45,937 bases of DNA from Gammaproteobacteria bacterium Ga0074134 (GTDB lineage Bacteria > Pseudomonadota > Gammaproteobacteria > Ga0077554 > Ga007554), in NCBI GenBank assembly GCA_001464965.1, contig LNEJ01000050.1, positions 1 through 45,937 of the forward strand. Direction: 5' to 3'. The notes under the pieces were generated by a model. The model was given only the letters and a program-made list of their open reading frames with translations. It was not told the DNA's origin and did no database searches. Each line of letters starts with the position of its first letter. The first letter of the stretch is position 1. The translations under genes and the position numbers were made by a program. Positions 1-45,937 of this stretch are shown here, one piece after another.

Positions 1-22
1 ATGTCCGTCTGCTTTTTGCCAT
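1..22 (-). CDS. Transposase gene, first seven codons only (partial)
   Basis: The ATG is at 22-20 with a GGTGA ribosome-binding site just upstream. The visible residues are MAKSRRT and the frame is then cut by the window edge. The same start occurs at the other end of the window. The basic N-terminus suits a DNA-binding transposase subunit (IS3 OrfA-like), but too little is visible to prove it. Confidence 0.45.
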
Positions 23-96
23 TTCGTCACCTGTTTTATATTGAGGGTGATGTTATCACCCATAATCAGGTGGCCAAATTAACTATGCCACTACAG
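1..96 (-). mobile_element. Left-end copy of an insertion-sequence terminus
   Basis: Positions 1-96 are a perfect inverted copy of positions 45841-45936 (position i pairs with 45937-i), and identity stops abruptly at 96/97. The repeat holds a ribosome-binding site (GGTGA) and a start codon at 22-20 for a reading frame that exits the window leftward. The outer boundary starting TGTAGTGGCATAG, about 70 bp before the start codon, is typical of an IS end followed by its transposase gene. The start MAKSRRT would suit an IS3-type OrfA, but the family assignment is inference. Confidence 0.7.
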
Positions 97-216
97 AAGA
101 TCGGTAACGTATTTCGCTGGGTGTGATAGAGATCAGCCGGTGCAAGGCCCTGTGGTTATTGCACCCTGCCGCTCTTGATATTGGCATTAGCCATCAGGCA
201 ATGGAGTGATCTCCAA

Positions 217-795
217 TTAACGGCAACGCTGGAATCGAAGTCTGCTCAACGGCGCGGGCGTGGTGGTGATCTTGCCATCGTTGCCCACCACGAACTTGCG
301 CACCTCAACGCCCTGGCACACACCACCGCTAAATTTCATGAAAGTGTCGTAATCGTGCCCCGCTTCAGGGGTGAATATCACATGGCTTGGGCCGCAGTGT
401 TGCCATGTGCCATTGGCATTTTGCACCTGCCAATACATTTTTACAGTGACGGGCTGACCTGCCGGAATGGCATATTCATGGTAGGAGAAAGGCATGTCAT
501 CGGTGGCTGGCATGCCGATCGTCTTGTTGCGCACCAGGTAAGAAAAGCCCCCCGCAGCGGCATGAATAACAGGATGGCTGTTGCCGTCACAGATATCGCC
601 GAGATAAAGGTCGGCCGAGGTGCCGTGAAAGACGCGGATGCGGGCGTGCGGCTCTGAATCGGGCACCATCGTCGTAGGTTCAGTAGTGGCGCAACCGGAA
701 AGCAGGCCACCCAGAAGCAGCAAAATGATAAGTGGATGCGCCCATCCGAATTTGTTCAACATTGCCGTTTTACCGATTTGAAAGGGTCGAGTCAT
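217..795 (-). CDS. Predicted lipoprotein, third gene after the two-partner secretion exoprotein
   Basis: This 192-residue protein has a lipoprotein signal: a hydrophobic stretch LIILLLLGG followed by the lipobox LSGC and the spacer ATTEPTT. The mature part is compact and cysteine-containing (motifs RIRVFHGTSADLYLGDICDG and MYWQVQNANGTW). No family was recognised. The start at 795 overlaps the upstream stop by 4 nt (ATGA), favouring translational coupling. A second Met at 762 would give a more usual signal peptide length. As the last gene of the FhaC-FhaB operon it may encode an accessory or immunity factor held at the envelope; that is inference from context. Confidence 0.75.
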   Translation of the reverse strand: MTRPFQIGKTAMLNKFGWAHPLIILLLLGGLLSGCATTEPTTMVPDSEPHARIRVFHGTSADLYLGDICDGNSHPVIHAAAGGFSYLVRNKTIGMPATDDMPFSYHEYAIPAGQPVTVKMYWQVQNANGTWQHCGPSHVIFTPEAGHDYDTFMKFSGGVCQGVEVRKFVVGNDGKITTTPAPLSRLRFQRCR

Positions 796-1250
796 TTTAG
801 TGGGAGCACTATCAGCTTGATACCTGCTGTTTGGGCCAAGTCGTGTAGCTCGTCACGCGTTTTGGTGTCCGCGACCAAGTATAGTGTGCCCGCGGCTCGC
901 TTGTTCTTGAGGTGTTCTAACGTGACCTTGACTGTGGCCGCATTGATCGCATCGCTTTCGCCGATGACGCCAATCGTGACAGGATTACCCTTCGAGAAGA
1001 CTTCCACCAGCGCATCAATGGCGGTTGATGATCCAAATGCAAGCGAGGCAGCCATGAGTTTTTCAGAGATGACATTAGCGGGGCTTGGCACTGCGATGAA
1101 ATAGATGCTTTTCAGTCCGGATGCGGCATAAATTTCCCTCATCTGCCTGTCTTGGGCGGGCACTCCCCGCATCGCCCCTGTCGTTGCGCAACCCGAGGCG
1201 AATATAAGAATGAATATGGATAAAGCAGTGGCGAGGGTGAGGGTTTTCAT
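792..1250 (-). CDS. Predicted lipoprotein, second gene after the exoprotein
   Basis: This 152-residue protein starts MKTLTLATAL and has a lipobox FASGC with the acylated Cys at about residue 21, so it should be membrane-anchored in the envelope. The mature region alternates strands and helices (YFIAVPSP, VTIGVIGES, TLYLVAD, IKLIVLP), suggesting a small Rossmann-like alpha/beta domain. The frame stays open to 1373, but only the Met at 1250 gives a proper signal peptide. Its stop overlaps the next start by 4 nt. No family was recognised. Its role is probably tied to the secreted FhaB-like protein encoded upstream. Confidence 0.75.
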   Translation of the reverse strand: MKTLTLATALSIFILIFASGCATTGAMRGVPAQDRQMREIYAASGLKSIYFIAVPSPANVISEKLMAASLAFGSSTAIDALVEVFSKGNPVTIGVIGESDAINAATVKVTLEHLKNKRAAGTLYLVADTKTRDELHDLAQTAGIKLIVLPLK

Positions 1251-1379
1251 AGTAGGGTCTTCGGATTGCTTTTCAGTGATTGGCAGATAGGACAGCGATT
1301 CAACACGCTGTGCTGGCCAATTCACGGCGAGCCCCTCTTGCGGTTTGGCAGTAGGTGTTGCGGGTTGAAGCAAATTTCA

Positions 1380-2336
1380 TCAATCCGCAGGTTGGGCCAG
1401 TAAATCCTTGCAAGCCTGGACTGGCCTGGTGCGCTTTGCCATGGCCTGGCACTCCTTGCGCAGGACTTCCCGTGCTTTTTTACCCAGTTCGGCTTGTTCG
1501 GCCTCCAGTTGCGCGTTGAGGTTTTCGACTTTTACCGATTCGATCAGATGGCGGAAAGCGGCTTCGAATCGTGCGTGGGCTTCGGGGTATTGAAGGGAAG
1601 TTGGTGTGGCCCCAAGTCGCAACACCATGGTATAGCCCGAATCTTTTATTGGAAGGACCCAGTACTGATAAGGCCCCGTCGAATAGTTGCTGGGCGCCAA
1701 GGCAACCATTTGCACCGTCCAGTCATTATCATTGACCCGGATGGTAGACCACTGACCTGTCGGGTTCGATTCGGACAAGTACTGTTTCCAGTCGTCAACT
1801 GTCCGGTACCGAAAATAAAGCATAAGCGCATGATTTGTCACGACCCACGTTTGATCGCAAACTGGCTGCGGTTCGTATTCAGCTACTCTTTCGCCAATTT
1901 TCTTTAGCCTGTTAGGATCATAACGGCCATCATCATCTAGTCCAAGCGAAGCAGGATCATATATGTTGGACACAACTTTATAGCGCCGCACATAGGGGTC
2001 GAAGTCAAAGGGCTTCTCAGGTGTTGAGCTGGTTTGCCAGGTTTTTCCATTTTTCTCGTAGATGTCGGGTACATAAAAAAGCTCTCCCCTTAATCCTCTG
2101 TTGACCCCCACAGTTGGCAGGTGTCCATACTTGCAGGTTGCAGCACTCGTTGGCCATGTGTGGCTAATACGGTATTTGTCCAGGAATTTGTACTGGTAAG
2201 TGTCGTAAACGTTGGTCAGCGGCACATCCAGCGCACCCGGTTTCAGGTAGCGATCATCGTTGCGCCTGATCATTTCCTCCACGTCGCACGCGCTCAGCGT
2301 GAAGGCCATCAAAAGACAGGAGGCCAATACTTTCAT
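1380..2336 (-). CDS. Predicted lipoprotein translationally coupled to the FhaB-like exoprotein
   Basis: This 318-residue protein has a signal MKVLASCLLMAFTLSAC whose lipobox Cys is residue 17. The mature part is polar and aromatic-rich, and the last ~60 residues are charged and probably coiled coil (LNAQLEAEQAELGKKAREVL). The ATG overlaps the exoprotein stop by 4 nt, so the two are made together. This is where an immunity gene sits in contact-dependent inhibition loci. The exoprotein appears to end in a lipase-like domain, which would act on membranes, so an envelope lipoprotein is a reasonable antagonist. No homologous family was recognised; the immunity role is a hypothesis. Confidence 0.8.
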   Translation of the reverse strand: MKVLASCLLMAFTLSACDVEEMIRRNDDRYLKPGALDVPLTNVYDTYQYKFLDKYRISHTWPTSAATCKYGHLPTVGVNRGLRGELFYVPDIYEKNGKTWQTSSTPEKPFDFDPYVRRYKVVSNIYDPASLGLDDDGRYDPNRLKKIGERVAEYEPQPVCDQTWVVTNHALMLYFRYRTVDDWKQYLSESNPTGQWSTIRVNDNDWTVQMVALAPSNYSTGPYQYWVLPIKDSGYTMVLRLGATPTSLQYPEAHARFEAAFRHLIESVKVENLNAQLEAEQAELGKKAREVLRKECQAMAKRTRPVQACKDLLAQPAD

Positions 2337-5300
2337 TTCACTGCCTCTTGTTGATCGTGATTGATCGAATTGTTTTCCATGAGCTTCCCACCTTTATATT
2401 GAATCAGCATGGCATTCCCCTCCGGCGTGCCCTGTGGGCCCCCGGGCACTGGGATTTCGACCTGCGTGCAGCCCGCGCCGCCCGTGCCATAGCAACTGTG
2501 CATACTGTTGTTGGTGTCATATACCTGCCACAGGCCTTTGAGTGTCCATACGCCGGGGTTGCCGCCCGACAGGTTCGAGACTGAAACCGGGTCATTGCTG
2601 AAATAGTTGTATGTGATATTGTCTTTCTTAGTAGGATCCTGAATTATTTTGAACGCAGAGTTAGTATAACTCTGCACATCGGCCGCCCCACCCACACCGC
2701 GCACCGTCAGACTGGGATTGGTGTAGGTGGTGCCGTTCTCATCCGGGCGGTTGCCCAGGATGGTGGATGCGCTCTCCTGCACCAGTGTGCCCCGGCTGTG
2801 GCCCAGCGATGTGGTGGCTTGCTGTCCCCGGCGAGTTATCAGCGCGGCATAGGTTTCCGCTCCGTTAGTGTAGCCCAGGAAATTGGCCAAGCCATAATCC
2901 AGCGAATTGATTATCTTCTCGTAGGCCACACCCAACAACTCTGAAATAGTGTTATTGGCCGGTGCGATGTGCATCAGGTAGATGGTGGTTGGTTTCTTCC
3001 CATCTACCAGTTCTGCATTCTGATACGCCAACTCTACAGCCCGTTGCTCGTCGTTCAGTATGCCATTGACAACCAGCACCGTGCCGGGGTCGGCCTTCGC
3101 TATCTCCTCCGGTGTGGCTGGCGAGCCCTTGACGAGTTTTAGGTTGCTCAGGCAGGCATTCTCTTCGACAGGGCACTCCACTTTGATGGGTTTCGGCTTA
3201 TCCTGAAACCTGTTCCGGTACATTTCGTCGGTGAACACGGTGACGACCTTGAACGCCTCTTGCTTGATCGTCTGCTCCGTTTCCACTGTCTGCTTCATCG
3301 CCTGCACATCCAACCGCTGCGCCGCCACCTGAGCATTGGCCGTGTCGTGATTGAGGTTGGCCACGGTTTGTTCGGCGGTTTGGCCGGTGCGTTGCTGCTG
3401 GGCGGCTTCGTCGGTGATGATCACCGTGCCTGCGCTGACGGCGCTGCGGGTTTGCCCGCTGGAACTGTCCGACGCGCTGCCGTTGTTCATTGTGTTGCCA
3501 ACAACTGCTTTGGTGGCACCGTATTTGCCTTGGGTAAACATATCACTGCTCAAGACAATACCATTACTCTTGGCGCTTGCATCCGCCTTGTTCTGGATGT
3601 CGCTTTGGGTCAGCGTGCCGGTGGTCAGACTGTTCCTGCCGTCTTCAATCGCCTTGTCCGTGCTGGCAATTACTGCGCCTTTGAGATCAGTATTGCCTTT
3701 CACATCAATCTGGAAGCCACCGTCACCGGCCTTGATGCCGGATTGCTCGATGACGCTGGCAAAATCGCCGGTGATCTTCTGCTGGCTGGCGTTGAAGCTG
3801 CCGCTGGCCTTGCCGTAACCGACCGACACGCTGCCGCCGATACTTTGCTGTTTGCTGTCGTATTTGCTGGTGTCTTGCAGGCTTTCGATATTGAGATTGC
3901 CGCCGATAGTGGCGGTGACCTGAGCGCCGCTGGCGACGGCGCCTTTGAGAGTGGTGTTGCCGCCGGAGTCCAGCGTCAGCGTGTTGCCCGCCTCGACGCG
4001 AGTATTCGTCCAGACCACATCGCTGCCGTCGGCCTTGCCGCGCCCGCCACTGGCGCTGGCGGTCACCATCAGGCCATCGGTGCCCAAGCTCACGCCCAGA
4101 CTGGCGCTGGAATTTTTATTGGTGCTGTGCTGCTCGGCCGTGCTCTTGGCGGCCAGGAGGTTGACATCACTGTCGGCTTTGAGTGTCACAGCGTTGCCTG
4201 CCGTGACGCGGCTGCCTTGTATTGTCAGATCGCTCTCGCTCCCTGCGCCCGTGGCCTGGATAGTGACACTGCCACCGGCGGCGATGGTCGACCCGGCGGC
4301 GGTGCTGCTGGCTTGAGTGCTATTGCTTTGGTTCTGCGAGCCGCCCACCGAGAGGCTGACGTTGACTCCTCCCGCTTGGGCAGGATTCCGGGTGATCGCG
4401 TTATACGCATTGTAGCCTGCCAGTCCCGTCGTAGCGAGCGCCAGGGCTTGTATCCTGCGGTCACTGGTCTGGCCGGCGGCGTTGGCCATCTGTTGCCCGG
4501 TCTGGAGGGCGGAGATCACCGGGCTGGTGAGAGCGAGCGTCAGGCCCGACTGTTCAAATTTCGTTTCCTGTGTGCCCTGGCCGGTGTTTTGCGCCTCGAT
4601 GATGTCCACCTTCTGTGCCTGGATGGTGATGTCGCCTTGCGGGGCGACGACGGTGCTGCCGGTCTGCTGGTAGGTGTTTCCGGCGATGAGGCTGACATTG
4701 CCGCCGAGGCTGCCCACGGTACTGCCGATCTGGAGGGTATGGGTGGCCCGATCATTTTGCTGTTGCTGCTGCGTGCCCAGGGTGAGGCTGAGGCCGCCGC
4801 CGGAGAACAGGCCGTCGGTGGTTTGCTGCTGGGCCGCAGATGTGCGCGTGGTCTGCTGCGCGGGAGCGAGAGTGAGGTCGCGGCCCGCGTCGATGATGAG
4901 TCCGGTATCGGCGACGGCCTGGCTGGCGGTGAGGGTGACATCGCGTCCGGCCTGGATCAGTACCGTGTTGCCGGTGACGGCGCTACCGGTCACCTGGGTG
5001 GCGGTGGTGTCCGCGCTCTGGGTGGTGGTGACGCTCTGCAAGAGGTTGCTGCTGGTGTCATGGCTTTCGGCCACGGCGCGGTATGCGGTGGTGGCGTTTT
5101 GCAGGGTGATGTCGTTGCGAGCCAGCAGGCTGGCCTGGCCGGTGCCGGCGCTGAGGGTGGCGCCGGTGACGGTGACGGTGAGGTTGCCGGTGGCGCCGTT
5201 ATTACCCGGGCCGGTGGCCGTGACGGTGAGGTTGTCACCCGCAATGAGATTGCCGCCCGCGAGGGTTTCGGTGTCTTGCGCGATGCGGTTGTAGTTGTCG

Positions 5301-8300
5301 TGGCCGACGGTCTGAATATCGTTGCTCTGGCGGTTTTTGACTGAGGCGATGCGGACGTTCGCGCCCTGGAGGAGGATATCCGCGCCCATCGCGAGATTGG
5401 CGCCGTTGAGGGTGGCATCGTTGCCTGCCACCAGCGCGGCGTTGCGGCCGGCGGTGAAGGTGGTCACCTGCTGGGTGGTAGTTTCTTCCGTGATGTAGCC
5501 GCTGCGGCCCTCAACGTTGTGCCCTGAAGTATCCTGGCTCTGGATCTGGTAGCGACTGGCCACGGCGGCGGCGGTGAGGTCGCGCCCGGCGGTGGCGGTG
5601 AGATCGGCGGCGGCGCTGACGGCGCTGCCCAAGGCGAGCAGATCACGCCCGGCATCGAGCGACACGCTGCCGCCCTGCACGATAGCCAGGCGATCGAGCG
5701 CTGTACGGGTGCTGCTGCCTTGCGCATTGGCGGTATCGAGGGTGTTGGTTTGTAGCACCAGGTCGCGCCCCGCCTGGAGCGTGACCTGGCTATCGAGGCC
5801 CAGGCCCTCGATGAGACCGGAGAGATTTTTCAGGTCGTTGCGGGCGCGGGCGACGATGTTCTGGCCGCTGATGCGCCCGCCCTGGTTGATCAGGTCGTCG
5901 CCGACGATCAGGGTAGCGCTGCTGCGCGCGGCGATGGTGCCGGAATTGTTCAGTGCGCCCTTGGTCTGGATGAAGACATTCTCACCGGCAATCAGCGATC
6001 CGTTGCTGTGCAGGTCGCCGCCCTCGGGGCGGCGCAGGTAGACCTGGGGTACGAGCACCTGGGTGGTGCTGCCATCGGGCAGGGTGACGGTGCGGGTGGT
6101 GAGCCAGACGATGTCGGTGGTAAGTATCGCCATCTGTTCACCCGTCAGCGCCACGCCAGGAGTGAGCTGGTAGTCGCGGGCGAAGGCGACACCCGCTTCC
6201 ATCAGGGCCTGGTATTGCTGTTCGCTGTTGCGGTAGCCGGTGAGATAGCGCTGGCTGGTCAGTGCGAGGATCTGGCCATTGACGAGCTGCTGTTCGTAAA
6301 AACCGTCGCCGTAGCGTTTGAGGTGCCGTTCTGGGTCGAGGTTGAGCTGAGTGAAGAAATAATCCGATCCCACGAAGTTGCGGTTGCGGATGAAACGCGG
6401 ATCGGTTTCGACCAGGTAATTGGCCTCCGGCTCGGGATGGATGACGAACAGGCGGCTGCCGGGTACGGCCAGGCGCGGTGGAGTGGTGAGTATCACCTCG
6501 CGCGCGCGTTCACCGCTACTGGCGGCGGCTACGCTTTGGATGAACAGCGAGACATAGTCGTTGGTGTCCAATGTGGCGCTGATGCCTTGTGGCGCGGCGC
6601 TGCGGGCATTGCCTGAGGCAGTCGTGGCGGCGCCTGCCGCGACGTTGGATGGGGCGGTGGCGGAGGGATCATGGGGCTTGTCTGCGGTGAGGTTGATGTG
6701 TTCTTCGACAGTATGGTCCTGCAGGGGTTTGCTGTCGTTTTTTGGGGCCGGAGAGTAGTTCACTGCGTCGCCCCACTCTCGGCAGTGTTTGCCACCAAAC
6801 ATGCCGCAGGACTTGACCTCGGTGAACTGAGAGGTGCCGCTGTAGGTGGTAATGTCCAGCAATGTGGTGCCGACGTTACTGAGTCCAGCATTGAAGAGCT
6901 TAAAGAGTTGACGGCCTGCCACGATCTGGCTATCGAGATTGTCGGCGCGCTCTCCGGTGAGGGTGATGTTGCCGCCCGAGAGGATCTGTGCGGGGGCGGT
7001 GCTGGCGACTTCCTCATGGGTGCGGGTCGAGGTGACGCGGTACCAGGTGTAGTCTTCAAAGCTGTCCAGCCGGTTGTCTTCATTGACCTCGGCATTGTAG
7101 GCGTTGACCTTGACCGTTAATTGGTCGAGGGCGCTCTGGTAGCCGAGGTTCCATGCCGCGTAATCACGCTTCCATTGCGTGCAGGCTGGGCTGCTAAAAA
7201 TGTCACAGCTGCTGCTGGGTGGGGCAGGTGGGGCGCTTACTGGGGTTACGCCAAAACGCGCGAACTCGGGTGCGTCCCAGGCATAATTGATTTGCACAGG
7301 GCCGAAAATGCCGCCCTCGCGCACCGGAGCGACGGGGCTGCGCTGGCCGTACTTGTCGGGATGTACCTGACAACTCACTGTATCCTGGCCGCCGCCGACG
7401 CCGTAGCACTGGGATGCCAAATATTTGGTGAGGGAGCCGTTGGGCTGGATTTTATCCTCCTGCTTTGAAGGGTCCGTTACTGCCGTAATGCGCAAGAAAT
7501 CGTTACGGTTGGTGAGGGTGGTGGCGCCGATATACAGGTTGCCGAGCGCCTCGATATGGCTCGATCCGTTGAGCAGGCTGTTGCTCCATCCCGTTACATT
7601 GCCGTTGCTGTCCAGTGCGCCACCGATGGTCATGTCCCCCAGGCTGAAGAGTGTCCCGCCGTAGGTGTTATTGATCGTCCTGGCGCCTATCAACAGCAGA
7701 TTGCGCGCGTTAATAATGCCAGGGCCGGAGTTGTTGAGGGTATCGCCCGCGATGAGCAGATCGTCGCCATAGATACGTGCGGTGTTGTTGATGATGCCCG
7801 CCCGGATGCCGGTAAGCGTGCCGTCGATGAGGCCGTTTGCGGTGTTGGTGAGTGTGCCGCCGACGTTGAGCTGTGTGAGATAGGCGCTGATCTCGCCGCT
7901 GTTGGTGAGATTGCCGGTAGTGGTGGCCGTTAGCGTGTCGTTGGCGATGAGCGCGCCGCTGTTGGTGATGCTGTTGGCATTGATGGTGAGATCTTTGCGT
8001 GCCGAGAGCAGGCCGGTGTTGATGTAATCGCCCTGGATATTCAAGGTCACGTCATTGTTCGATGCGATTGTGCCGCTTGGCGCCTGGCTGCGGGTAGTCA
8101 CCGTGACGCGCTCGTCACCCACCAGGGTGCCGCGGGTATTGTTCAGAGTGGCGGCAGTGACGGTCAGGTTGCGCCCGGCACTCATTGTGCCCTGGGTATT
8201 GTTCAGGGCGTCGGTGGTAATCGTGGCGTCATTGGTCGCGCTCAGGGCGCCGCCAGCGTTGGCAAACGCCAATGTGCTGACCATGATTGCGGCGGCGTCG

Positions 8301-11300
8301 ATTCGCCCTGCCGCGCCATTTGCGGCGCTGTTGTCGAGGGTGGCGGCGTCGAGCGTGATGTTGCCGTTGGCGACGATGCGCCCGCCGCGATTGTCTATGG
8401 TCTGGCTGGCGCGCAGGCTGCCATTCCCCAGTGTATTGATTGCGCCGCCGTTGTTAAGAATGTTTGCTGCATTGATAGCGACGTTGCCATTGCTGACGAT
8501 CTGGCCCGCCACACCGTCCAGAACACGGTTGTCCAGATCACCGCTGATATCCAAGGTCTGACCGCCGTTGCTGGCGAGATAGCCCGATGGGTTGTATAGT
8601 GCGCCACTCTGGATATGCAATGCACCACCTGCAACGATACCACCGTTGTTGCCGCTGTGAGTGACAGTCAAGTTCTGCCCGTGGGTGTCGATGCGGGTGT
8701 CGCCCACCGACATCAGCAATCCCTGGTCGTTGTTGAGCGCCTGGGTATCGGCGCTGAGCTTGCCTCCGGCAATCACCGTGCCGCCGGTGTTGTCGAGGCT
8801 GCCTGTGACGAGCATTATGTCCGTGCCGCTGATGAGGCCAGTTTGATTCGCGGTATCTCCGGCGACAATCGTGGTGTTACCTGCGGCTTGCAGTTTGCCG
8901 CTTTGGTTGTCTAGCGTCTGACTGTTGCTATTGATGCTCAGATTGCCTTGCAGGCTGGCTACCGTGCCATAGCTATTGGTGAAAGGTGCCGTAGTCAGTG
9001 CGATATCGTCGTTAGCGATGATTCGGCCACCGCTGTTGTCCAGCGACTGGCCTTGGGTGTCGAGGCTCAGGGATGAACCGGAGAGTAGGCTGCCCCACTT
9101 GTTGCGGATCTCGCCGTTCTGAAGGGTGAGGCTCCGGCCGCCACTCAGTTGCCCTATTTCGTTAATGAGTAATCCCGTTCCCAGGGTTACCTGCGTGTCC
9201 TGCTTGGCGTGTATCAATCCCCAATTGTTTTTGAGCGATGTTCCCGTTAAGGAAACCTGGCCATCGCTGATTATCAATCCAGAGTTGTCGATAGCGCCGC
9301 TGCTGTTGATGGTCACCTGGTTGTCAGCCGAAATGACGCCAAAGGAGTTGGTCAGATCGCCAGTGGTAAGGGTGATCGTGTCCTTCGCCGTGATCGTGCC
9401 AGTGCGATTGCCGGTGCCATTGTTCAGGCGTTGGTGCTGTGTGTCGATGGTGAGCACTGCGCCCGATGATATTTCACCTGACTCATTGTCGAAAGCCTTG
9501 CTAACGATCCGGGTGCCGGTAGCCGAGGTTATGATACCCATACGGTTGCTGGCTTGGCCCGCGTTTATCGAGACGGCCCCTTGTGACGAAGCAATGACGG
9601 GCAGGGCAGAGGGGGCGTAGTACACCTCTGGCATGGTGTAGAATTCCTCGGCGTTGTTGGCGAGCTTGCCAGTGGTGAGGGAGATCCCGTCTTTTGCCAG
9701 CACCTTGCCGCCGGTATTGTCAAAGCTCCCCGATTGCAGCGTCAGTGCGCCTGAACTTGTTTGAATCACACCGTTGAGGTTGTCTACGCTGCCCTGCGTG
9801 GCGATGTTCAGGCTATTGGCCGCATCGATTATCCCTTGCTGGTTGACGATCATAGCGGCGTTGATGGAAAGACCTGCATCGGACACCAGCACGCCCTCGG
9901 TGTTGTCGAGCGCATTGCCATGGGTGTGCAGGGCAAGGCCGGTCTTGCCGGAGATTACGCTATTCTGGTTGCTGATAATGCCGGTGGTGGTAATCCGCGT
10001 TGCCTGATTGCTGATGATTTGAGCATAGTCATCGTTGATCAAACTCTCTGCGGCGAGTGTGACGTTGCCGCTACCGAGCAGGCTGCCGCCGCGGTTGTCG
10101 ATGGCGCCCGTGACGGCGGCATCCAGCGCGCCGCCTGCCAGGATCGTACCGCCTTGGTTGGCGATAGACGCACCGCTCAACATCACCGATTGCCCGGCCT
10201 GCCAGAGTCCCGCCGTGTTGCTGATCCGCCCGGCGGCGTGCAGATTGCCTGCGGCATGGAGTTGGGTGTTGAAGGCGGTGAGGTTGCCGGAGGGTGTTGC
10301 ATCAAGGTCGAGATTGCGGTCGGTGATGATTTGCGTGTCGTTGAGATGGATGGCCTGCGCCCGTACGCTCAGATCATCCGCCGCCAGCAGTGTGCCCTGG
10401 TTGGCGGTGAAGCTCGCCGCACGCAGGTCGAGCCGCCCTGCGCTGTAGATCGTGCCGCTGTTGCTGGCGGCCCCCGTCGTGGCGATATCCAGCGTGCCGG
10501 TGCTACGCTGGATGAGTTCTCCGCTGTTGTCAAGCCGCGCTGCGCTGATCGCCAATTGACCTTGCGCATCCACGATGCCTGGCTGGATCACACTGCCACT
10601 GCTGGTGATCCGTGTATTCCCCTTGCTCACTGTCTGCCCAGAAAGCGCCATGGTGCCCGTGCTGGTGAGCTGAATATCTTGTTTCGCGTAGCTGTCTTTG
10701 AGTGTGAGGTCGCCGTTAGCGGAGAGTATCAGGTTGCCCTGCAGGGCGGCCACACGTCCTTGGCTGTTGACACCCAGGCCCTGTTCGGTGGCTACCAGAT
10801 AAACCTGATTGGCATACATGCCGCCCACGTCCTTGATGTCGATGGCAAAGCGGGGCGCCGCTCCATTGCCCGTCAGGGTGGTTGCCTGCAAGGTGGCGTA
10901 CAGCACCTGGTTGGCCCCCGCGATGGCGTTCAGGTTTTTGGCCCAGACCTCGCCTTCTATCACCATGCCGCGTGCAATCAGGTCGAGCTGTTCGAGGCTG
11001 GTGGCCGTCAGTCCCCGGTTGCCGATGGTTAGCTGCCCTTGACGCACATCGAATCCGGTGAGGCTGCCGCCCTCGCCGAAGCGGGGCGTACCGGTGGTGA
11101 GGCTCGCCCGCCCCGTATTGAGAAAACCGCAGCCGTCGCAGGTGATACCGTTGGGATTGGCGATCACGATGTCTGCTCGCCGGCCAGCGATTTCTATTGT
11201 TCCCAGTAACTGCGAAGGGTTGGCTGTTACAATTTCGTTGAGGATGATGCGCGCCGCTGTCGGGCCTATTTGCAGGTTCCCGCCGATCCAGCCACCGAGC

Positions 11301-11617
11301 TGTGTTTGGGTCGCCCCTGGGCTGTTGTTGAGAATCAGGCCATTCGGATTGACGTTGAACTGGTCGTACTGATTGTGTGACACGCCCGCGCTGCTGGGCG
11401 GGGCGATGTGAACGAGAGGCACGCCATTTGCTGCGGCATCCATGATCGGGCGTTGCCCGGCGGGTGCAGTGCTGGCCGGAACGATAGGAAGGGGGGCGCC
11501 ATCCGCGGCCTGTGCAGAGGTGGACAGCATTGCGAACTCGCCTTGCCACAGATACATCACCAGTACTGCCTTCGCAACGCGCCGTACCCAAGGTGCCTGA
11601 TGCCCCGTCATGTTCAT
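2333..11617 (-). CDS. FhaB/CdiA-like two-partner secretion exoprotein with C-terminal alpha/beta-hydrolase domain
   Basis: Giant secreted protein of about 3,094 residues. It has a signal sequence with probable cleavage after STSAQA (residue ~37) and a TPS domain (~60-300) with NPNG at 90-93 and NPNGITCDGCG at 154. A long FHA repeat region follows (repeated 'LDNxxGxIxAxGxLxL' turns), then a non-repeat middle part (~1450-1850) and a second repeat region (~1850-2700) of the type seen before CdiA toxin tips. No VENN motif is visible. The last ~250 residues read like an alpha/beta hydrolase: VVNGI oxyanion-like loop, GHSRG nucleophile elbow (Ser2941), NDPVS (Asp3009) and MHSCY (His3040). Export should use the FhaC partner upstream. 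The start chosen is the ATG at 11617, 5 nt after GAGAG; a GTG at 11629 is possible. The hydrolase or toxin function is inferred from motifs. Confidence 0.92.
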   Translation of the reverse strand: MNMTGHQAPWVRRVAKAVLVMYLWQGEFAMLSTSAQAADGAPLPIVPASTAPAGQRPIMDAAANGVPLVHIAPPSSAGVSHNQYDQFNVNPNGLILNNSPGATQTQLGGWIGGNLQIGPTAARIILNEIVTANPSQLLGTIEIAGRRADIVIANPNGITCDGCGFLNTGRASLTTGTPRFGEGGSLTGFDVRQGQLTIGNRGLTATSLEQLDLIARGMVIEGEVWAKNLNAIAGANQVLYATLQATTLTGNGAAPRFAIDIKDVGGMYANQVYLVATEQGLGVNSQGRVAALQGNLILSANGDLTLKDSYAKQDIQLTSTGTMALSGQTVSKGNTRITSSGSVIQPGIVDAQGQLAISAARLDNSGELIQRSTGTLDIATTGAASNSGTIYSAGRLDLRAASFTANQGTLLAADDLSVRAQAIHLNDTQIITDRNLDLDATPSGNLTAFNTQLHAAGNLHAAGRISNTAGLWQAGQSVMLSGASIANQGGTILAGGALDAAVTGAIDNRGGSLLGSGNVTLAAESLINDDYAQIISNQATRITTTGIISNQNSVISGKTGLALHTHGNALDNTEGVLVSDAGLSINAAMIVNQQGIIDAANSLNIATQGSVDNLNGVIQTSSGALTLQSGSFDNTGGKVLAKDGISLTTGKLANNAEEFYTMPEVYYAPSALPVIASSQGAVSINAGQASNRMGIITSATGTRIVSKAFDNESGEISSGAVLTIDTQHQRLNNGTGNRTGTITAKDTITLTTGDLTNSFGVISADNQVTINSSGAIDNSGLIISDGQVSLTGTSLKNNWGLIHAKQDTQVTLGTGLLINEIGQLSGGRSLTLQNGEIRNKWGSLLSGSSLSLDTQGQSLDNSGGRIIANDDIALTTAPFTNSYGTVASLQGNLSINSNSQTLDNQSGKLQAAGNTTIVAGDTANQTGLISGTDIMLVTGSLDNTGGTVIAGGKLSADTQALNNDQGLLMSVGDTRIDTHGQNLTVTHSGNNGGIVAGGALHIQSGALYNPSGYLASNGGQTLDISGDLDNRVLDGVAGQIVSNGNVAINAANILNNGGAINTLGNGSLRASQTIDNRGGRIVANGNITLDAATLDNSAANGAAGRIDAAAIMVSTLAFANAGGALSATNDATITTDALNNTQGTMSAGRNLTVTAATLNNTRGTLVGDERVTVTTRSQAPSGTIASNNDVTLNIQGDYINTGLLSARKDLTINANSITNSGALIANDTLTATTTGNLTNSGEISAYLTQLNVGGTLTNTANGLIDGTLTGIRAGIINNTARIYGDDLLIAGDTLNNSGPGIINARNLLLIGARTINNTYGGTLFSLGDMTIGGALDSNGNVTGWSNSLLNGSSHIEALGNLYIGATTLTNRNDFLRITAVTDPSKQEDKIQPNGSLTKYLASQCYGVGGGQDTVSCQVHPDKYGQRSPVAPVREGGIFGPVQINYAWDAPEFARFGVTPVSAPPAPPSSSCDIFSSPACTQWKRDYAAWNLGYQSALDQLTVKVNAYNAEVNEDNRLDSFEDYTWYRVTSTRTHEEVASTAPAQILSGGNITLTGERADNLDSQIVAGRQLFKLFNAGLSNVGTTLLDITTYSGTSQFTEVKSCGMFGGKHCREWGDAVNYSPAPKNDSKPLQDHTVEEHINLTADKPHDPSATAPSNVAAGAATTASGNARSAAPQGISATLDTNDYVSLFIQSVAAASSGERAREVILTTPPRLAVPGSRLFVIHPEPEANYLVETDPRFIRNRNFVGSDYFFTQLNLDPERHLKRYGDGFYEQQLVNGQILALTSQRYLTGYRNSEQQYQALMEAGVAFARDYQLTPGVALTGEQMAILTTDIVWLTTRTVTLPDGSTTQVLVPQVYLRRPEGGDLHSNGSLIAGENVFIQTKGALNNSGTIAARSSATLIVGDDLINQGGRISGQNIVARARNDLKNLSGLIEGLGLDSQVTLQAGRDLVLQTNTLDTANAQGSSTRTALDRLAIVQGGSVSLDAGRDLLALGSAVSAAADLTATAGRDLTAAAVASRYQIQSQDTSGHNVEGRSGYITEETTTQQVTTFTAGRNAALVAGNDATLNGANLAMGADILLQGANVRIASVKNRQSNDIQTVGHDNYNRIAQDTETLAGGNLIAGDNLTVTATGPGNNGATGNLTVTVTGATLSAGTGQASLLARNDITLQNATTAYRAVAESHDTSSNLLQSVTTTQSADTTATQVTGSAVTGNTVLIQAGRDVTLTASQAVADTGLIIDAGRDLTLAPAQQTTRTSAAQQQTTDGLFSGGGLSLTLGTQQQQQNDRATHTLQIGSTVGSLGGNVSLIAGNTYQQTGSTVVAPQGDITIQAQKVDIIEAQNTGQGTQETKFEQSGLTLALTSPVISALQTGQQMANAAGQTSDRRIQALALATTGLAGYNAYNAITRNPAQAGGVNVSLSVGGSQNQSNSTQASSTAAGSTIAAGGSVTIQATGAGSESDLTIQGSRVTAGNAVTLKADSDVNLLAAKSTAEQHSTNKNSSASLGVSLGTDGLMVTASASGGRGKADGSDVVWTNTRVEAGNTLTLDSGGNTTLKGAVASGAQVTATIGGNLNIESLQDTSKYDSKQQSIGGSVSVGYGKASGSFNASQQKITGDFASVIEQSGIKAGDGGFQIDVKGNTDLKGAVIASTDKAIEDGRNSLTTGTLTQSDIQNKADASAKSNGIVLSSDMFTQGKYGATKAVVGNTMNNGSASDSSSGQTRSAVSAGTVIITDEAAQQQRTGQTAEQTVANLNHDTANAQVAAQRLDVQAMKQTVETEQTIKQEAFKVVTVFTDEMYRNRFQDKPKPIKVECPVEENACLSNLKLVKGSPATPEEIAKADPGTVLVVNGILNDEQRAVELAYQNAELVDGKKPTTIYLMHIAPANNTISELLGVAYEKIINSLDYGLANFLGYTNGAETYAALITRRGQQATTSLGHSRGTLVQESASTILGNRPDENGTTYTNPSLTVRGVGGAADVQSYTNSAFKIIQDPTKKDNITYNYFSNDPVSVSNLSGGNPGVWTLKGLWQVYDTNNSMHSCYGTGGAGCTQVEIPVPGGPQGTPEGNAMLIQYKGGKLMENNSINHDQQEAVK

Positions 11618-11643
11618 GTCAACTCTCACTCATATAATTTTTC

Positions 11644-11725
11644 AGGGTACGCTGTACCCATGCCCGTGAAGGGCACAATGCACGCACCATTCTGCGTTGC
11701 TACGGTGCGTGAGACGCACCCTACG
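11644..11725. repeat. Intergenic repeat with TAGGGTGCG-type ends, copy 1
   Basis: This ~80-bp sequence lies between fhaC and the exoprotein gene. It resembles positions 27011-27089: both run from (A/G)GGT(A/G)CGCTGT through ATGCRCGCACCATT to ACGCACCCTACG. The ends can pair (CAGGGTACGC with GACGCACCCTACG), so a transcript would form a hairpin. It is a short dispersed palindromic repeat of unknown mobility, here inside an operon. Confidence 0.7.
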
Positions 11726-11738
11726 TTTCGTTGCCGCG

Positions 11739-13574
11739 TCAACCAAATACATACGTCACAGACAGATAAGGATTCCAGTTCCCTGTTTTAAATCCGTCCG
11801 GCTTGTAGAGGGGCGCGCCAAGCGCCGCATCGAACTGCACCGCTTTCCATTTGCCGCGCATCCCCAGCGCCGCCCCCGCCAGCCGGTTGCCTATGAGGAA
11901 GGCATCGCTCGCACCCCATACCCGTCCATGGTCGACACCAAGATAAACGGCCGTGTCCACGCCACGTATCCAGTTCACGGGCGTCGCGAGATCATTGCGA
12001 TGGAAGAAGCCGCTTTCCGCCAGCAGCACACTGTCACCATCAAAGCCGCGCACGCTCCACCGCTGGCCGATCGCAATCTGATCTGTCACCAGCGTGGTAT
12101 CGCCGGTACGCTGGCCGCGCAGTGTGGTGGTGTATTGGAAAGGCCTCCCGTTCATCGTAAATGGCTGGTTGTAGGCAGCGGCCAGCGTCCATATCGTGGG
12201 GCGCAGGGTCAGCCCTTCTTGGGCGGCGGTCGGTAAATCATCCTGGGCATCCCTCCAGGACACGCCGCGCCGATAACCGAGATCGACGTCGACGCTGGCG
12301 TTGCCGATCAGTTGTCTTGAGGTGATGCCGGTCTCCACATAAGTTGTACGCCGGCGTTGAACGATCAGCTCCACGTCATCGAGATAGCTGTTGGCACGGC
12401 GTGTGGATACTGCGGCGTATATCCCAAACTTGGCCGATGCCGTGCGAAACGCGGTGTGATGCGCCCTGGCTTCGGTGATTTCGCTCTGGCCGTGGGACAG
12501 AAAGCGGGAGGTGGTGCCTTGCACCATTTGCGCAAACCGGCTGTGGCTCCGGGTGAGCGTGAATGTGCTGTAGCCAAAGGGAATGCTGTAGCTGCCCCCC
12601 AGGCTCTGGCTTCGATGATCGGGATCGGGTTGTTCGACATTGCTGCTGGCGTTGAGGTTGAGAATGTCATTCAGGCCCAGGGGGTTGTCAAATGACGCAT
12701 AGCCGAAGAGTTGTGTGCGGCCGAGTGTTCTGCTGCCCGAGTTGTCGAGGATGACGCCCCCGCGCAACCTGTCGCTTAAGCCACCCGTCTGGCGCACCAG
12801 CGTGACGATGCTGGTGTCGGCGCGCGGCCCTGGCTCTAGCCGGGTAGTGACAGACTGGCTGGGCAGGCGCTTCATTTGTTCGAGACCTTGTTCCATATCA
12901 CGGATATTGAGTATGTCGCCCTTGCTCACTGGAAAGGCGTTCCGCCATGTGCCCCAGGCCTCATCTGCCACCATGCCGCTGTTACTGGTGCGCGGCGTGA
13001 CCATCTTCACAGCGGCGACACGGCCCACATGCAATCGCAACACGAGCTTGCCTTCCTTGAGATTCTGTTCGGGCAGCGAGACGCGGGAGGTGGCGTAGCC
13101 GAATTCGAGCAATTTCGCATTGAGTGCGGCGGCGATCTTGCGCAAGCCTTCGATACCCACGCAGCGCTGCAAAAAAGGTTGCGCGGTATTCGCCAACCAG
13201 GAGAGGGCTTGCGAACCATCGCTGGTCAGGACGATCTCGTTGATGACAAAACAAGGTGTTTCGTCAGGTAGGGCGGTGGAAAGACGCGGCGCGGCTTCGG
13301 GGGTCAAAACGTCAGCCTTGGGCCGCAACTGCTGTTGCTGCAGCCGTTCGCGCTCCTCCTGGCGCCGCAGGCCTTCTTCGGCGGTCTGCGATACGCTGGC
13401 AGGTGCGGGCGCAAGTTCCGCTGGCGCAGCTTGTGACGCGCCAGCGGCAAGCATCAGCAAGATCGCCGCAGCAAGCGGCCATAGGCGGTTGCCTTCCGGC
13501 GACGCATCAAATAGGGGATATCGAACAGTAAAACACCATCCTTGGCGCATAAAAAATGCGGCCATGGGTTTCAT
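11739..13574 (-). CDS. Two-partner secretion outer-membrane transporter (FhaC/ShlB family)
   Basis: This 611-residue protein is predicted to export the FhaB-like protein encoded just downstream. It has a signal sequence (LAAAILLMLAAGASQA) and a periplasmic linker rich in Glu, Arg and Gln (~65-90). A POTRA region (~105-260) includes CFVINEIVLTSD and GYATSRVSLPEQNLKEGKLVL. The beta-barrel carries the conserved SVRGFDGD element (VRG[F/Y] of lid loop L6) and ends in strand-forming PYLSVTYVFG. Length and order match ShlB/FhaC proteins (~550-600). The first Met lies in a long N-terminal extension; a second Met at residue 9 is possible. It is the first gene of the operon, ~120 bp before the exoprotein start. 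Confidence 0.93.
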   Translation of the reverse strand: MKPMAAFFMRQGWCFTVRYPLFDASPEGNRLWPLAAAILLMLAAGASQAAPAELAPAPASVSQTAEEGLRRQEERERLQQQQLRPKADVLTPEAAPRLSTALPDETPCFVINEIVLTSDGSQALSWLANTAQPFLQRCVGIEGLRKIAAALNAKLLEFGYATSRVSLPEQNLKEGKLVLRLHVGRVAAVKMVTPRTSNSGMVADEAWGTWRNAFPVSKGDILNIRDMEQGLEQMKRLPSQSVTTRLEPGPRADTSIVTLVRQTGGLSDRLRGGVILDNSGSRTLGRTQLFGYASFDNPLGLNDILNLNASSNVEQPDPDHRSQSLGGSYSIPFGYSTFTLTRSHSRFAQMVQGTTSRFLSHGQSEITEARAHHTAFRTASAKFGIYAAVSTRRANSYLDDVELIVQRRRTTYVETGITSRQLIGNASVDVDLGYRRGVSWRDAQDDLPTAAQEGLTLRPTIWTLAAAYNQPFTMNGRPFQYTTTLRGQRTGDTTLVTDQIAIGQRWSVRGFDGDSVLLAESGFFHRNDLATPVNWIRGVDTAVYLGVDHGRVWGASDAFLIGNRLAGAALGMRGKWKAVQFDAALGAPLYKPDGFKTGNWNPYLSVTYVFG

Positions 13575-14168
13575 GATGACTCATTATTCTTGCAGCAAGC
13601 CGACAAACAGCGGCCAGCGTGTATTTATGTGCTTTGCGCCGTCGATGTTACTGAAGAGGCGCTATGGAAACCCGGGAAAAAGCCGTTCCAGACTTGTCCG
13701 GGCGCGTTGCATTCCTATGCGGGGGAAGCTCTGGCTCGATGAATCGACAAAGCTTCCTGGATTGAAAATGCGGCAGTCATCGCCACATATTGCAAGATCC
13801 GAAGAGGGTGGCCGCAAGTGATCGTTACCTGAGCTTGCTGGCTACCTGGGCGAGAACTATAGCGATAGCGAGGCTGGACCGTCAATCATCGTCCTGAAAA
13901 AGCGTGTGACATTTCAAGGGGGTTGGATATGAAAAGGCCGTTGAATTTAAAATGTTTTTTTATTTAAACTTATGATTAGGTGGATATGTCGGAAAAACTT
14001 GTACGATTATCGCCCGTGCCGCATTCATTCTTTCAGACGTGTTATTTTCAATCTCGCCTGAACCACTGGAACTCGTTGACTTTGATTTTTTTGGGGAGGC
14101 CGACAATCATATCGGTCTCCCTTATTTAGCTCGATCCCAAAAACAGCAATCGTAACCTACATTTCAGC
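13575..14168. other. 594-bp gene-free region upstream of the two-partner secretion operon
   Basis: No convincing gene was found. Short frames on the plus strand lack signal peptides, domains or good ribosome-binding sites. The stretch should hold the fhaC promoter on the minus strand. It is GC-rich near fhaC and AT-rich at about 13940-14090. A hairpin lies at 14094-14121. I looked for a cyclic-di-GMP riboswitch because adhesin operons often have one and could not build the fold. Confidence 0.6.
14094..14121 (-). terminator. Hairpin downstream of the DUF2278 gene, possible terminator
   Basis: A 10-bp stem (GGGAGGCCGA with TCGGTCTCCC, one G-T pair) encloses an 8-nt loop. It lies ~48 bp after the DUF2278 stop. 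In the minus-strand transcript it is followed by A residues rather than U, so it is not a textbook intrinsic terminator; it may only stabilise the 3' end. Confidence 0.3.
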
Positions 14169-15161
14169 TCAAAATACGACCGTCCATCCCTCCCGCTGGG
14201 CCTGCTCTTTGGTGTAAGCGACGCCATCGACCTTGAGGCCTTCGCGGTTCAGCAGGGTAATAATTCCTCCCTGGTTTCCGAGTTGCACGGTTTGCGGCAA
14301 GGTGACCACTTTCACTTCGCCAGGCGGCAGCGTTCCGCTGAGTGGATGTTTTTGTTTGGCTTTGTTCGCAATGGTCCAGCCAGCCAGATCAACTGTCTGG
14401 GGAGAAGTATTGAGCAGTGTCACCGTTTCCTTTTCCGGTGCCGGGCCGATAGGATTCACCAGCGCTGCAACGATGCGTACGATGCCTTGCGGTTCGGTTG
14501 GCTGGGGCGTCGGTTCGATGCGGTGGCCGGTGATGTCGTCACTGTGCCAGCCCTGCGACTGGAATTTCAGAAAGACTGCCACCCACTGATTTTGTGCCGG
14601 AAAGTGGATGAGCATCGCGCCATCCTGCCATACCCCGTCGTCTTTCTGGAACTGCGCGGAGTTGGCCTGGTTCATGTGGATGTCGTGGATGCCATTGCCG
14701 GGCTTGAAGCCGAAGATCTTGTCCTTGATCTCTTCCGGCCCCCAGCGCTCGCCAAAGGCATAGAGCAGCGCGCTTTCATCGGCCATCACACGCTGTATGT
14801 AATGGTCGATGACTTCGTTCAGGTCATTGTCCGGGCCGGGCACATTGAAAGGCAGCGGGCGCATCCGGTTGCGATCGAAGAGGTTGCCGCGGATAAAATC
14901 CAGCGCCAGACCGTTGGGTTTGCGTTCCAGCAACGTGAAGCCGAGCGGCAAGTCGAGCAAGCCCGCCGTGACGGGGTGCTGAAATGCATCGTCCACGAGA
15001 TATTCAAGCTCTGAAGGGCTTTGCTGTGATTTGACGTTGACAGCGATCCGATAGTCCGTGTCTTCGTCCACGATATGCACTTGGTAATGCGGACTCTCCC
15101 CCTGGCCTAGCCGCCGGTCTATCGCCCGTCCCTTTAAAACTCCATAGCGTTTCAATGGCAT
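14169..15161 (-). CDS. DUF2278 (YukJ-like) protein with C-terminal lamin-tail domain
   Basis: This is a 330-residue protein. The N-terminal ~220 residues match the DUF2278/YukJ family (start MPLKRYGVLKGRAIDRRLG; conserved GIHDIHMNQ and QDGAMLIHFP elements). The C-terminal ~105 residues read as an Ig-like lamin-tail domain (VALVNPIGPAPEKETVTLLN, DLAGWTIANKAKQ, PLSGTLPPGE). The start at 15161 has a strong AGGAGG site; the frame remains open to 15200 without one. The biochemical role of DUF2278 is not established. It follows the SDR gene by 58 bp and may be cotranscribed. There is no signal peptide, so it is probably cytoplasmic. Confidence 0.85.
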   Translation of the reverse strand: MPLKRYGVLKGRAIDRRLGQGESPHYQVHIVDEDTDYRIAVNVKSQQSPSELEYLVDDAFQHPVTAGLLDLPLGFTLLERKPNGLALDFIRGNLFDRNRMRPLPFNVPGPDNDLNEVIDHYIQRVMADESALLYAFGERWGPEEIKDKIFGFKPGNGIHDIHMNQANSAQFQKDDGVWQDGAMLIHFPAQNQWVAVFLKFQSQGWHSDDITGHRIEPTPQPTEPQGIVRIVAALVNPIGPAPEKETVTLLNTSPQTVDLAGWTIANKAKQKHPLSGTLPPGEVKVVTLPQTVQLGNQGGIITLLNREGLKVDGVAYTKEQAQREGWTVVF

Positions 15162-15219
15162 GGTGTTTTCCTCCTGGATTGCATGTGAACGTACCTTCAA
15201 ACGCTGTTTTTAGATCATA

Positions 15220-16065
15220 TCAGCGGTTTTCCCCTTTCGCCACCTGCTGTAATACCCAATCCAGCGCGCCGTGCGGCAACAGCCGTTTGAGGGTGGCAAA
15301 GAAGTGCGCAGGCGCTGTGACGGGGTAGCGTATCTTGGGGCGTGGGCTTTCGAGGGCGTGGATCACTTTTTTCAACACCGCTTCGGGCGGCAGTGTGAAG
15401 GGTGCGGTGGGGCCTTGCTTGGTCAGGCGCTGTTCCAGGCCGCGATAGCGTTCGCGGTGGGCGCTGTGTTTGGGGTCGATATTTTGCCGGTAAACCGCAT
15501 GGGCGTTGGCGCGGAAGCGGCTTTTGATCGGGCCGGGTTCGATGATGGATATATGGATGCCGCTGCCTGCCAGCTCCAGGCGCAAGGTATCGGTGAGGCC
15601 TTCCAGGGCGAATTTGCTGGCGTTGTAGGCGCCGCGGTACGGCAGTGCGACGAACCCCAGCAGCGAGCTGTTCTGGATGATGCGCCCTACGCCTTGAGCG
15701 CGCATCACCGGGATGACACGGTTGGTCAGTTCCAGCATGCCGAACAGATTGGTCTCGAATTGCGCCCGCAATACCTCACGCCGCAAATCCTCCACCGCCC
15801 CCGGCTGGCCATATCCCGCATTATTGAACAGACCATAGAGCCTGCCCCCGGTGCGGGACATGATTTCGTCCACGGCAGCGTGGATAGAGTCCGAGTTGTT
15901 CAGGTCGAGGCGCAGGCTTTCCAGCCCTTTGGCCTGCAAGGTTTCCACATCCTCCATCTTGCGCGCCGTCGCGAATACCCGGTAGCCGCGCGCCTTTAGT
16001 CCCTCAGCCACGCAACGGCCAATCCCGCTGGAGCAGCCGGTGATTAATATGGGTTTTACTTTCAT
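15220..16065 (-). CDS. Short-chain dehydrogenase/reductase
   Basis: This 281-residue classical SDR has the cofactor motif TGCSSGIG near the N-terminus, then LDLNN, the structural NNAG motif, a catalytic Ser in NSSLLG and the catalytic YNASK. The C-terminus (HFFATLKRLLPHGALDWVL) is hydrophobic, as in SDRs of the retinol-dehydrogenase-like or SDR-family 'SadH'-type group that act on lipophilic alcohols or ketones. The substrate cannot be told. An Arg soon after the glycine motif (ATARK) suggests NADP(H) preference. Just upstream is a 27-bp copy of the 3' end of the DUF1614 gene, suggesting this gene once directly followed DUF1614. Confidence 0.9.
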   Translation of the reverse strand: MKVKPILITGCSSGIGRCVAEGLKARGYRVFATARKMEDVETLQAKGLESLRLDLNNSDSIHAAVDEIMSRTGGRLYGLFNNAGYGQPGAVEDLRREVLRAQFETNLFGMLELTNRVIPVMRAQGVGRIIQNSSLLGFVALPYRGAYNASKFALEGLTDTLRLELAGSGIHISIIEPGPIKSRFRANAHAVYRQNIDPKHSAHRERYRGLEQRLTKQGPTAPFTLPPEAVLKKVIHALESPRPKIRYPVTAPAHFFATLKRLLPHGALDWVLQQVAKGENR

Positions 16066-16101
16066 GTGGATGATGCCTGGCTGTTTTTGTATGGCTATAT
16101 T

Positions 16102-16128
16102 CTACGCCAGCAACACTGCCACAATCCC
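16102..16128. repeat. Left copy of a 27-bp direct repeat (3' end of the DUF1614 gene)
   Basis: The sequence CTACGCCAGCAACACTGCCA... matches 18873-18899 at 26 of 27 positions, in the same orientation. At 18873 it is the stop codon and last codons of the DUF1614 gene; here it has no gene attached. The two copies bracket the 2.7-kb protease/peptide locus, as expected for an element inserted at a gene's 3' end or for a segmental recombination event. Confidence 0.85.
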
Positions 16129-16132
16129 ATAT

Positions 16133-16157
16133 GAACCCTCTGATTTATTCAGATGGT
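16133..16157. repeat. Palindromic CTCTGATTTATTCAGA element after the second peptide gene
   Basis: The 16-bp core CTCTGATTTATTCAGA is identical to 42803-42818 after lepB, where it is part of a larger hairpin element. Here it lies 3 bp beyond the stop codon of the last peptide gene and could form a hairpin ending the operon transcript. It may be a remnant of a mobile-element end. Confidence 0.55.
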
Positions 16158-16159
16158 AC

Positions 16160-16354
16160 TTAACAAAGAACCGCGCAGGGATAGCAGTAAACCCGTCCTT
16201 TGATAGCTACGCAGCATACGGCGCTACAGACATTTCTTATAGGCAGTGCTGGTACCACCATTTTATTGCGGAAGTTAGATGTATCTCTCACCTCCTTATA
16301 TGACAAGCTAGGCGTGTGAAGCGAGGCTTCCGCAGTAAACCTTGGCATGTTCAT
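16160..16354 (-). CDS. Candidate RiPP precursor peptide, Cys-rich core
   Basis: This 64-residue peptide starts with a consensus ribosome-binding site (GAGGAGG, 7 nt before ATG 16354). The first 12 residues, MNMPRFTAEASL, match the peptide encoded upstream (MNIPGFTAQNSL); over 19 residues 11 are identical. The tails do not match, as expected for a conserved leader and variable core. The tail is hydrophobic with six Cys at 43, 47, 48, 57, 60 and 64 in a near-mirror pattern (C-x3-CC-x8-C-x2-C-x3-C). It is last in an operon with a PatA/PatG-type protease and a PatG-C protein. Its role as modified or cleaved precursor is inferred from this context. Confidence 0.7.
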   Translation of the reverse strand: MNMPRFTAEASLHTPSLSYKEVRDTSNFRNKMVVPALPIRNVCSAVCCVAIKGRVYCYPCAVLC

Positions 16355-16427
16355 GTCAAACCTCCTCTCGTTTATGATATTAACGGTGATAATGGGACGC
16401 CCTATCTCAACTTGCTGCACCCAGTTG

Positions 16428-16649
16428 CTAGACTTCCTCGCAAACGCTCTGTTGCAAGTCTGTATCTTCATAACAATGCCAGCTTTTGCATCCTTTGCCA
16501 CGGGTACATGTGGTCACCCAGGCCTCATTTTGGCGCATCTGTGGAAAAACCCGATTGCTATTTTCAGATGACATGCCCGAGCTGCTGCCTGAATATTTTG
16601 CGCTGCTCGTTTGTAAGCTGTTTTGTGCGGTAAATCCTGGAATGTTCAT
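16428..16649 (-). CDS. Candidate RiPP precursor peptide with MNIPGFTA leader
   Basis: This 73-residue peptide has an AAGGAGA ribosome-binding site 8 nt before ATG 16649. The leader MNIPGFTAQNSL is shared with the downstream peptide. The rest differs: a Ser-rich middle (AKYSGSSSGMSSENS) and a polar tail with four Cys at 48, 54, 59 and 70. Short proteins beginning MN(I/M)PGFTAEASLY are a recurring unnamed group as far as I recall. The gene begins 27 bp after the PatG-C-like gene stop and is probably in the same transcript. Function as a precursor peptide is inferred. Confidence 0.7.
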   Translation of the reverse strand: MNIPGFTAQNSLQTSSAKYSGSSSGMSSENSNRVFPQMRQNEAWVTTCTRGKGCKSWHCYEDTDLQQSVCEEV

Positions 16650-16676
16650 GTCTAATCTCCTTGTTAATTGCTGAGC

Positions 16677-17573
16677 CTATCGATCATAGTATGGCGACAT
16701 TTTGCTAACCAAAAATGGAAACTCCTCGGTCACATCCACACGTACATAATATTTCTCGGCGACATCGGTCTGCCGGTGGTTGTACGCGAAAATCACATCC
16801 ATTATCTTGCGCGTTCCACTCAGGCGGGATGGACGCACATCCACCCCGGTGAGAGCACAATCCCTTCCGAAGCATTCGGCCGCCGTGGCATAGATGGCCG
16901 GATAACGCATGACCAGATAGTTGAGTGCGCGGTGTTCATCGGTTGCCCCGGCGTTGTCCGCCATCTGCATGACTCGGTCGAACAATTCGCTGGCCATGGG
17001 TTTAAACTTCTCGGCGGTGATTTTGTCCGGCTTGGGAATCGCCTTGATCAGTGTGTTTCGGTCGAAGGAATAGATCTGGTCGAATACAGCCATTGGCACC
17101 ATCAGTCCGTTACACGCATCGGGTGGGGCAATGGGGCCGCGTAGACCGATGACAATATCCAAGTCCATTGGGCTGGGGGCAGGGCGGATAGCCTCTATCA
17201 GAAGGTCTAGATCCCCTGGGTCGCGGGGCTGCAGAATATAGGTTTCCATGCCTTGTATAATGAATACCCAGCACAGTTGCCGCGCGAGGTAGCGGTTTTC
17301 CCGTTGCGATAGCACGGAAAAAAATGCCTCTCGATCTGTTTTTCCGACTGTGTCAGAGCGGCCGGTCGCTTGCATGAATTCTTTTTCGACACTAAGGCGT
17401 GGAAAACGTGGCTCAATGCGCCCCACCGCATAGATGTATGAAAGGGGTGTGTTGGTCACTCCGCTCCCACAGGTTGAGCATGTCCCGTCATTGCTTCCCG
17501 GTGGCGCCATCATTACGGATTTATTGTCAGGAAATGCAGTAGCCGGTAGTTGTATCGCTTCATTTTGTTCCAT
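16677..17573 (-). CDS. PatG C-terminal-domain protein (stand-alone, no protease domain)
   Basis: This 298-residue protein resembles the C-terminal region of cyanobactin maturation proteases such as PatG. Recognised blocks are YIYAVGRIEPRFPRLSVEKE, RENRYLARQLCWV, ETYILQPRDP, GPIAPPDACNGLMVP, MQMADNAGATDEHRALNYL, RPSRLSGTRKI and the end RVDVTEEFPFLVSKMSPYYDR. In PatG this region follows the subtilisin domain and has no firmly assigned activity; here it is a separate gene. The N-terminus has a CSTCGSG motif, possibly metal-binding. The ribosome-binding site is GGGGGAAG before ATG 17573. It lies between the CxxC mini-protein and the peptide genes, so it is likely part of the peptide-processing machinery. 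Confidence 0.85.
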   Translation of the reverse strand: MEQNEAIQLPATAFPDNKSVMMAPPGSNDGTCSTCGSGVTNTPLSYIYAVGRIEPRFPRLSVEKEFMQATGRSDTVGKTDREAFFSVLSQRENRYLARQLCWVFIIQGMETYILQPRDPGDLDLLIEAIRPAPSPMDLDIVIGLRGPIAPPDACNGLMVPMAVFDQIYSFDRNTLIKAIPKPDKITAEKFKPMASELFDRVMQMADNAGATDEHRALNYLVMRYPAIYATAAECFGRDCALTGVDVRPSRLSGTRKIMDVIFAYNHRQTDVAEKYYVRVDVTEEFPFLVSKMSPYYDR

Positions 17574-17622
17574 AACACTTCCCCCTGAAAATAGAGATGG
17601 ATCGTTGTGGCTTGAGTCCTAC

Positions 17623-17823
17623 TTACTTTGAGTGATATCCTGTAAAAGTCATCCAGCGGTTGAGGATGGCGGCGCGCCGTTGACAACCATCACAGGGTTT
17701 AATGCCAATAGCGTATGTCATGTGCTTGATGACATCTCCCAAGCCGATGTCTTCCTCTATTAGGAATCCAGGAAGACGTATCCGGTGGGGTTGGTGTCCC
17801 ATCTTTTTGCTGTCATCATTCAT
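17623..17823 (-). CDS. Conserved 66-residue CxxC-type protein of PatA/PatG-like loci
   Basis: This small protein has the core LPGFLIEEDIGLGDVIKHMT and the motif KPCDGCQRRAAILNRW. I recognise the pattern (IGLGDVIK...GI+PCxGCxxRAAxLNRW) as a recurrent small protein, but know no function. The CDGC pair could bind metal or form a disulfide. It has a strong AAGGAG site, starts 20 bp after the protease stop and is followed 49 bp later by the PatG-C-like gene, so it is a co-expressed member of the locus. Peptide binding or recognition is one possibility. Confidence 0.75.
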   Translation of the reverse strand: MNDDSKKMGHQPHRIRLPGFLIEEDIGLGDVIKHMTYAIGIKPCDGCQRRAAILNRWMTFTGYHSK

Positions 17824-17843
17824 TGATTTCTCCTTGTTTTACG

Positions 17844-18716
17844 TTATTGTCGCGCATGATTTCTCGCTACCGTTTGATATGCTGCCCAAGCATCCATCAT
17901 AGGCGGTACAACGCTGTTTCGTCGTGGAGAATCGCCGTGGGTGATAGCCAGTTTTATCTCCCCCGCAGTTGCAGTAGGAAACAACGACCACAGCAACGCA
18001 GTCGCGCCCGTTACAAAGGGGGTCGCAACACTTGTTCCTCCTTGTGTGAGCGTTTTACCATTGGCGCTGAGACTGGTGATTCCTTCGCCGGGCGCGCTCA
18101 ACCCCTGTTTTCCGATAGAGCTTCCCAGATTTGAGTCATTTATCGGTCTTCCCGAAAGGTCGCAGGCCGCTACAGGGATGACCCATGGATGCCGGGTTAT
18201 GGCAGAGCTGCCAAGGGTGCCTTGATTCCCTGCCGCTGCGACGACGATGACACCGCGCATTGCGGCATATGCCAGTGCATCCTCCAGTTTGCGCTCACCA
18301 TTTGGCGAGGGTTGCGCGAGGGAGGCGCTAAGGTTGATCAATCTCGCGCCAGCATCAATACACTCGATGAGCGCTGCAGCGAGTTCTTGGGGAGTCGTGC
18401 TCGGTATTTCTCCATTTACCGAGGCCGACTCTGCGAAGATGGGGCGCACCAGCAAGGTGCAGTTGGGGCAGATTGCCGGAGCGGCGGTATTCCTTTTTGC
18501 GAACAATATGCCAGCCACAAAGGTGCCATGAAAGCAGGCGAAGTTATTAGTTTGAGTGCACGTGCCGCGAAACGCGCTTGTCACACGGATATTTGCATTG
18601 GCAAGATCAGGATGATGCGTGGCGACGGGGCCGTCTATCAGGCCGATTATGATTTCAGGTCTGCCACTGCTGAGGGCCTTCAGCGCTTTCAGTTTTACCA
18701 GTTCCAGAGGATCCAT
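17844..18716 (-). CDS. PatA/PatG-type subtilisin-like serine protease
   Basis: This 290-residue S8 protease has all catalytic residues: Asp28 in GLIDGPV, His63 in FHGTFVAGIL, Ser229 in GGTSVATPFVTG, and oxyanion Asn164 in AAAGNQGT. The CPNCTLLVRPIF segment after the His motif and the short N-terminus without signal peptide or propeptide are typical of cytoplasmic cyanobactin-type maturation proteases rather than secreted subtilisins. In cyanobactin pathways PatA removes the leader and PatG cleaves and cyclises the core. Here the protease domain stands alone and the PatG-C domain is encoded separately. ATG 18716 has an AAGGA site. It is the first gene of the locus; an FNR-type site lies ~100 bp upstream. 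Confidence 0.9.
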   Translation of the reverse strand: MDPLELVKLKALKALSSGRPEIIIGLIDGPVATHHPDLANANIRVTSAFRGTCTQTNNFACFHGTFVAGILFAKRNTAAPAICPNCTLLVRPIFAESASVNGEIPSTTPQELAAALIECIDAGARLINLSASLAQPSPNGERKLEDALAYAAMRGVIVVAAAGNQGTLGSSAITRHPWVIPVAACDLSGRPINDSNLGSSIGKQGLSAPGEGITSLSANGKTLTQGGTSVATPFVTGATALLWSLFPTATAGEIKLAITHGDSPRRNSVVPPMMDAWAAYQTVARNHARQ

Positions 18717-18790
18717 GGCATTTCCTTGTCAACCAGCTCAATGCGTATCCAACTTATTGAGGCATAACCCAACTTCATGAGAACGGTTTG

Positions 18791-18832
18791 ACGATAGCGC
18801 AAATGCCGATCACGATTTTTGATCTAGATCAA
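18791..18832 (-). promoter_or_regulatory. FNR/ANR-type box and candidate -10 upstream of the protease operon
   Basis: TTGATCTAGATCAA at 18819-18832 is an exact match to the FNR/ANR consensus TTGATnnnnATCAA and a perfect palindrome. Reading the minus strand, TATCGT (18796-18791) lies where a -10 box would be if the site were centred at -41.5, the classical activation position. This predicts induction under low oxygen. A CRP-family relative with similar specificity (for example DNR) cannot be excluded. Confidence 0.65.
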
Positions 18833-18872
18833 TAAAACCGTATTTTTTGAAAAAGAGATTTCCACGGGGTGA

Positions 18873-18899
18873 CTACGCCAGCAACACTGCCACGATCCC
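18873..18899. repeat. Right copy of the 27-bp direct repeat (inside the DUF1614 3' end)
   Basis: It starts exactly at the stop codon of the DUF1614 gene and covers its last nine codons; the partner is 16102-16128 (26/27 identical). This copy keeps the gene intact, as in elements that insert at a gene's 3' end and restore it. Confidence 0.85.
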
Positions 18900-19538
18900 C
18901 GTAATAAAAATCCCGTCAAATGTTCCCGCGCCGCCGATGGAGGCGATGGGTGTGCCCATTTTGCGGATGTCTTTCAGGCGCAGCAGGTCGGCGCCGATCA
19001 ATACGCCGAGGGTGCCGCATATATAGGCGAGCGCCGCGCTATGTTCTGGGGCGATGATGATGGCGGTGAGTGCGGCGGTAACGGGGCCGACGAAGATCGG
19101 CATGCCTATTCCTAGGCCGGGGATGGGGCGGCTGGTCAGGTGACTGACGGTGGCGACGATGGTGATGGCAAGCGCCATCTGTGTCAGGTCGATGGGATTG
19201 TGACGCATCAGGTAATAGGAAAAGAGCAGGGGGATCAGGCAGCCGCCGACATTGACGGCGATCACCGTTTTGCCGGTGAATTCGCGCATCTGTGGACGCA
19301 GCAGGCGGCGCAGCGCGTCAGGAATGGCCATGTCCGGCGACGGGCGTTCGGCCTTGATCTGAAACAGCGGCAGGTTGATGGCGCTGCCGAACAACGAGGC
19401 GAATAGCAGTGTGAAGGCCGAGGAGGGTGACAGACCCAGCTTTTCAACGGCGACCGTTAGCAATCCGATCTGCACGAAGGCAAGAAGCATGCTTATCAGC
19501 AGGACGAACAGGATTAGATATAAGGGTGAAAAGGGCAC
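18873..19538 (-). CDS. DUF1614 integral membrane protein
   Basis: This 221-residue, very hydrophobic protein has about six or seven membrane segments, starting at YLILFVLLISMLLAFVQIGLL. Conserved-looking loops include GSAINLPLF, HLTSRPIPGLGIGMPIFVGP and the C-terminal ASIGGAGTFDGIFITGI. I recognise it as the DUF1614 family, of unknown function, often near nucleotide-salvage phosphorylase genes. It starts 6 bp after the PRPP synthetase stop, so the two are cotranscribed. Its 3' end is duplicated 2.77 kb away next to the SDR gene. Confidence 0.85.
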   Translation of the reverse strand: MPFSPLYLILFVLLISMLLAFVQIGLLTVAVEKLGLSPSSAFTLLFASLFGSAINLPLFQIKAERPSPDMAIPDALRRLLRPQMREFTGKTVIAVNVGGCLIPLLFSYYLMRHNPIDLTQMALAITIVATVSHLTSRPIPGLGIGMPIFVGPVTAALTAIIIAPEHSAALAYICGTLGVLIGADLLRLKDIRKMGTPIASIGGAGTFDGIFITGIVAVLLA

Positions 19539-19544
19539 GGCGGC

Positions 19545-20429
19545 TTATTTTCCCGGCTGGAGCGCGTCGGCCAGCAGCCCTGTGAGGCAGATGGCATTGG
19601 TGGGGTGGATGATGCTGTCGGTGCTCCAAATATTTTCCACCCCGGCCCGGACCAGTGTCTCCTCCGTGTCTCCGGCGAAGATGGCGTGGGTGATCAGGCA
19701 GTGTACGGCAGCCGCACCGGATGCCTTTATTTGCCGTGCTGCGACGGCGAGGGTGTAGCCGGTGCTGGCGATGTCGTCTACCAGCACCACCGTCCTCCCT
19801 TGGTAATCCAAGGCGGGTAGCGTGATGTTGACGGTGTGGTCGTCAATGCGTTCTTTGCGCGCCACTGCATAGTCCGCATGGCAATATTCCGCGATGCGGC
19901 GCACCCATTGCTCCGATTCGCTGTCGGGGCCGAGCAGCAAGGGTTTGTCAAGGCGCGAGCGCAGAAAACCGGCCATTAACGGTGCTGAATTTAGGGCGAT
20001 GGCACGGGCGGCGGGCACGGCTTCTTCCAGGTGGCTAATGCGGTGCAGATGCGGGTCCACCGTGATCACGGCATCGAACAGTCCGGCCAGGAAGTTGCCG
20101 ATGATGTGCTGGCTGACCGCTTCGCCTGGTTCGAATGCGCAATCCTGGCGCATGTAGCAGAGGTAGGGCGCGACCAGGGTGAGATGGCGAACGCCCTGTT
20201 CCCGCGCCTGTTTTACGCACAGCATCAATTCAATCAGCTTGTCATTGGGCTGATTCAGGCTGCGGCAGACAATAACCTGCGCAGGGAGCGCGGCGGGCAG
20301 GCGCACCTTGCTTTCACCGTCCGGAAAGCGGTGGACATCGGCAATCCGGCAGGGTACATCCAAAGCTGCCGCCAGTTTTTCCGACGGCTGTGCATAGTCA
20401 GGAAAGCCCAGTACCAGCATTAGTGCCAT
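19545..20429 (-). CDS. Ribose-phosphate pyrophosphokinase, divergent class III-like
   Basis: The predicted reaction is PRPP from ribose 5-phosphate and a nucleotide. Visible motifs are HRFPDGESKVRLP, the ATP-site segment MRQDCAFEPGEAVS (close to archaeal forms, unlike the ARQDRKDRPREPI of housekeeping Prs), DPHLHR, the flexible-loop basic pair in VARKERID, and the PRPP loop VLVDDIASTGYT. At ~294 residues it is slightly shorter than housekeeping Prs. The 5' end lies in an inverted-repeat element: Met codons at 20450, 20429 and 20420 are possible, and the conserved sequence begins near MLVLGFPDY (20420). It sits in an operon with the archaeal-type phosphorylase, so a specialised salvage role is likely. 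Confidence 0.87.
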   Translation of the reverse strand: MALMLVLGFPDYAQPSEKLAAALDVPCRIADVHRFPDGESKVRLPAALPAQVIVCRSLNQPNDKLIELMLCVKQAREQGVRHLTLVAPYLCYMRQDCAFEPGEAVSQHIIGNFLAGLFDAVITVDPHLHRISHLEEAVPAARAIALNSAPLMAGFLRSRLDKPLLLGPDSESEQWVRRIAEYCHADYAVARKERIDDHTVNITLPALDYQGRTVVLVDDIASTGYTLAVAARQIKASGAAAVHCLITHAIFAGDTEETLVRAGVENIWSTDSIIHPTNAICLTGLLADALQPGK

Positions 20430-20584
20430 GACTCGGAAATATCGAAACATGAAACGGCGTCTTTTGCCGCAGGGCGGCGTTGCTCGTCGTTGCCATAGAA
20501 TGAGCTATGGCGCCTCCTCGCGCCTTGCCCCGCATCAAAATCCATCCGTTTCATTTGTCTCGATATTTCCGAGTCATGGTACTA
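20421..20584. repeat. 164-bp inverted-repeat (MITE-like) element between phosphorylase and PRPP synthetase genes
   Basis: The arms 20421-20457 and 20546-20584 are nearly perfect inverted copies, sharing CCATGACTCGGAAATATCG and TGAAACGG. A perfect 7-bp hairpin (GCCATAG/CTATGGC, 20492-20511) lies at the centre, with GC-rich imperfect pairing between. One arm end supplies the phosphorylase stop codon and the other supplies possible start codons for the PRPP synthetase. It encodes nothing itself. Confidence 0.8.
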
Positions 20585-22141
20585 GAACTCCCCATAAAAC
20601 TGCGGCACAGCTTCCGCAGTGCCCACGGTGTAGCCGCTGCCGTGTTCTTGGGTGAGTGCGTGAGCAAAATTGAAATCGGCGTTGAATTCGGCGTGGACGC
20701 GGTACAAGGCCTCGCCCTTTTCCACTGGGTCGCCGAGCTTTTTGAACAGGTCGACGCCCGCGCCCTTGTCCATTGGCGCCCCTGCCATGCGCGCCAGCCT
20801 GGCCAGCAGGAAATTGTCGATGCCCGTGATCACGCCGTCTTGTCCGGCGGTCACTTCATAGATGAGATGGCCGGGAGCGGGCCGTGCGGTTTGCCGTCCC
20901 TGCGCCTCGATGATGGTGTTCATTTTGGCCAATGCCCGGCCTGAATCGAGGATGTCGCGTGCGATGGCATAGCCGAAGCCACCACGCACGTCGGGGTCAA
21001 ACTCCAGCACCCGGCCGGCCAGGCGCAATGCCTTCTGGCGCAGATCCGCCGGGGCCTTGGGGTCGTTTTCCAGCACCTGCATCACGTCACGTGCCTCCAG
21101 CACTGGGCCAATACCGCGCCCTACCGGCTGACGGCCATCGGTGATGATGACCTCCAGGTGCAGCCCCAGGCGGTCACCGACAAATTCAAACAGCTTGCGC
21201 AATTGCAGCGCCTCGCGCATGTGACGCACCTTGGCGCTTGGTCCCACCGGGATATCGATCAGCAGGTGAGTAGAGCCGGCGGCCATCTTTTTGGCGAGGA
21301 TGGAGGCCACCAGCTGGCCTTGCGAGTCGATTCCCAGCGGCCGCTCGACGGAGATCAACACGTCGTCCACCGGCGCAAGCCGTGCGGTGCCGCCCCACGC
21401 CAGGCAGCCACGCTGGCTGCGCACTATGGAATGCAATGCGTCCGGCGGTAGATCGACCCTGGCCAGCACCTCCATGGTATCGGCGGTGCCGGCAGGCGAG
21501 GTGATGGCGCGGCTTGATGTCTTGGGGATCAGCATGCCGTGCGCCGCCACGATGGGCACCACCAGCATCGAGGTGCGGTTGCCGGGAATGCCGCCAATGC
21601 AGTGCTTGTCCGCCACCAGCGGTTCATGCCAGTTGAGACGGTCGCCTGATTCGAGCATGGCATGGGTAAGGTGGAGCACCTCGTCCCGGTCCAGCCCGGT
21701 CTGGCCCGACGCCACCAGAAAAGCCGCCATTTCCATTCTCGAATAGCGGTTGCCGGCGATGTCCTGGGTGATGGCGTGAAAATCCTCCTGGGTGAGGCGT
21801 TCGCCCGCGATTTTGCGCCGCACCGCATCCATGGAGCGCGGCGGCTCGGCGTGCGCCACCCGCACCAGACCGCCCTCGGCTACGCCAATCTGGGCGAATG
21901 CCTGTTCGGAAAGCCCCAGTTCCTCAGGCGTGACGATGGAGGTGTCATCCACCACGTTGAGCACGGCAAGCACGGTGTTGCCGTTGGCGCTGATTTCGAT
22001 CTTGGATAGAGCCTGAAAACCCTCGGCGCGATAGATCACGCACTCGCGGTGCAGGTAGGCGACATTCTCCCGGTAGGTGTCAATCGCCACCCGTCGCAGT
22101 TTCAGCGTGTCGGGATGCTGTGTGGTGCGTTTGACGGTCAT
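20582..22141 (-). CDS. AMP/thymidine phosphorylase of the archaeal DeoA type
   Basis: This 519-residue member of the nucleoside phosphorylase family 3 is of the long form typical of archaeal AMP phosphorylases and the bacterial 'putative thymidine phosphorylase' subfamily; classical DeoA has ~440 residues. An extra N-terminal domain (~1-95) precedes the core motifs [15 protein letters not shown] and [19 protein letters not shown] (phosphate- and substrate-binding), with the C-terminal alpha/beta domain ending [16 protein letters not shown]. It should split a nucleotide or nucleoside with phosphate. Archaeal members make ribose 1,5-bisphosphate from AMP; which substrate applies here is unknown. 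It starts 4 bp after the ABC transporter stop and precedes the PRPP synthetase. Confidence 0.88.
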
Positions 22142-22145
22142 GGCT

Positions 22146-23987
22146 TTATGTTACAGCCAGATAGCTTTCTGTGGCGATAGCTGGTCTTGGTTCCTCAGCC
22201 TCCTCCTTTCTCCGTTCCTGCTGCTGCAACGCCCACATGCGCGCGTACACATTGCCCTGTTGTAGCAGATCGCTGTGCGTGCCGCGTTCCACAATGTGTC
22301 CGTGCTCCATGACGATGATCTGATCGGCGTCCACGATAGTGGACAGCCGGTGCGCGATGACCAGCGTGGTGTGGTCGGCGGCGACCTCGGCGAGTGCGGC
22401 GAGGATCGCCTGCTCGGAGTGGGAGTCGAGCGCCGAGGTGGCCTCGTCGAAGATCAGGATCTTGGGATTTTTCAGTATGGTGCGTGCGATGGCGACGCGC
22501 TGTTTCTCGCCTCCCGAGAGCTTGAGGCCGCGTTCGCCGACCTGGGTATCGTAGCCCAAGGGCAGTGATTCAATAAAGGTGTGGATGTGCGCCATCCGCG
22601 CGGCGCGGATCACCTCCTCGCGCGGTGCGTCGGGCCGGGCATAGGCGATGTTGTAGTAGATGGTGTCATTGAACAGCACCGTGTCCTGCGGAACGATGCC
22701 GATGGCCGCGCGCAGGCTTTGCTGGCTGACCTCGCGGATGTCCTGGCCGTTGATCAGGATGCGCCCGTTGTCCACATCGTAAAAGCGGAATAGCAGGCGC
22801 GACAGCGTCGATTTGCCCGCGCCGCTGGTGCCCACCACTGCGACTTTATGCCCCGGCGGAATGTCAAAGTCGAGATCGTGCAGGATCTGCCGTTCAGCTT
22901 GATAACCAAAATCGACATACTCGAAGCGCACCGCACCGTTGCCGACCACCAGGGCGGGCGCGCCGGGCTGGTCGCGGATATCCAGCGGCTTGTCGAGCAG
23001 GCTGAACATCTTTTCCATGTCGGTGAGCGAGTGCTTGATTTCCCGATAGACGAATCCAAGAAAGTTGAGCGGGATGAACAGTTGCAACAGATAAGCGTTG
23101 ACCAGCACCAGATCGCCCATGGTCATAGTGCTATCCACCACGCCTTGGCCAGCCAGAACCATCAGCAATGTGACACCGGCAGCGATAATCGCGCCCTGTC
23201 CGAAGTTCAGGAAGGACAGGGAGGTCTGGTTCTTGATCGCGGCGTGCTCCCAGCCCTTCATGTGTTCATCATAACGCCGCGCTTCGTAGTCTTCGTTGTT
23301 GAAGTATTTCACTGTCTCGTAATTGAGCAGGCTGTCGATGGCGCGGTTATTGGCCTTCGAATCCATATCGTTCATCACGCGGCGCACGCCCATGCGCTGC
23401 TCGGTGACCACCAGGCTGAAGATGATGTAAAGGATGATTGTGACAGTGGTGATGATGGCAAACCACGGGCTGTAATTGGCGAACAGAATCACCGCCACCA
23501 TGACGATCTCAAGGATGGTTGGCAGGATGTTGAACAGCATGAAAGACAGCAAAAAACTCATGCCGCGTGTGCCGCGCTCGATATCGCGCGACATGCCGCC
23601 GGTCTGGCGCTCCAGATGAAAACGCAGCGCCAGCGAGTGCAGATGGCGAAACACTTTGAGCGCGATATTGCGGATGGCGCGCTGCGCCACCTTGGCAAAC
23701 ACGACGTCGCGCAGCTCACTGAATAACGTGCTCGCCAGGCGTAACGCCCCATAGCCGATCAGCAGGGCGAGCGGCAGGATGACAATAGTCTGGTGGGTTT
23801 TGTCCAGGGCGTCGACCACCCCTTTGAGTGCCAGGGGTATGGCAACACCAGCCAGTTTCGCCAGCACCAGGAAAGCCATCGCCAGCACCACCCGCGCGCG
23901 GTACTCCCAAAGATAGGGCAGCAGGGTGCGGATGGTTTTCCAGTCGTTGCGGTTTTCGGGTAACGGCGCGGCGTGTTGCGTGTGCAT
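22146..23987 (-). CDS. ABC exporter, Atm1/HMT1-like (fused membrane and ATPase domains)
   Basis: This 613-residue half-transporter forms a homodimer in the inner membrane. The N-terminal ~330 residues hold six membrane helices. The segment [23 protein letters not shown] is characteristic of the Atm1/ABCB7 heavy-metal or glutathione-conjugate exporter group. The ATPase domain has Walker [10 protein letters not shown], the Q-loop PQDTVLF, signature LSGGEKQR, Walker [13 protein letters not shown] and the H-loop IAHRLST. Known relatives export glutathione-linked sulfur or metal species. It is the first gene of the minus-strand run leading into the phosphorylase gene; a functional link to nucleotide salvage is not evident. 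Confidence 0.92.
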
Positions 23988-24091
23988 GAAGTGGGGCGCT
24001 CAGAAAAATTCTTGCTTTAAGGGTAAAGCTTACAGGATTTATCTTGTTATCGCCCTGGCAGGGTTATGCCATTAGACGGCTTGAAAAAGTG

Positions 24092-24097
24092 TATAAT
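24092..24097 (+). promoter_or_regulatory. Candidate -10 box upstream of the fmdB-like gene
   Basis: A perfect TATAAT lies 61 bp before the fmdB-like start, in the divergent region between it and the ABC exporter gene. The -35 is weak at any allowed spacing (CATTAG or TTAGAC), so this is only a candidate. Confidence 0.35.
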
Positions 24098-24158
24098 TGC
24101 ACTCATTTGATTGTATTTCGATTGTTTTGTCTGGTTCGTTGCGAGGATTTTTAGCGTT

Positions 24159-24425
24159 ATGCCCATTTACGAATACCAATGTGCTGCCTGTGGCCACTCC
24201 CTGGATGCCATCCAGAAAATGAGCGATTCCCCGCTGGTTGAATGCCCAGCATGCGGCCAGCCGCAATTGCAGAAACTGATCTCCGCCGCCGGATTCCGCT
24301 TGAAGGGAAGCGGCTGGTATGAGACCGATTTCAAGGGGGGGGCAAAGAAGAAAGAAGCGGCGTCCACGTCTTCTGACGCGGCGTCTGGCACCAGTGCCTC
24401 CACGCCCTCTACCACTAAATCCTGA
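24159..24425 (+). CDS. FmdB-family zinc-ribbon protein
   Basis: This 88-residue protein begins MPIYEYQCAACGHSLDAIQKMSD and has a second Cys pair in VECPACGQ: a CxxC...CxxC zinc ribbon of the FmdB/CxxC_CxxC_SSSS putative regulatory family. The tail is low-complexity (Lys then Ser/Thr/Ala). The true start is the Met at 24159; the longer frame from 24111 lacks conservation. It is followed 17 bp later by the DUF502 gene and then aspS, the usual order in many proteobacteria. A regulatory role is traditional for the name but not demonstrated. Confidence 0.9.
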   Translation: MPIYEYQCAACGHSLDAIQKMSDSPLVECPACGQPQLQKLISAAGFRLKGSGWYETDFKGGAKKKEAASTSSDAASGTSASTPSTTKS

Positions 24426-24442
24426 CGCAGGGTAACTATCTA

Positions 24443-25099
24443 ATGCCGCGTTTGCGCCGCTATCTGATCGCCGGCCTGCTGGTCTGGCTGCCGCTGGGTG
24501 TTACCGTGCTGGTGATCAAGTTGTTGGTCGACTTCATGGACCAAACCCTGCTGGTGTTGCCAGCCGCCTATCATCCCGACAAGCTGTTTGGCTTCCATAT
24601 CCCCGGTTTGGGGGTGTTGCTGTCTGTTGTGGTAGTGCTGGCTACGGGCATTGTGGTGGCCAATTTCTTTGGGCGGCAGATGGTGGCGGTGTGGGAGAAT
24701 TTTTTATCGCGCATCCCGCTGGTGCGCCCCATCTATTCGGCGGTCAAACAGCTCACCGAAACCGTGTTCACCTCCGGCGGGCAATCGTTCCGCAAAGTGC
24801 TTCTCATTGAATACCCGCGCCGTGGTCTATGGACGCTGGCATTCCAGACCGGCACTGCGGTCGGCGAGGCCCAGGCCAAGACGGCGGATGAGGTGGTCAA
24901 TGTCTATGTCCCCACCACCCCCAACCCGACATCCGGTTTTTTTCTCATGGTGCCGCGCAAGGACGTGGTGGAGCTGGAAATGAGCGTGGACGATGGGCTA
25001 AAAATGATCATCTCCATGGGCGCGGTGGTGCCAAAGTGGAATGGCAAGGGTGTGGCTGAAGTGCGCGCCGACGTTGCCCCTCAGGGCGGCGAAACGTAA
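24443..25099 (+). CDS. DUF502 membrane protein
   Basis: This 218-residue protein has two N-terminal membrane segments (YLIAGLLVWLPLGVTVLVI and LGVLLSVVVVLATGIVVANF), the family hallmark SRIPLVRPIYSAVKQ and the soluble part YPRRGLWTLAFQTG...VPTTPNPTSGFFLMVPRKDV. This pattern is the DUF502 family, whose function is unknown. Its position between the FmdB-like gene and aspS is conserved in many Gamma- and Betaproteobacteria. The start is the first in-frame ATG. Confidence 0.9.
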   Translation: MPRLRRYLIAGLLVWLPLGVTVLVIKLLVDFMDQTLLVLPAAYHPDKLFGFHIPGLGVLLSVVVVLATGIVVANFFGRQMVAVWENFLSRIPLVRPIYSAVKQLTETVFTSGGQSFRKVLLIEYPRRGLWTLAFQTGTAVGEAQAKTADEVVNVYVPTTPNPTSGFFLMVPRKDVVELEMSVDDGLKMIISMGAVVPKWNGKGVAEVRADVAPQGGET

Positions 25100-25128
25100 T
25101 ATTTGCTTTGAACGCCTTGCCCACCGCC

Positions 25129-25152
25129 CCCTCTCCCGCTTGAGGGAGAGGG
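25129..25152. repeat. CCCTCTCCC hairpin repeat between DUF502 and aspS
   Basis: A perfect 9-bp stem (CCCTCTCCC/GGGAGAGGG) with a 6-nt loop is followed by CTGGCGAGAGGGTGA. This is the well-known type of 'CCCTCTCCC...GAGGGAGAGGG' intergenic repeat scattered in many proteobacterial genomes. No U-tract follows directly, so it is not a clear terminator. Confidence 0.6.
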
Positions 25153-25212
25153 CTGGCGAGAGGGTGAATGCGTAACGCTATCTAACTCCAAAAAAACATT
25201 AGGAAAAGTATC

Positions 25213-27006
25213 ATGCGCAGTCATTACTGTGGGCATTTGAACGAATCTTCGCTGGGCCAGGATGTCGAATTATGTGGGTGGGTGCATCGTCGCCGTGATC
25301 ATGGCGGAGTGATCTTTGTTGACCTGCGCGACCGCGAAGGACTGGTTCAAGTGGTGTTCGATCCTGAAAATCCCGAGACATTCATGACCGCCGAGCGTGT
25401 ACGCAGTGAATACGTGCTACGCATCAAGGGTACGGTGCGCCATCGCCCCGCGGGTACGGAAAATCCCAATATGGCAACAGGTCAGATTGAGATCGCATGC
25501 CAATCACTGGAGATTCTCAACCGCGCCGAGCCGCCACCGTTTTCGGTGGTTGATGCCATATCCGATGAAAGCGAAGTCAACGAAGAAACCCGTCTGCGTT
25601 ACCGCTATATCGACCTGCGCCGCCCGCAGATGTTGCAGCGGCTGCGCATGCGCGCGCAAGTGACGCGTACCTTGCGGGGGTTTCTCGATGCGCAGGGTTT
25701 TCTGGATGTCGAAACCCCGATACTGACCAAATCCACGCCCGAAGGCGCGCGTGATTATCTGGTGCCGAGCCGTACCCATCCCGGTGAATTTTTCGCCCTG
25801 CCGCAGTCGCCGCAGCTCTTCAAGCAGTTGCTGATGATGGGTGGGCTGGACCGCTACTACCAGATCGTGCGCTGCTTCCGCGATGAAGACCTGCGCGCCG
25901 ACCGGCAGCCGGAGTTCACCCAGATCGACATCGAAACCTCGTTCATGGATGAAGATCAGATCATGAATCTCAAGGAAGACATGCTGCGCGAGTTGTTCGC
26001 AGAAGTGCTGGAGGTTGCCCTGCCCAAGCCATTTCCGCGCATGACCTATGCCGAGGCGATGGCGCGTTTCGGTGTCGATAAGCCCGACCTGCGCATCCCC
26101 CTGGAACTGGTGGATATTGGCGACCTGATGAAGAATGTCGACTTTAAGGTATTCTCAGGTGCAGCCAATGATCCCAAGGGGCGTGTGGCAGCGTTGCGCT
26201 TGCCTGGCGGCGGTGCGTTGAGCCGCAAGGAAATCGACGACTACACCCAGTTCGTGGCGATCTATGGCGCCAAGGGTTTGGCCTATATCAAGGTTAATGA
26301 CCGCGCCGCGGGCCGCGAAGGCTTGCAGTCGCCGATCCTCAAGTTTATTCCTGACGATGTGGTTGAGGCGATCCTGGCGCGTACCGGCGCGGAAAATAAC
26401 GATCTGGTCTTCTTCGGCGCCGACAAGGCCACCGTGGTCTGTGAATCGCTGGGCGCGCTGCGTATCAAGCTGGGTCATGACCGTGGCTTGGTGGAGCGCG
26501 AGTGGCGGCCGCTGTGGGTGGTTGATTTTCCAATGTTCGAGTGGGATGAAAAAGCTAATCGCTGGTCGGCCTTGCACCACCCGTTCACAGCCCCTACAGT
26601 AAATGATATTGAACAGCTCGAAGCCAACCCTGGCGCAGCCCTGTCGCGCGCTTACGACATGGTGCTCAACGGCACCGAGGCGGGCGGTGGTTCGATCCGT
26701 ATTCACCGGCCTGAAATGCAGGCGGCAGTGTTCCGTATTCTGGGCATCGGCGAGGAAGAAGCGCGTGATAAATTTGGTTTCCTGCTCGACGCGCTCACCT
26801 ACGGCTGCCCGCCGCATGGCGGCATTGCCTTTGGTCTGGACCGGTTGGTGATGCTGATGAGTGGCGCGCAATCGATTCGCGACGTGATGGCCTTCCCCAA
26901 GACCCAGACCGCCGCCTGTCCCCTCACCTCCGCGCCTTCACCTGTGGGTGATACGCATTTGCGGGAGTTGGGGATCAGGCTGCGTGCCACCACGACAGCG
27001 GCTTAA
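25213..27006 (+). CDS. aspS: Aspartyl-tRNA synthetase, probably non-discriminating
   Basis: This 597-residue bacterial-type AspRS charges tRNA-Asp with aspartate. It has an anticodon-binding OB fold (~1-105), class II catalytic core with motif 2 [20 protein letters not shown], the GAD insertion (~290-410), motif 3 [13 protein letters not shown] and the C-terminal extension. His30 in VHRRRDHGG and Gly81 in [10 protein letters not shown] match the residues linked to non-discriminating AspRS in Pseudomonas aeruginosa, whereas the E. coli type has NRRRDLG. It may therefore also charge tRNA-Asn, needing GatCAB. It is the last of the fmdB-DUF502-aspS group. Confidence 0.96.
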
Positions 27007-27010
27007 AAAT

Positions 27011-27089
27011 GTAGGGTGCGCTGTCCCCATGAAGGGGATAATATGCGCACCATTTTTTGATTTCTGTGGTGCGGGGGACGCACCCTACG
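27011..27089. repeat. Intergenic repeat with TAGGGTGCG ends, copy 2
   Basis: The perfect inverted ends GTAGGGTGCG (27011-27020) and CGCACCCTAC (27079-27088) enclose ~58 bp. An internal part (CCCCATGAAGGGG) can also pair. It resembles 11644-11725. It fills most of the 101-bp gap between aspS and nadA. Confidence 0.8.
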
Positions 27090-27107
27090 GTTTTGAGGTG
27101 TAAATAA

Positions 27108-28205
27108 ATGGCGGCAACCGCACAAGCAATCCAACAGTTTTCCGAGCTTTCCGACGATGAATGCGACGCACGCATCCGCGCTGCGAAGGCCGCGCTGGGC
27201 GAGCGGTTGGTCATTCTTGGCCATCACTATCAGCGCGAAGAGGTGTATCGCCATGCCGATTTCACCGGCGATTCTCTAAAGCTGTCGCGCAAGGCCGCCA
27301 GCTCCAGCGCGGAATTCATTGTATTTTGCGGTGTGCACTTCATGGCAGAGGTGGCGGATATTCTGTCGCGTCCCGAACAGATCTCCATATTGCCGGATCT
27401 CGCGGCAGGCTGTTCGATGGCCGATATGGCGAACCTCGCCAAAGTGGAGCGCGCCTGGCGTGAGCTTAGTGCGGTGCTTGACCCCGATGAGCAGGTGACG
27501 CCCGTTACCTACATCAATTCCGCCGCCGACCTGAAGGCGTTTTGCGGCCGGCACGGCGGCATAGTGTGTACCTCCACCAATGCGCGCCATGTATTGGAAT
27601 GGTCCTTCGCGCGGCGTGGCAAGGTGCTGTTTTTCCCCGATCAGCACCTGGGACGCAACACCGGCTACCGTATGGGCATCCCGCTTGATCAGATGGTGGT
27701 ATGGGATTTCAACCAGCCGCTGGGTGGCTTGACGGCCGAGCAGATCCGCAATGCCAAAATGATTTTGTGGAAAGGGTTTTGCTCGGTGCATCAGATGTTC
27801 AAGCCGCAGCACATAGACCAATTCCTGGCGCGCTTTCCTGATGCCAAGGTGATATCCCACCCCGAGTGTTCCTTCGAGGTGTGCGAGAAATCCGATTATG
27901 TCGGCTCCACCGAATACATCATCAACACGGTCACTGATTCCGCGCCCGGCACGCGCTGGCTGGTGGGCACGGAGCTGAACCTGGTGCAGCGCCTCCATGA
28001 GCGGCATCAGCACGAAGGCAAGTCTGTACACTTCATGTCGCCCACCGTGTGCATGTGCTCCACCATGTTCCGTATTGATCCGCAGCATCTGCTATGGACA
28101 CTGGAAAATCTGGTGGAAGGCAGGGTCGTCAATCGCATCCGCGTGCCGGAGCACGAGGCGCGCGAGGCGCGGCTGGCGCTGGAACGGATGTTTGAGGTTT
28201 TGTGA
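27108..28205 (+). CDS. nadA: Quinolinate synthase
   Basis: This 365-residue enzyme condenses iminoaspartate (from NadB) with dihydroxyacetone phosphate to quinolinate, the first pathway-specific product in NAD synthesis. It shows LGHHYQREEV near the N-terminus, HPECSFEVCE, and Cys residues expected to hold the [4Fe-4S] cluster: AGCSMAD (Cys102), WKGFCSVH (Cys225) and the C-terminal VCMCSTM. The exact ligands are assigned from family knowledge. The length fits the longer proteobacterial form. NadB is encoded about 6 kb away on the other strand, so the pathway genes are not in one operon. Confidence 0.95.
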   Translation: MAATAQAIQQFSELSDDECDARIRAAKAALGERLVILGHHYQREEVYRHADFTGDSLKLSRKAASSSAEFIVFCGVHFMAEVADILSRPEQISILPDLAAGCSMADMANLAKVERAWRELSAVLDPDEQVTPVTYINSAADLKAFCGRHGGIVCTSTNARHVLEWSFARRGKVLFFPDQHLGRNTGYRMGIPLDQMVVWDFNQPLGGLTAEQIRNAKMILWKGFCSVHQMFKPQHIDQFLARFPDAKVISHPECSFEVCEKSDYVGSTEYIINTVTDSAPGTRWLVGTELNLVQRLHERHQHEGKSVHFMSPTVCMCSTMFRIDPQHLLWTLENLVEGRVVNRIRVPEHEAREARLALERMFEVL

Positions 28206-28221
28206 GAATTTAGAAATGCAG

Positions 28222-28243
28222 GTCAGGCTGGCGGTTGCCTGAC
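28222..28243 (+). other. Hairpin between nadA and yebC
   Basis: A perfect 7-bp stem GTCAGGC/GCCTGAC with an 8-nt loop lies 17 bp after the nadA stop and 25 bp before yebC. No U-tract follows, so it is not an intrinsic terminator; it could stabilise the nadA mRNA end or be unimportant. Confidence 0.3.
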
Positions 28244-28268
28244 ACCAAGCGAGGTATATGTAGAATCT

Positions 28269-29012
28269 ATGGCCGGACATAGTAAATGGGCAAATATCCA
28301 GCATCGCAAGAATTCCCAGGACGCCAGACGCGGCAAGCTGTTTACCAAATTAATCAGGGAAATTACCGTCTCCGCTCGCGCCGGCGGCCCTGACCCGGCA
28401 TCCAACCCCCGCTTGCGTACGGCCATCGACAAGGCGCTGATCAACAATATGACGCGGGATACCATCGAGCGCGCAGTAAAGCGTGGTGCAGGCACTCAGG
28501 AAGGTGATAATTTCGAAGAGGTGCGCTACGAGGGCTATGGCCCCGGCGGTATCGCCGTCATTGTGGACTGCATGACCGATAAGCGCACGCGCACCGTGGC
28601 CGATGTGCGCCATGCCTTCACCAAGCATGGCGGCAATCTCGGCACTGAAGGCTCGGTCGCCTACCTGTTCAAAAAAACCGGCATTCTCACCTATCCACCC
28701 GGCAGCAACGAAGACAAGATCATGGAGGCTGCATTGGAGGCGGGTGCTGATGATGTGGTGATCAATGACGACGGCTCCATCGACGTGATCACCACACCCG
28801 AGGCGTTCGCGATGGTGAAAGAAGCGATGGGCGCGGCGGGTCTTTCCCCGGTGCAAGCGGAAATTACCATGCAGGCCTCCACCAATGCCGTTCTTGTCCG
28901 CGAAGACGCGGAAAAAATGCTCAAACTTCTGGATATGCTGGAAGACTTGGACGACGTGCAGAATGTCTATTCCAACGCGGATATATCCGCGGAAATCATG
29001 GTCCAGCTATAG
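28269..29012 (+). CDS. yebC: YebC/PmpR-family regulator (translation factor TACO1 family)
   Basis: This 247-residue protein starts [25 protein letters not shown], the family signature. It continues with [42 protein letters not shown] and ends [12 protein letters not shown]. Family members have been described as DNA-binding regulators and, more recently, as ribosome factors that relieve stalling at polyproline-type sequences. It is cytoplasmic. It sits directly before ruvC, the usual yebC-ruvC-ruvA order. Confidence 0.95.
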
Positions 29013-29038
29013 GTTCTGTCCGTGAATAAATTATTTTT

Positions 29039-29572
29039 ATGACCCGCATCCTTGGTATCGACCCCGGCTCCCGCATCACAGGCTTTGGCGTCATCGACGT
29101 GGAAGGCGGACGGGTGAGTTATGTCACCAGCGGATGCGTGCGAATGACGGACGTATCGCTTCCTGCACGCCTCAAAACCATCTTTGAAGGAATCAGTGAA
29201 ATTGTTGCAACATATAATCCCCATGTCATGGCAATTGAACAAGTGTTCATGAGGCACAACGTCGATTCGGCGCTCAAACTTGGGCAAGCGCGCGGAGCGG
29301 CGATTTGCGCGGGGGTTGTGCAGTCACTCCAGGTGTATGAATACACCCCGGCGCAGATCAAGCAGGCCATCGTCGGCAAGGGAAATGCCGCCAAGGCGCA
29401 GGTGCAGCATATGGTCAAGGCGTTGCTCAAGCTGCCCGGCTCGCCGCAGGCCGACGCTGCCGACGCGCTGGCCTGCGCGCTATGCCACAGCCATGTTCAC
29501 CAGACGCTACAGGTTCTGAATGTGTCAAAGGGGCAGGCAGTGCGTGGCATGCGCGCCGGGCGGCTGCGATGA
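29039..29572 (+). CDS. ruvC: Holliday junction resolvase RuvC
   Basis: This 177-residue endonuclease cuts Holliday junctions during recombinational repair. It has the RNase H-like fold with the four expected acidic residues: Asp8 ([14 protein letters not shown]), Glu67 (AIEQVF), Asp139 and Asp142 ([14 protein letters not shown]). It starts 26 bp after yebC without a strong Shine-Dalgarno sequence (AT-rich leader), and its stop overlaps the ruvA start by 4 nt. It works as a dimer with RuvAB. Confidence 0.95.
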
Positions 29573-30174
29573 TCGGGCGTTTGCGCGGTAAATTATTGTG
29601 GAAGCAGGCGCCGCATTTGCTGCTGGACGTACAGGGTGTTGGCTATGAAGTCGAAGCGCCGATGACCACCTTTTATGAGCTGCCTGCCGTAGGCAGCGAA
29701 ATTACATTGCTGACTCATCTGGTGGTGCGCGAAGATGCCCATCTTCTGTTTGGTTTTGCCAGCGAGGCCGAGCGCACGCTGTTCCGCCAGTTGATCAAGG
29801 TCAGCGGCATCGGCGCCAAGCTGGCGCTGGCCATATTGTCAGGCATCTCCGCCGACGCATTCGCCCGCTGTGTGCATGATAACGATATCGCCACACTGAT
29901 TCGCCTGCCAGGCGTGGGCAAAAAGACCGCCGAACGATTAATAATCGAAATGCGTGATCGTCTTGCCATCAAGGGCGGCCTGGCAGAGATGCCCGGACTG
30001 AGCGGCGGCATAATCACCGCGGCGGAAAACAACCCGCGTAACGACGCCATCAGCGCATTAATCGCGCTAGGTTACAAACCTCCGGAGGCGAGCCGCATGG
30101 CGCTGGCGATAGATGCTGCCGGACTCACCAGCGAAGAAATCATACGGCGCGCCCTGCAGGCGGCCGTGAAGTAA
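29569..30174 (+). CDS. ruvA: Holliday junction branch-migration protein RuvA
   Basis: This 201-residue protein starts [28 protein letters not shown] (domain I). Domain II holds two helix-hairpin-helix motifs ([13 protein letters not shown] and [16 protein letters not shown]). A C-terminal domain ([19 protein letters not shown]) contacts RuvB. The ATG at 29569 overlaps the ruvC stop (ATGA); the frame extends further upstream but the conserved start is clear. Unusually, ruvB does not follow; a nitroreductase gene does, and ruvB is not in the window. Confidence 0.96.
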
Positions 30175-30180
30175 AATGTA

Positions 30181-30213
30181 GGGTTAATAACCCACCAAGC
30201 GTCGCGTAGCGAC
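30181..30213. repeat. Two adjacent short palindromes after ruvA
   Basis: GGGTTAATAACCC (30181-30193) and GTCGCGTAGCGAC (30201-30213) are perfect palindromic units in the ruvA-nitroreductase gap, preceded by GTAGG. They resemble a dispersed 'TAGGGTTAATAACCC' intergenic repeat. There is no U-tract, so termination is not implied. Confidence 0.45.
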
Positions 30214-30249
30214 ACAAAGCAGGCATCCCCATCTTTAAGAGGTAAAAAA

Positions 30250-30852
30250 GTGGATGTAAAACAAGCCATACAAACACGCCGTTCCGTAAAGGTGTACGAT
30301 CCTGAATACCGCATGAGCGAGGGTGAAATACGCTTGCTCATGGAGCACGCCATCCTGTCTCCCACGGCGTTCAATATCCAGCACTGGCGCTTTGTGCGCG
30401 TGCGCGATCCCGCATTGCGCGCGGAAATCCGCAAGGCGTCGTGGAACCAGGCCCAGGTCACCGATGCCTCGTTGCTGCTGGTGGTATGCATGGATCTCAA
30501 AGCCTGGGACAAGGAGCCGCAACGCTACTCGCGCAATGCCCCGCCTCATGTGCAGGAACACATGATCACAGGCATGCGCCAGTACTACACAAACAATGAA
30601 CAGGCACAGCGCGACGAAGGGATGCGCTCTGCCTCGCTGGCCGCCATGAGCATCATGTTGCTCGCCAGGGAGATGGGTTATGACTCCTGCCCGATGGACG
30701 GCTTCGACTTCGACATTGTGGCTCGCCTTATCCGGTTACCGGAGGATCACGCCATTTGCATGATGATCGCTATCGGCAGGAAGATGCAGGAGCCGCGCCC
30801 GCGTGGCGGGCAGCTGGATCTGGACGAGGTTTTCTTTATGGATCATTTTTAA
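30250..30852 (+). CDS. Nitroreductase-family protein
   Basis: This 200-residue FMN-dependent oxidoreductase of the nitroreductase fold probably acts as a dimer and uses NAD(P)H. It has the N-terminal FMN-phosphate motif TRRSVKVYDPE, AILSPTAFNIQHWRF, and a C-terminal region with GYDSCPMDGFD and the end RGGQLDLDEVFF. The substrate is unknown; relatives reduce nitro compounds, quinones or flavins. The start is a GTG at 30250 preceded by AAGAGGT. Its 3' end overlaps the convergent DUF4336 gene by 17 bp. Confidence 0.9.
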   Translation: MDVKQAIQTRRSVKVYDPEYRMSEGEIRLLMEHAILSPTAFNIQHWRFVRVRDPALRAEIRKASWNQAQVTDASLLLVVCMDLKAWDKEPQRYSRNAPPHVQEHMITGMRQYYTNNEQAQRDEGMRSASLAAMSIMLLAREMGYDSCPMDGFDFDIVARLIRLPEDHAICMMIAIGRKMQEPRPRGGQLDLDEVFFMDHF

Positions 30853-31519
30853 GCCACTCAAAAGCCTCCCGGAATTGATCTTTTCCTCCCCGGCATATGA
30901 TCTCGCCATGAGATAAGATGATGCTATCAAAATCCCATTGGAGTATATGATCAATGGATGCCTTGAACGCGTTCCTGTCTTTTATGAAAGTCTTGAATAT
31001 CCGCGTGGGGCCAAAGCGTCGATAGGCCCCATTCAACCGTAGAAATAATTTTTCTGATACTGAGTTGGCGCTGTTAATATTGAATGCCAAGTCGGTCAAA
31101 ATTAAAGTGCGGCTTGCCTTGTGGCAGAAGACAACCTCGTTATATTGCGGCATTCCCTTGACCATATACTGTTCAACCTCGTCTTGCCATGCCGAAGGTG
31201 CATCATCCCCAAACGTTATTTCCTTTGGTGGCGATATTTTTATTTGCGGCATTCCCGGTGGTTTGTAATATGCCGCATTTGGATAGGCGTTAATCCAGTC
31301 GCACAAAAACAGGTTGTGCATGCAATTTGGCGCCACAATCGCACATACCTCACCCATTGAATCTAGCTGTTTTCTGATGCCGTCCTCATATGAAACCGGG
31401 GAATGCAGTATGAGGCCGCCCGAGCTCAGCTTGATGATCGTCATGCGAACGCCCAGGTTGGCAATGAAGAAGCGGAAGGGCCTGTCCACGGTCCACACGT
31501 TATCAGCGACTTTCTTCAT
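30836..31519 (-). CDS. DUF4336 protein (metallo-beta-lactamase-like fold, probably degenerate)
   Basis: This ~227-residue protein has features of the DUF4336 family: VADNVWTVDRPFRFFIANLGVRMTIIKL at the start, ILHSPVSY, IVAPNCMHNLFLCDW, YKPPGMPQIK, and a C-terminal SIILSHGEII. The overall pattern recalls the metallo-beta-lactamase fold, but the usual HxHxDH metal motif is absent (only NCMHNLFLCDW and SHGE), so metal-dependent catalysis is doubtful. The ATG at 31519 is preferred because GGAG lies 6 nt upstream; the frame is open to 31552. It follows the marR-like gene closely and is probably controlled by it. Confidence 0.75.
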   Translation of the reverse strand: MKKVADNVWTVDRPFRFFIANLGVRMTIIKLSSGGLILHSPVSYEDGIRKQLDSMGEVCAIVAPNCMHNLFLCDWINAYPNAAYYKPPGMPQIKISPPKEITFGDDAPSAWQDEVEQYMVKGMPQYNEVVFCHKASRTLILTDLAFNINSANSVSEKLFLRLNGAYRRFGPTRIFKTFIKDRNAFKASIDHILQWDFDSIILSHGEIICRGGKDQFREAFEWLKNDP

Positions 31520-31558
31520 GATTGTCTCCATGTCCTTGCTGTCTTCTGGCATTTCAGG

Positions 31559-32002
31559 TTATGGCTCCTCCATGCCGATATTTAAAAGCGTCGTCAAGGA
31601 TGCCCTTAAATCTTGATACCTATCTTTTCCCAAGCGTGTTTCATAGCGTTGTTCTATGGCCTGTACTATGGAAATGCATTTTTCAATCAATTTTTGTCCC
31701 TTTTTTGTATAGGTGACCGATTTCGCCCGGCCATCTTCTTTGTCCATTCCAACCCTCAAATATCCTTTGCGTTCGAGTTCCTTGGCAATCTTCCCCGCGG
31801 CTTGCTTGGATAGCCCGGCGTGCCGCGCCAGCGTTGTAAGCTGTAGACCCTCTCTGTCGAGGTGACGCAGCACGTTGAAGTCGGACAGGGTTATATCGCA
31901 AATTCCGTGTTCTTCCAGTTGGGACAGCAAGTCTTGCTCAAATCCCCTGAATGCGAGAATCATCAATCTGGCGATGGGTTGTTTGTCTGGGTCGTTTCTC
32001 AT
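31559..32002 (-). CDS. MarR-family transcriptional regulator
   Basis: This 147-residue winged-helix repressor has the recognition segment LARHAGLSKQAAGKIAKELERKGYL and the wing KEDGRAKSVTYTKKGQKL typical of MarR proteins, with flanking helices for dimerisation. It is probably a dimer released by a small ligand. It heads a two-gene operon with the DUF4336 gene. A palindrome at 32052-32068 in a repeated TAGTTTACTAA context lies 50-80 bp upstream and is the likely self-operator. The inducer cannot be told from sequence. Confidence 0.9.
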   Translation of the reverse strand: MRNDPDKQPIARLMILAFRGFEQDLLSQLEEHGICDITLSDFNVLRHLDREGLQLTTLARHAGLSKQAAGKIAKELERKGYLRVGMDKEDGRAKSVTYTKKGQKLIEKCISIVQAIEQRYETRLGKDRYQDLRASLTTLLNIGMEEP

Positions 32003-32048
32003 GGGTCGAAAAAATGATGTTTTGTTTGCCTTGTTGTAATGATAATCC

Positions 32049-32081
32049 TAGTTTACTAATAAAGTAAATATAGTTTACTAA
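32049..32081. promoter_or_regulatory. Candidate MarR operator
   Basis: TAGTTTACTAA occurs twice (32049-32059 and 32071-32081), 22 bp apart (two helical turns). Within the repeats, TTTACTAATAAAGTAAA (32052-32068) is a perfect 17-bp palindrome. AT-rich palindromes of this size upstream of a divergent promoter are typical MarR targets. It could control both the marR operon and the small exported protein gene on the plus strand. Confidence 0.6.
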
Positions 32082-32263
32082 ATGTTCGAGGAGAGTGTCT
32101 TTTGATGGGTGCCTCTTGTTTTAGAGAAATGGCTAAAGGGCCGCAATCCATTTTGCGCAAGCCACCTGCAGGCAATTAGGAAAAATCTTATATATCTCGT
32201 ATGGTTGATGAGTTTGGCAAAAGGTGTATGCTTGAATCTTGGCAATTACCCAGGAGAACCGCA

Positions 32264-32548
32264 ATGATGACGAAATTGATGACGGTCGTAGCGCTGTCTG
32301 TCTGCATGGTGTTGGGATCGAGCGCGGCGTGGTCGTGCAGCATGGCCGGCCCCAATACTCATATCGGCGTCGTAACGGCGATGGACCCAGCCGCGAAGAC
32401 CTTTACTATCCAGGATGCCGAGACCCGTCAAGCCATTACCTTTACCGCCACGGATGCGTTGCTGAAGAGCCTCCAGAAAGCGCAAAAAGTGATTGTGAAG
32501 TTCGAAAGCAAGGGCGGTAAACTGGTTGCCTCGGCTGTACAGGCGTAG
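32264..32548 (+). CDS. Small exported protein, unknown family
   Basis: This 94-residue protein has a Sec signal peptide (MMTKLMTVVALSVCMVLGSSAAWS, probable cleavage near AWS-CS) and a mature domain of about 70 residues: THIGVVTAMDPAAKTFTIQDAETRQAITFTATDALLKSL. This reads as a small beta-rich, OB-like domain. The start at 32264 has a good AGGAG site. A periplasmic location is predicted. It is encoded divergently from marR across the candidate operator, so the regulator may control it. No function is recognised. Confidence 0.7.
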   Translation: MMTKLMTVVALSVCMVLGSSAAWSCSMAGPNTHIGVVTAMDPAAKTFTIQDAETRQAITFTATDALLKSLQKAQKVIVKFESKGGKLVASAVQA

Positions 32549-32579
32549 CTGATTTACCCCTCATCCAAAACACCCTCGT

Positions 32580-32598
32580 TCGCCCCTCTGCGGGGCGA
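32580..32598 (+). terminator. GC-rich hairpin after the small exported protein gene
   Basis: A perfect 7-bp stem TCGCCCC/GGGGCGA with a 5-nt loop lies 31 bp after the stop, followed by GCAATCTTT. The U-tract is poor, so termination would be partial at best. Confidence 0.35.
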
Positions 32599-32651
32599 GC
32601 AATCTTTAAGCGGCATCTCTTTCAAACCTTCCTTTGCCTGGGGGTGAGCCA

Positions 32652-33656
32652 GTGTGGTTGCGTTTCATCAGGGTTGCGCTAGTCACGTGGTATCTTGGTA
32701 TCGCCCTAGTCTCACTTGCCCCGCTGGCATTGGCGGATCAAGCCGGAAACATCCCGTTTTGGCGAAGCAGTGAACTACCGCTTTCTGCTGCAATAGGCGA
32801 GGGCGATGTAGTATCGCATCAGGCGTCCCTCATAGAACAAAGCGCCCATGGAGTGGATGCGGCGCGCGTGCAGTTCCGCACGCGCGCCGTGATTGCCGCA
32901 GGTACGCTGGCTGTGGCGATCTATGGTACACAAGGATGGTGGAGTGACGGTCTGACACGTGACTTTGGATTTACTAATGAAGGGTGGTTTGGCCAGAACA
33001 CCTATGCCGGGGGCGCGGACAAGCTGGCGCACAGCTATGCGGGATATGTTGCTACGCGGCTGTTTGCGCGGGGGCTGGAGTGGGCGGGCAATGATGCCGG
33101 CCAGGCTTTGCGCCTGGGAGCCATCACGGCGCTGGGCATCATGACCGGCGTGGAGATCATGGACGGCCTGGATCGCGACCACAAGTTCAGCTATGAAGAT
33201 GCAGTCATGAATGTGGCCGGTGTAGGCTTGGCCGTATGGTTGGAGAAGAACCGCCGCTGGGACGACCTGCTGGACTTCCGGTTGCAATACTGGCCGGCCG
33301 ATGCGCGGCGGCGTGCGGGTGAGGTGAAGGGCAAGGGGGACTACGATGGCCATACTTATCTGCTGGTCGCCAAGGCGAGCGGTATCCCTGCCCTGCGCAG
33401 TTCTTCCTGGCTGCGGTATCTTGAGCTGGCGGTGGGGTACGGCACGGTGGGGTACGGCACGGTGGGCTACGAGGCCGAGCAGATTGGCAGCCGCTTCCTC
33501 TATTACGGCGTCTCTCTCAATCTTGCTGAAATCCTGGCGAACACGGTTTTTCGCAACACCCCAAAGGAAAAAAGCCGTGTCCGGCGTATGACGGAAACGG
33601 CGCTTGAGTTGCTACAGGTTCCGGGTACGGCGCTGCTTGGTGACCATCGTCTTTGA
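32652..33656 (+). CDS. DUF2279 (YfiM-like) predicted lipid-region protein
   Basis: This ~334-residue protein has an N-terminal hydrophobic signal (VALVTWYLGIALVSLAPLALADQA). The DUF2279 core includes GWFGQNTYAGGADKLAHSYAGYVATRLF, ITALGIMTGVEIMDGLDRDHKFSYEDAVMNVAGVG and YDGHTYLLVAKASGIP. The family is envelope-associated with no established function. The chosen start is the GTG at 32652, 4 nt after GGGGTGAG; a TTG at 32634 is less likely. A perfect 15-bp tandem duplication encodes GYGTVGYGTVGY near residue 265, in what looks like a late beta-strand. Confidence 0.8.
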   Translation: MWLRFIRVALVTWYLGIALVSLAPLALADQAGNIPFWRSSELPLSAAIGEGDVVSHQASLIEQSAHGVDAARVQFRTRAVIAAGTLAVAIYGTQGWWSDGLTRDFGFTNEGWFGQNTYAGGADKLAHSYAGYVATRLFARGLEWAGNDAGQALRLGAITALGIMTGVEIMDGLDRDHKFSYEDAVMNVAGVGLAVWLEKNRRWDDLLDFRLQYWPADARRRAGEVKGKGDYDGHTYLLVAKASGIPALRSSSWLRYLELAVGYGTVGYGTVGYEAEQIGSRFLYYGVSLNLAEILANTVFRNTPKEKSRVRRMTETALELLQVPGTALLGDHRL

Positions 33657-33726
33657 CCACGGCAGGGGGGTAAGCGCAGGATGGGCAATATTCCTTTGTT
33701 TGTCAGAGGTGCTTCTCCCTTTCGTC

Positions 33727-35373
33727 TCATCCACCCACATAATTTTCCGGCGTCAACACGGTATTGGTTGGCGATTTGCTATTGTCAGGCTGCGGATAGT
33801 CCAGAGTATAGTGTAACCCCCGGCTCTCCTTGCGCTGCATCGCTGAGCGTATGATCAAGTCAGCCACTAAGGCTAGGTTGCGCAGTTCGATCAGGTCGTT
33901 GGTGACGCGGAAGTGGCTATAATATTCAGCAATTTCACCGAGTAGCAGGTCGATACGGCGCTTGGCCCGCTCCAGGCGTTTGTTGGTGCGTACCACGCCA
34001 ACGTAGTCCCACATGAAGCGCCGCAGTTCATCCCAATTGTGCGCCACCACCACTTCTTCGTCTGAATCGGTGACGCGGCTTTCGTCCCACGCGGGGAGCG
34101 GTGGCGGGAGAGGTGCTGTGGCGAGTTGGGCCGCGATGTCTTCGCTCGCCGCCTTGGCGAATACCAGGCATTCCAGCAGGGAATTGCTGGCCATGCGGTT
34201 GGCGCCATGCAAGCCGGTGAAGGCGGTCTCACCGATGGCATAGAGACCCTTTACGTCGGTTTGTCCGAGCATGCCGGTCATTACTCCGCCGCAGGTATAG
34301 TGGGCAGCAGGGACGACTGGGATGGGTTCTTTGGTCATGTCATAGCCGAGTTCCAGGCAGCGCGTATAGACGGTGGGGAAGTGGCGCTTGATAAAGTCTG
34401 CCGGCTTATGGCTGATATCGAGCAGGACATATTCACAGCCCACGCGCTTCATTTCGTAATCGATAGCACGCGCCACGATATCGCGCGGTGCGAGTTCGCC
34501 GCGAGGGTCGAATTTGTGCATGAAGGGAGTGCCGTCGGGCAGTAACAGGCGTCCGCCCTCGCCGCGCACCGCTTCGGTGATTAAAAAGGATTTTGCTTTG
34601 GGGTGGTACAGGCAGGTGGGGTGGAATTGAATGAATTCCATGTTTGCTACCCGGCACCCGGCGCGCCACGCCATGGCGATGCCGTCGCCGGTGGCGACAT
34701 CGGGGTTGCTGGTGTAAAGGTAGACCTTGCCGGCCCCGCCGGTGGCCAGCACCACAAAGCGGGCGCTCAGGGCGTGAATGTGATGGGCGGTACGGTCCAG
34801 GATGTAAGCGCCCAGGCAGCGCTCGGTGTCGAGCCCCAGCTTGCGCCCGGTGATCAGGTCGATGGCGATATGGTGCTCAAAGAGGCTGATATTGGCATGG
34901 CGCCGCACCTGCTGCTCCAGGGTGGTTTCCACCGCCCGGCCTGTGGCATCCGCCGCATGTATGACGCGCCGGTGGCTGTGCCCGCCTTCGCGCGTCAGGT
35001 GGTAGTCGATGGTACCGTCGGGGAGTGTCTGCTGGGTAAACGGAACGCCGTGGTCGATCAGCCACTGGACAGCCTCCCTGCCATGTTCGACGACAAACCG
35101 GACGGTGTTTTCATCGCAGAGTCCCGCGCCGGCATCCAGAGTGTCCTTGATATGCGATGCTACGGAGTCGCTTTTGTCCAGCACGGCCGAGATGCCACCC
35201 TGGGCATACAGTGTGGCGCCCTCGGTGAGCGGGCCTTTGGTGACGAGCGCAATGCGCGCCTGTGGCGCCAGATGCAGCGCCAAGCTCAACCCGGCGGCGC
35301 CGCCGCCGATAATAAGCACATCATAATTTTCTTGATTTTGATTCTTTTGCATAGGCAAGGTTGGCGATCCCAT
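33727..35373 (-). CDS. nadB: L-aspartate oxidase
   Basis: This 548-residue FAD enzyme oxidises L-aspartate to iminoaspartate, the substrate of NadA. It has the dinucleotide motif [16 protein letters not shown], the substrate-site segments [11 protein letters not shown] and [10 protein letters not shown], the active-site TCGGVMT, and [16 protein letters not shown] for flavin binding. The C-terminal helical domain ends near LHYTLDYP. Length and motifs match the NadB family rather than SdhA. It is transcribed divergently from rpoE, the usual gammaproteobacterial order. The first Met is used; another at residue 8 is possible. Confidence 0.95.
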
Positions 35374-35574
35374 GGTTTGTGTGCATAATCCTACGCACGG
35401 CTATCCGGGCGTTGAATATTTTCAGCAAGAGCGGCTCTTTTCCGGTTTTCTGCTGTCTCCCCGTAAAGGGGGGCAATGTATCGGAATCAATGCTGTTTTT
35501 AGCCTGTTTTGGTGGGGAGTGTGTATACGCCACAACAAGTGAGTGCAAGAATATAATAAATGGCGCCTTTGGGC

Positions 35575-35600
35575 GAACTCTATAAAACCTTAATTGTCTA
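35575..35600 (+). promoter_or_regulatory. Candidate sigma-E (RpoE) promoter of the rpoE operon
   Basis: GAACTC (35575-35580) and GTCTA (35596-35600) are separated by 15 bp, close to the sigma-E consensus GGAACTT-N15-GTCTAA. It lies ~50 bp before the rpoE start, so rpoE probably activates its own operon, as in E. coli. Transcription would start near 35606. Confidence 0.6.
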
Positions 35601-35648
35601 CGGAAATGAGCATATGGAATTGCTCAGGCCGTAAGGGGACGTGCCCGG

Positions 35649-36227
35649 ATGGGCGAAGAAAGTACCGATCAACGGCTGGTTCAGCTTGTACAGCGTGGCG
35701 ACAAGAAGGCGTTCGACATTCTTGTGCTCAAATATCAGCATAAAATTATCAAGCTGATATCCCGCTATGTTCGTGATTCAAGTGAAGTACTTGATGTGTC
35801 TCAAGAGGCGTTTCTGAAGGCGTACAGGGCGCTGCCAAGTTTTCGCGGCGAAAGCGCCTTTTATACTTGGCTGTACCGGATAGCCATCAATACGGCAAAG
35901 AATTATCTGATAGCCCAAGGGCGCAGGCCACCCGGTGCCGATGTGGAAATCGAGGATGCCGAACTTTACGAGGGCGACTCGGAGCTTAAAGAAATGGCCA
36001 CGCCGGAGCATCTCCTGCTCCGGGATGAGATTGAAAAGACGGTTTTTGAGGCGATCGAGCAGCTGCCTGAAGATTTGCGCACGGCTATAACCTTGCGTGA
36101 GCTGGAAGGTTTGAGTTACGAAGAGATCGCCGAGGCGATGGCGTGTCCGGTGGGAACTGTGCGTTCCCGGATCTTCCGGGCCCGTGAAGTAATAAATAGC
36201 AGGCTCCAGCCGCTGCTTGAGTCGTAA
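35649..36227 (+). CDS. rpoE: RNA polymerase sigma-E factor (RpoE/AlgU)
   Basis: This 192-residue ECF sigma factor of the envelope-stress response has region 2 (FDILVLKYQHKIIKLISRYV...LDVSQEAFLKAYRALPSFRGESAFYTWLYRIAINTAKNYL) and region 4 (LPEDLRTAITLRELEGLSYEEIAEAMACPVGTVRSRIFRAREVI), both very close to RpoE/AlgU. It is held inactive by the anti-sigma factor encoded next to it and released by regulated proteolysis. It is the first gene of rpoE-rseA-rseB-rseC-degP, with a likely self-activated promoter upstream. Confidence 0.97.
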   Translation: MGEESTDQRLVQLVQRGDKKAFDILVLKYQHKIIKLISRYVRDSSEVLDVSQEAFLKAYRALPSFRGESAFYTWLYRIAINTAKNYLIAQGRRPPGADVEIEDAELYEGDSELKEMATPEHLLLRDEIEKTVFEAIEQLPEDLRTAITLRELEGLSYEEIAEAMACPVGTVRSRIFRAREVINSRLQPLLES

Positions 36228-36239
36228 AAGGTGAGATAT

Positions 36240-36815
36240 ATGACAGAAAAGCTCAACGAAAAGATCTCGGCGCTGATGGATGGCGGTCTGGCAGGGCACG
36301 ACGCGCAGGACGTCATTCAGAACTTGAAGCAGAGCGCGGAATTGAGGCAATGCTGGGAGCGTTACCATCTGATCGGTGACGCCCTCAGAAACAATCTCCC
36401 CCCTGTTGTCCGGCACGATCTCGCCAGCCGGATTTCGGCAGCGATAGAAGCCGACGCTTCCCAGTCTCTTCCCACTGTTGTTCCTTTTGTTCCCCGGCAA
36501 AAAAACAAACCCGCTCCCTTCTTTCTCAAGCCTCTTTCTGGCCTGGCTATAGCCGCTTCCGTGGCGGCGGTAGCGGTGGTGAGTTTTGACAGGGGTGGCG
36601 ATGTGGCCCCGGCCGTGCAAACCATGGCGGCGGCTCCTGCGCAGATGCAAGGTGTTGATCGCCTGCCAGTGTCAGTGACACCGCTGGTTGTTGATGAAGC
36701 CGCGGCACAATCCAGGCTCAATGATTATCTGGTCAATCACAGTCAATATTCCACCGTGATGCAGGGGGAAATGCTGCCATCCGCAAGGATAGTAGGTTAC
36801 AACCCAAATGAATGA
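36240..36815 (+). CDS. rseA: Sigma-E anti-sigma factor RseA (MucA-like)
   Basis: This 191-residue single-pass inner-membrane protein has a cytoplasmic sigma-binding domain (EKISALMDGGLAG...CWERYHLIGDALR, ~5-55), a membrane segment (LSGLAIAASVAAVAVVSF, ~100) and a periplasmic tail that binds RseB. It sequesters RpoE until DegS/RseP-type cleavage. The ATG at 36240 is chosen because AAGGTGAG lies just upstream; a GTG at 36231 is possible. Its stop overlaps the rseB start by 4 nt. Confidence 0.9.
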   Translation: MTEKLNEKISALMDGGLAGHDAQDVIQNLKQSAELRQCWERYHLIGDALRNNLPPVVRHDLASRISAAIEADASQSLPTVVPFVPRQKNKPAPFFLKPLSGLAIAASVAAVAVVSFDRGGDVAPAVQTMAAAPAQMQGVDRLPVSVTPLVVDEAAAQSRLNDYLVNHSQYSTVMQGEMLPSARIVGYNPNE

Positions 36816-37891
36816 ACACACCTAAGGGCTTGCGGATGAAAGCATCACTGCGCGAGCTGGGGCGCGCCCGGCCTTTCTTTTTCTTTGTCCGTTGGTCATC
36901 CAGAATTGCAGCGTATCCTTTGGGTGTGTTGGTCCTCCTTGCGGCCACTCTATCCCACGCGCGGGCCAGTGATGCGGCGGCGGAAGTACGCCAATGGCTG
37001 GATAAAATGTCTCATTCCAGCCAGAAGATCAATTTCGAGGGGACGTTTGTTTACCGGCGTGGCGATCAGGTCACAGCGATGAAGATTGTTCATGTTGCTG
37101 ATGAGAATGGCGAGCGCGAAAAGTTGAGTTCACTGAACGGCCCGGTGCGGGAGATCGTGCGCGAAAAAGGTGTCGCCCGTATCACCATGGACAAGAAATC
37201 GGTAGTGGTCGAAAAACGGAGCGCGTCACGGTCATTGGTGTCGAAGACGCCCGAGCAAATCGATCAAATCGAGAAATATTATAGTTTTTCCTCGGGCGGC
37301 GAGAGCAGGGCCGCGAGCCGCCCGGTGCGCGTTGTTAATATTGTTCCCAGGGATGCTTACCGCTACGGCTATCGCGTTTCACTGGATCAGCAGACGGGCA
37401 CTATGCTGCAGTCCGATCTTTTGAATGAAGAAGGTGTTCCGATAGAGCAGGTCATGTTTATTACCTTCGAACTGCTTGAGAAGGCGCCTCCCGCCATGCG
37501 CGAGCCCGCCAAACATGGTGAGTCGGCCAGCATGCACCCGGATGGGCCGCAGGTATCGCAGCCATTGACCGGTGGTGAAGGCTGGAAGGTTGGGAAAATG
37601 CCGGGAGGCTTTATTTTGACTGAGCATTACCGGCATCAGGTGCCGCATAGCCAGGCCATCATGAATCACATGGTACTCACGGACGGATTGGCGTCGGTTT
37701 CCGTGTTCATAGAAAAAAATAACGCTCATCATGCATCACCCTTTGTGGGTGTCTCGCGCATGGGGGTGGCGAATGCCTATGGCACCCGCATCAATGACTA
37801 TCAGGTGACGGTAGTGGGCGAGGTGCCGGTGGCGACGGTGGAGATGATAGGCAGGTCGATAAAATATCAAGGCCCAGGGGCTGCGAAATGA
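36812..37891 (+). CDS. rseB: Sigma-E regulatory protein RseB (MucB-like)
   Basis: This 359-residue periplasmic protein has a signal sequence around 30-52 (IAAYPLGVLVLLAATLSHARA) and the MucB/RseB N-terminal domain (VRQWLDKMSHSSQKINFEGTFVYRRGDQVTAMKIVH...), followed by the smaller C-terminal domain (WKVGKMPGGFILTEHYRH... VSVFIE). It binds the periplasmic tail of RseA, shielding it from proteolysis and sensing lipoprotein or LPS intermediates. The first ATG overlaps the rseA stop; a second at residue 9 would give a more normal signal peptide. Its end overlaps rseC. Confidence 0.93.
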   Translation: MNTPKGLRMKASLRELGRARPFFFFVRWSSRIAAYPLGVLVLLAATLSHARASDAAAEVRQWLDKMSHSSQKINFEGTFVYRRGDQVTAMKIVHVADENGEREKLSSLNGPVREIVREKGVARITMDKKSVVVEKRSASRSLVSKTPEQIDQIEKYYSFSSGGESRAASRPVRVVNIVPRDAYRYGYRVSLDQQTGTMLQSDLLNEEGVPIEQVMFITFELLEKAPPAMREPAKHGESASMHPDGPQVSQPLTGGEGWKVGKMPGGFILTEHYRHQVPHSQAIMNHMVLTDGLASVSVFIEKNNAHHASPFVGVSRMGVANAYGTRINDYQVTVVGEVPVATVEMIGRSIKYQGPGAAK

Positions 37892-38385
37892 TCGAGGAAA
37901 ACGCGCGGGTAGTGGCGGTTGAGGGTGATGCCGCATGGGTGGAGACGCGCCGCAACAGTGTGTGCGGTAGTTGCGTCGCCAATAAGGGATGCGGCACCAC
38001 CGCGCTGGCGAAGGTGGTGGGCGCAAAATATACCCGGCTCAGGGTGTTGAATGCCATTGCTGCGAGGGCCGGTGATGAGGTGGTGATTGGTATCGAGGAA
38101 AACGCACTGGTGCGTGGCTCGATTGCGATGTACGCGGTTCCGATAGTCCTGCTGCTGGTGTTCGCGGGCCTGGGTGATGCCTTGAATAATCAAATGCAAA
38201 TCACCACATCAGAGACAGCCAGCATTGTATCCGGCCTGCTTGGTCTGGCGGGCGGTTTCTTTTGGGTAAGCCGGTATGCGGGCAAGATCAGTCATGATGG
38301 CCGTTATCAGCCCGTTATGCTGCGCAAGACGGTGGTTTCTGTGTCACGTGTCGAGTTTTCGAAAGGTGTCCGGAGTGAAGTTTAA
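37888..38385 (+). CDS. rseC: SoxR-reducing/RseC-family membrane protein
   Basis: This 165-residue protein has an N-terminal Cys cluster (SVCGSCVANKGCGTTALAKV), two membrane segments (IAMYAVPIVLLLVFAGLGD and ASIVSGLLGLAGGFFWV) and a short C-terminal tail. This is the RseC/MucC family, an inner-membrane positive modulator of sigma-E in some species and also linked to SoxR reduction. It overlaps rseB by 4 nt, so the genes are translationally coupled. Confidence 0.92.
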   Translation: MIEENARVVAVEGDAAWVETRRNSVCGSCVANKGCGTTALAKVVGAKYTRLRVLNAIAARAGDEVVIGIEENALVRGSIAMYAVPIVLLLVFAGLGDALNNQMQITTSETASIVSGLLGLAGGFFWVSRYAGKISHDGRYQPVMLRKTVVSVSRVEFSKGVRSEV

Positions 38386-38433
38386 AAGGGCTGCTGAATA
38401 TCACGTTCTTGGAGTTTTTATTCTTGATGGAGT

Positions 38434-39960
38434 ATGTTCAAAATGAGAGGCGCCATGGCACATAGCATGTCAGTTTTTGCAGCAAAATCAGCGATGGGCG
38501 GCAGGCTTGGCCTGTTGTTCACCATGCTGCTGTTAATGCTTCCCGTGGCCTCCAGTCAGGCCAGGGAGCTGCCTGATTTTACCAAAATCGTTGAGGCGGC
38601 CAGCCCTGCCGTGGTGAATATCAGCACCACGCAAAAAGCGCAGCCCGGCCACCCCCCGATAGGGCCGCACGGCAAGATGCCCCATGGCGCCCCTCCTGAA
38701 GGCGCGCCCTTCGACGATTTCTTCCGGCGCTTTTTTGATGACAAAAAGGATGGCGGCGACCCCGATGGCCAGGATGCGCCGGATGACTTTAATGGGAAAT
38801 CGCTGGGATCCGGGTTTATTATTTCCTCTGACGGTTATGTGTTGACCAATAATCATGTCATCAAGGATGCCGATGAAATTATCGTGCGTCTCAGCGACAA
38901 GCGCGAGCTGGTCGCGAAGCTGGTTGGGACAGACAAGCGTAGCGACGTCGCCGTGCTGAAGGTCGAGGCGGATAACCTGCCTGTGGTGAAGATCGGCAAA
39001 TCGAAAGCGCTAAAGGCCGGTGAATGGGTGCTGGCCATTGGTTCACCCTTTGATTTCGATCATACCGTGACGGCCGGCATCGTCAGCGCCGTGGGCCGCA
39101 GCTTGCCCAGCGAGAACTACGTGCCTTTCATACAAACCGATGTGGCGATTAACCCCGGCAACTCGGGTGGACCGCTGTTTAATCTCGATGGCGAAGTGGT
39201 GGGGGTTAATTCCCAGATCTACAGCCGTACTGGCGGCTACATGGGTCTGTCGTTCGCCATTCCGATTGATCTGGCAGTGAACGTGGTCGATCAGTTGAAG
39301 GTCAGCGGGCGCGTCACCCGTGGCTGGCTGGGCGTGCTGGTGCAGGACGTCACCCGCGAGCTGGCAGAATCCTTCGGCATGAAAACCCCCAGCGGGGCAC
39401 TGGCGGCGCGGATTCTGCCTGACAGCCCGGCACAGAAGGCCGGTTTGCAGGTCGGTGATGTCATCGTCGAGTTTGACGGCAAGGAAGTGGATAGCTCTTC
39501 CGCGCTTCCGCCCTTAGTGGGCAGCAGCAAGATCGGCCAAAAAGTGCCGGTAAAGATTATCCGCGACCGCAAGCCGCTGGTGTTGAATGTTGCCATCGGC
39601 GAACTTCCGGCGGAGGATGACGAGGTTAAAACCTCCGGTGCGCCCGCCCCTGAAGGAAGCGTTCTCGACAAGCGGCTGGCGATTGCCATAGGCGATCTTA
39701 CCCCGGAACAGCGCAAGGAAATGGAAGGCGAGGCCAAGGGCGGCGTGGTGGTGCAGCGCATCAAGGACGGTCCGGCGCAGAAGGCCGGCGTGCGCAGCGG
39801 TGATGTCATTCTCATGCTAAATGGTGTCAAGGTAGAAAGTCCGGCGCATTTCAAAAAACTGTCCGCCGAACTGCCTGTGGGCAAGTCCATCCCGCTGCTG
39901 GTGCAGCGCCGTGGCGATCCGATCTGGCTGGCGCTGAAGATTCCCGAGGCCAAGAAATAA
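38434..39960 (+). CDS. degP: Periplasmic serine protease DegP/MucD family
   Basis: This ~508-residue HtrA protease and chaperone degrades misfolded envelope proteins. It has a signal peptide (LGLLFTMLLLMLPVASSQA) and a linker rich in Pro, Gly and Asp (~68-118). The catalytic triad is His141 (NNHVIKD), Asp171 (RSDVAVLK) and Ser244 (NPGNSGGPLFN). Two PDZ domains follow (GWLGVLVQDVT... and VVVQRIKDGPAQKAGV...). A start at 38455 with AGAGG upstream is equally plausible. It is the end of the sigma-E operon, as mucD is in Pseudomonas, and is followed by a strong terminator. Confidence 0.94.
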   Translation: MFKMRGAMAHSMSVFAAKSAMGGRLGLLFTMLLLMLPVASSQARELPDFTKIVEAASPAVVNISTTQKAQPGHPPIGPHGKMPHGAPPEGAPFDDFFRRFFDDKKDGGDPDGQDAPDDFNGKSLGSGFIISSDGYVLTNNHVIKDADEIIVRLSDKRELVAKLVGTDKRSDVAVLKVEADNLPVVKIGKSKALKAGEWVLAIGSPFDFDHTVTAGIVSAVGRSLPSENYVPFIQTDVAINPGNSGGPLFNLDGEVVGVNSQIYSRTGGYMGLSFAIPIDLAVNVVDQLKVSGRVTRGWLGVLVQDVTRELAESFGMKTPSGALAARILPDSPAQKAGLQVGDVIVEFDGKEVDSSSALPPLVGSSKIGQKVPVKIIRDRKPLVLNVAIGELPAEDDEVKTSGAPAPEGSVLDKRLAIAIGDLTPEQRKEMEGEAKGGVVVQRIKDGPAQKAGVRSGDVILMLNGVKVESPAHFKKLSAELPVGKSIPLLVQRRGDPIWLALKIPEAKK

Positions 39961-39964
39961 GTCA

Positions 39965-40004
39965 TGCGGGGGCGGGCTGGGTTCCGCCCCCGCAATCAAT
40001 TTTT
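39965..40004 (+). terminator. Rho-independent terminator after degP
   Basis: An 11-bp perfect GC stem (TGCGGGGGCGG/CCGCCCCCGCA, 39965-39994) with an 8-nt loop is followed by ATCAATTTTT. It starts 5 bp after the degP stop. It separates the sigma-E operon from lepA. Confidence 0.85.
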
Positions 40005-40089
40005 GCTATGGGGATGTAAGCGAACCCAGAAAAAGTATAAAATCCGGGGTTAATAACCGTTTTTCTTCCTCCTTCCCGGTTCCCACTAC

Positions 40090-41886
40090 ATGAAGTATAT
40101 CCGCAACTTTTCAATTATCGCCCATATTGATCACGGAAAATCCACGCTTTCTGACCGTCTGATTCAGATATGCGGTGGCCTGAGCCAGCGTGAGATGTCC
40201 GCCCAAGTGCTGGATTCCATGGATCTGGAGCGGGAGCGTGGCATCACTATCAAGGCCCAGAGCGTTTCCCTCAACTACAAGGCGAAGGATGGCCATACCT
40301 ATCAGTTGAATTTTATCGACACGCCAGGGCATGTCGATTTTTCCTATGAGGTGTCGCGCTCACTGGCTGCCTGCGAGGGCGCATTGCTGGTTGTGGATGC
40401 CGCGCAGGGTGTCGAGGCGCAGAGCGTTGCCAATTGCTACACGGCGATTGAGCAGGGGCTGGAGGTTGTCCCGGTTCTGAATAAAATCGACCTCCCGTCG
40501 GCGGAACCCGAGCGCGTGATCAAGGAGATTGAGGAAATCATTGGCATCGAGGCCAGTGACGCGTTGCGTGTCAGCGCCAAGACTGGCGTCGGAATTCCAG
40601 ATCTGCTGGAGGAGATTGTCGCCCGGATCCCTGCGCCACAGGGCGATCCCGAAGCCCCCTTGCAGGCGCTGATCATCGATTCCTGGTTCGACAACTTTCT
40701 GGGGGTGGTCTCGCTGGTGCGTATCAGAAATGGCACGCTTACGCCCAAACAGAAGATCAAGGTGATGTCCACCGGCAAGACCTTTCAGGTCGAGAAGGTG
40801 GGCATTTTCACACCCAAGCGCAAGGAAACGGATGGGCTTCATGCGGGTGAGGTGGGCTATATCATCGCCGGCATCAAGGATATCAATGGCGCGCCAGTGG
40901 GCGATACGCTCACCCATGCCGATCGCCCCGCCAGCGAGCCTTTGCCCGGTTTCAAGGCGATTCAATCCCAGGTGTTTGCTGGCCTGTTTCCGATCTCTCC
41001 GGAAGATTACGAGGCCTTCCGCGACGCGCTTTCCAAGCTGCGCCTGAACGATGCCTCGCTGTTTTACGAGCCCGAAACCTCCCAGGCGCTGGGGCTCGGA
41101 TTCCGCTGCGGTTTTCTTGGCATGCTGCACATGGAGATCGTGCAGGAGCGGCTTGAACGGGAATACAATTTGAATTTGATCACCACCGCCCCCACCGTGG
41201 TGTATGAAGTGGTTACCAAGAAGGGCGAAGTGCTGCGCGTGGACAATCCGTCCAAGCTGCCGGATATCGGGCAGATCGCCGAAACGCGCGAGCCGATCAT
41301 TCTGGCGAACATACTGGTCCCGCAGCAATACCTCGGCGCGGTGATTACACTGTGTGTCGAGAAGCGTGGCGCGCAAAAGAGCCTGCAGTATCTTGGCAAT
41401 CAGGCAGTGCTCTCATATGAGCTGCCAATGAACGAAGTGGTCATGGACTTTTTCGACCGCCTCAAATCAGTGAGCCGCGGCTATGCCTCACTGGATTATG
41501 CTTTCGCGCGCTATCAGACTGCTGACCTGGTGAAGCTGGACGTGCTGATCAATGGCGAAAAAGTGGATGCCTTGTCGATCATCGTGCACCGTGAGCAAAG
41601 CCAGTATCGTGGCCGGGAGCTGGTGGAGAAAATGAAGGACGTGATTCCGCGCCAGATGTTCGAGGTCGCCATCCAGGCGGCGATAGGCGCGCATGTCATC
41701 GCGCGCCAGACCGTCAAGGCGATGCGCAAGAACGTCATAGCCAAGTGCTATGGCGGCGATACGTCACGTAAAAAGAAGTTATTGGAAAAGCAAAAGGAAG
41801 GCAAAAAACGGATGAAGCAGCTGGGTTCCGTGGAGATTCCGCAGGAGGCATTTTTGGCCGTGTTGCAGACAGGTAAGGGTAAATGA
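40090..41886 (+). CDS. lepA: Elongation factor 4 (LepA)
   Basis: This 598-residue translational GTPase binds ribosomes and helps initiation or back-translocation. It has G1 AHIDHGKST, switch [12 protein letters not shown]3 DTPGH, G4 NKID and G5 SAKTG, then EF-G-like domains II, III and V and the LepA-specific C-terminal domain ending in a Lys-rich tail ([29 protein letters not shown]). There is no signal; the protein is cytoplasmic or membrane-associated. Its stop overlaps the lepB start by 4 nt, the standard lepA-lepB pair. Confidence 0.97.
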
Positions 41887-42791
41887 ACTTCGATTTTCCA
41901 GCCATTATGACGTTGGCGGTATTTGTGACCGGCGCGATTTGGGCGGTGGATGCCGCCACGGGGGCGCCCAAGCGGCGGCGGGCGCTGGCGCAATATATGG
42001 CATCCACTGGCGCTGCAATGGATGATGCCACCCTGAAGCGCCTTGCCACTGAGCCAGCCTATCTCGACGAAGTTATTAACGCGTCGGAAGGCAGATTAAA
42101 AAAGGATGCGATTAAGGGTATCGCCAAAGAGCCGGTGTTGGTGGAATACGCGCGCTCCTTCTTTCCGATCATCCTGATTGTGCTGCTGCTGCGCTCGTTT
42201 CTTGTGGAGCCCTTCCGTATTCCATCGGGGTCCATGATGCCGACCCTGCTGGTGGGCGATTTTATTCTGGTGAACAAGTACGCCTATGGTATCCGGTTGC
42301 CGGTGCTTAACAAAAAAGTTGTAGGGATCGGAGAGCCGCAACGCGGTGATGTCGTGGTATTCCGTTATCCCAAGGACCCCGCCGTGGATTACATCAAGCG
42401 TGTGATCGGGGTGCCGGGTGACAAGATAGGTTATTACCAGAAGAAGCTCTATATTAATGGCCAGCCTGTCGAGCAGACCCTCACGGGGACATATACCGGC
42501 GTGGGTTCTGGCCTGTCCATGTCGGGCGCCAATTTGCGCGTGGAACAGTTGGGCACTGTGAAGCATGATATTCTCACCGTTCCCAACCAGCCTTCGATGG
42601 AGGGCGATATCGAAGTCCCCGCGGGGCATTATTTCGTGATGGGTGACAACAGGGACAACAGTAATGACAGCCGTTTCTGGGGTTTTGTGCCGGAAGAAAA
42701 TCTGGTCGGCAAGGCCTTCATGATATGGATGAACTGGGATTCGGCGAACGGTGGTATAGCCTGGAGCCGGATTGGCGGGAAAGTTGAATGA
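41883..42791 (+). CDS. lepB: Signal peptidase I
   Basis: This 302-residue inner-membrane protease removes Sec signal peptides. It has an N-terminal membrane helix ([17 protein letters not shown]), a cytoplasmic loop rich in basic residues and a second helix ([19 protein letters not shown]). The catalytic Ser117 ([11 protein letters not shown]) and Lys172 ([13 protein letters not shown]) form the family's Ser-Lys dyad. The C-terminal box [14 protein letters not shown] is also present. A hairpin element directly follows, within the expected lepB-rnc operon. Confidence 0.96.
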
Positions 42792-42794
42792 GGC

Positions 42795-42952
42795 TAAGGA
42801 ACCTCTGATTTATTCAGAGGTTCCCCGGCACACGGATGTGCCGACATTTTTCAATCACGCCAAGTGAGTGAAAAATGAAGAAAAGCAAAAATCACATTTT
42901 TTGCTTTTCGTGCTCTGAGAATTCCAGGATGGAATTATTCAGAGCTTCCTTA
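42795..42952. repeat. 158-bp hairpin-rich MITE-like element between lepB and the DUF4845 gene
   Basis: The ends are inverted 13/14-matching copies (TAAGGAACCTCTGA at 42795-42808; TCAGAGCTTCCTTA at 42939-42952). Inside are four hairpins: GGAACCTCTGA/TCAGAGGTTCC; CGGCAC/GTGCCG with a following T-tract; a 12-bp stem GAAAAGCAAAAA/TTTTTGCTTTTC (42880-42909); and GCTCTGA.../...TCAGAGC at 42912-42945. The 16-bp core CTCTGATTTATTCAGA recurs at 16138-16153. The ends recall IS5-group termini; this is inference. Confidence 0.65.
42826..42851 (+). terminator. Possible terminator after lepB
   Basis: A 6-bp stem CGGCAC/GTGCCG with a 6-nt loop is followed by ACATTTTT, inside the MITE-like element. A larger hairpin (42798-42824) lies directly before it. 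It may reduce read-through from lepB into rnc. Confidence 0.45.
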
Positions 42953-42973
42953 ACAAGCAAGCTGGAGCATGTG

Positions 42974-43354
42974 ATGATAATAAGCAAAAAGAAGCAGCAT
43001 GGAATGACGGCGATAGGCTTTGTGATGTTGCTGGGCATAATCGCCTTTTTTGCCGCTATTGCCCTGAAATTGGCGCCTTTGTACCTGGAGCATTTCGAGG
43101 TTTCCTCCGTATTGAAGTCCCTTGCCCAGGAGCAGGGTATTGCAAGCAAAAGTGCGGCGGAAATCGAAGACATGATCATGAAGAGATTGGATATTAATGA
43201 TGTGACTCATGTCACCAAGGATAATCTCGAGATTTCCAAGGAAGCTGGAAAAGTTTCCATTGCGATCAGCTATGAAGCGCGCGTGCCGATGCTTGCCAAT
43301 ATTGATCTTGTCGCCAATTTCAAGGATAACAAGGTTGAGGTGGCCGCACATTGA
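42974..43354 (+). CDS. DUF4845 protein
   Basis: This 126-residue protein has a pilin-like N-terminus, basic (SKKKQHGMTAIGF) then a membrane helix (VMLLGIIAFFAAIALKLAPLYL), and a small periplasmic domain (SVLKSLAQEQG...VTKDNLEISKEAGKVSIAISYEARVPMLANIDLVANF). This is the DUF4845 family, commonly encoded between lepB and rnc in Gamma- and Betaproteobacteria; its function is unknown. The start at 42974 has GGAG 8 nt upstream; the frame is open to 42875 but that part lies in the repeat element. Its stop overlaps the rnc start. Confidence 0.88.
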   Translation: MIISKKKQHGMTAIGFVMLLGIIAFFAAIALKLAPLYLEHFEVSSVLKSLAQEQGIASKSAAEIEDMIMKRLDINDVTHVTKDNLEISKEAGKVSIAISYEARVPMLANIDLVANFKDNKVEVAAH

Positions 43355-44061
43355 GCGATCAAGGGTATGGTTTTGCGGCCGGCGCTGTTCATGCTTCCCT
43401 GGATAGCCTGAGCCGTAAGCTGGGCTACCATTTTTTGCGTCCCGATTTGTTGGAGTGCGCGCTCACGCATCGCAGTGCGGGCAGTAACAATAATGAGCGG
43501 CTTGAGTTTCTTGGTGATGCGGTATTGAATTTCCTGATCGCCGACGAGTTGTACCAGCGTTTTCCCGGCGCAAGCGAAGGTGAACTGAGCCGTGCTAGAG
43601 CCAATCTGGTGAGAGGCAGCACACTTGCGATACTCGCGTCGGCATTCGATCTTGGCAACTTTCTCAGGCTTGGGCCGGGCGAGTTGAAAAGCGGCGGTTT
43701 TCGCCGCGAATCCATTCTTGCGGGCACACTGGAATCCGTGATTGGCGCGGTTTATCTGGATGGCGGATTTGATGCCTGCCGCACACTGGTGCTTGCTATC
43801 TATAAGGAGCGCCTTGCCGTCATCTCTCCGGAAACCCATCCCAAGGACCCGAAAACCCGTTTGCAGGAATATCTCCAGGCGCAAAAGAGGCCATTGCCAT
43901 TTTATAACGTACTCTCCGTTGAAGGTGAGGCGCACAAACAGATGTTCAAGGTCGAGTGTATTGTGGACGGCATTTCTCCATGCCAGGGGCGTGGTGTGAG
44001 CCGTCGCCTTGCGGAGCAGAACGCGGCGCAACAGGCGCTGCAATTTTTGGGTTTCGAGTGA
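43351..44061 (+). CDS. rnc: Ribonuclease III
   Basis: This 236-residue double-strand RNA endonuclease processes rRNA precursors and regulatory duplexes. It has the signature NNERLEFLGDAVLNFLIADELY with catalytic Glu and Asp, GTLESVIGAVYLDGG, and a C-terminal dsRNA-binding domain (DPKTRLQEYLQ...VSRRLAEQNAAQQALQFL). The likely start is a TTG at 43351 that overlaps the DUF4845 stop by 4 nt; no ATG or GTG is available before the conserved region. Such a weak start could keep levels low through coupling. Confidence 0.94.
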   Translation: MSDQGYGFAAGAVHASLDSLSRKLGYHFLRPDLLECALTHRSAGSNNNERLEFLGDAVLNFLIADELYQRFPGASEGELSRARANLVRGSTLAILASAFDLGNFLRLGPGELKSGGFRRESILAGTLESVIGAVYLDGGFDACRTLVLAIYKERLAVISPETHPKDPKTRLQEYLQAQKRPLPFYNVLSVEGEAHKQMFKVECIVDGISPCQGRGVSRRLAEQNAAQQALQFLGFE

Positions 44062-44978
44062 TGGATCAAACTTCAGGCAACGCGCCCGCAATCCGTTGCG
44101 GCCATGTCGCGATCATAGGCCGTCCTAACGTCGGCAAATCCACCCTGCTTAACCGTATTCTCGGCCAGAAGATCAGCATCACTTCGAACCGTCCCCAGAC
44201 TACCCGGCATCGCATTCTCGGCATCAAGACAACCCAGGATGCGCAAGTCGTTTATGTGGATACGCCAGGCCTGCATCGAGCGGCAGGGCGCCCTATGAAC
44301 CGCTACATGAACCGTGTTGCCGGTGCGACAATCCAGGATGTTGATGTGATCATCCTGGTCGTCGAAGGCCTGCGCTGGGCTGATGAGGATCAGGATATTC
44401 TTGAGCGCCTGAAAACAGTATCCGTGCCGGTTGTTCTGGTGGTCAACAAGCTGGATAAGGTGACGGATAAAGGGGCGCTACTGCCACATTTTCAGAAATT
44501 GGCGGAGATTCGGGAGTTTGCGCATATCATCCCGGTGTCCGCGAAATCCGGCAAAAATATCGAAACCCTGGAAAAAGAAATCATCGCTCTGCTACCCATC
44601 GCGCCGCTGCTCTATCCAGAAGACCAGGTTACCGACCGTAGCGAACGTTTTCTTGCCGCTGAGTTGATCCGGGAAAAGTTGATGCGCCGCTTGGGCCAGG
44701 AGTTGCCTCATGCGGCGGCCGTGGAAATCGAAAAATTTTCCATGCAGAATGAGGTCGCGCATATCAATGCGCTCATTTGGGTAGAGCGTCCCGGACAAAA
44801 GGCCATAGTCATAGGCAAAGATGGCGCCGTGCTGAAAGAGATAGGCACGCAGGCCCGGCAAGACATGGAGAAAATCTTCGGGTGCAAGGTTTTCCTGCGT
44901 CTGTGGGTCAAAATCAAGGAAGGATGGTCCGAGGATGAGCGGGCGTTGCGCAGCCTGGGTTATGGTGAAAATTTATAA
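44061..44978 (+). CDS. era: GTPase Era
   Basis: This 305-residue GTPase assists 30S ribosome assembly and binds the 16S rRNA 3' end. It has G1 IIGRPNVGKST, G2 region SNRPQTTRHRI, G3 DTPGL, G4 NKLDK and a C-terminal KH domain (GQKAIVIGKDGAVLKEIGTQARQDMEKIFGCKVFLRLWVK). The start ATG at 44061 shares one base with the rnc stop (TGATG). The longer upstream frame is only read-through of the rnc region. Confidence 0.97.
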   Translation: MDQTSGNAPAIRCGHVAIIGRPNVGKSTLLNRILGQKISITSNRPQTTRHRILGIKTTQDAQVVYVDTPGLHRAAGRPMNRYMNRVAGATIQDVDVIILVVEGLRWADEDQDILERLKTVSVPVVLVVNKLDKVTDKGALLPHFQKLAEIREFAHIIPVSAKSGKNIETLEKEIIALLPIAPLLYPEDQVTDRSERFLAAELIREKLMRRLGQELPHAAAVEIEKFSMQNEVAHINALIWVERPGQKAIVIGKDGAVLKEIGTQARQDMEKIFGCKVFLRLWVKIKEGWSEDERALRSLGYGENL

Positions 44979-45014
44979 GCACTATTTTTTACACCCTCCG
45001 TGGCACAGGTTCTT

Positions 45015-45779
45015 ATGACATCCTTTGCCCAAACAGTCCTGCAACCAGCCTATGTGCTGCATAGCAAACCTTATCGCGACACCAGCCTGCTGATCGAGGT
45101 GTTCACGCCCGAGTTTGGCAGGATTGGGCTGGTGGCGCGCGGCGCGCGGGCGGCTAAATCGCGCATGCGGGGGCTGCTGCAACTGTTTCATCCGCTGCTG
45201 ATTTCATGGGTTGGCAAGGGTGATCTCGTCACGCTGGCCGCGGCTGAAGAGCATGGATTGGCGCGGGTATTGAGCGGCCCCGCGCTGCTGAGCGGTTTTT
45301 ATCTCAATGAGTTGCTGCTGCGCCTGCTGCATCGTCATGATCCGCACCCGGCCTTGTTTCGCATGTATGACGCCGCGTTGTGTGGCCTGGCCGCGCAGGT
45401 GGGAGGCAATCCGCCTGATGGCACCGTGCAGCTGCAACGGACGTTACGCAATTTCGAAAAACACCTGCTTCAAGAGATCGGTTACGGGTTGGTGCTGGAT
45501 CATGATGTGGTGACAGGTGCTGCCATCGAAGCGGACGGAAAATACCGTTATCATTTGGAGAAAGGACCGATACAGCTTGCCGGGCCAGAAATGGAAAAGG
45601 GTGTGGGTATATCGATTCATGGGAGAAGCTTGATTGCCCTGGCGCAAAATGATCTAGGTGATGCGATGGTTTTGCGTGAGACCAAACGTTTGTTGCGGGA
45701 GGCATTGGCGGTTCATTTGGGGCCCAAACCGTTGCGCAGCCGTGAGTTATATGGCGAGTTAAAAGGTGGTTTAGCATGA
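45015..45779 (+). CDS. recO: DNA repair protein RecO
   Basis: This 254-residue recombination mediator helps load RecA at gaps with RecR. It has an N-terminal OB fold (PAYVLHSKPYRDTSLLIEVFTPEFGRIGLVARGARAAKSRMRGLLQLF) and a helical C-terminal part (LYLNELLLRLL-type segment LSGFYLNELLLRLLHRHDPHPALF; RTLRNFEKHLLQEIGYGL). The ATG at 45015 follows an AGG; a GTG at 45000 has no ribosome-binding site. In most relatives pdxJ follows, but here insertion-sequence DNA begins ~60 bp after the stop. Confidence 0.94.
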   Translation: MTSFAQTVLQPAYVLHSKPYRDTSLLIEVFTPEFGRIGLVARGARAAKSRMRGLLQLFHPLLISWVGKGDLVTLAAAEEHGLARVLSGPALLSGFYLNELLLRLLHRHDPHPALFRMYDAALCGLAAQVGGNPPDGTVQLQRTLRNFEKHLLQEIGYGLVLDHDVVTGAAIEADGKYRYHLEKGPIQLAGPEMEKGVGISIHGRSLIALAQNDLGDAMVLRETKRLLREALAVHLGPKPLRSRELYGELKGGLA

Positions 45780-45840
45780 ACTTAAAAACTCGGTTATTCA
45801 CGAAAAAACACGAAAATATTCAGGCGCATATCGCGTGTTA

Positions 45841-45936
45841 CTGTAGTGGCATAGTTAATTTGGCCACCTGATTATGGGTGATAACATCACCCTCAATATA
45901 AAACAGGTGACGAAATGGCAAAAAGCAGACGGACAT
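45841..45936 (+). mobile_element. Right-end copy of the insertion-sequence terminus
   Basis: This is a perfect inverted copy of positions 1-96. It begins CTGTAGTGGCATAG, about 61 bp after recO, and holds the leader and start of a probable transposase gene pointing out of the window. Between recO and this end, 45780-45840 is AT-rich spacer including CACGAAAAAACACGAAA. The window therefore stops inside the element on both sides. Confidence 0.7.
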
Positions 45937-45937
45937 T
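45915..45937 (+). CDS. Transposase gene, first seven codons only (partial)
   Basis: The ATG at 45915 is preceded by GGTGA. The visible residues MAKSRRT are the same as at the left end, then the window stops. This is the second copy of the same element in opposite orientation; the transposase identity is inferred. Confidence 0.45.

Follow-up and report, generated by a model that had tools for sequence, protein, structure and literature searches.

What does a compact set of PatA/PatG-derived genes do in a gammaproteobacterium that has no YcaO cyclodehydratase? The question is raised by an operon in a stretch of 45,937 nucleotides of contig LNEJ01000050.1 (Gammaproteobacteria bacterium Ga0074134), referred to here as the window. 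The operon consists of five open reading frames on the minus strand, present and arranged as in the preliminary description of this DNA: a PatA-like S8 serine protease of 290 amino acids (17844..18716), a CxxC protein of 66 amino acids (17623..17823), a stand-alone PatG_D plus PatG_C protein of 298 amino acids (16677..17573, PatG-DUF, below called the DUF protein), and the precursor peptides 1 (73 amino acids, 16428..16649) and 2 (64 amino acids, 16160..16354). The gaps between them measure 20, 49, 27 and 73 bp, and both peptide genes are preceded by AGGAG-type ribosome sites (AAGGAGA and GAGAGGAGG, respectively, before the ATG). A profile search that included positive controls gave 0 matches to YcaO (PF02624) in the whole genome of the window, which extends to the genome an absence already noted for the locus; the genome encodes a single PatG_C. 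No component has a signal-peptide-like N-terminus in a simple hydropathy scan, and Rfam had no match in the part of the window at 15-20 kb, thus no RNA element is found there.

The catalytic residues D28/H63/S229 of the S8 protein are intact (PF00082, E 6.6e-27), as previously claimed, with the refinement that the enzyme resembles PatA far more than the PatG macrocyclase. Its best matches in the PDB are the PatA structures 4h6v and 3zxx (E ~6e-34), whereas the PatG macrocyclase (4aks, 4h6x) matches with an E of 2e-13, in an alignment that begins only at His63. The protein carries no fused DUF, and its score against TIGR03895, 118 bits, lies under the family cut-off of 421. Membership in the PatA/PatG superfamily could suggest that the protease performs head-to-tail macrocyclisation as in the patellamides, but the Asp-His distance of 35 is that of PatA-like enzymes and of ordinary subtilases, and the alignment of PatG from the histidine on is consistent with the absence of the extra segment, i.e. 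spacing and PDB alignment both indicate that the window protease does not have the PatG-type insertion between Asp and His. Moreover, the precursor alignment revealed no conserved C-terminal recognition sequence common to the peptides. With its catalytic residues spaced as in PatA and the macrocyclase insertion of PatG missing, the enzyme is unlikely to cyclise; PatG-type macrocyclisation was rejected because of the spacing and of the alignment from His63 only, and we regard a head-to-tail macrocyclase role of the S8 protein as highly improbable. Of the processed or cyclised peptide envisaged in the preliminary description, the cyclised form is therefore not supported.

The third protein of the operon matches PF18047 (E 2.9e-33) and PF18065 (E 1.4e-33) in Pfam, its profile matches 4uvq with an E of 2.7e-6, and its score against TIGR03895 is 14.8 bits. 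The mean pLDDT of its AlphaFold model is 72, and the sole significant PDB match of the model is 4uvq (Foldseek E 1.7e-11, TM 0.59/0.66). These family matches and the 4uvq fold confirm the free-standing PatG C-terminal-domain protein proposed earlier, and the 66-residue CxxC protein proposed with it is also borne out. The structure of the corresponding C-terminal domain of PatG/PatA, published in 2014, revealed a fold that was new; no ligand was detected and no function was assigned (PMC4259220). The domain is common in cyanobactin proteases and lacks an assigned activity, and the only cofactor seen bound to it is Zn, at a poorly conserved site (PMC4259220); the PatG DUF did not bind PatE, plain or heterocyclised (Mann et al. 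2014, PMC4259220). In the window the DUF has a gene of its own, within a minimal set made up of a protease, a CxxC protein and leader peptides, therefore its role can be cleanly tested here.

The two peptides are not chance open reading frames, since three further genomes of the genus keep them, and comparisons with the window give a dN/dS of about 0.2-0.3, which indicates purifying selection; their first 20 codons show 0-1 non-synonymous changes relative to these relatives. Together with the leader motif, this conservation bears out the common leader noticed earlier. Among 21 precursors a first motif, PGFTAExSLY..S..Y, is common to all and stands right after the start codon. In an alignment of 18 precursors it corresponds to PGFTAQNSLQTSSAKY in peptide 1 (16593..16640, minus strand) and to PRFTAEASLHTPSLSY in peptide 2 (16298..16345, minus strand). 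A second motif, [VI]xP[AQ], follows in most precursors 28-33 residues past the first; it was found in 19 of the 21 (expected 1.7, maximum 7 in 5000 shuffles) and is missing in two precursors from Streptomyces plasmids (L032, L033). In the window this motif reads VFPQ in peptide 1 (16539..16550, minus strand), where we propose the cleavage region, and VVPA in peptide 2 (16247..16258, minus strand). Between loci the leaders are 42% identical and the remainder 7%, and Cys makes up 0.8% of the leaders versus 11.8% of the cores. The cores are hypervariable and mostly Cys-rich (4 Cys in peptide 1, 6 Cys in peptide 2), with both peptides of G007, a genome of the same family, and one peptide of G034 as Cys-poor exceptions. 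The cyanobactin leader LPxQxxPVxR and core recognition sequences are absent from the window peptides, which have no match in NCBIfam or Pfam. In the broad sense these are precursors of the RiPP type, i.e. short peptides with a conserved leader, a variable core and processing genes nearby, and by gene anatomy the locus can be described as a RiPP-like system.

Decayed or intact 3' ends of DUF genes adjoin precursors at several places (L020:3-182 and about 1410-1470; L015:12568-12708; L044:7285-7392). Because such fragments accompany the precursors, it is suggested that precursor genes were copied along with the end of the neighbouring DUF gene. In one of the genus genomes (G001) a transposase-like ORF (L015:11081-12511) separates the first precursor from a differing third one (12727-12933), and in another (G002) the third precursor is a truncated relic (L016:10478-10553). 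A plasmid of Streptomyces xanthophaeus contains a precursor-like ORF with 14 Cys (L033:8786-9103, MPTTQRIPGFRSDL...), whose annotation starts internally, at 8963.

The CxxC protein keeps the same position across loci and has the family consensus HRVRLPGFxxDEEIGLGD...GIxPCGGCxRRAAxLNRWxxFTGR. It has no match in Pfam, NCBIfam or the PDB, and its structural model (pLDDT 63) is of low confidence, too weak for a fold search. Its conserved segment RLPGFxx[ED]E[ED]IGLGD, represented in the window by the leader-like LPGFLIEEDI (17746..17775, minus strand), resembles the first leader motif. The pattern [LIMT]PGF..[ED] occurred within the first 40 amino acids of 17 of the 600 ORFs of nine loci, and all 17 were CxxC proteins or precursors; the chance of the motif per CxxC protein is 0.0003-0.0006 as estimated by shuffling. 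Because both carry the PGFxx[ED] motif, the CxxC protein probably docks where the leader docks. That it and the precursors would bind one common partner is the simplest reading of these sequences, a reading formed after the data were seen.

It is conceivable that the DUF protein, the CxxC protein or both are modifying enzymes that introduce e.g. thioethers, defined disulfides or some other change of the Cys residues, with the protease removing only the leader afterwards. The cores are indeed Cys-rich, the CxxC protein is invariably there and carries the leader motif, and a bipartite leader exceeds the need of a lone protease. The PatG-DUF of cyanobactins, however, has neither an assigned activity nor a bound cofactor apart from the poorly conserved Zn site (PMC4259220), and the CxxC protein, at 66 amino acids, matches no enzyme family; a modifying role thus seems rather unlikely to us.

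How widely is the gene set shared? Relatives of the DUF protein were gathered from genomes, genome contigs and plasmids, the scan of genome contigs reaching close relatives only because it used a single protein query and not a profile. Three further genomes of the genus (L015-L017) have the full module, as do an Ectothiorhodospiraceae MAG (L023), two Acidobacteriota loci (L024, L044), and plasmids of Sinorhizobium mexicanum (L030), Mesorhizobium (L031) and Streptomyces (L032). G007 also has it, with the S8 gene read in two frames, whereas on a second Streptomyces plasmid (L033) only the S8 gene is missing within the stretch read, and the G034 locus (L020) is a contig fragment beginning inside the DUF gene. 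In every independent split locus S8 comes first, followed by the CxxC protein, the DUF protein and one to four peptides, mostly co-directional, the clearest peptide of L023 being divergent; wherever an independent locus was examined, leader peptides adjoined the stand-alone DUF. The preliminary description had named the absence of such peptides near similar proteases elsewhere as a reason to drop its reading; instead, the leader turned up again in alpha- and gammaproteobacteria, Acidobacteriota and Streptomyces. The flanks of the module are unrelated across Gammaproteobacteria, Rhizobiales plasmids, Acidobacteriota and Streptomyces plasmids. An all-against-all comparison found no further gene common to loci beyond the genus, the residual SDR and ABC-type matches belonging to generic families, and no transporter or immunity gene is conserved among the loci.

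The system is rare and patchy. PatG_C was found in 5 of 369 sampled genomes of the class, one of the five being of the fused type discussed below; the stand-alone DUF in 2 of 247 sampled Acidobacteriota genomes, one of them the source of L024 itself; and no DUF match came from 337 sampled genomes of the alphaproteobacterial class. Among 72,556 plasmids the CxxC protein was found in 4 only, exactly the four with a stand-alone DUF. The leader pattern, searched in 398 genomes of the phylum as a single exact pattern, which is too narrow, was found in the window's own genome only. Two adjacent proteins of Photobacterium sp. GJ3 (L034:7584-8672 and 8669-9337) are distantly related to the PatG DUF; no S8 gene was recognised nearby, and an 857-amino-acid ORF follows the pair.

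The operon is flanked by an SDR gene and, upstream, by a gene for 221 amino acids (18873-19538), whose last 27 nucleotides (18873..18899, minus strand) are repeated with 96% identity past the operon, at the cassette end before the SDR gene (16102..16128, minus strand), and the three other genomes of the genus have similar repeats around the operon. In G005, which belongs to another genus of the same family, the orthologous flanking genes are about a dozen bases apart and there is no operon between them (empty site in L059 near 2055-2069). The direct repeats and this empty site identify the operon as a cassette inserted at the 3' end of the 221-amino-acid gene; the cassette contains no integrase, and its GC content is 52%, compared to 57-62% in the flanks. 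In the tree the split type is separated from the fused type with support 1.0. Within the split clade Mesorhizobium groups with the gammaproteobacterial G007 (support 0.97) and, weakly supported, Sinorhizobium with the Acidobacteriota genome G1072. This mixing of phyla and classes points to horizontal transfer of the split module. The cassette insertion, like the leader-like motif of the CxxC protein, motif 2 and the mostly Cys-rich cores, had escaped the preliminary description.

A phage origin was considered and rejected, the DUF protein having no match in viral contigs or phage records and the leader pattern none in viral contigs. A defence system was also rejected, PADLOC giving generic S8 matches only. 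The mobile cassette behaviour and the weak PADLOC subtilase matches could nevertheless be taken to mean that the peptides are regulators or inhibitors of the protease, which would turn the operon into a self-regulated protease or into a toxin-antidote or defence-like module; a trans inhibitor would make sense because the S8 protein has no pro-domain. Tails that are hypervariable and Cys-rich, the presence of several different peptides in one operon and the duplication of precursor units are, however, typical of products and not what inhibitors of a single conserved protease would show, and the PADLOC matches are generic to the S8 fold. We consider the inhibitor explanation distinctly unlikely.

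Distantly related fused proteins of about 650-800 amino acids combining S8 and DUF occur in Rhizobiaceae (L045-L050) and in the gammaproteobacterial genome G038 (L019), and the two that were scanned (L019, L050) exceed the TIGR03895 cut-off. In the fused loci read closely they are followed by 2-4 Cys-rich peptides with the cyanobactin leader LPxQxxPVxR (e.g. MKLPTQSKPVARG...DCCGAGRCCVGACLPFGGGCAGICVPNIGQC), which match TIGR03678 weakly. No YcaO was noticed nearby, as judged from a reading of these stretches. A Mesorhizobium peptide beside a split enzyme has both kinds of leader (MNIPGFAAEAAL...RFPIQAGPI); this unannotated, Cys-rich peptide, with IPGFAAEAAL and RFPIQAGPI, is encoded on plasmid pB2-1-1 (L031:9280-9585, plus strand). 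The rhizobial fused loci, with cyanobactin leaders and no YcaO noticed nearby, hint that the system may at its core be proteolysis with the DUF, heterocyclisation being an addition made in cyanobacteria.

We think it fairly probable that the operon was acquired horizontally and is related to the cyanobactin maturation systems, with split genes and no YcaO, and that it processes families of mostly Cys-rich peptides as follows. The precursors would be synthesised in the cytoplasm, each with a bipartite leader composed of motif 1 (PxFTAExSLY) and motif 2 ([VI]xP[AQ]). The stand-alone PatG-DUF, judged by its co-occurrence with two kinds of leader, would serve as a docking or scaffold subunit. A role as leader receptor is weakened by the failure of the PatG DUF to bind PatE (PMC4259220), and it may be the CxxC protein that supplies the contact missing from that experiment. 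The CxxC protein, probably docked at the site of the leader, would either act on the Cys-rich cores as their thiol/disulfide partner or regulate docking. The PatA-like protease would finally cut at or just past motif 2 and free the core; by analogy with PatA, leader removal by this enzyme appears to be the best-supported step. The sequences themselves establish the parts and their joint conservation, the bipartite leader, the motif common to leader and CxxC protein, the lack of YcaO, the PatA-type catalytic spacing and the history of insertion, whereas the leader-binding partner, the cleavage site, the CxxC role, the cysteine state of the cores and their biological activity are the inferred part of this model. 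A more far-reaching proposal, which we put forward tentatively and with some doubt, is a new RiPP class with a split PatA-type protease, a free-standing PatG-DUF and a leader-mimicking CxxC protein, in which the DUF-CxxC pair would dock the precursors via PGFxxE and set the thiol chemistry of the core before cleavage. If this were true, the PatG-DUF of cyanobactins would, by extension, be a precursor-docking scaffold.

It is instructive to compare the module with known systems. Searches of open-access full text with the leader string, the family accessions and PatG/RiPP terms found no earlier description of this gene set, which looks like an apparently undescribed kind of peptide-processing system; the bipartite leader can serve as a search key for apparently undescribed Cys-rich peptides in at least three phyla. 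The original idea of a RiPP-like locus of PatA/PatG-derived parts, likely of a new type, is supported.

QhpE is a cytoplasmic S8 protease that takes the leader off a Cys-containing peptide. Against its family (NF049966) the window protease scores 50 bits, compared to a cut-off of 165 bits, and the radical SAM and amine-dehydrogenase genes of the QhpE system do not belong to the conserved module. The fused PatA/PatG-type loci resemble the module in having S8 and DUF beside several Cys-rich peptides, but differ in the fusion, in scores above the TIGR03895 cut-off and in the cyanobactin-type leader, and no CxxC protein was found in them. With the patellamide PatG-DUF (4uvq) the window protein shares the fold, although it is free-standing and ~18% identical over the structural alignment; proteins of the window type add a low-confidence N-terminal segment, with a CxxC in most members.

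The closest parallel is with the cyanobactin enzymes PatA and PatG (TIGR03895; 4h6v, 3zxx, 4aks, 4h6x), with which the module has in common the PatA-type S8 protease, PatG_D/PatG_C and multiple short leader precursors. The DUF features of cyanobactin proteases (PF18047, PF18065, 4uvq fold) are all present, though in a separate protein; protease and DUF are separate genes and there is no macrocyclase insertion. A YcaO heterocyclase occurs in many, not all, cyanobactin pathways. In comparison with these pathways the module is without YcaO, oxidase and prenyltransferase, and has another leader, an extra CxxC protein and long, mostly Cys-rich cores. By the features tested, i.e. family cut-off, YcaO, macrocyclase insertion and leader, it is not a cyanobactin pathway.

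Follow-up and report, generated by a model that had tools for sequence, protein, structure and literature searches.

A family of leader-bearing peptides with mostly even numbers of cysteines encoded beside a split PatA-type protease locus

A five-gene cluster with two leader-bearing peptides

The window (the whole 45,937 nt stretch of DNA analysed, from Gammaproteobacteria bacterium Ga0074134) carries five closely spaced genes on its minus strand, in the order S8 protease, 66-residue protein, PatG-domain protein, four-Cys peptide and six-Cys peptide. The gaps between them, in that order, are 20, 49, 27 and 73 bases, and the six-Cys gene is the last of the five. The features are as follows.

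17844..18716, minus strand: S8 (subtilisin-type) protease, PatA-like (PF00082)
17623..17823, minus strand: 66-aa small protein with an invariant CxxC (RLPGF...GLGDVIK...KPCxGCxxRAxxLNRW)
16677..17573, minus strand: free-standing PatG domain-of-unknown-function (DUF) protein, 298 aa (PF18047 and PF18065, both over cut-off)
16657..16662, minus strand: AAGGAG ribosome-binding site of the four-Cys peptide (read from the sequence; kept in orthologues)
16428..16649, minus strand: four-Cys precursor peptide, 73 aa, same leader type (PGFTAQNSL, junction VFPQ)
16361..16366, minus strand: AGGAGG ribosome-binding site of the six-Cys peptide (read from the sequence; kept in orthologues)
16160..16354, minus strand: six-Cys precursor peptide, 64 aa (orthologues L003:2720-2914 and L004:2725-2919)

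The six-Cys ORF starts at 16354 and stops at 16160, and its product is MNMPRFTAEASLHTPSLSYKEVRDTSNFRNKMVVPALPIRNVCSAVCCVAIKGRVYCYPCAVLC. Cys residues lie at positions 43, 47, 48, 57, 60 and 64, and the spacing given for them in the first-pass annotation, C-x3-CC-x8-C-x2-C-x3-C, was exact on rechecking, as was the count of four Cys in the neighbouring peptide (16649-16428, minus strand). The label 'near-symmetric' that had been attached to the six-Cys tail is loose and was given no weight. The tail had also been described as free of acidic residues, which holds for residues 37-64 in the window (no Asp or Glu) but not for one orthologue, which has Asp at 52.

The peptide is laid out as a leader (residues 1-20), a fast-evolving linker (21-32), a predicted junction VVPA (33-36) and the Cys-bearing tail (37-64), which has one Ser and no Thr against six Cys. 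Residues 1-20 (PRFTAEASL...Y) do not differ among three genomes of the genus, residues 21-36 are variable (pN 0.11-0.21 between same-genus orthologues), and the tail is conserved, none of its six Cys being changed in the two same-genus orthologues. Codon changes over the whole gene are biased to synonymous (pS 0.16-0.25, pN 0.05-0.07, same-genus orthologues), and the Cys codons include synonymous TGC/TGT changes. The six-Cys ORF is a real gene under selection. A promoter scan gave nothing above shuffles, and the only plasmid match of the peptide (tblastn) was rejected as chance.

The protease locus is present in three other genomes of the genus and the six-Cys orthologue in two of them, G002 and G003. 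G001 lacks the orthologue; further along it carries another six-Cys peptide, unlike the first, next to what is left of a PatG domain. The machinery thus persists while its set of peptides changes. Rapid exchange of peptides is indicated by a remnant of the PatG domain with a different six-Cys peptide behind it at L027:12808-13107 and by a 28-residue leader remnant at L028:11485-11571.

Downstream of the window's peptides, an SDR oxidoreductase adjoins a gene for a DUF2278 protein with a C-terminal lamin-tail domain (14169-15200, minus strand). A filamentous-haemagglutinin-like ORF of 3098 aa (2333-11629, minus strand) and an adjacent ORF of 611 aa (11739-13574, minus strand) look, by eye, like a two-partner secretion pair.

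The S8 protease, the PatG-domain protein and the CxxC protein

The protease has invariant residues D28, H63 and S229 at the triad positions, and no N-terminal signal peptide was seen by eye. Its best PDB matches are PatA-type proteases (4h6v, 3zxx, 4h6w and 3zxy), and it scores 121 bits to these versus 54 bits to the PatG macrocyclase. With an S8 fold, the catalytic Asp, His and Ser, and PatA as the nearest solved relative, it is a PatA-type subtilase. A match to T7SS mycosins (134 bits, cut-off 279) was set aside as general S8 resemblance, and the PADLOC matches as generic subtilase.

The AlphaFold model of the PatG-domain protein (pLDDT 84.6) matches PDB 4uvq (Foldseek E 7.5e-15, TM 0.68/0.76), and by both sequence and fold the protein belongs to the PatG DUF superfamily. 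It begins with a disordered N-terminal arm containing a CxxC (window 17573-17440). Most PatG-domain proteins of the family carry such a CxxC or CxC arm, and in 35 of 74 (6.5 in shuffles) the arm repeats the [IV]xPQ...C junction of the precursors, mostly followed by CxxC or CxC, i.e., [IV]xPQ...C-x(1-2)-C (N-terminal arms, L027-L098). Since the arm repeats the junction, it could be a substrate that is cut as the precursors are, or a mimic that sits in the site they would use.

In the 66-residue protein, C44 and C47 are invariant across 56 homologues. It belongs to no Pfam or NCBIfam family, and its structure model gave no PDB fold match. Its 'RLPGF', with invariant P and F and a consistent place, recalls the 'PGF' of the precursors; overall, the likeness of 'LPGF' to the leader scores no better than shuffles. 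Together, the S8 protease, the free-standing PatG DUF and the 66-residue CxxC protein are a split PatA.

A PatA-like protease and a PatG domain adjoining a precursor peptide are also what a true cyanobactin locus would offer, with an azole-bearing, head-to-tail macrocycle as the product. This is extremely improbable here. The S8 protein is far closer to PatA-type proteases than to the PatG macrocyclase, as the bit scores above indicate, no YcaO is found in the window's genome (G000) or its relatives G002 and G003, and the peptides share no AYDG-like tail and have a leader outside the cyanobactin precursor family. Against the TIGR03895 whole-model cut-off of 421 bits, the S8 protease reaches 118 bits (over positions 1-179) and the PatG-domain protein 14.8 bits, and neither window peptide has a PatE-type leader (TIGR03678). 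Because the TIGR03895 score, the leader family and the heterocyclase were each looked for without success, the system is not classed as a cyanobactin.

Distribution of the locus

Scanning genomes with an alignment of the PatG domain gave 73 loci, most of which keep the order S8 protease, small protein and PatG-domain protein. They span about a dozen phyla of bacteria (Proteobacteria, Nitrospirota, Acidobacteriota, Planctomycetota, Chloroflexota, Cyanobacteriota, Actinomycetota, Bacteroidota and others) and one archaeon, and the order is kept from Gammaproteobacteria to Streptomyces. No small protein was found at the archaeal locus (Methanoperedens). Beyond these genes, none is widely recurrent at the 73 loci, and there is no recurrent tailoring enzyme, YcaO or transporter among them.

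The locus tree has 23 changes of phylum label versus a minimum of 11, which suggests transfer without proving it. Copies on rhizobial and Streptomyces plasmids (L100-L103), one adjoining a Tn3 transposase and one on a conjugative Sinorhizobium plasmid, point the same way. The domain is otherwise rare, being present in 5 of 369 genomes of the class. None of 398 genomes of the phylum contains the exact string MPGFTAE, a result that shows only that the motif is not common, as the string is too strict even for the window's own peptides. In the annotated plasmid records, whose gene table is incomplete, the protease is entered as 'S8 family serine peptidase', the DUF protein is a 'hypothetical protein', and most of the plasmid leader peptides have no listed gene.

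The leader, the junction and the tails

At least 150 small peptides, mostly unannotated, are encoded beside the same three genes. After removal of look-alikes and assignment of ORF starts by motif, the set comprised 155 peptides with the same leader (consensus P-G-F-T-A-E-A-S-L-Y, followed by a further Tyr seven residues past the Leu) and a junction near residue 35 ([VI]-x-P-[Q/A] in consensus). The strict junction [VIL]xP[QAS] is found in 106 of the 155 (12 in shuffles) and is lacking in 49, and the Cys residues fall overwhelmingly on one side of the junction (861 after, 14 before). The leader is in no Pfam or NCBIfam model, a search of both window peptides against NCBIfam up to E 1 gave no match, and the leader is unlike a Sec or Tat signal and has no hydrophobic stretch.

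Each S8/CxxC/PatG-domain locus precedes between one and about ten peptides, whose tails are unrelated. This supports the suggestion in the first-pass annotation that two different products may share one machinery. A ribosomal precursor, a conserved leader, a variable core and a linked protease make these candidate RiPPs in the broad sense, in whose products the core would be modified and the leader gone, and the window system works in the manner of a RiPP pathway guided by a leader, with proteolysis of the cyanobactin type.

Some tails match known families, namely phospholipase A2 (PF00068, E 2e-9), STIG1 and an MXAN_6577-like Cys-rich protein (E 3e-23), all of which are secreted disulfide-type proteins. 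In a Zixibacteria MAG (L089:10880-11479), a leader protein has, in place of the small Cys core, what looks by eye like the phospholipase A2 domain behind the PF00068 match. Streptomyces and relatives have leader proteins of 220-304 residues with about 40-54 Cys in CCPxGxxCC repeats (L070, L074, L076, L078-L080, L083-L085 and L087), which look granulin-like by eye. A tail of the form C-x2-C-x6-C-x9-C-x2-C-x4-C is common to a gammaproteobacterium, Nitrospira, an acidobacterium and Methanoperedens (L006:1135-1377, L039:11144-11440, L040:12696-12962 and L053:5194-5463).

If the shared N-terminus served to export or target finished Cys-rich effectors (such as mini-proteins, phospholipases or granulin-like repeats), the S8 protease would act as its signal peptidase and there would be no further modification. 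The cargo runs from tails of 28 residues to Cys-rich repeats of 300 and includes a phospholipase A2 domain, a range that is usual for a secretion signal and unusual for a modified natural product, and the lack of a recurrent tailoring enzyme agrees with this. No transporter recurs at the loci, however, the leader lacks a hydrophobic stretch, and the protease, the DUF protein and the small protein have no visible signal peptide. We hold such a sorting role to be unlikely; it overlaps with the precursor reading preferred below rather than excluding it.

Even numbers of cysteines

Among the 155 peptides, tails with an even number of Cys outnumber those with an odd number by 144 to 8. Clustering on whole peptides joined them through the leader and was replaced by clustering on tails only; with one peptide drawn from each of the 95 tail clusters, a rough stand-in for independent events, the ratio is 88 to 4 (p 1.2e-21). 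The even fraction is 0.96, compared with a mean of 0.50 and at most 0.66 for shuffled tails. Neighbouring proteins used as controls have no parity bias (41:31 for the S8 proteases, 38:36 for the PatG-domain proteins). At the plasmid loci, which played no part in deriving the rule, the five peptides with a leader score above 16 have 6, 6, 6, 10 and 8 tail Cys, and of two weak full-length plasmid peptides, one is even and one odd. Counts are spread over 2, 4, 6, 8 and 10, with six the commonest, then four and eight, and tails with zero or one Cys also occur (L043, L089).

Disulfides use Cys two at a time, while lanthionines, sactionines and azoles use them singly. Since a chemistry that uses Cys in pairs predicts parity, the even-Cys rule speaks for disulfides rather than for thioethers, azoles or metal clusters. 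The earlier proposal that an even Cys number suggests disulfides is therefore strongly supported at the level of the family (88:4, versus 41:31 and 38:36 in the controls). The first-pass annotation had proposed comparing Cys spacing among homologous tails, with homologues that have the same leader and no conserved Cys pattern counting against the idea. Comparison across homologues gave a split answer: exact spacing is genus-specific and is lost beyond the genus, while Cys richness and the even count are conserved.

Metal binding and thioether crosslinks had been offered as other uses for the Cys. Cys that hold zinc, copper or an iron-sulfur cluster, as in a metallothionein or metallophore, would fit the clustered Cys pairs, four-Cys tails such as C-x-C-x6-C-x-C, and the CxxC also present in the small protein and the DUF arm. 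A metal site does not need an even total, though, and the spread from 2 to 10 around a commonest value of 6 speaks against a fixed site; there are few His, and the tails with known relatives match disulfide-type domains. Metal binding, which the Cys counts do not suggest, is quite improbable. Dense Cys in a small leader-bearing peptide would also suit a thioether-crosslinked product (a lanthionine, or a radical-SAM sactionine or ranthipeptide), but there is no LanC-like protein (PF05147) in three genomes of the genus, no maturase recurs at the 73 loci, the tail is poor in Ser and Thr, and thioethers predict no even-Cys rule. This chemistry is very improbable, although a radical SAM maturase could be encoded elsewhere in the genome. 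With neither YcaO nor LanC-like protein in the three genomes, the azole and lanthionine routes lack their enzyme there.

Proposed maturation

The best explanation, to which we give slightly better than even chances, is that the peptides are precursors of disulfide-rich mini-proteins whose leader would be cut off by the PatA-like protease at [VIL]xP[QAS]. In the six-Cys peptide, residues 1-20 would serve as the recognition leader, 21-32 as a disposable linker and VVPA (33-36) as the cleavage junction, giving residues 37-64, LPIRNVCSAVCCVAIKGRVYCYPCAVLC, as the product. The S8 protease would take off the leader at [VIL]-x-P-[Q/A/S], assisted by the PatG-domain and CxxC proteins, most likely through binding of the leader or handling of thiols. 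The mature six-Cys product would be a 28-residue mini-protein with three disulfides, and the four-Cys neighbour would give a two-disulfide product from the same machinery. The genes with their order and conservation, the common leader and junction, the even-Cys rule, the kinship to PatA and to the PatG domain, and the lack of YcaO and LanC-like proteins are all observed; the cleavage site, the disulfides, export, function and the roles of the DUF and CxxC proteins we infer.

PatA cuts after G(L/V)E(A/P)S (PMC10885120), and the putative site [VIL]-x-P-[Q/A/S] has the same shape; the window junctions MVVPA and RVFPQ fit V-x-P-[A/Q/S]. Because of this junction shape, and because the tails at a related locus (L007) start after VEPS or MTPS, the predicted cut is placed after VVPA (residue 36). 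Cleavage could instead occur after AEAS (residue 11), which resembles the PatA site GLEAS and is followed by conserved residues (LY...Y), but a cut there would leave the fast-evolving linker in the product.

Several points count against the best explanation. No exporter is conserved at the loci and the leader is unlike Sec or Tat signals, so that the peptides have no evident route to an oxidising compartment; 49 of the 155 lack the strict junction, and a few tails have zero or one Cys. In vitro, moreover, linear PatE substrates were not bound by the PatG DUF on its own (PMC4259220). A distinctly unlikely variant is that the peptide Cys are paired inside the cell by a thiol machine made up of the PatG domain and the CxxC protein and guided by the leader, a reading based on the invariant CxxC of the small protein, the CxxC/CxC arm and the junction repeat of that arm (35/74 versus 6.5).

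Relation to known systems and significance

The cyanobactin PatA/PatG system (TIGR03895; PDB 4h6v, 3zxx, 4uvq) shares with the window locus a PatA-type S8 protease and a PatG DUF fold beside a leader-bearing precursor, as well as a junction shaped like the PatA site. In the window's system, by contrast, protease and DUF are encoded separately, a CxxC protein is added, and both YcaO and a macrocyclase-type partner are absent; its family differs in the Cys-rich paired cores and the spread over about a dozen phyla. L007, from a related gammaproteobacterium (G038), has a fused PatA/G protease of 649 aa (673 bits to TIGR03895) where the window has split genes. As in the window, small peptides follow, here two with six-Cys tails after MTPS or VEPS (2590-2745 and 3046-3204), with another leader (MNLPIQ...) that in one of them has a weak likeness to the patellamide leader (13.2 bits, cut-off 39.6). 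This fused locus is a possible bridge to the cyanobactins.

Actifensins, which are disulfide-rich bacterial peptides, are described as small, Cys-rich and highly variable (PMC6989792), as are the peptides here, for which disulfides are probable. We know of no PatA-like protease or PatG DUF in actifensins. In the open literature, within a limited scope in which absence is weak evidence, no description of the leader strings or of this split-PatA system was found, and nothing on PatG domains outside the cyanobactins.

Solving the structure of the PatA/PatG DUF did not settle what it does (PMC4259220). The split PatA keeps the protease and the DUF and drops the azole and macrocycle chemistry, which makes it possible to study the DUF alongside its natural partners. 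Were the DUF and the CxxC protein to pair the Cys themselves, this would be a dedicated disulfide-installing RiPP system and would give the DUF its role. The family would add hundreds of Cys-paired mini-proteins, mostly unannotated and including some on rhizobial and Streptomyces plasmids, and the leader together with the junction rule provides a means of finding more such peptides.
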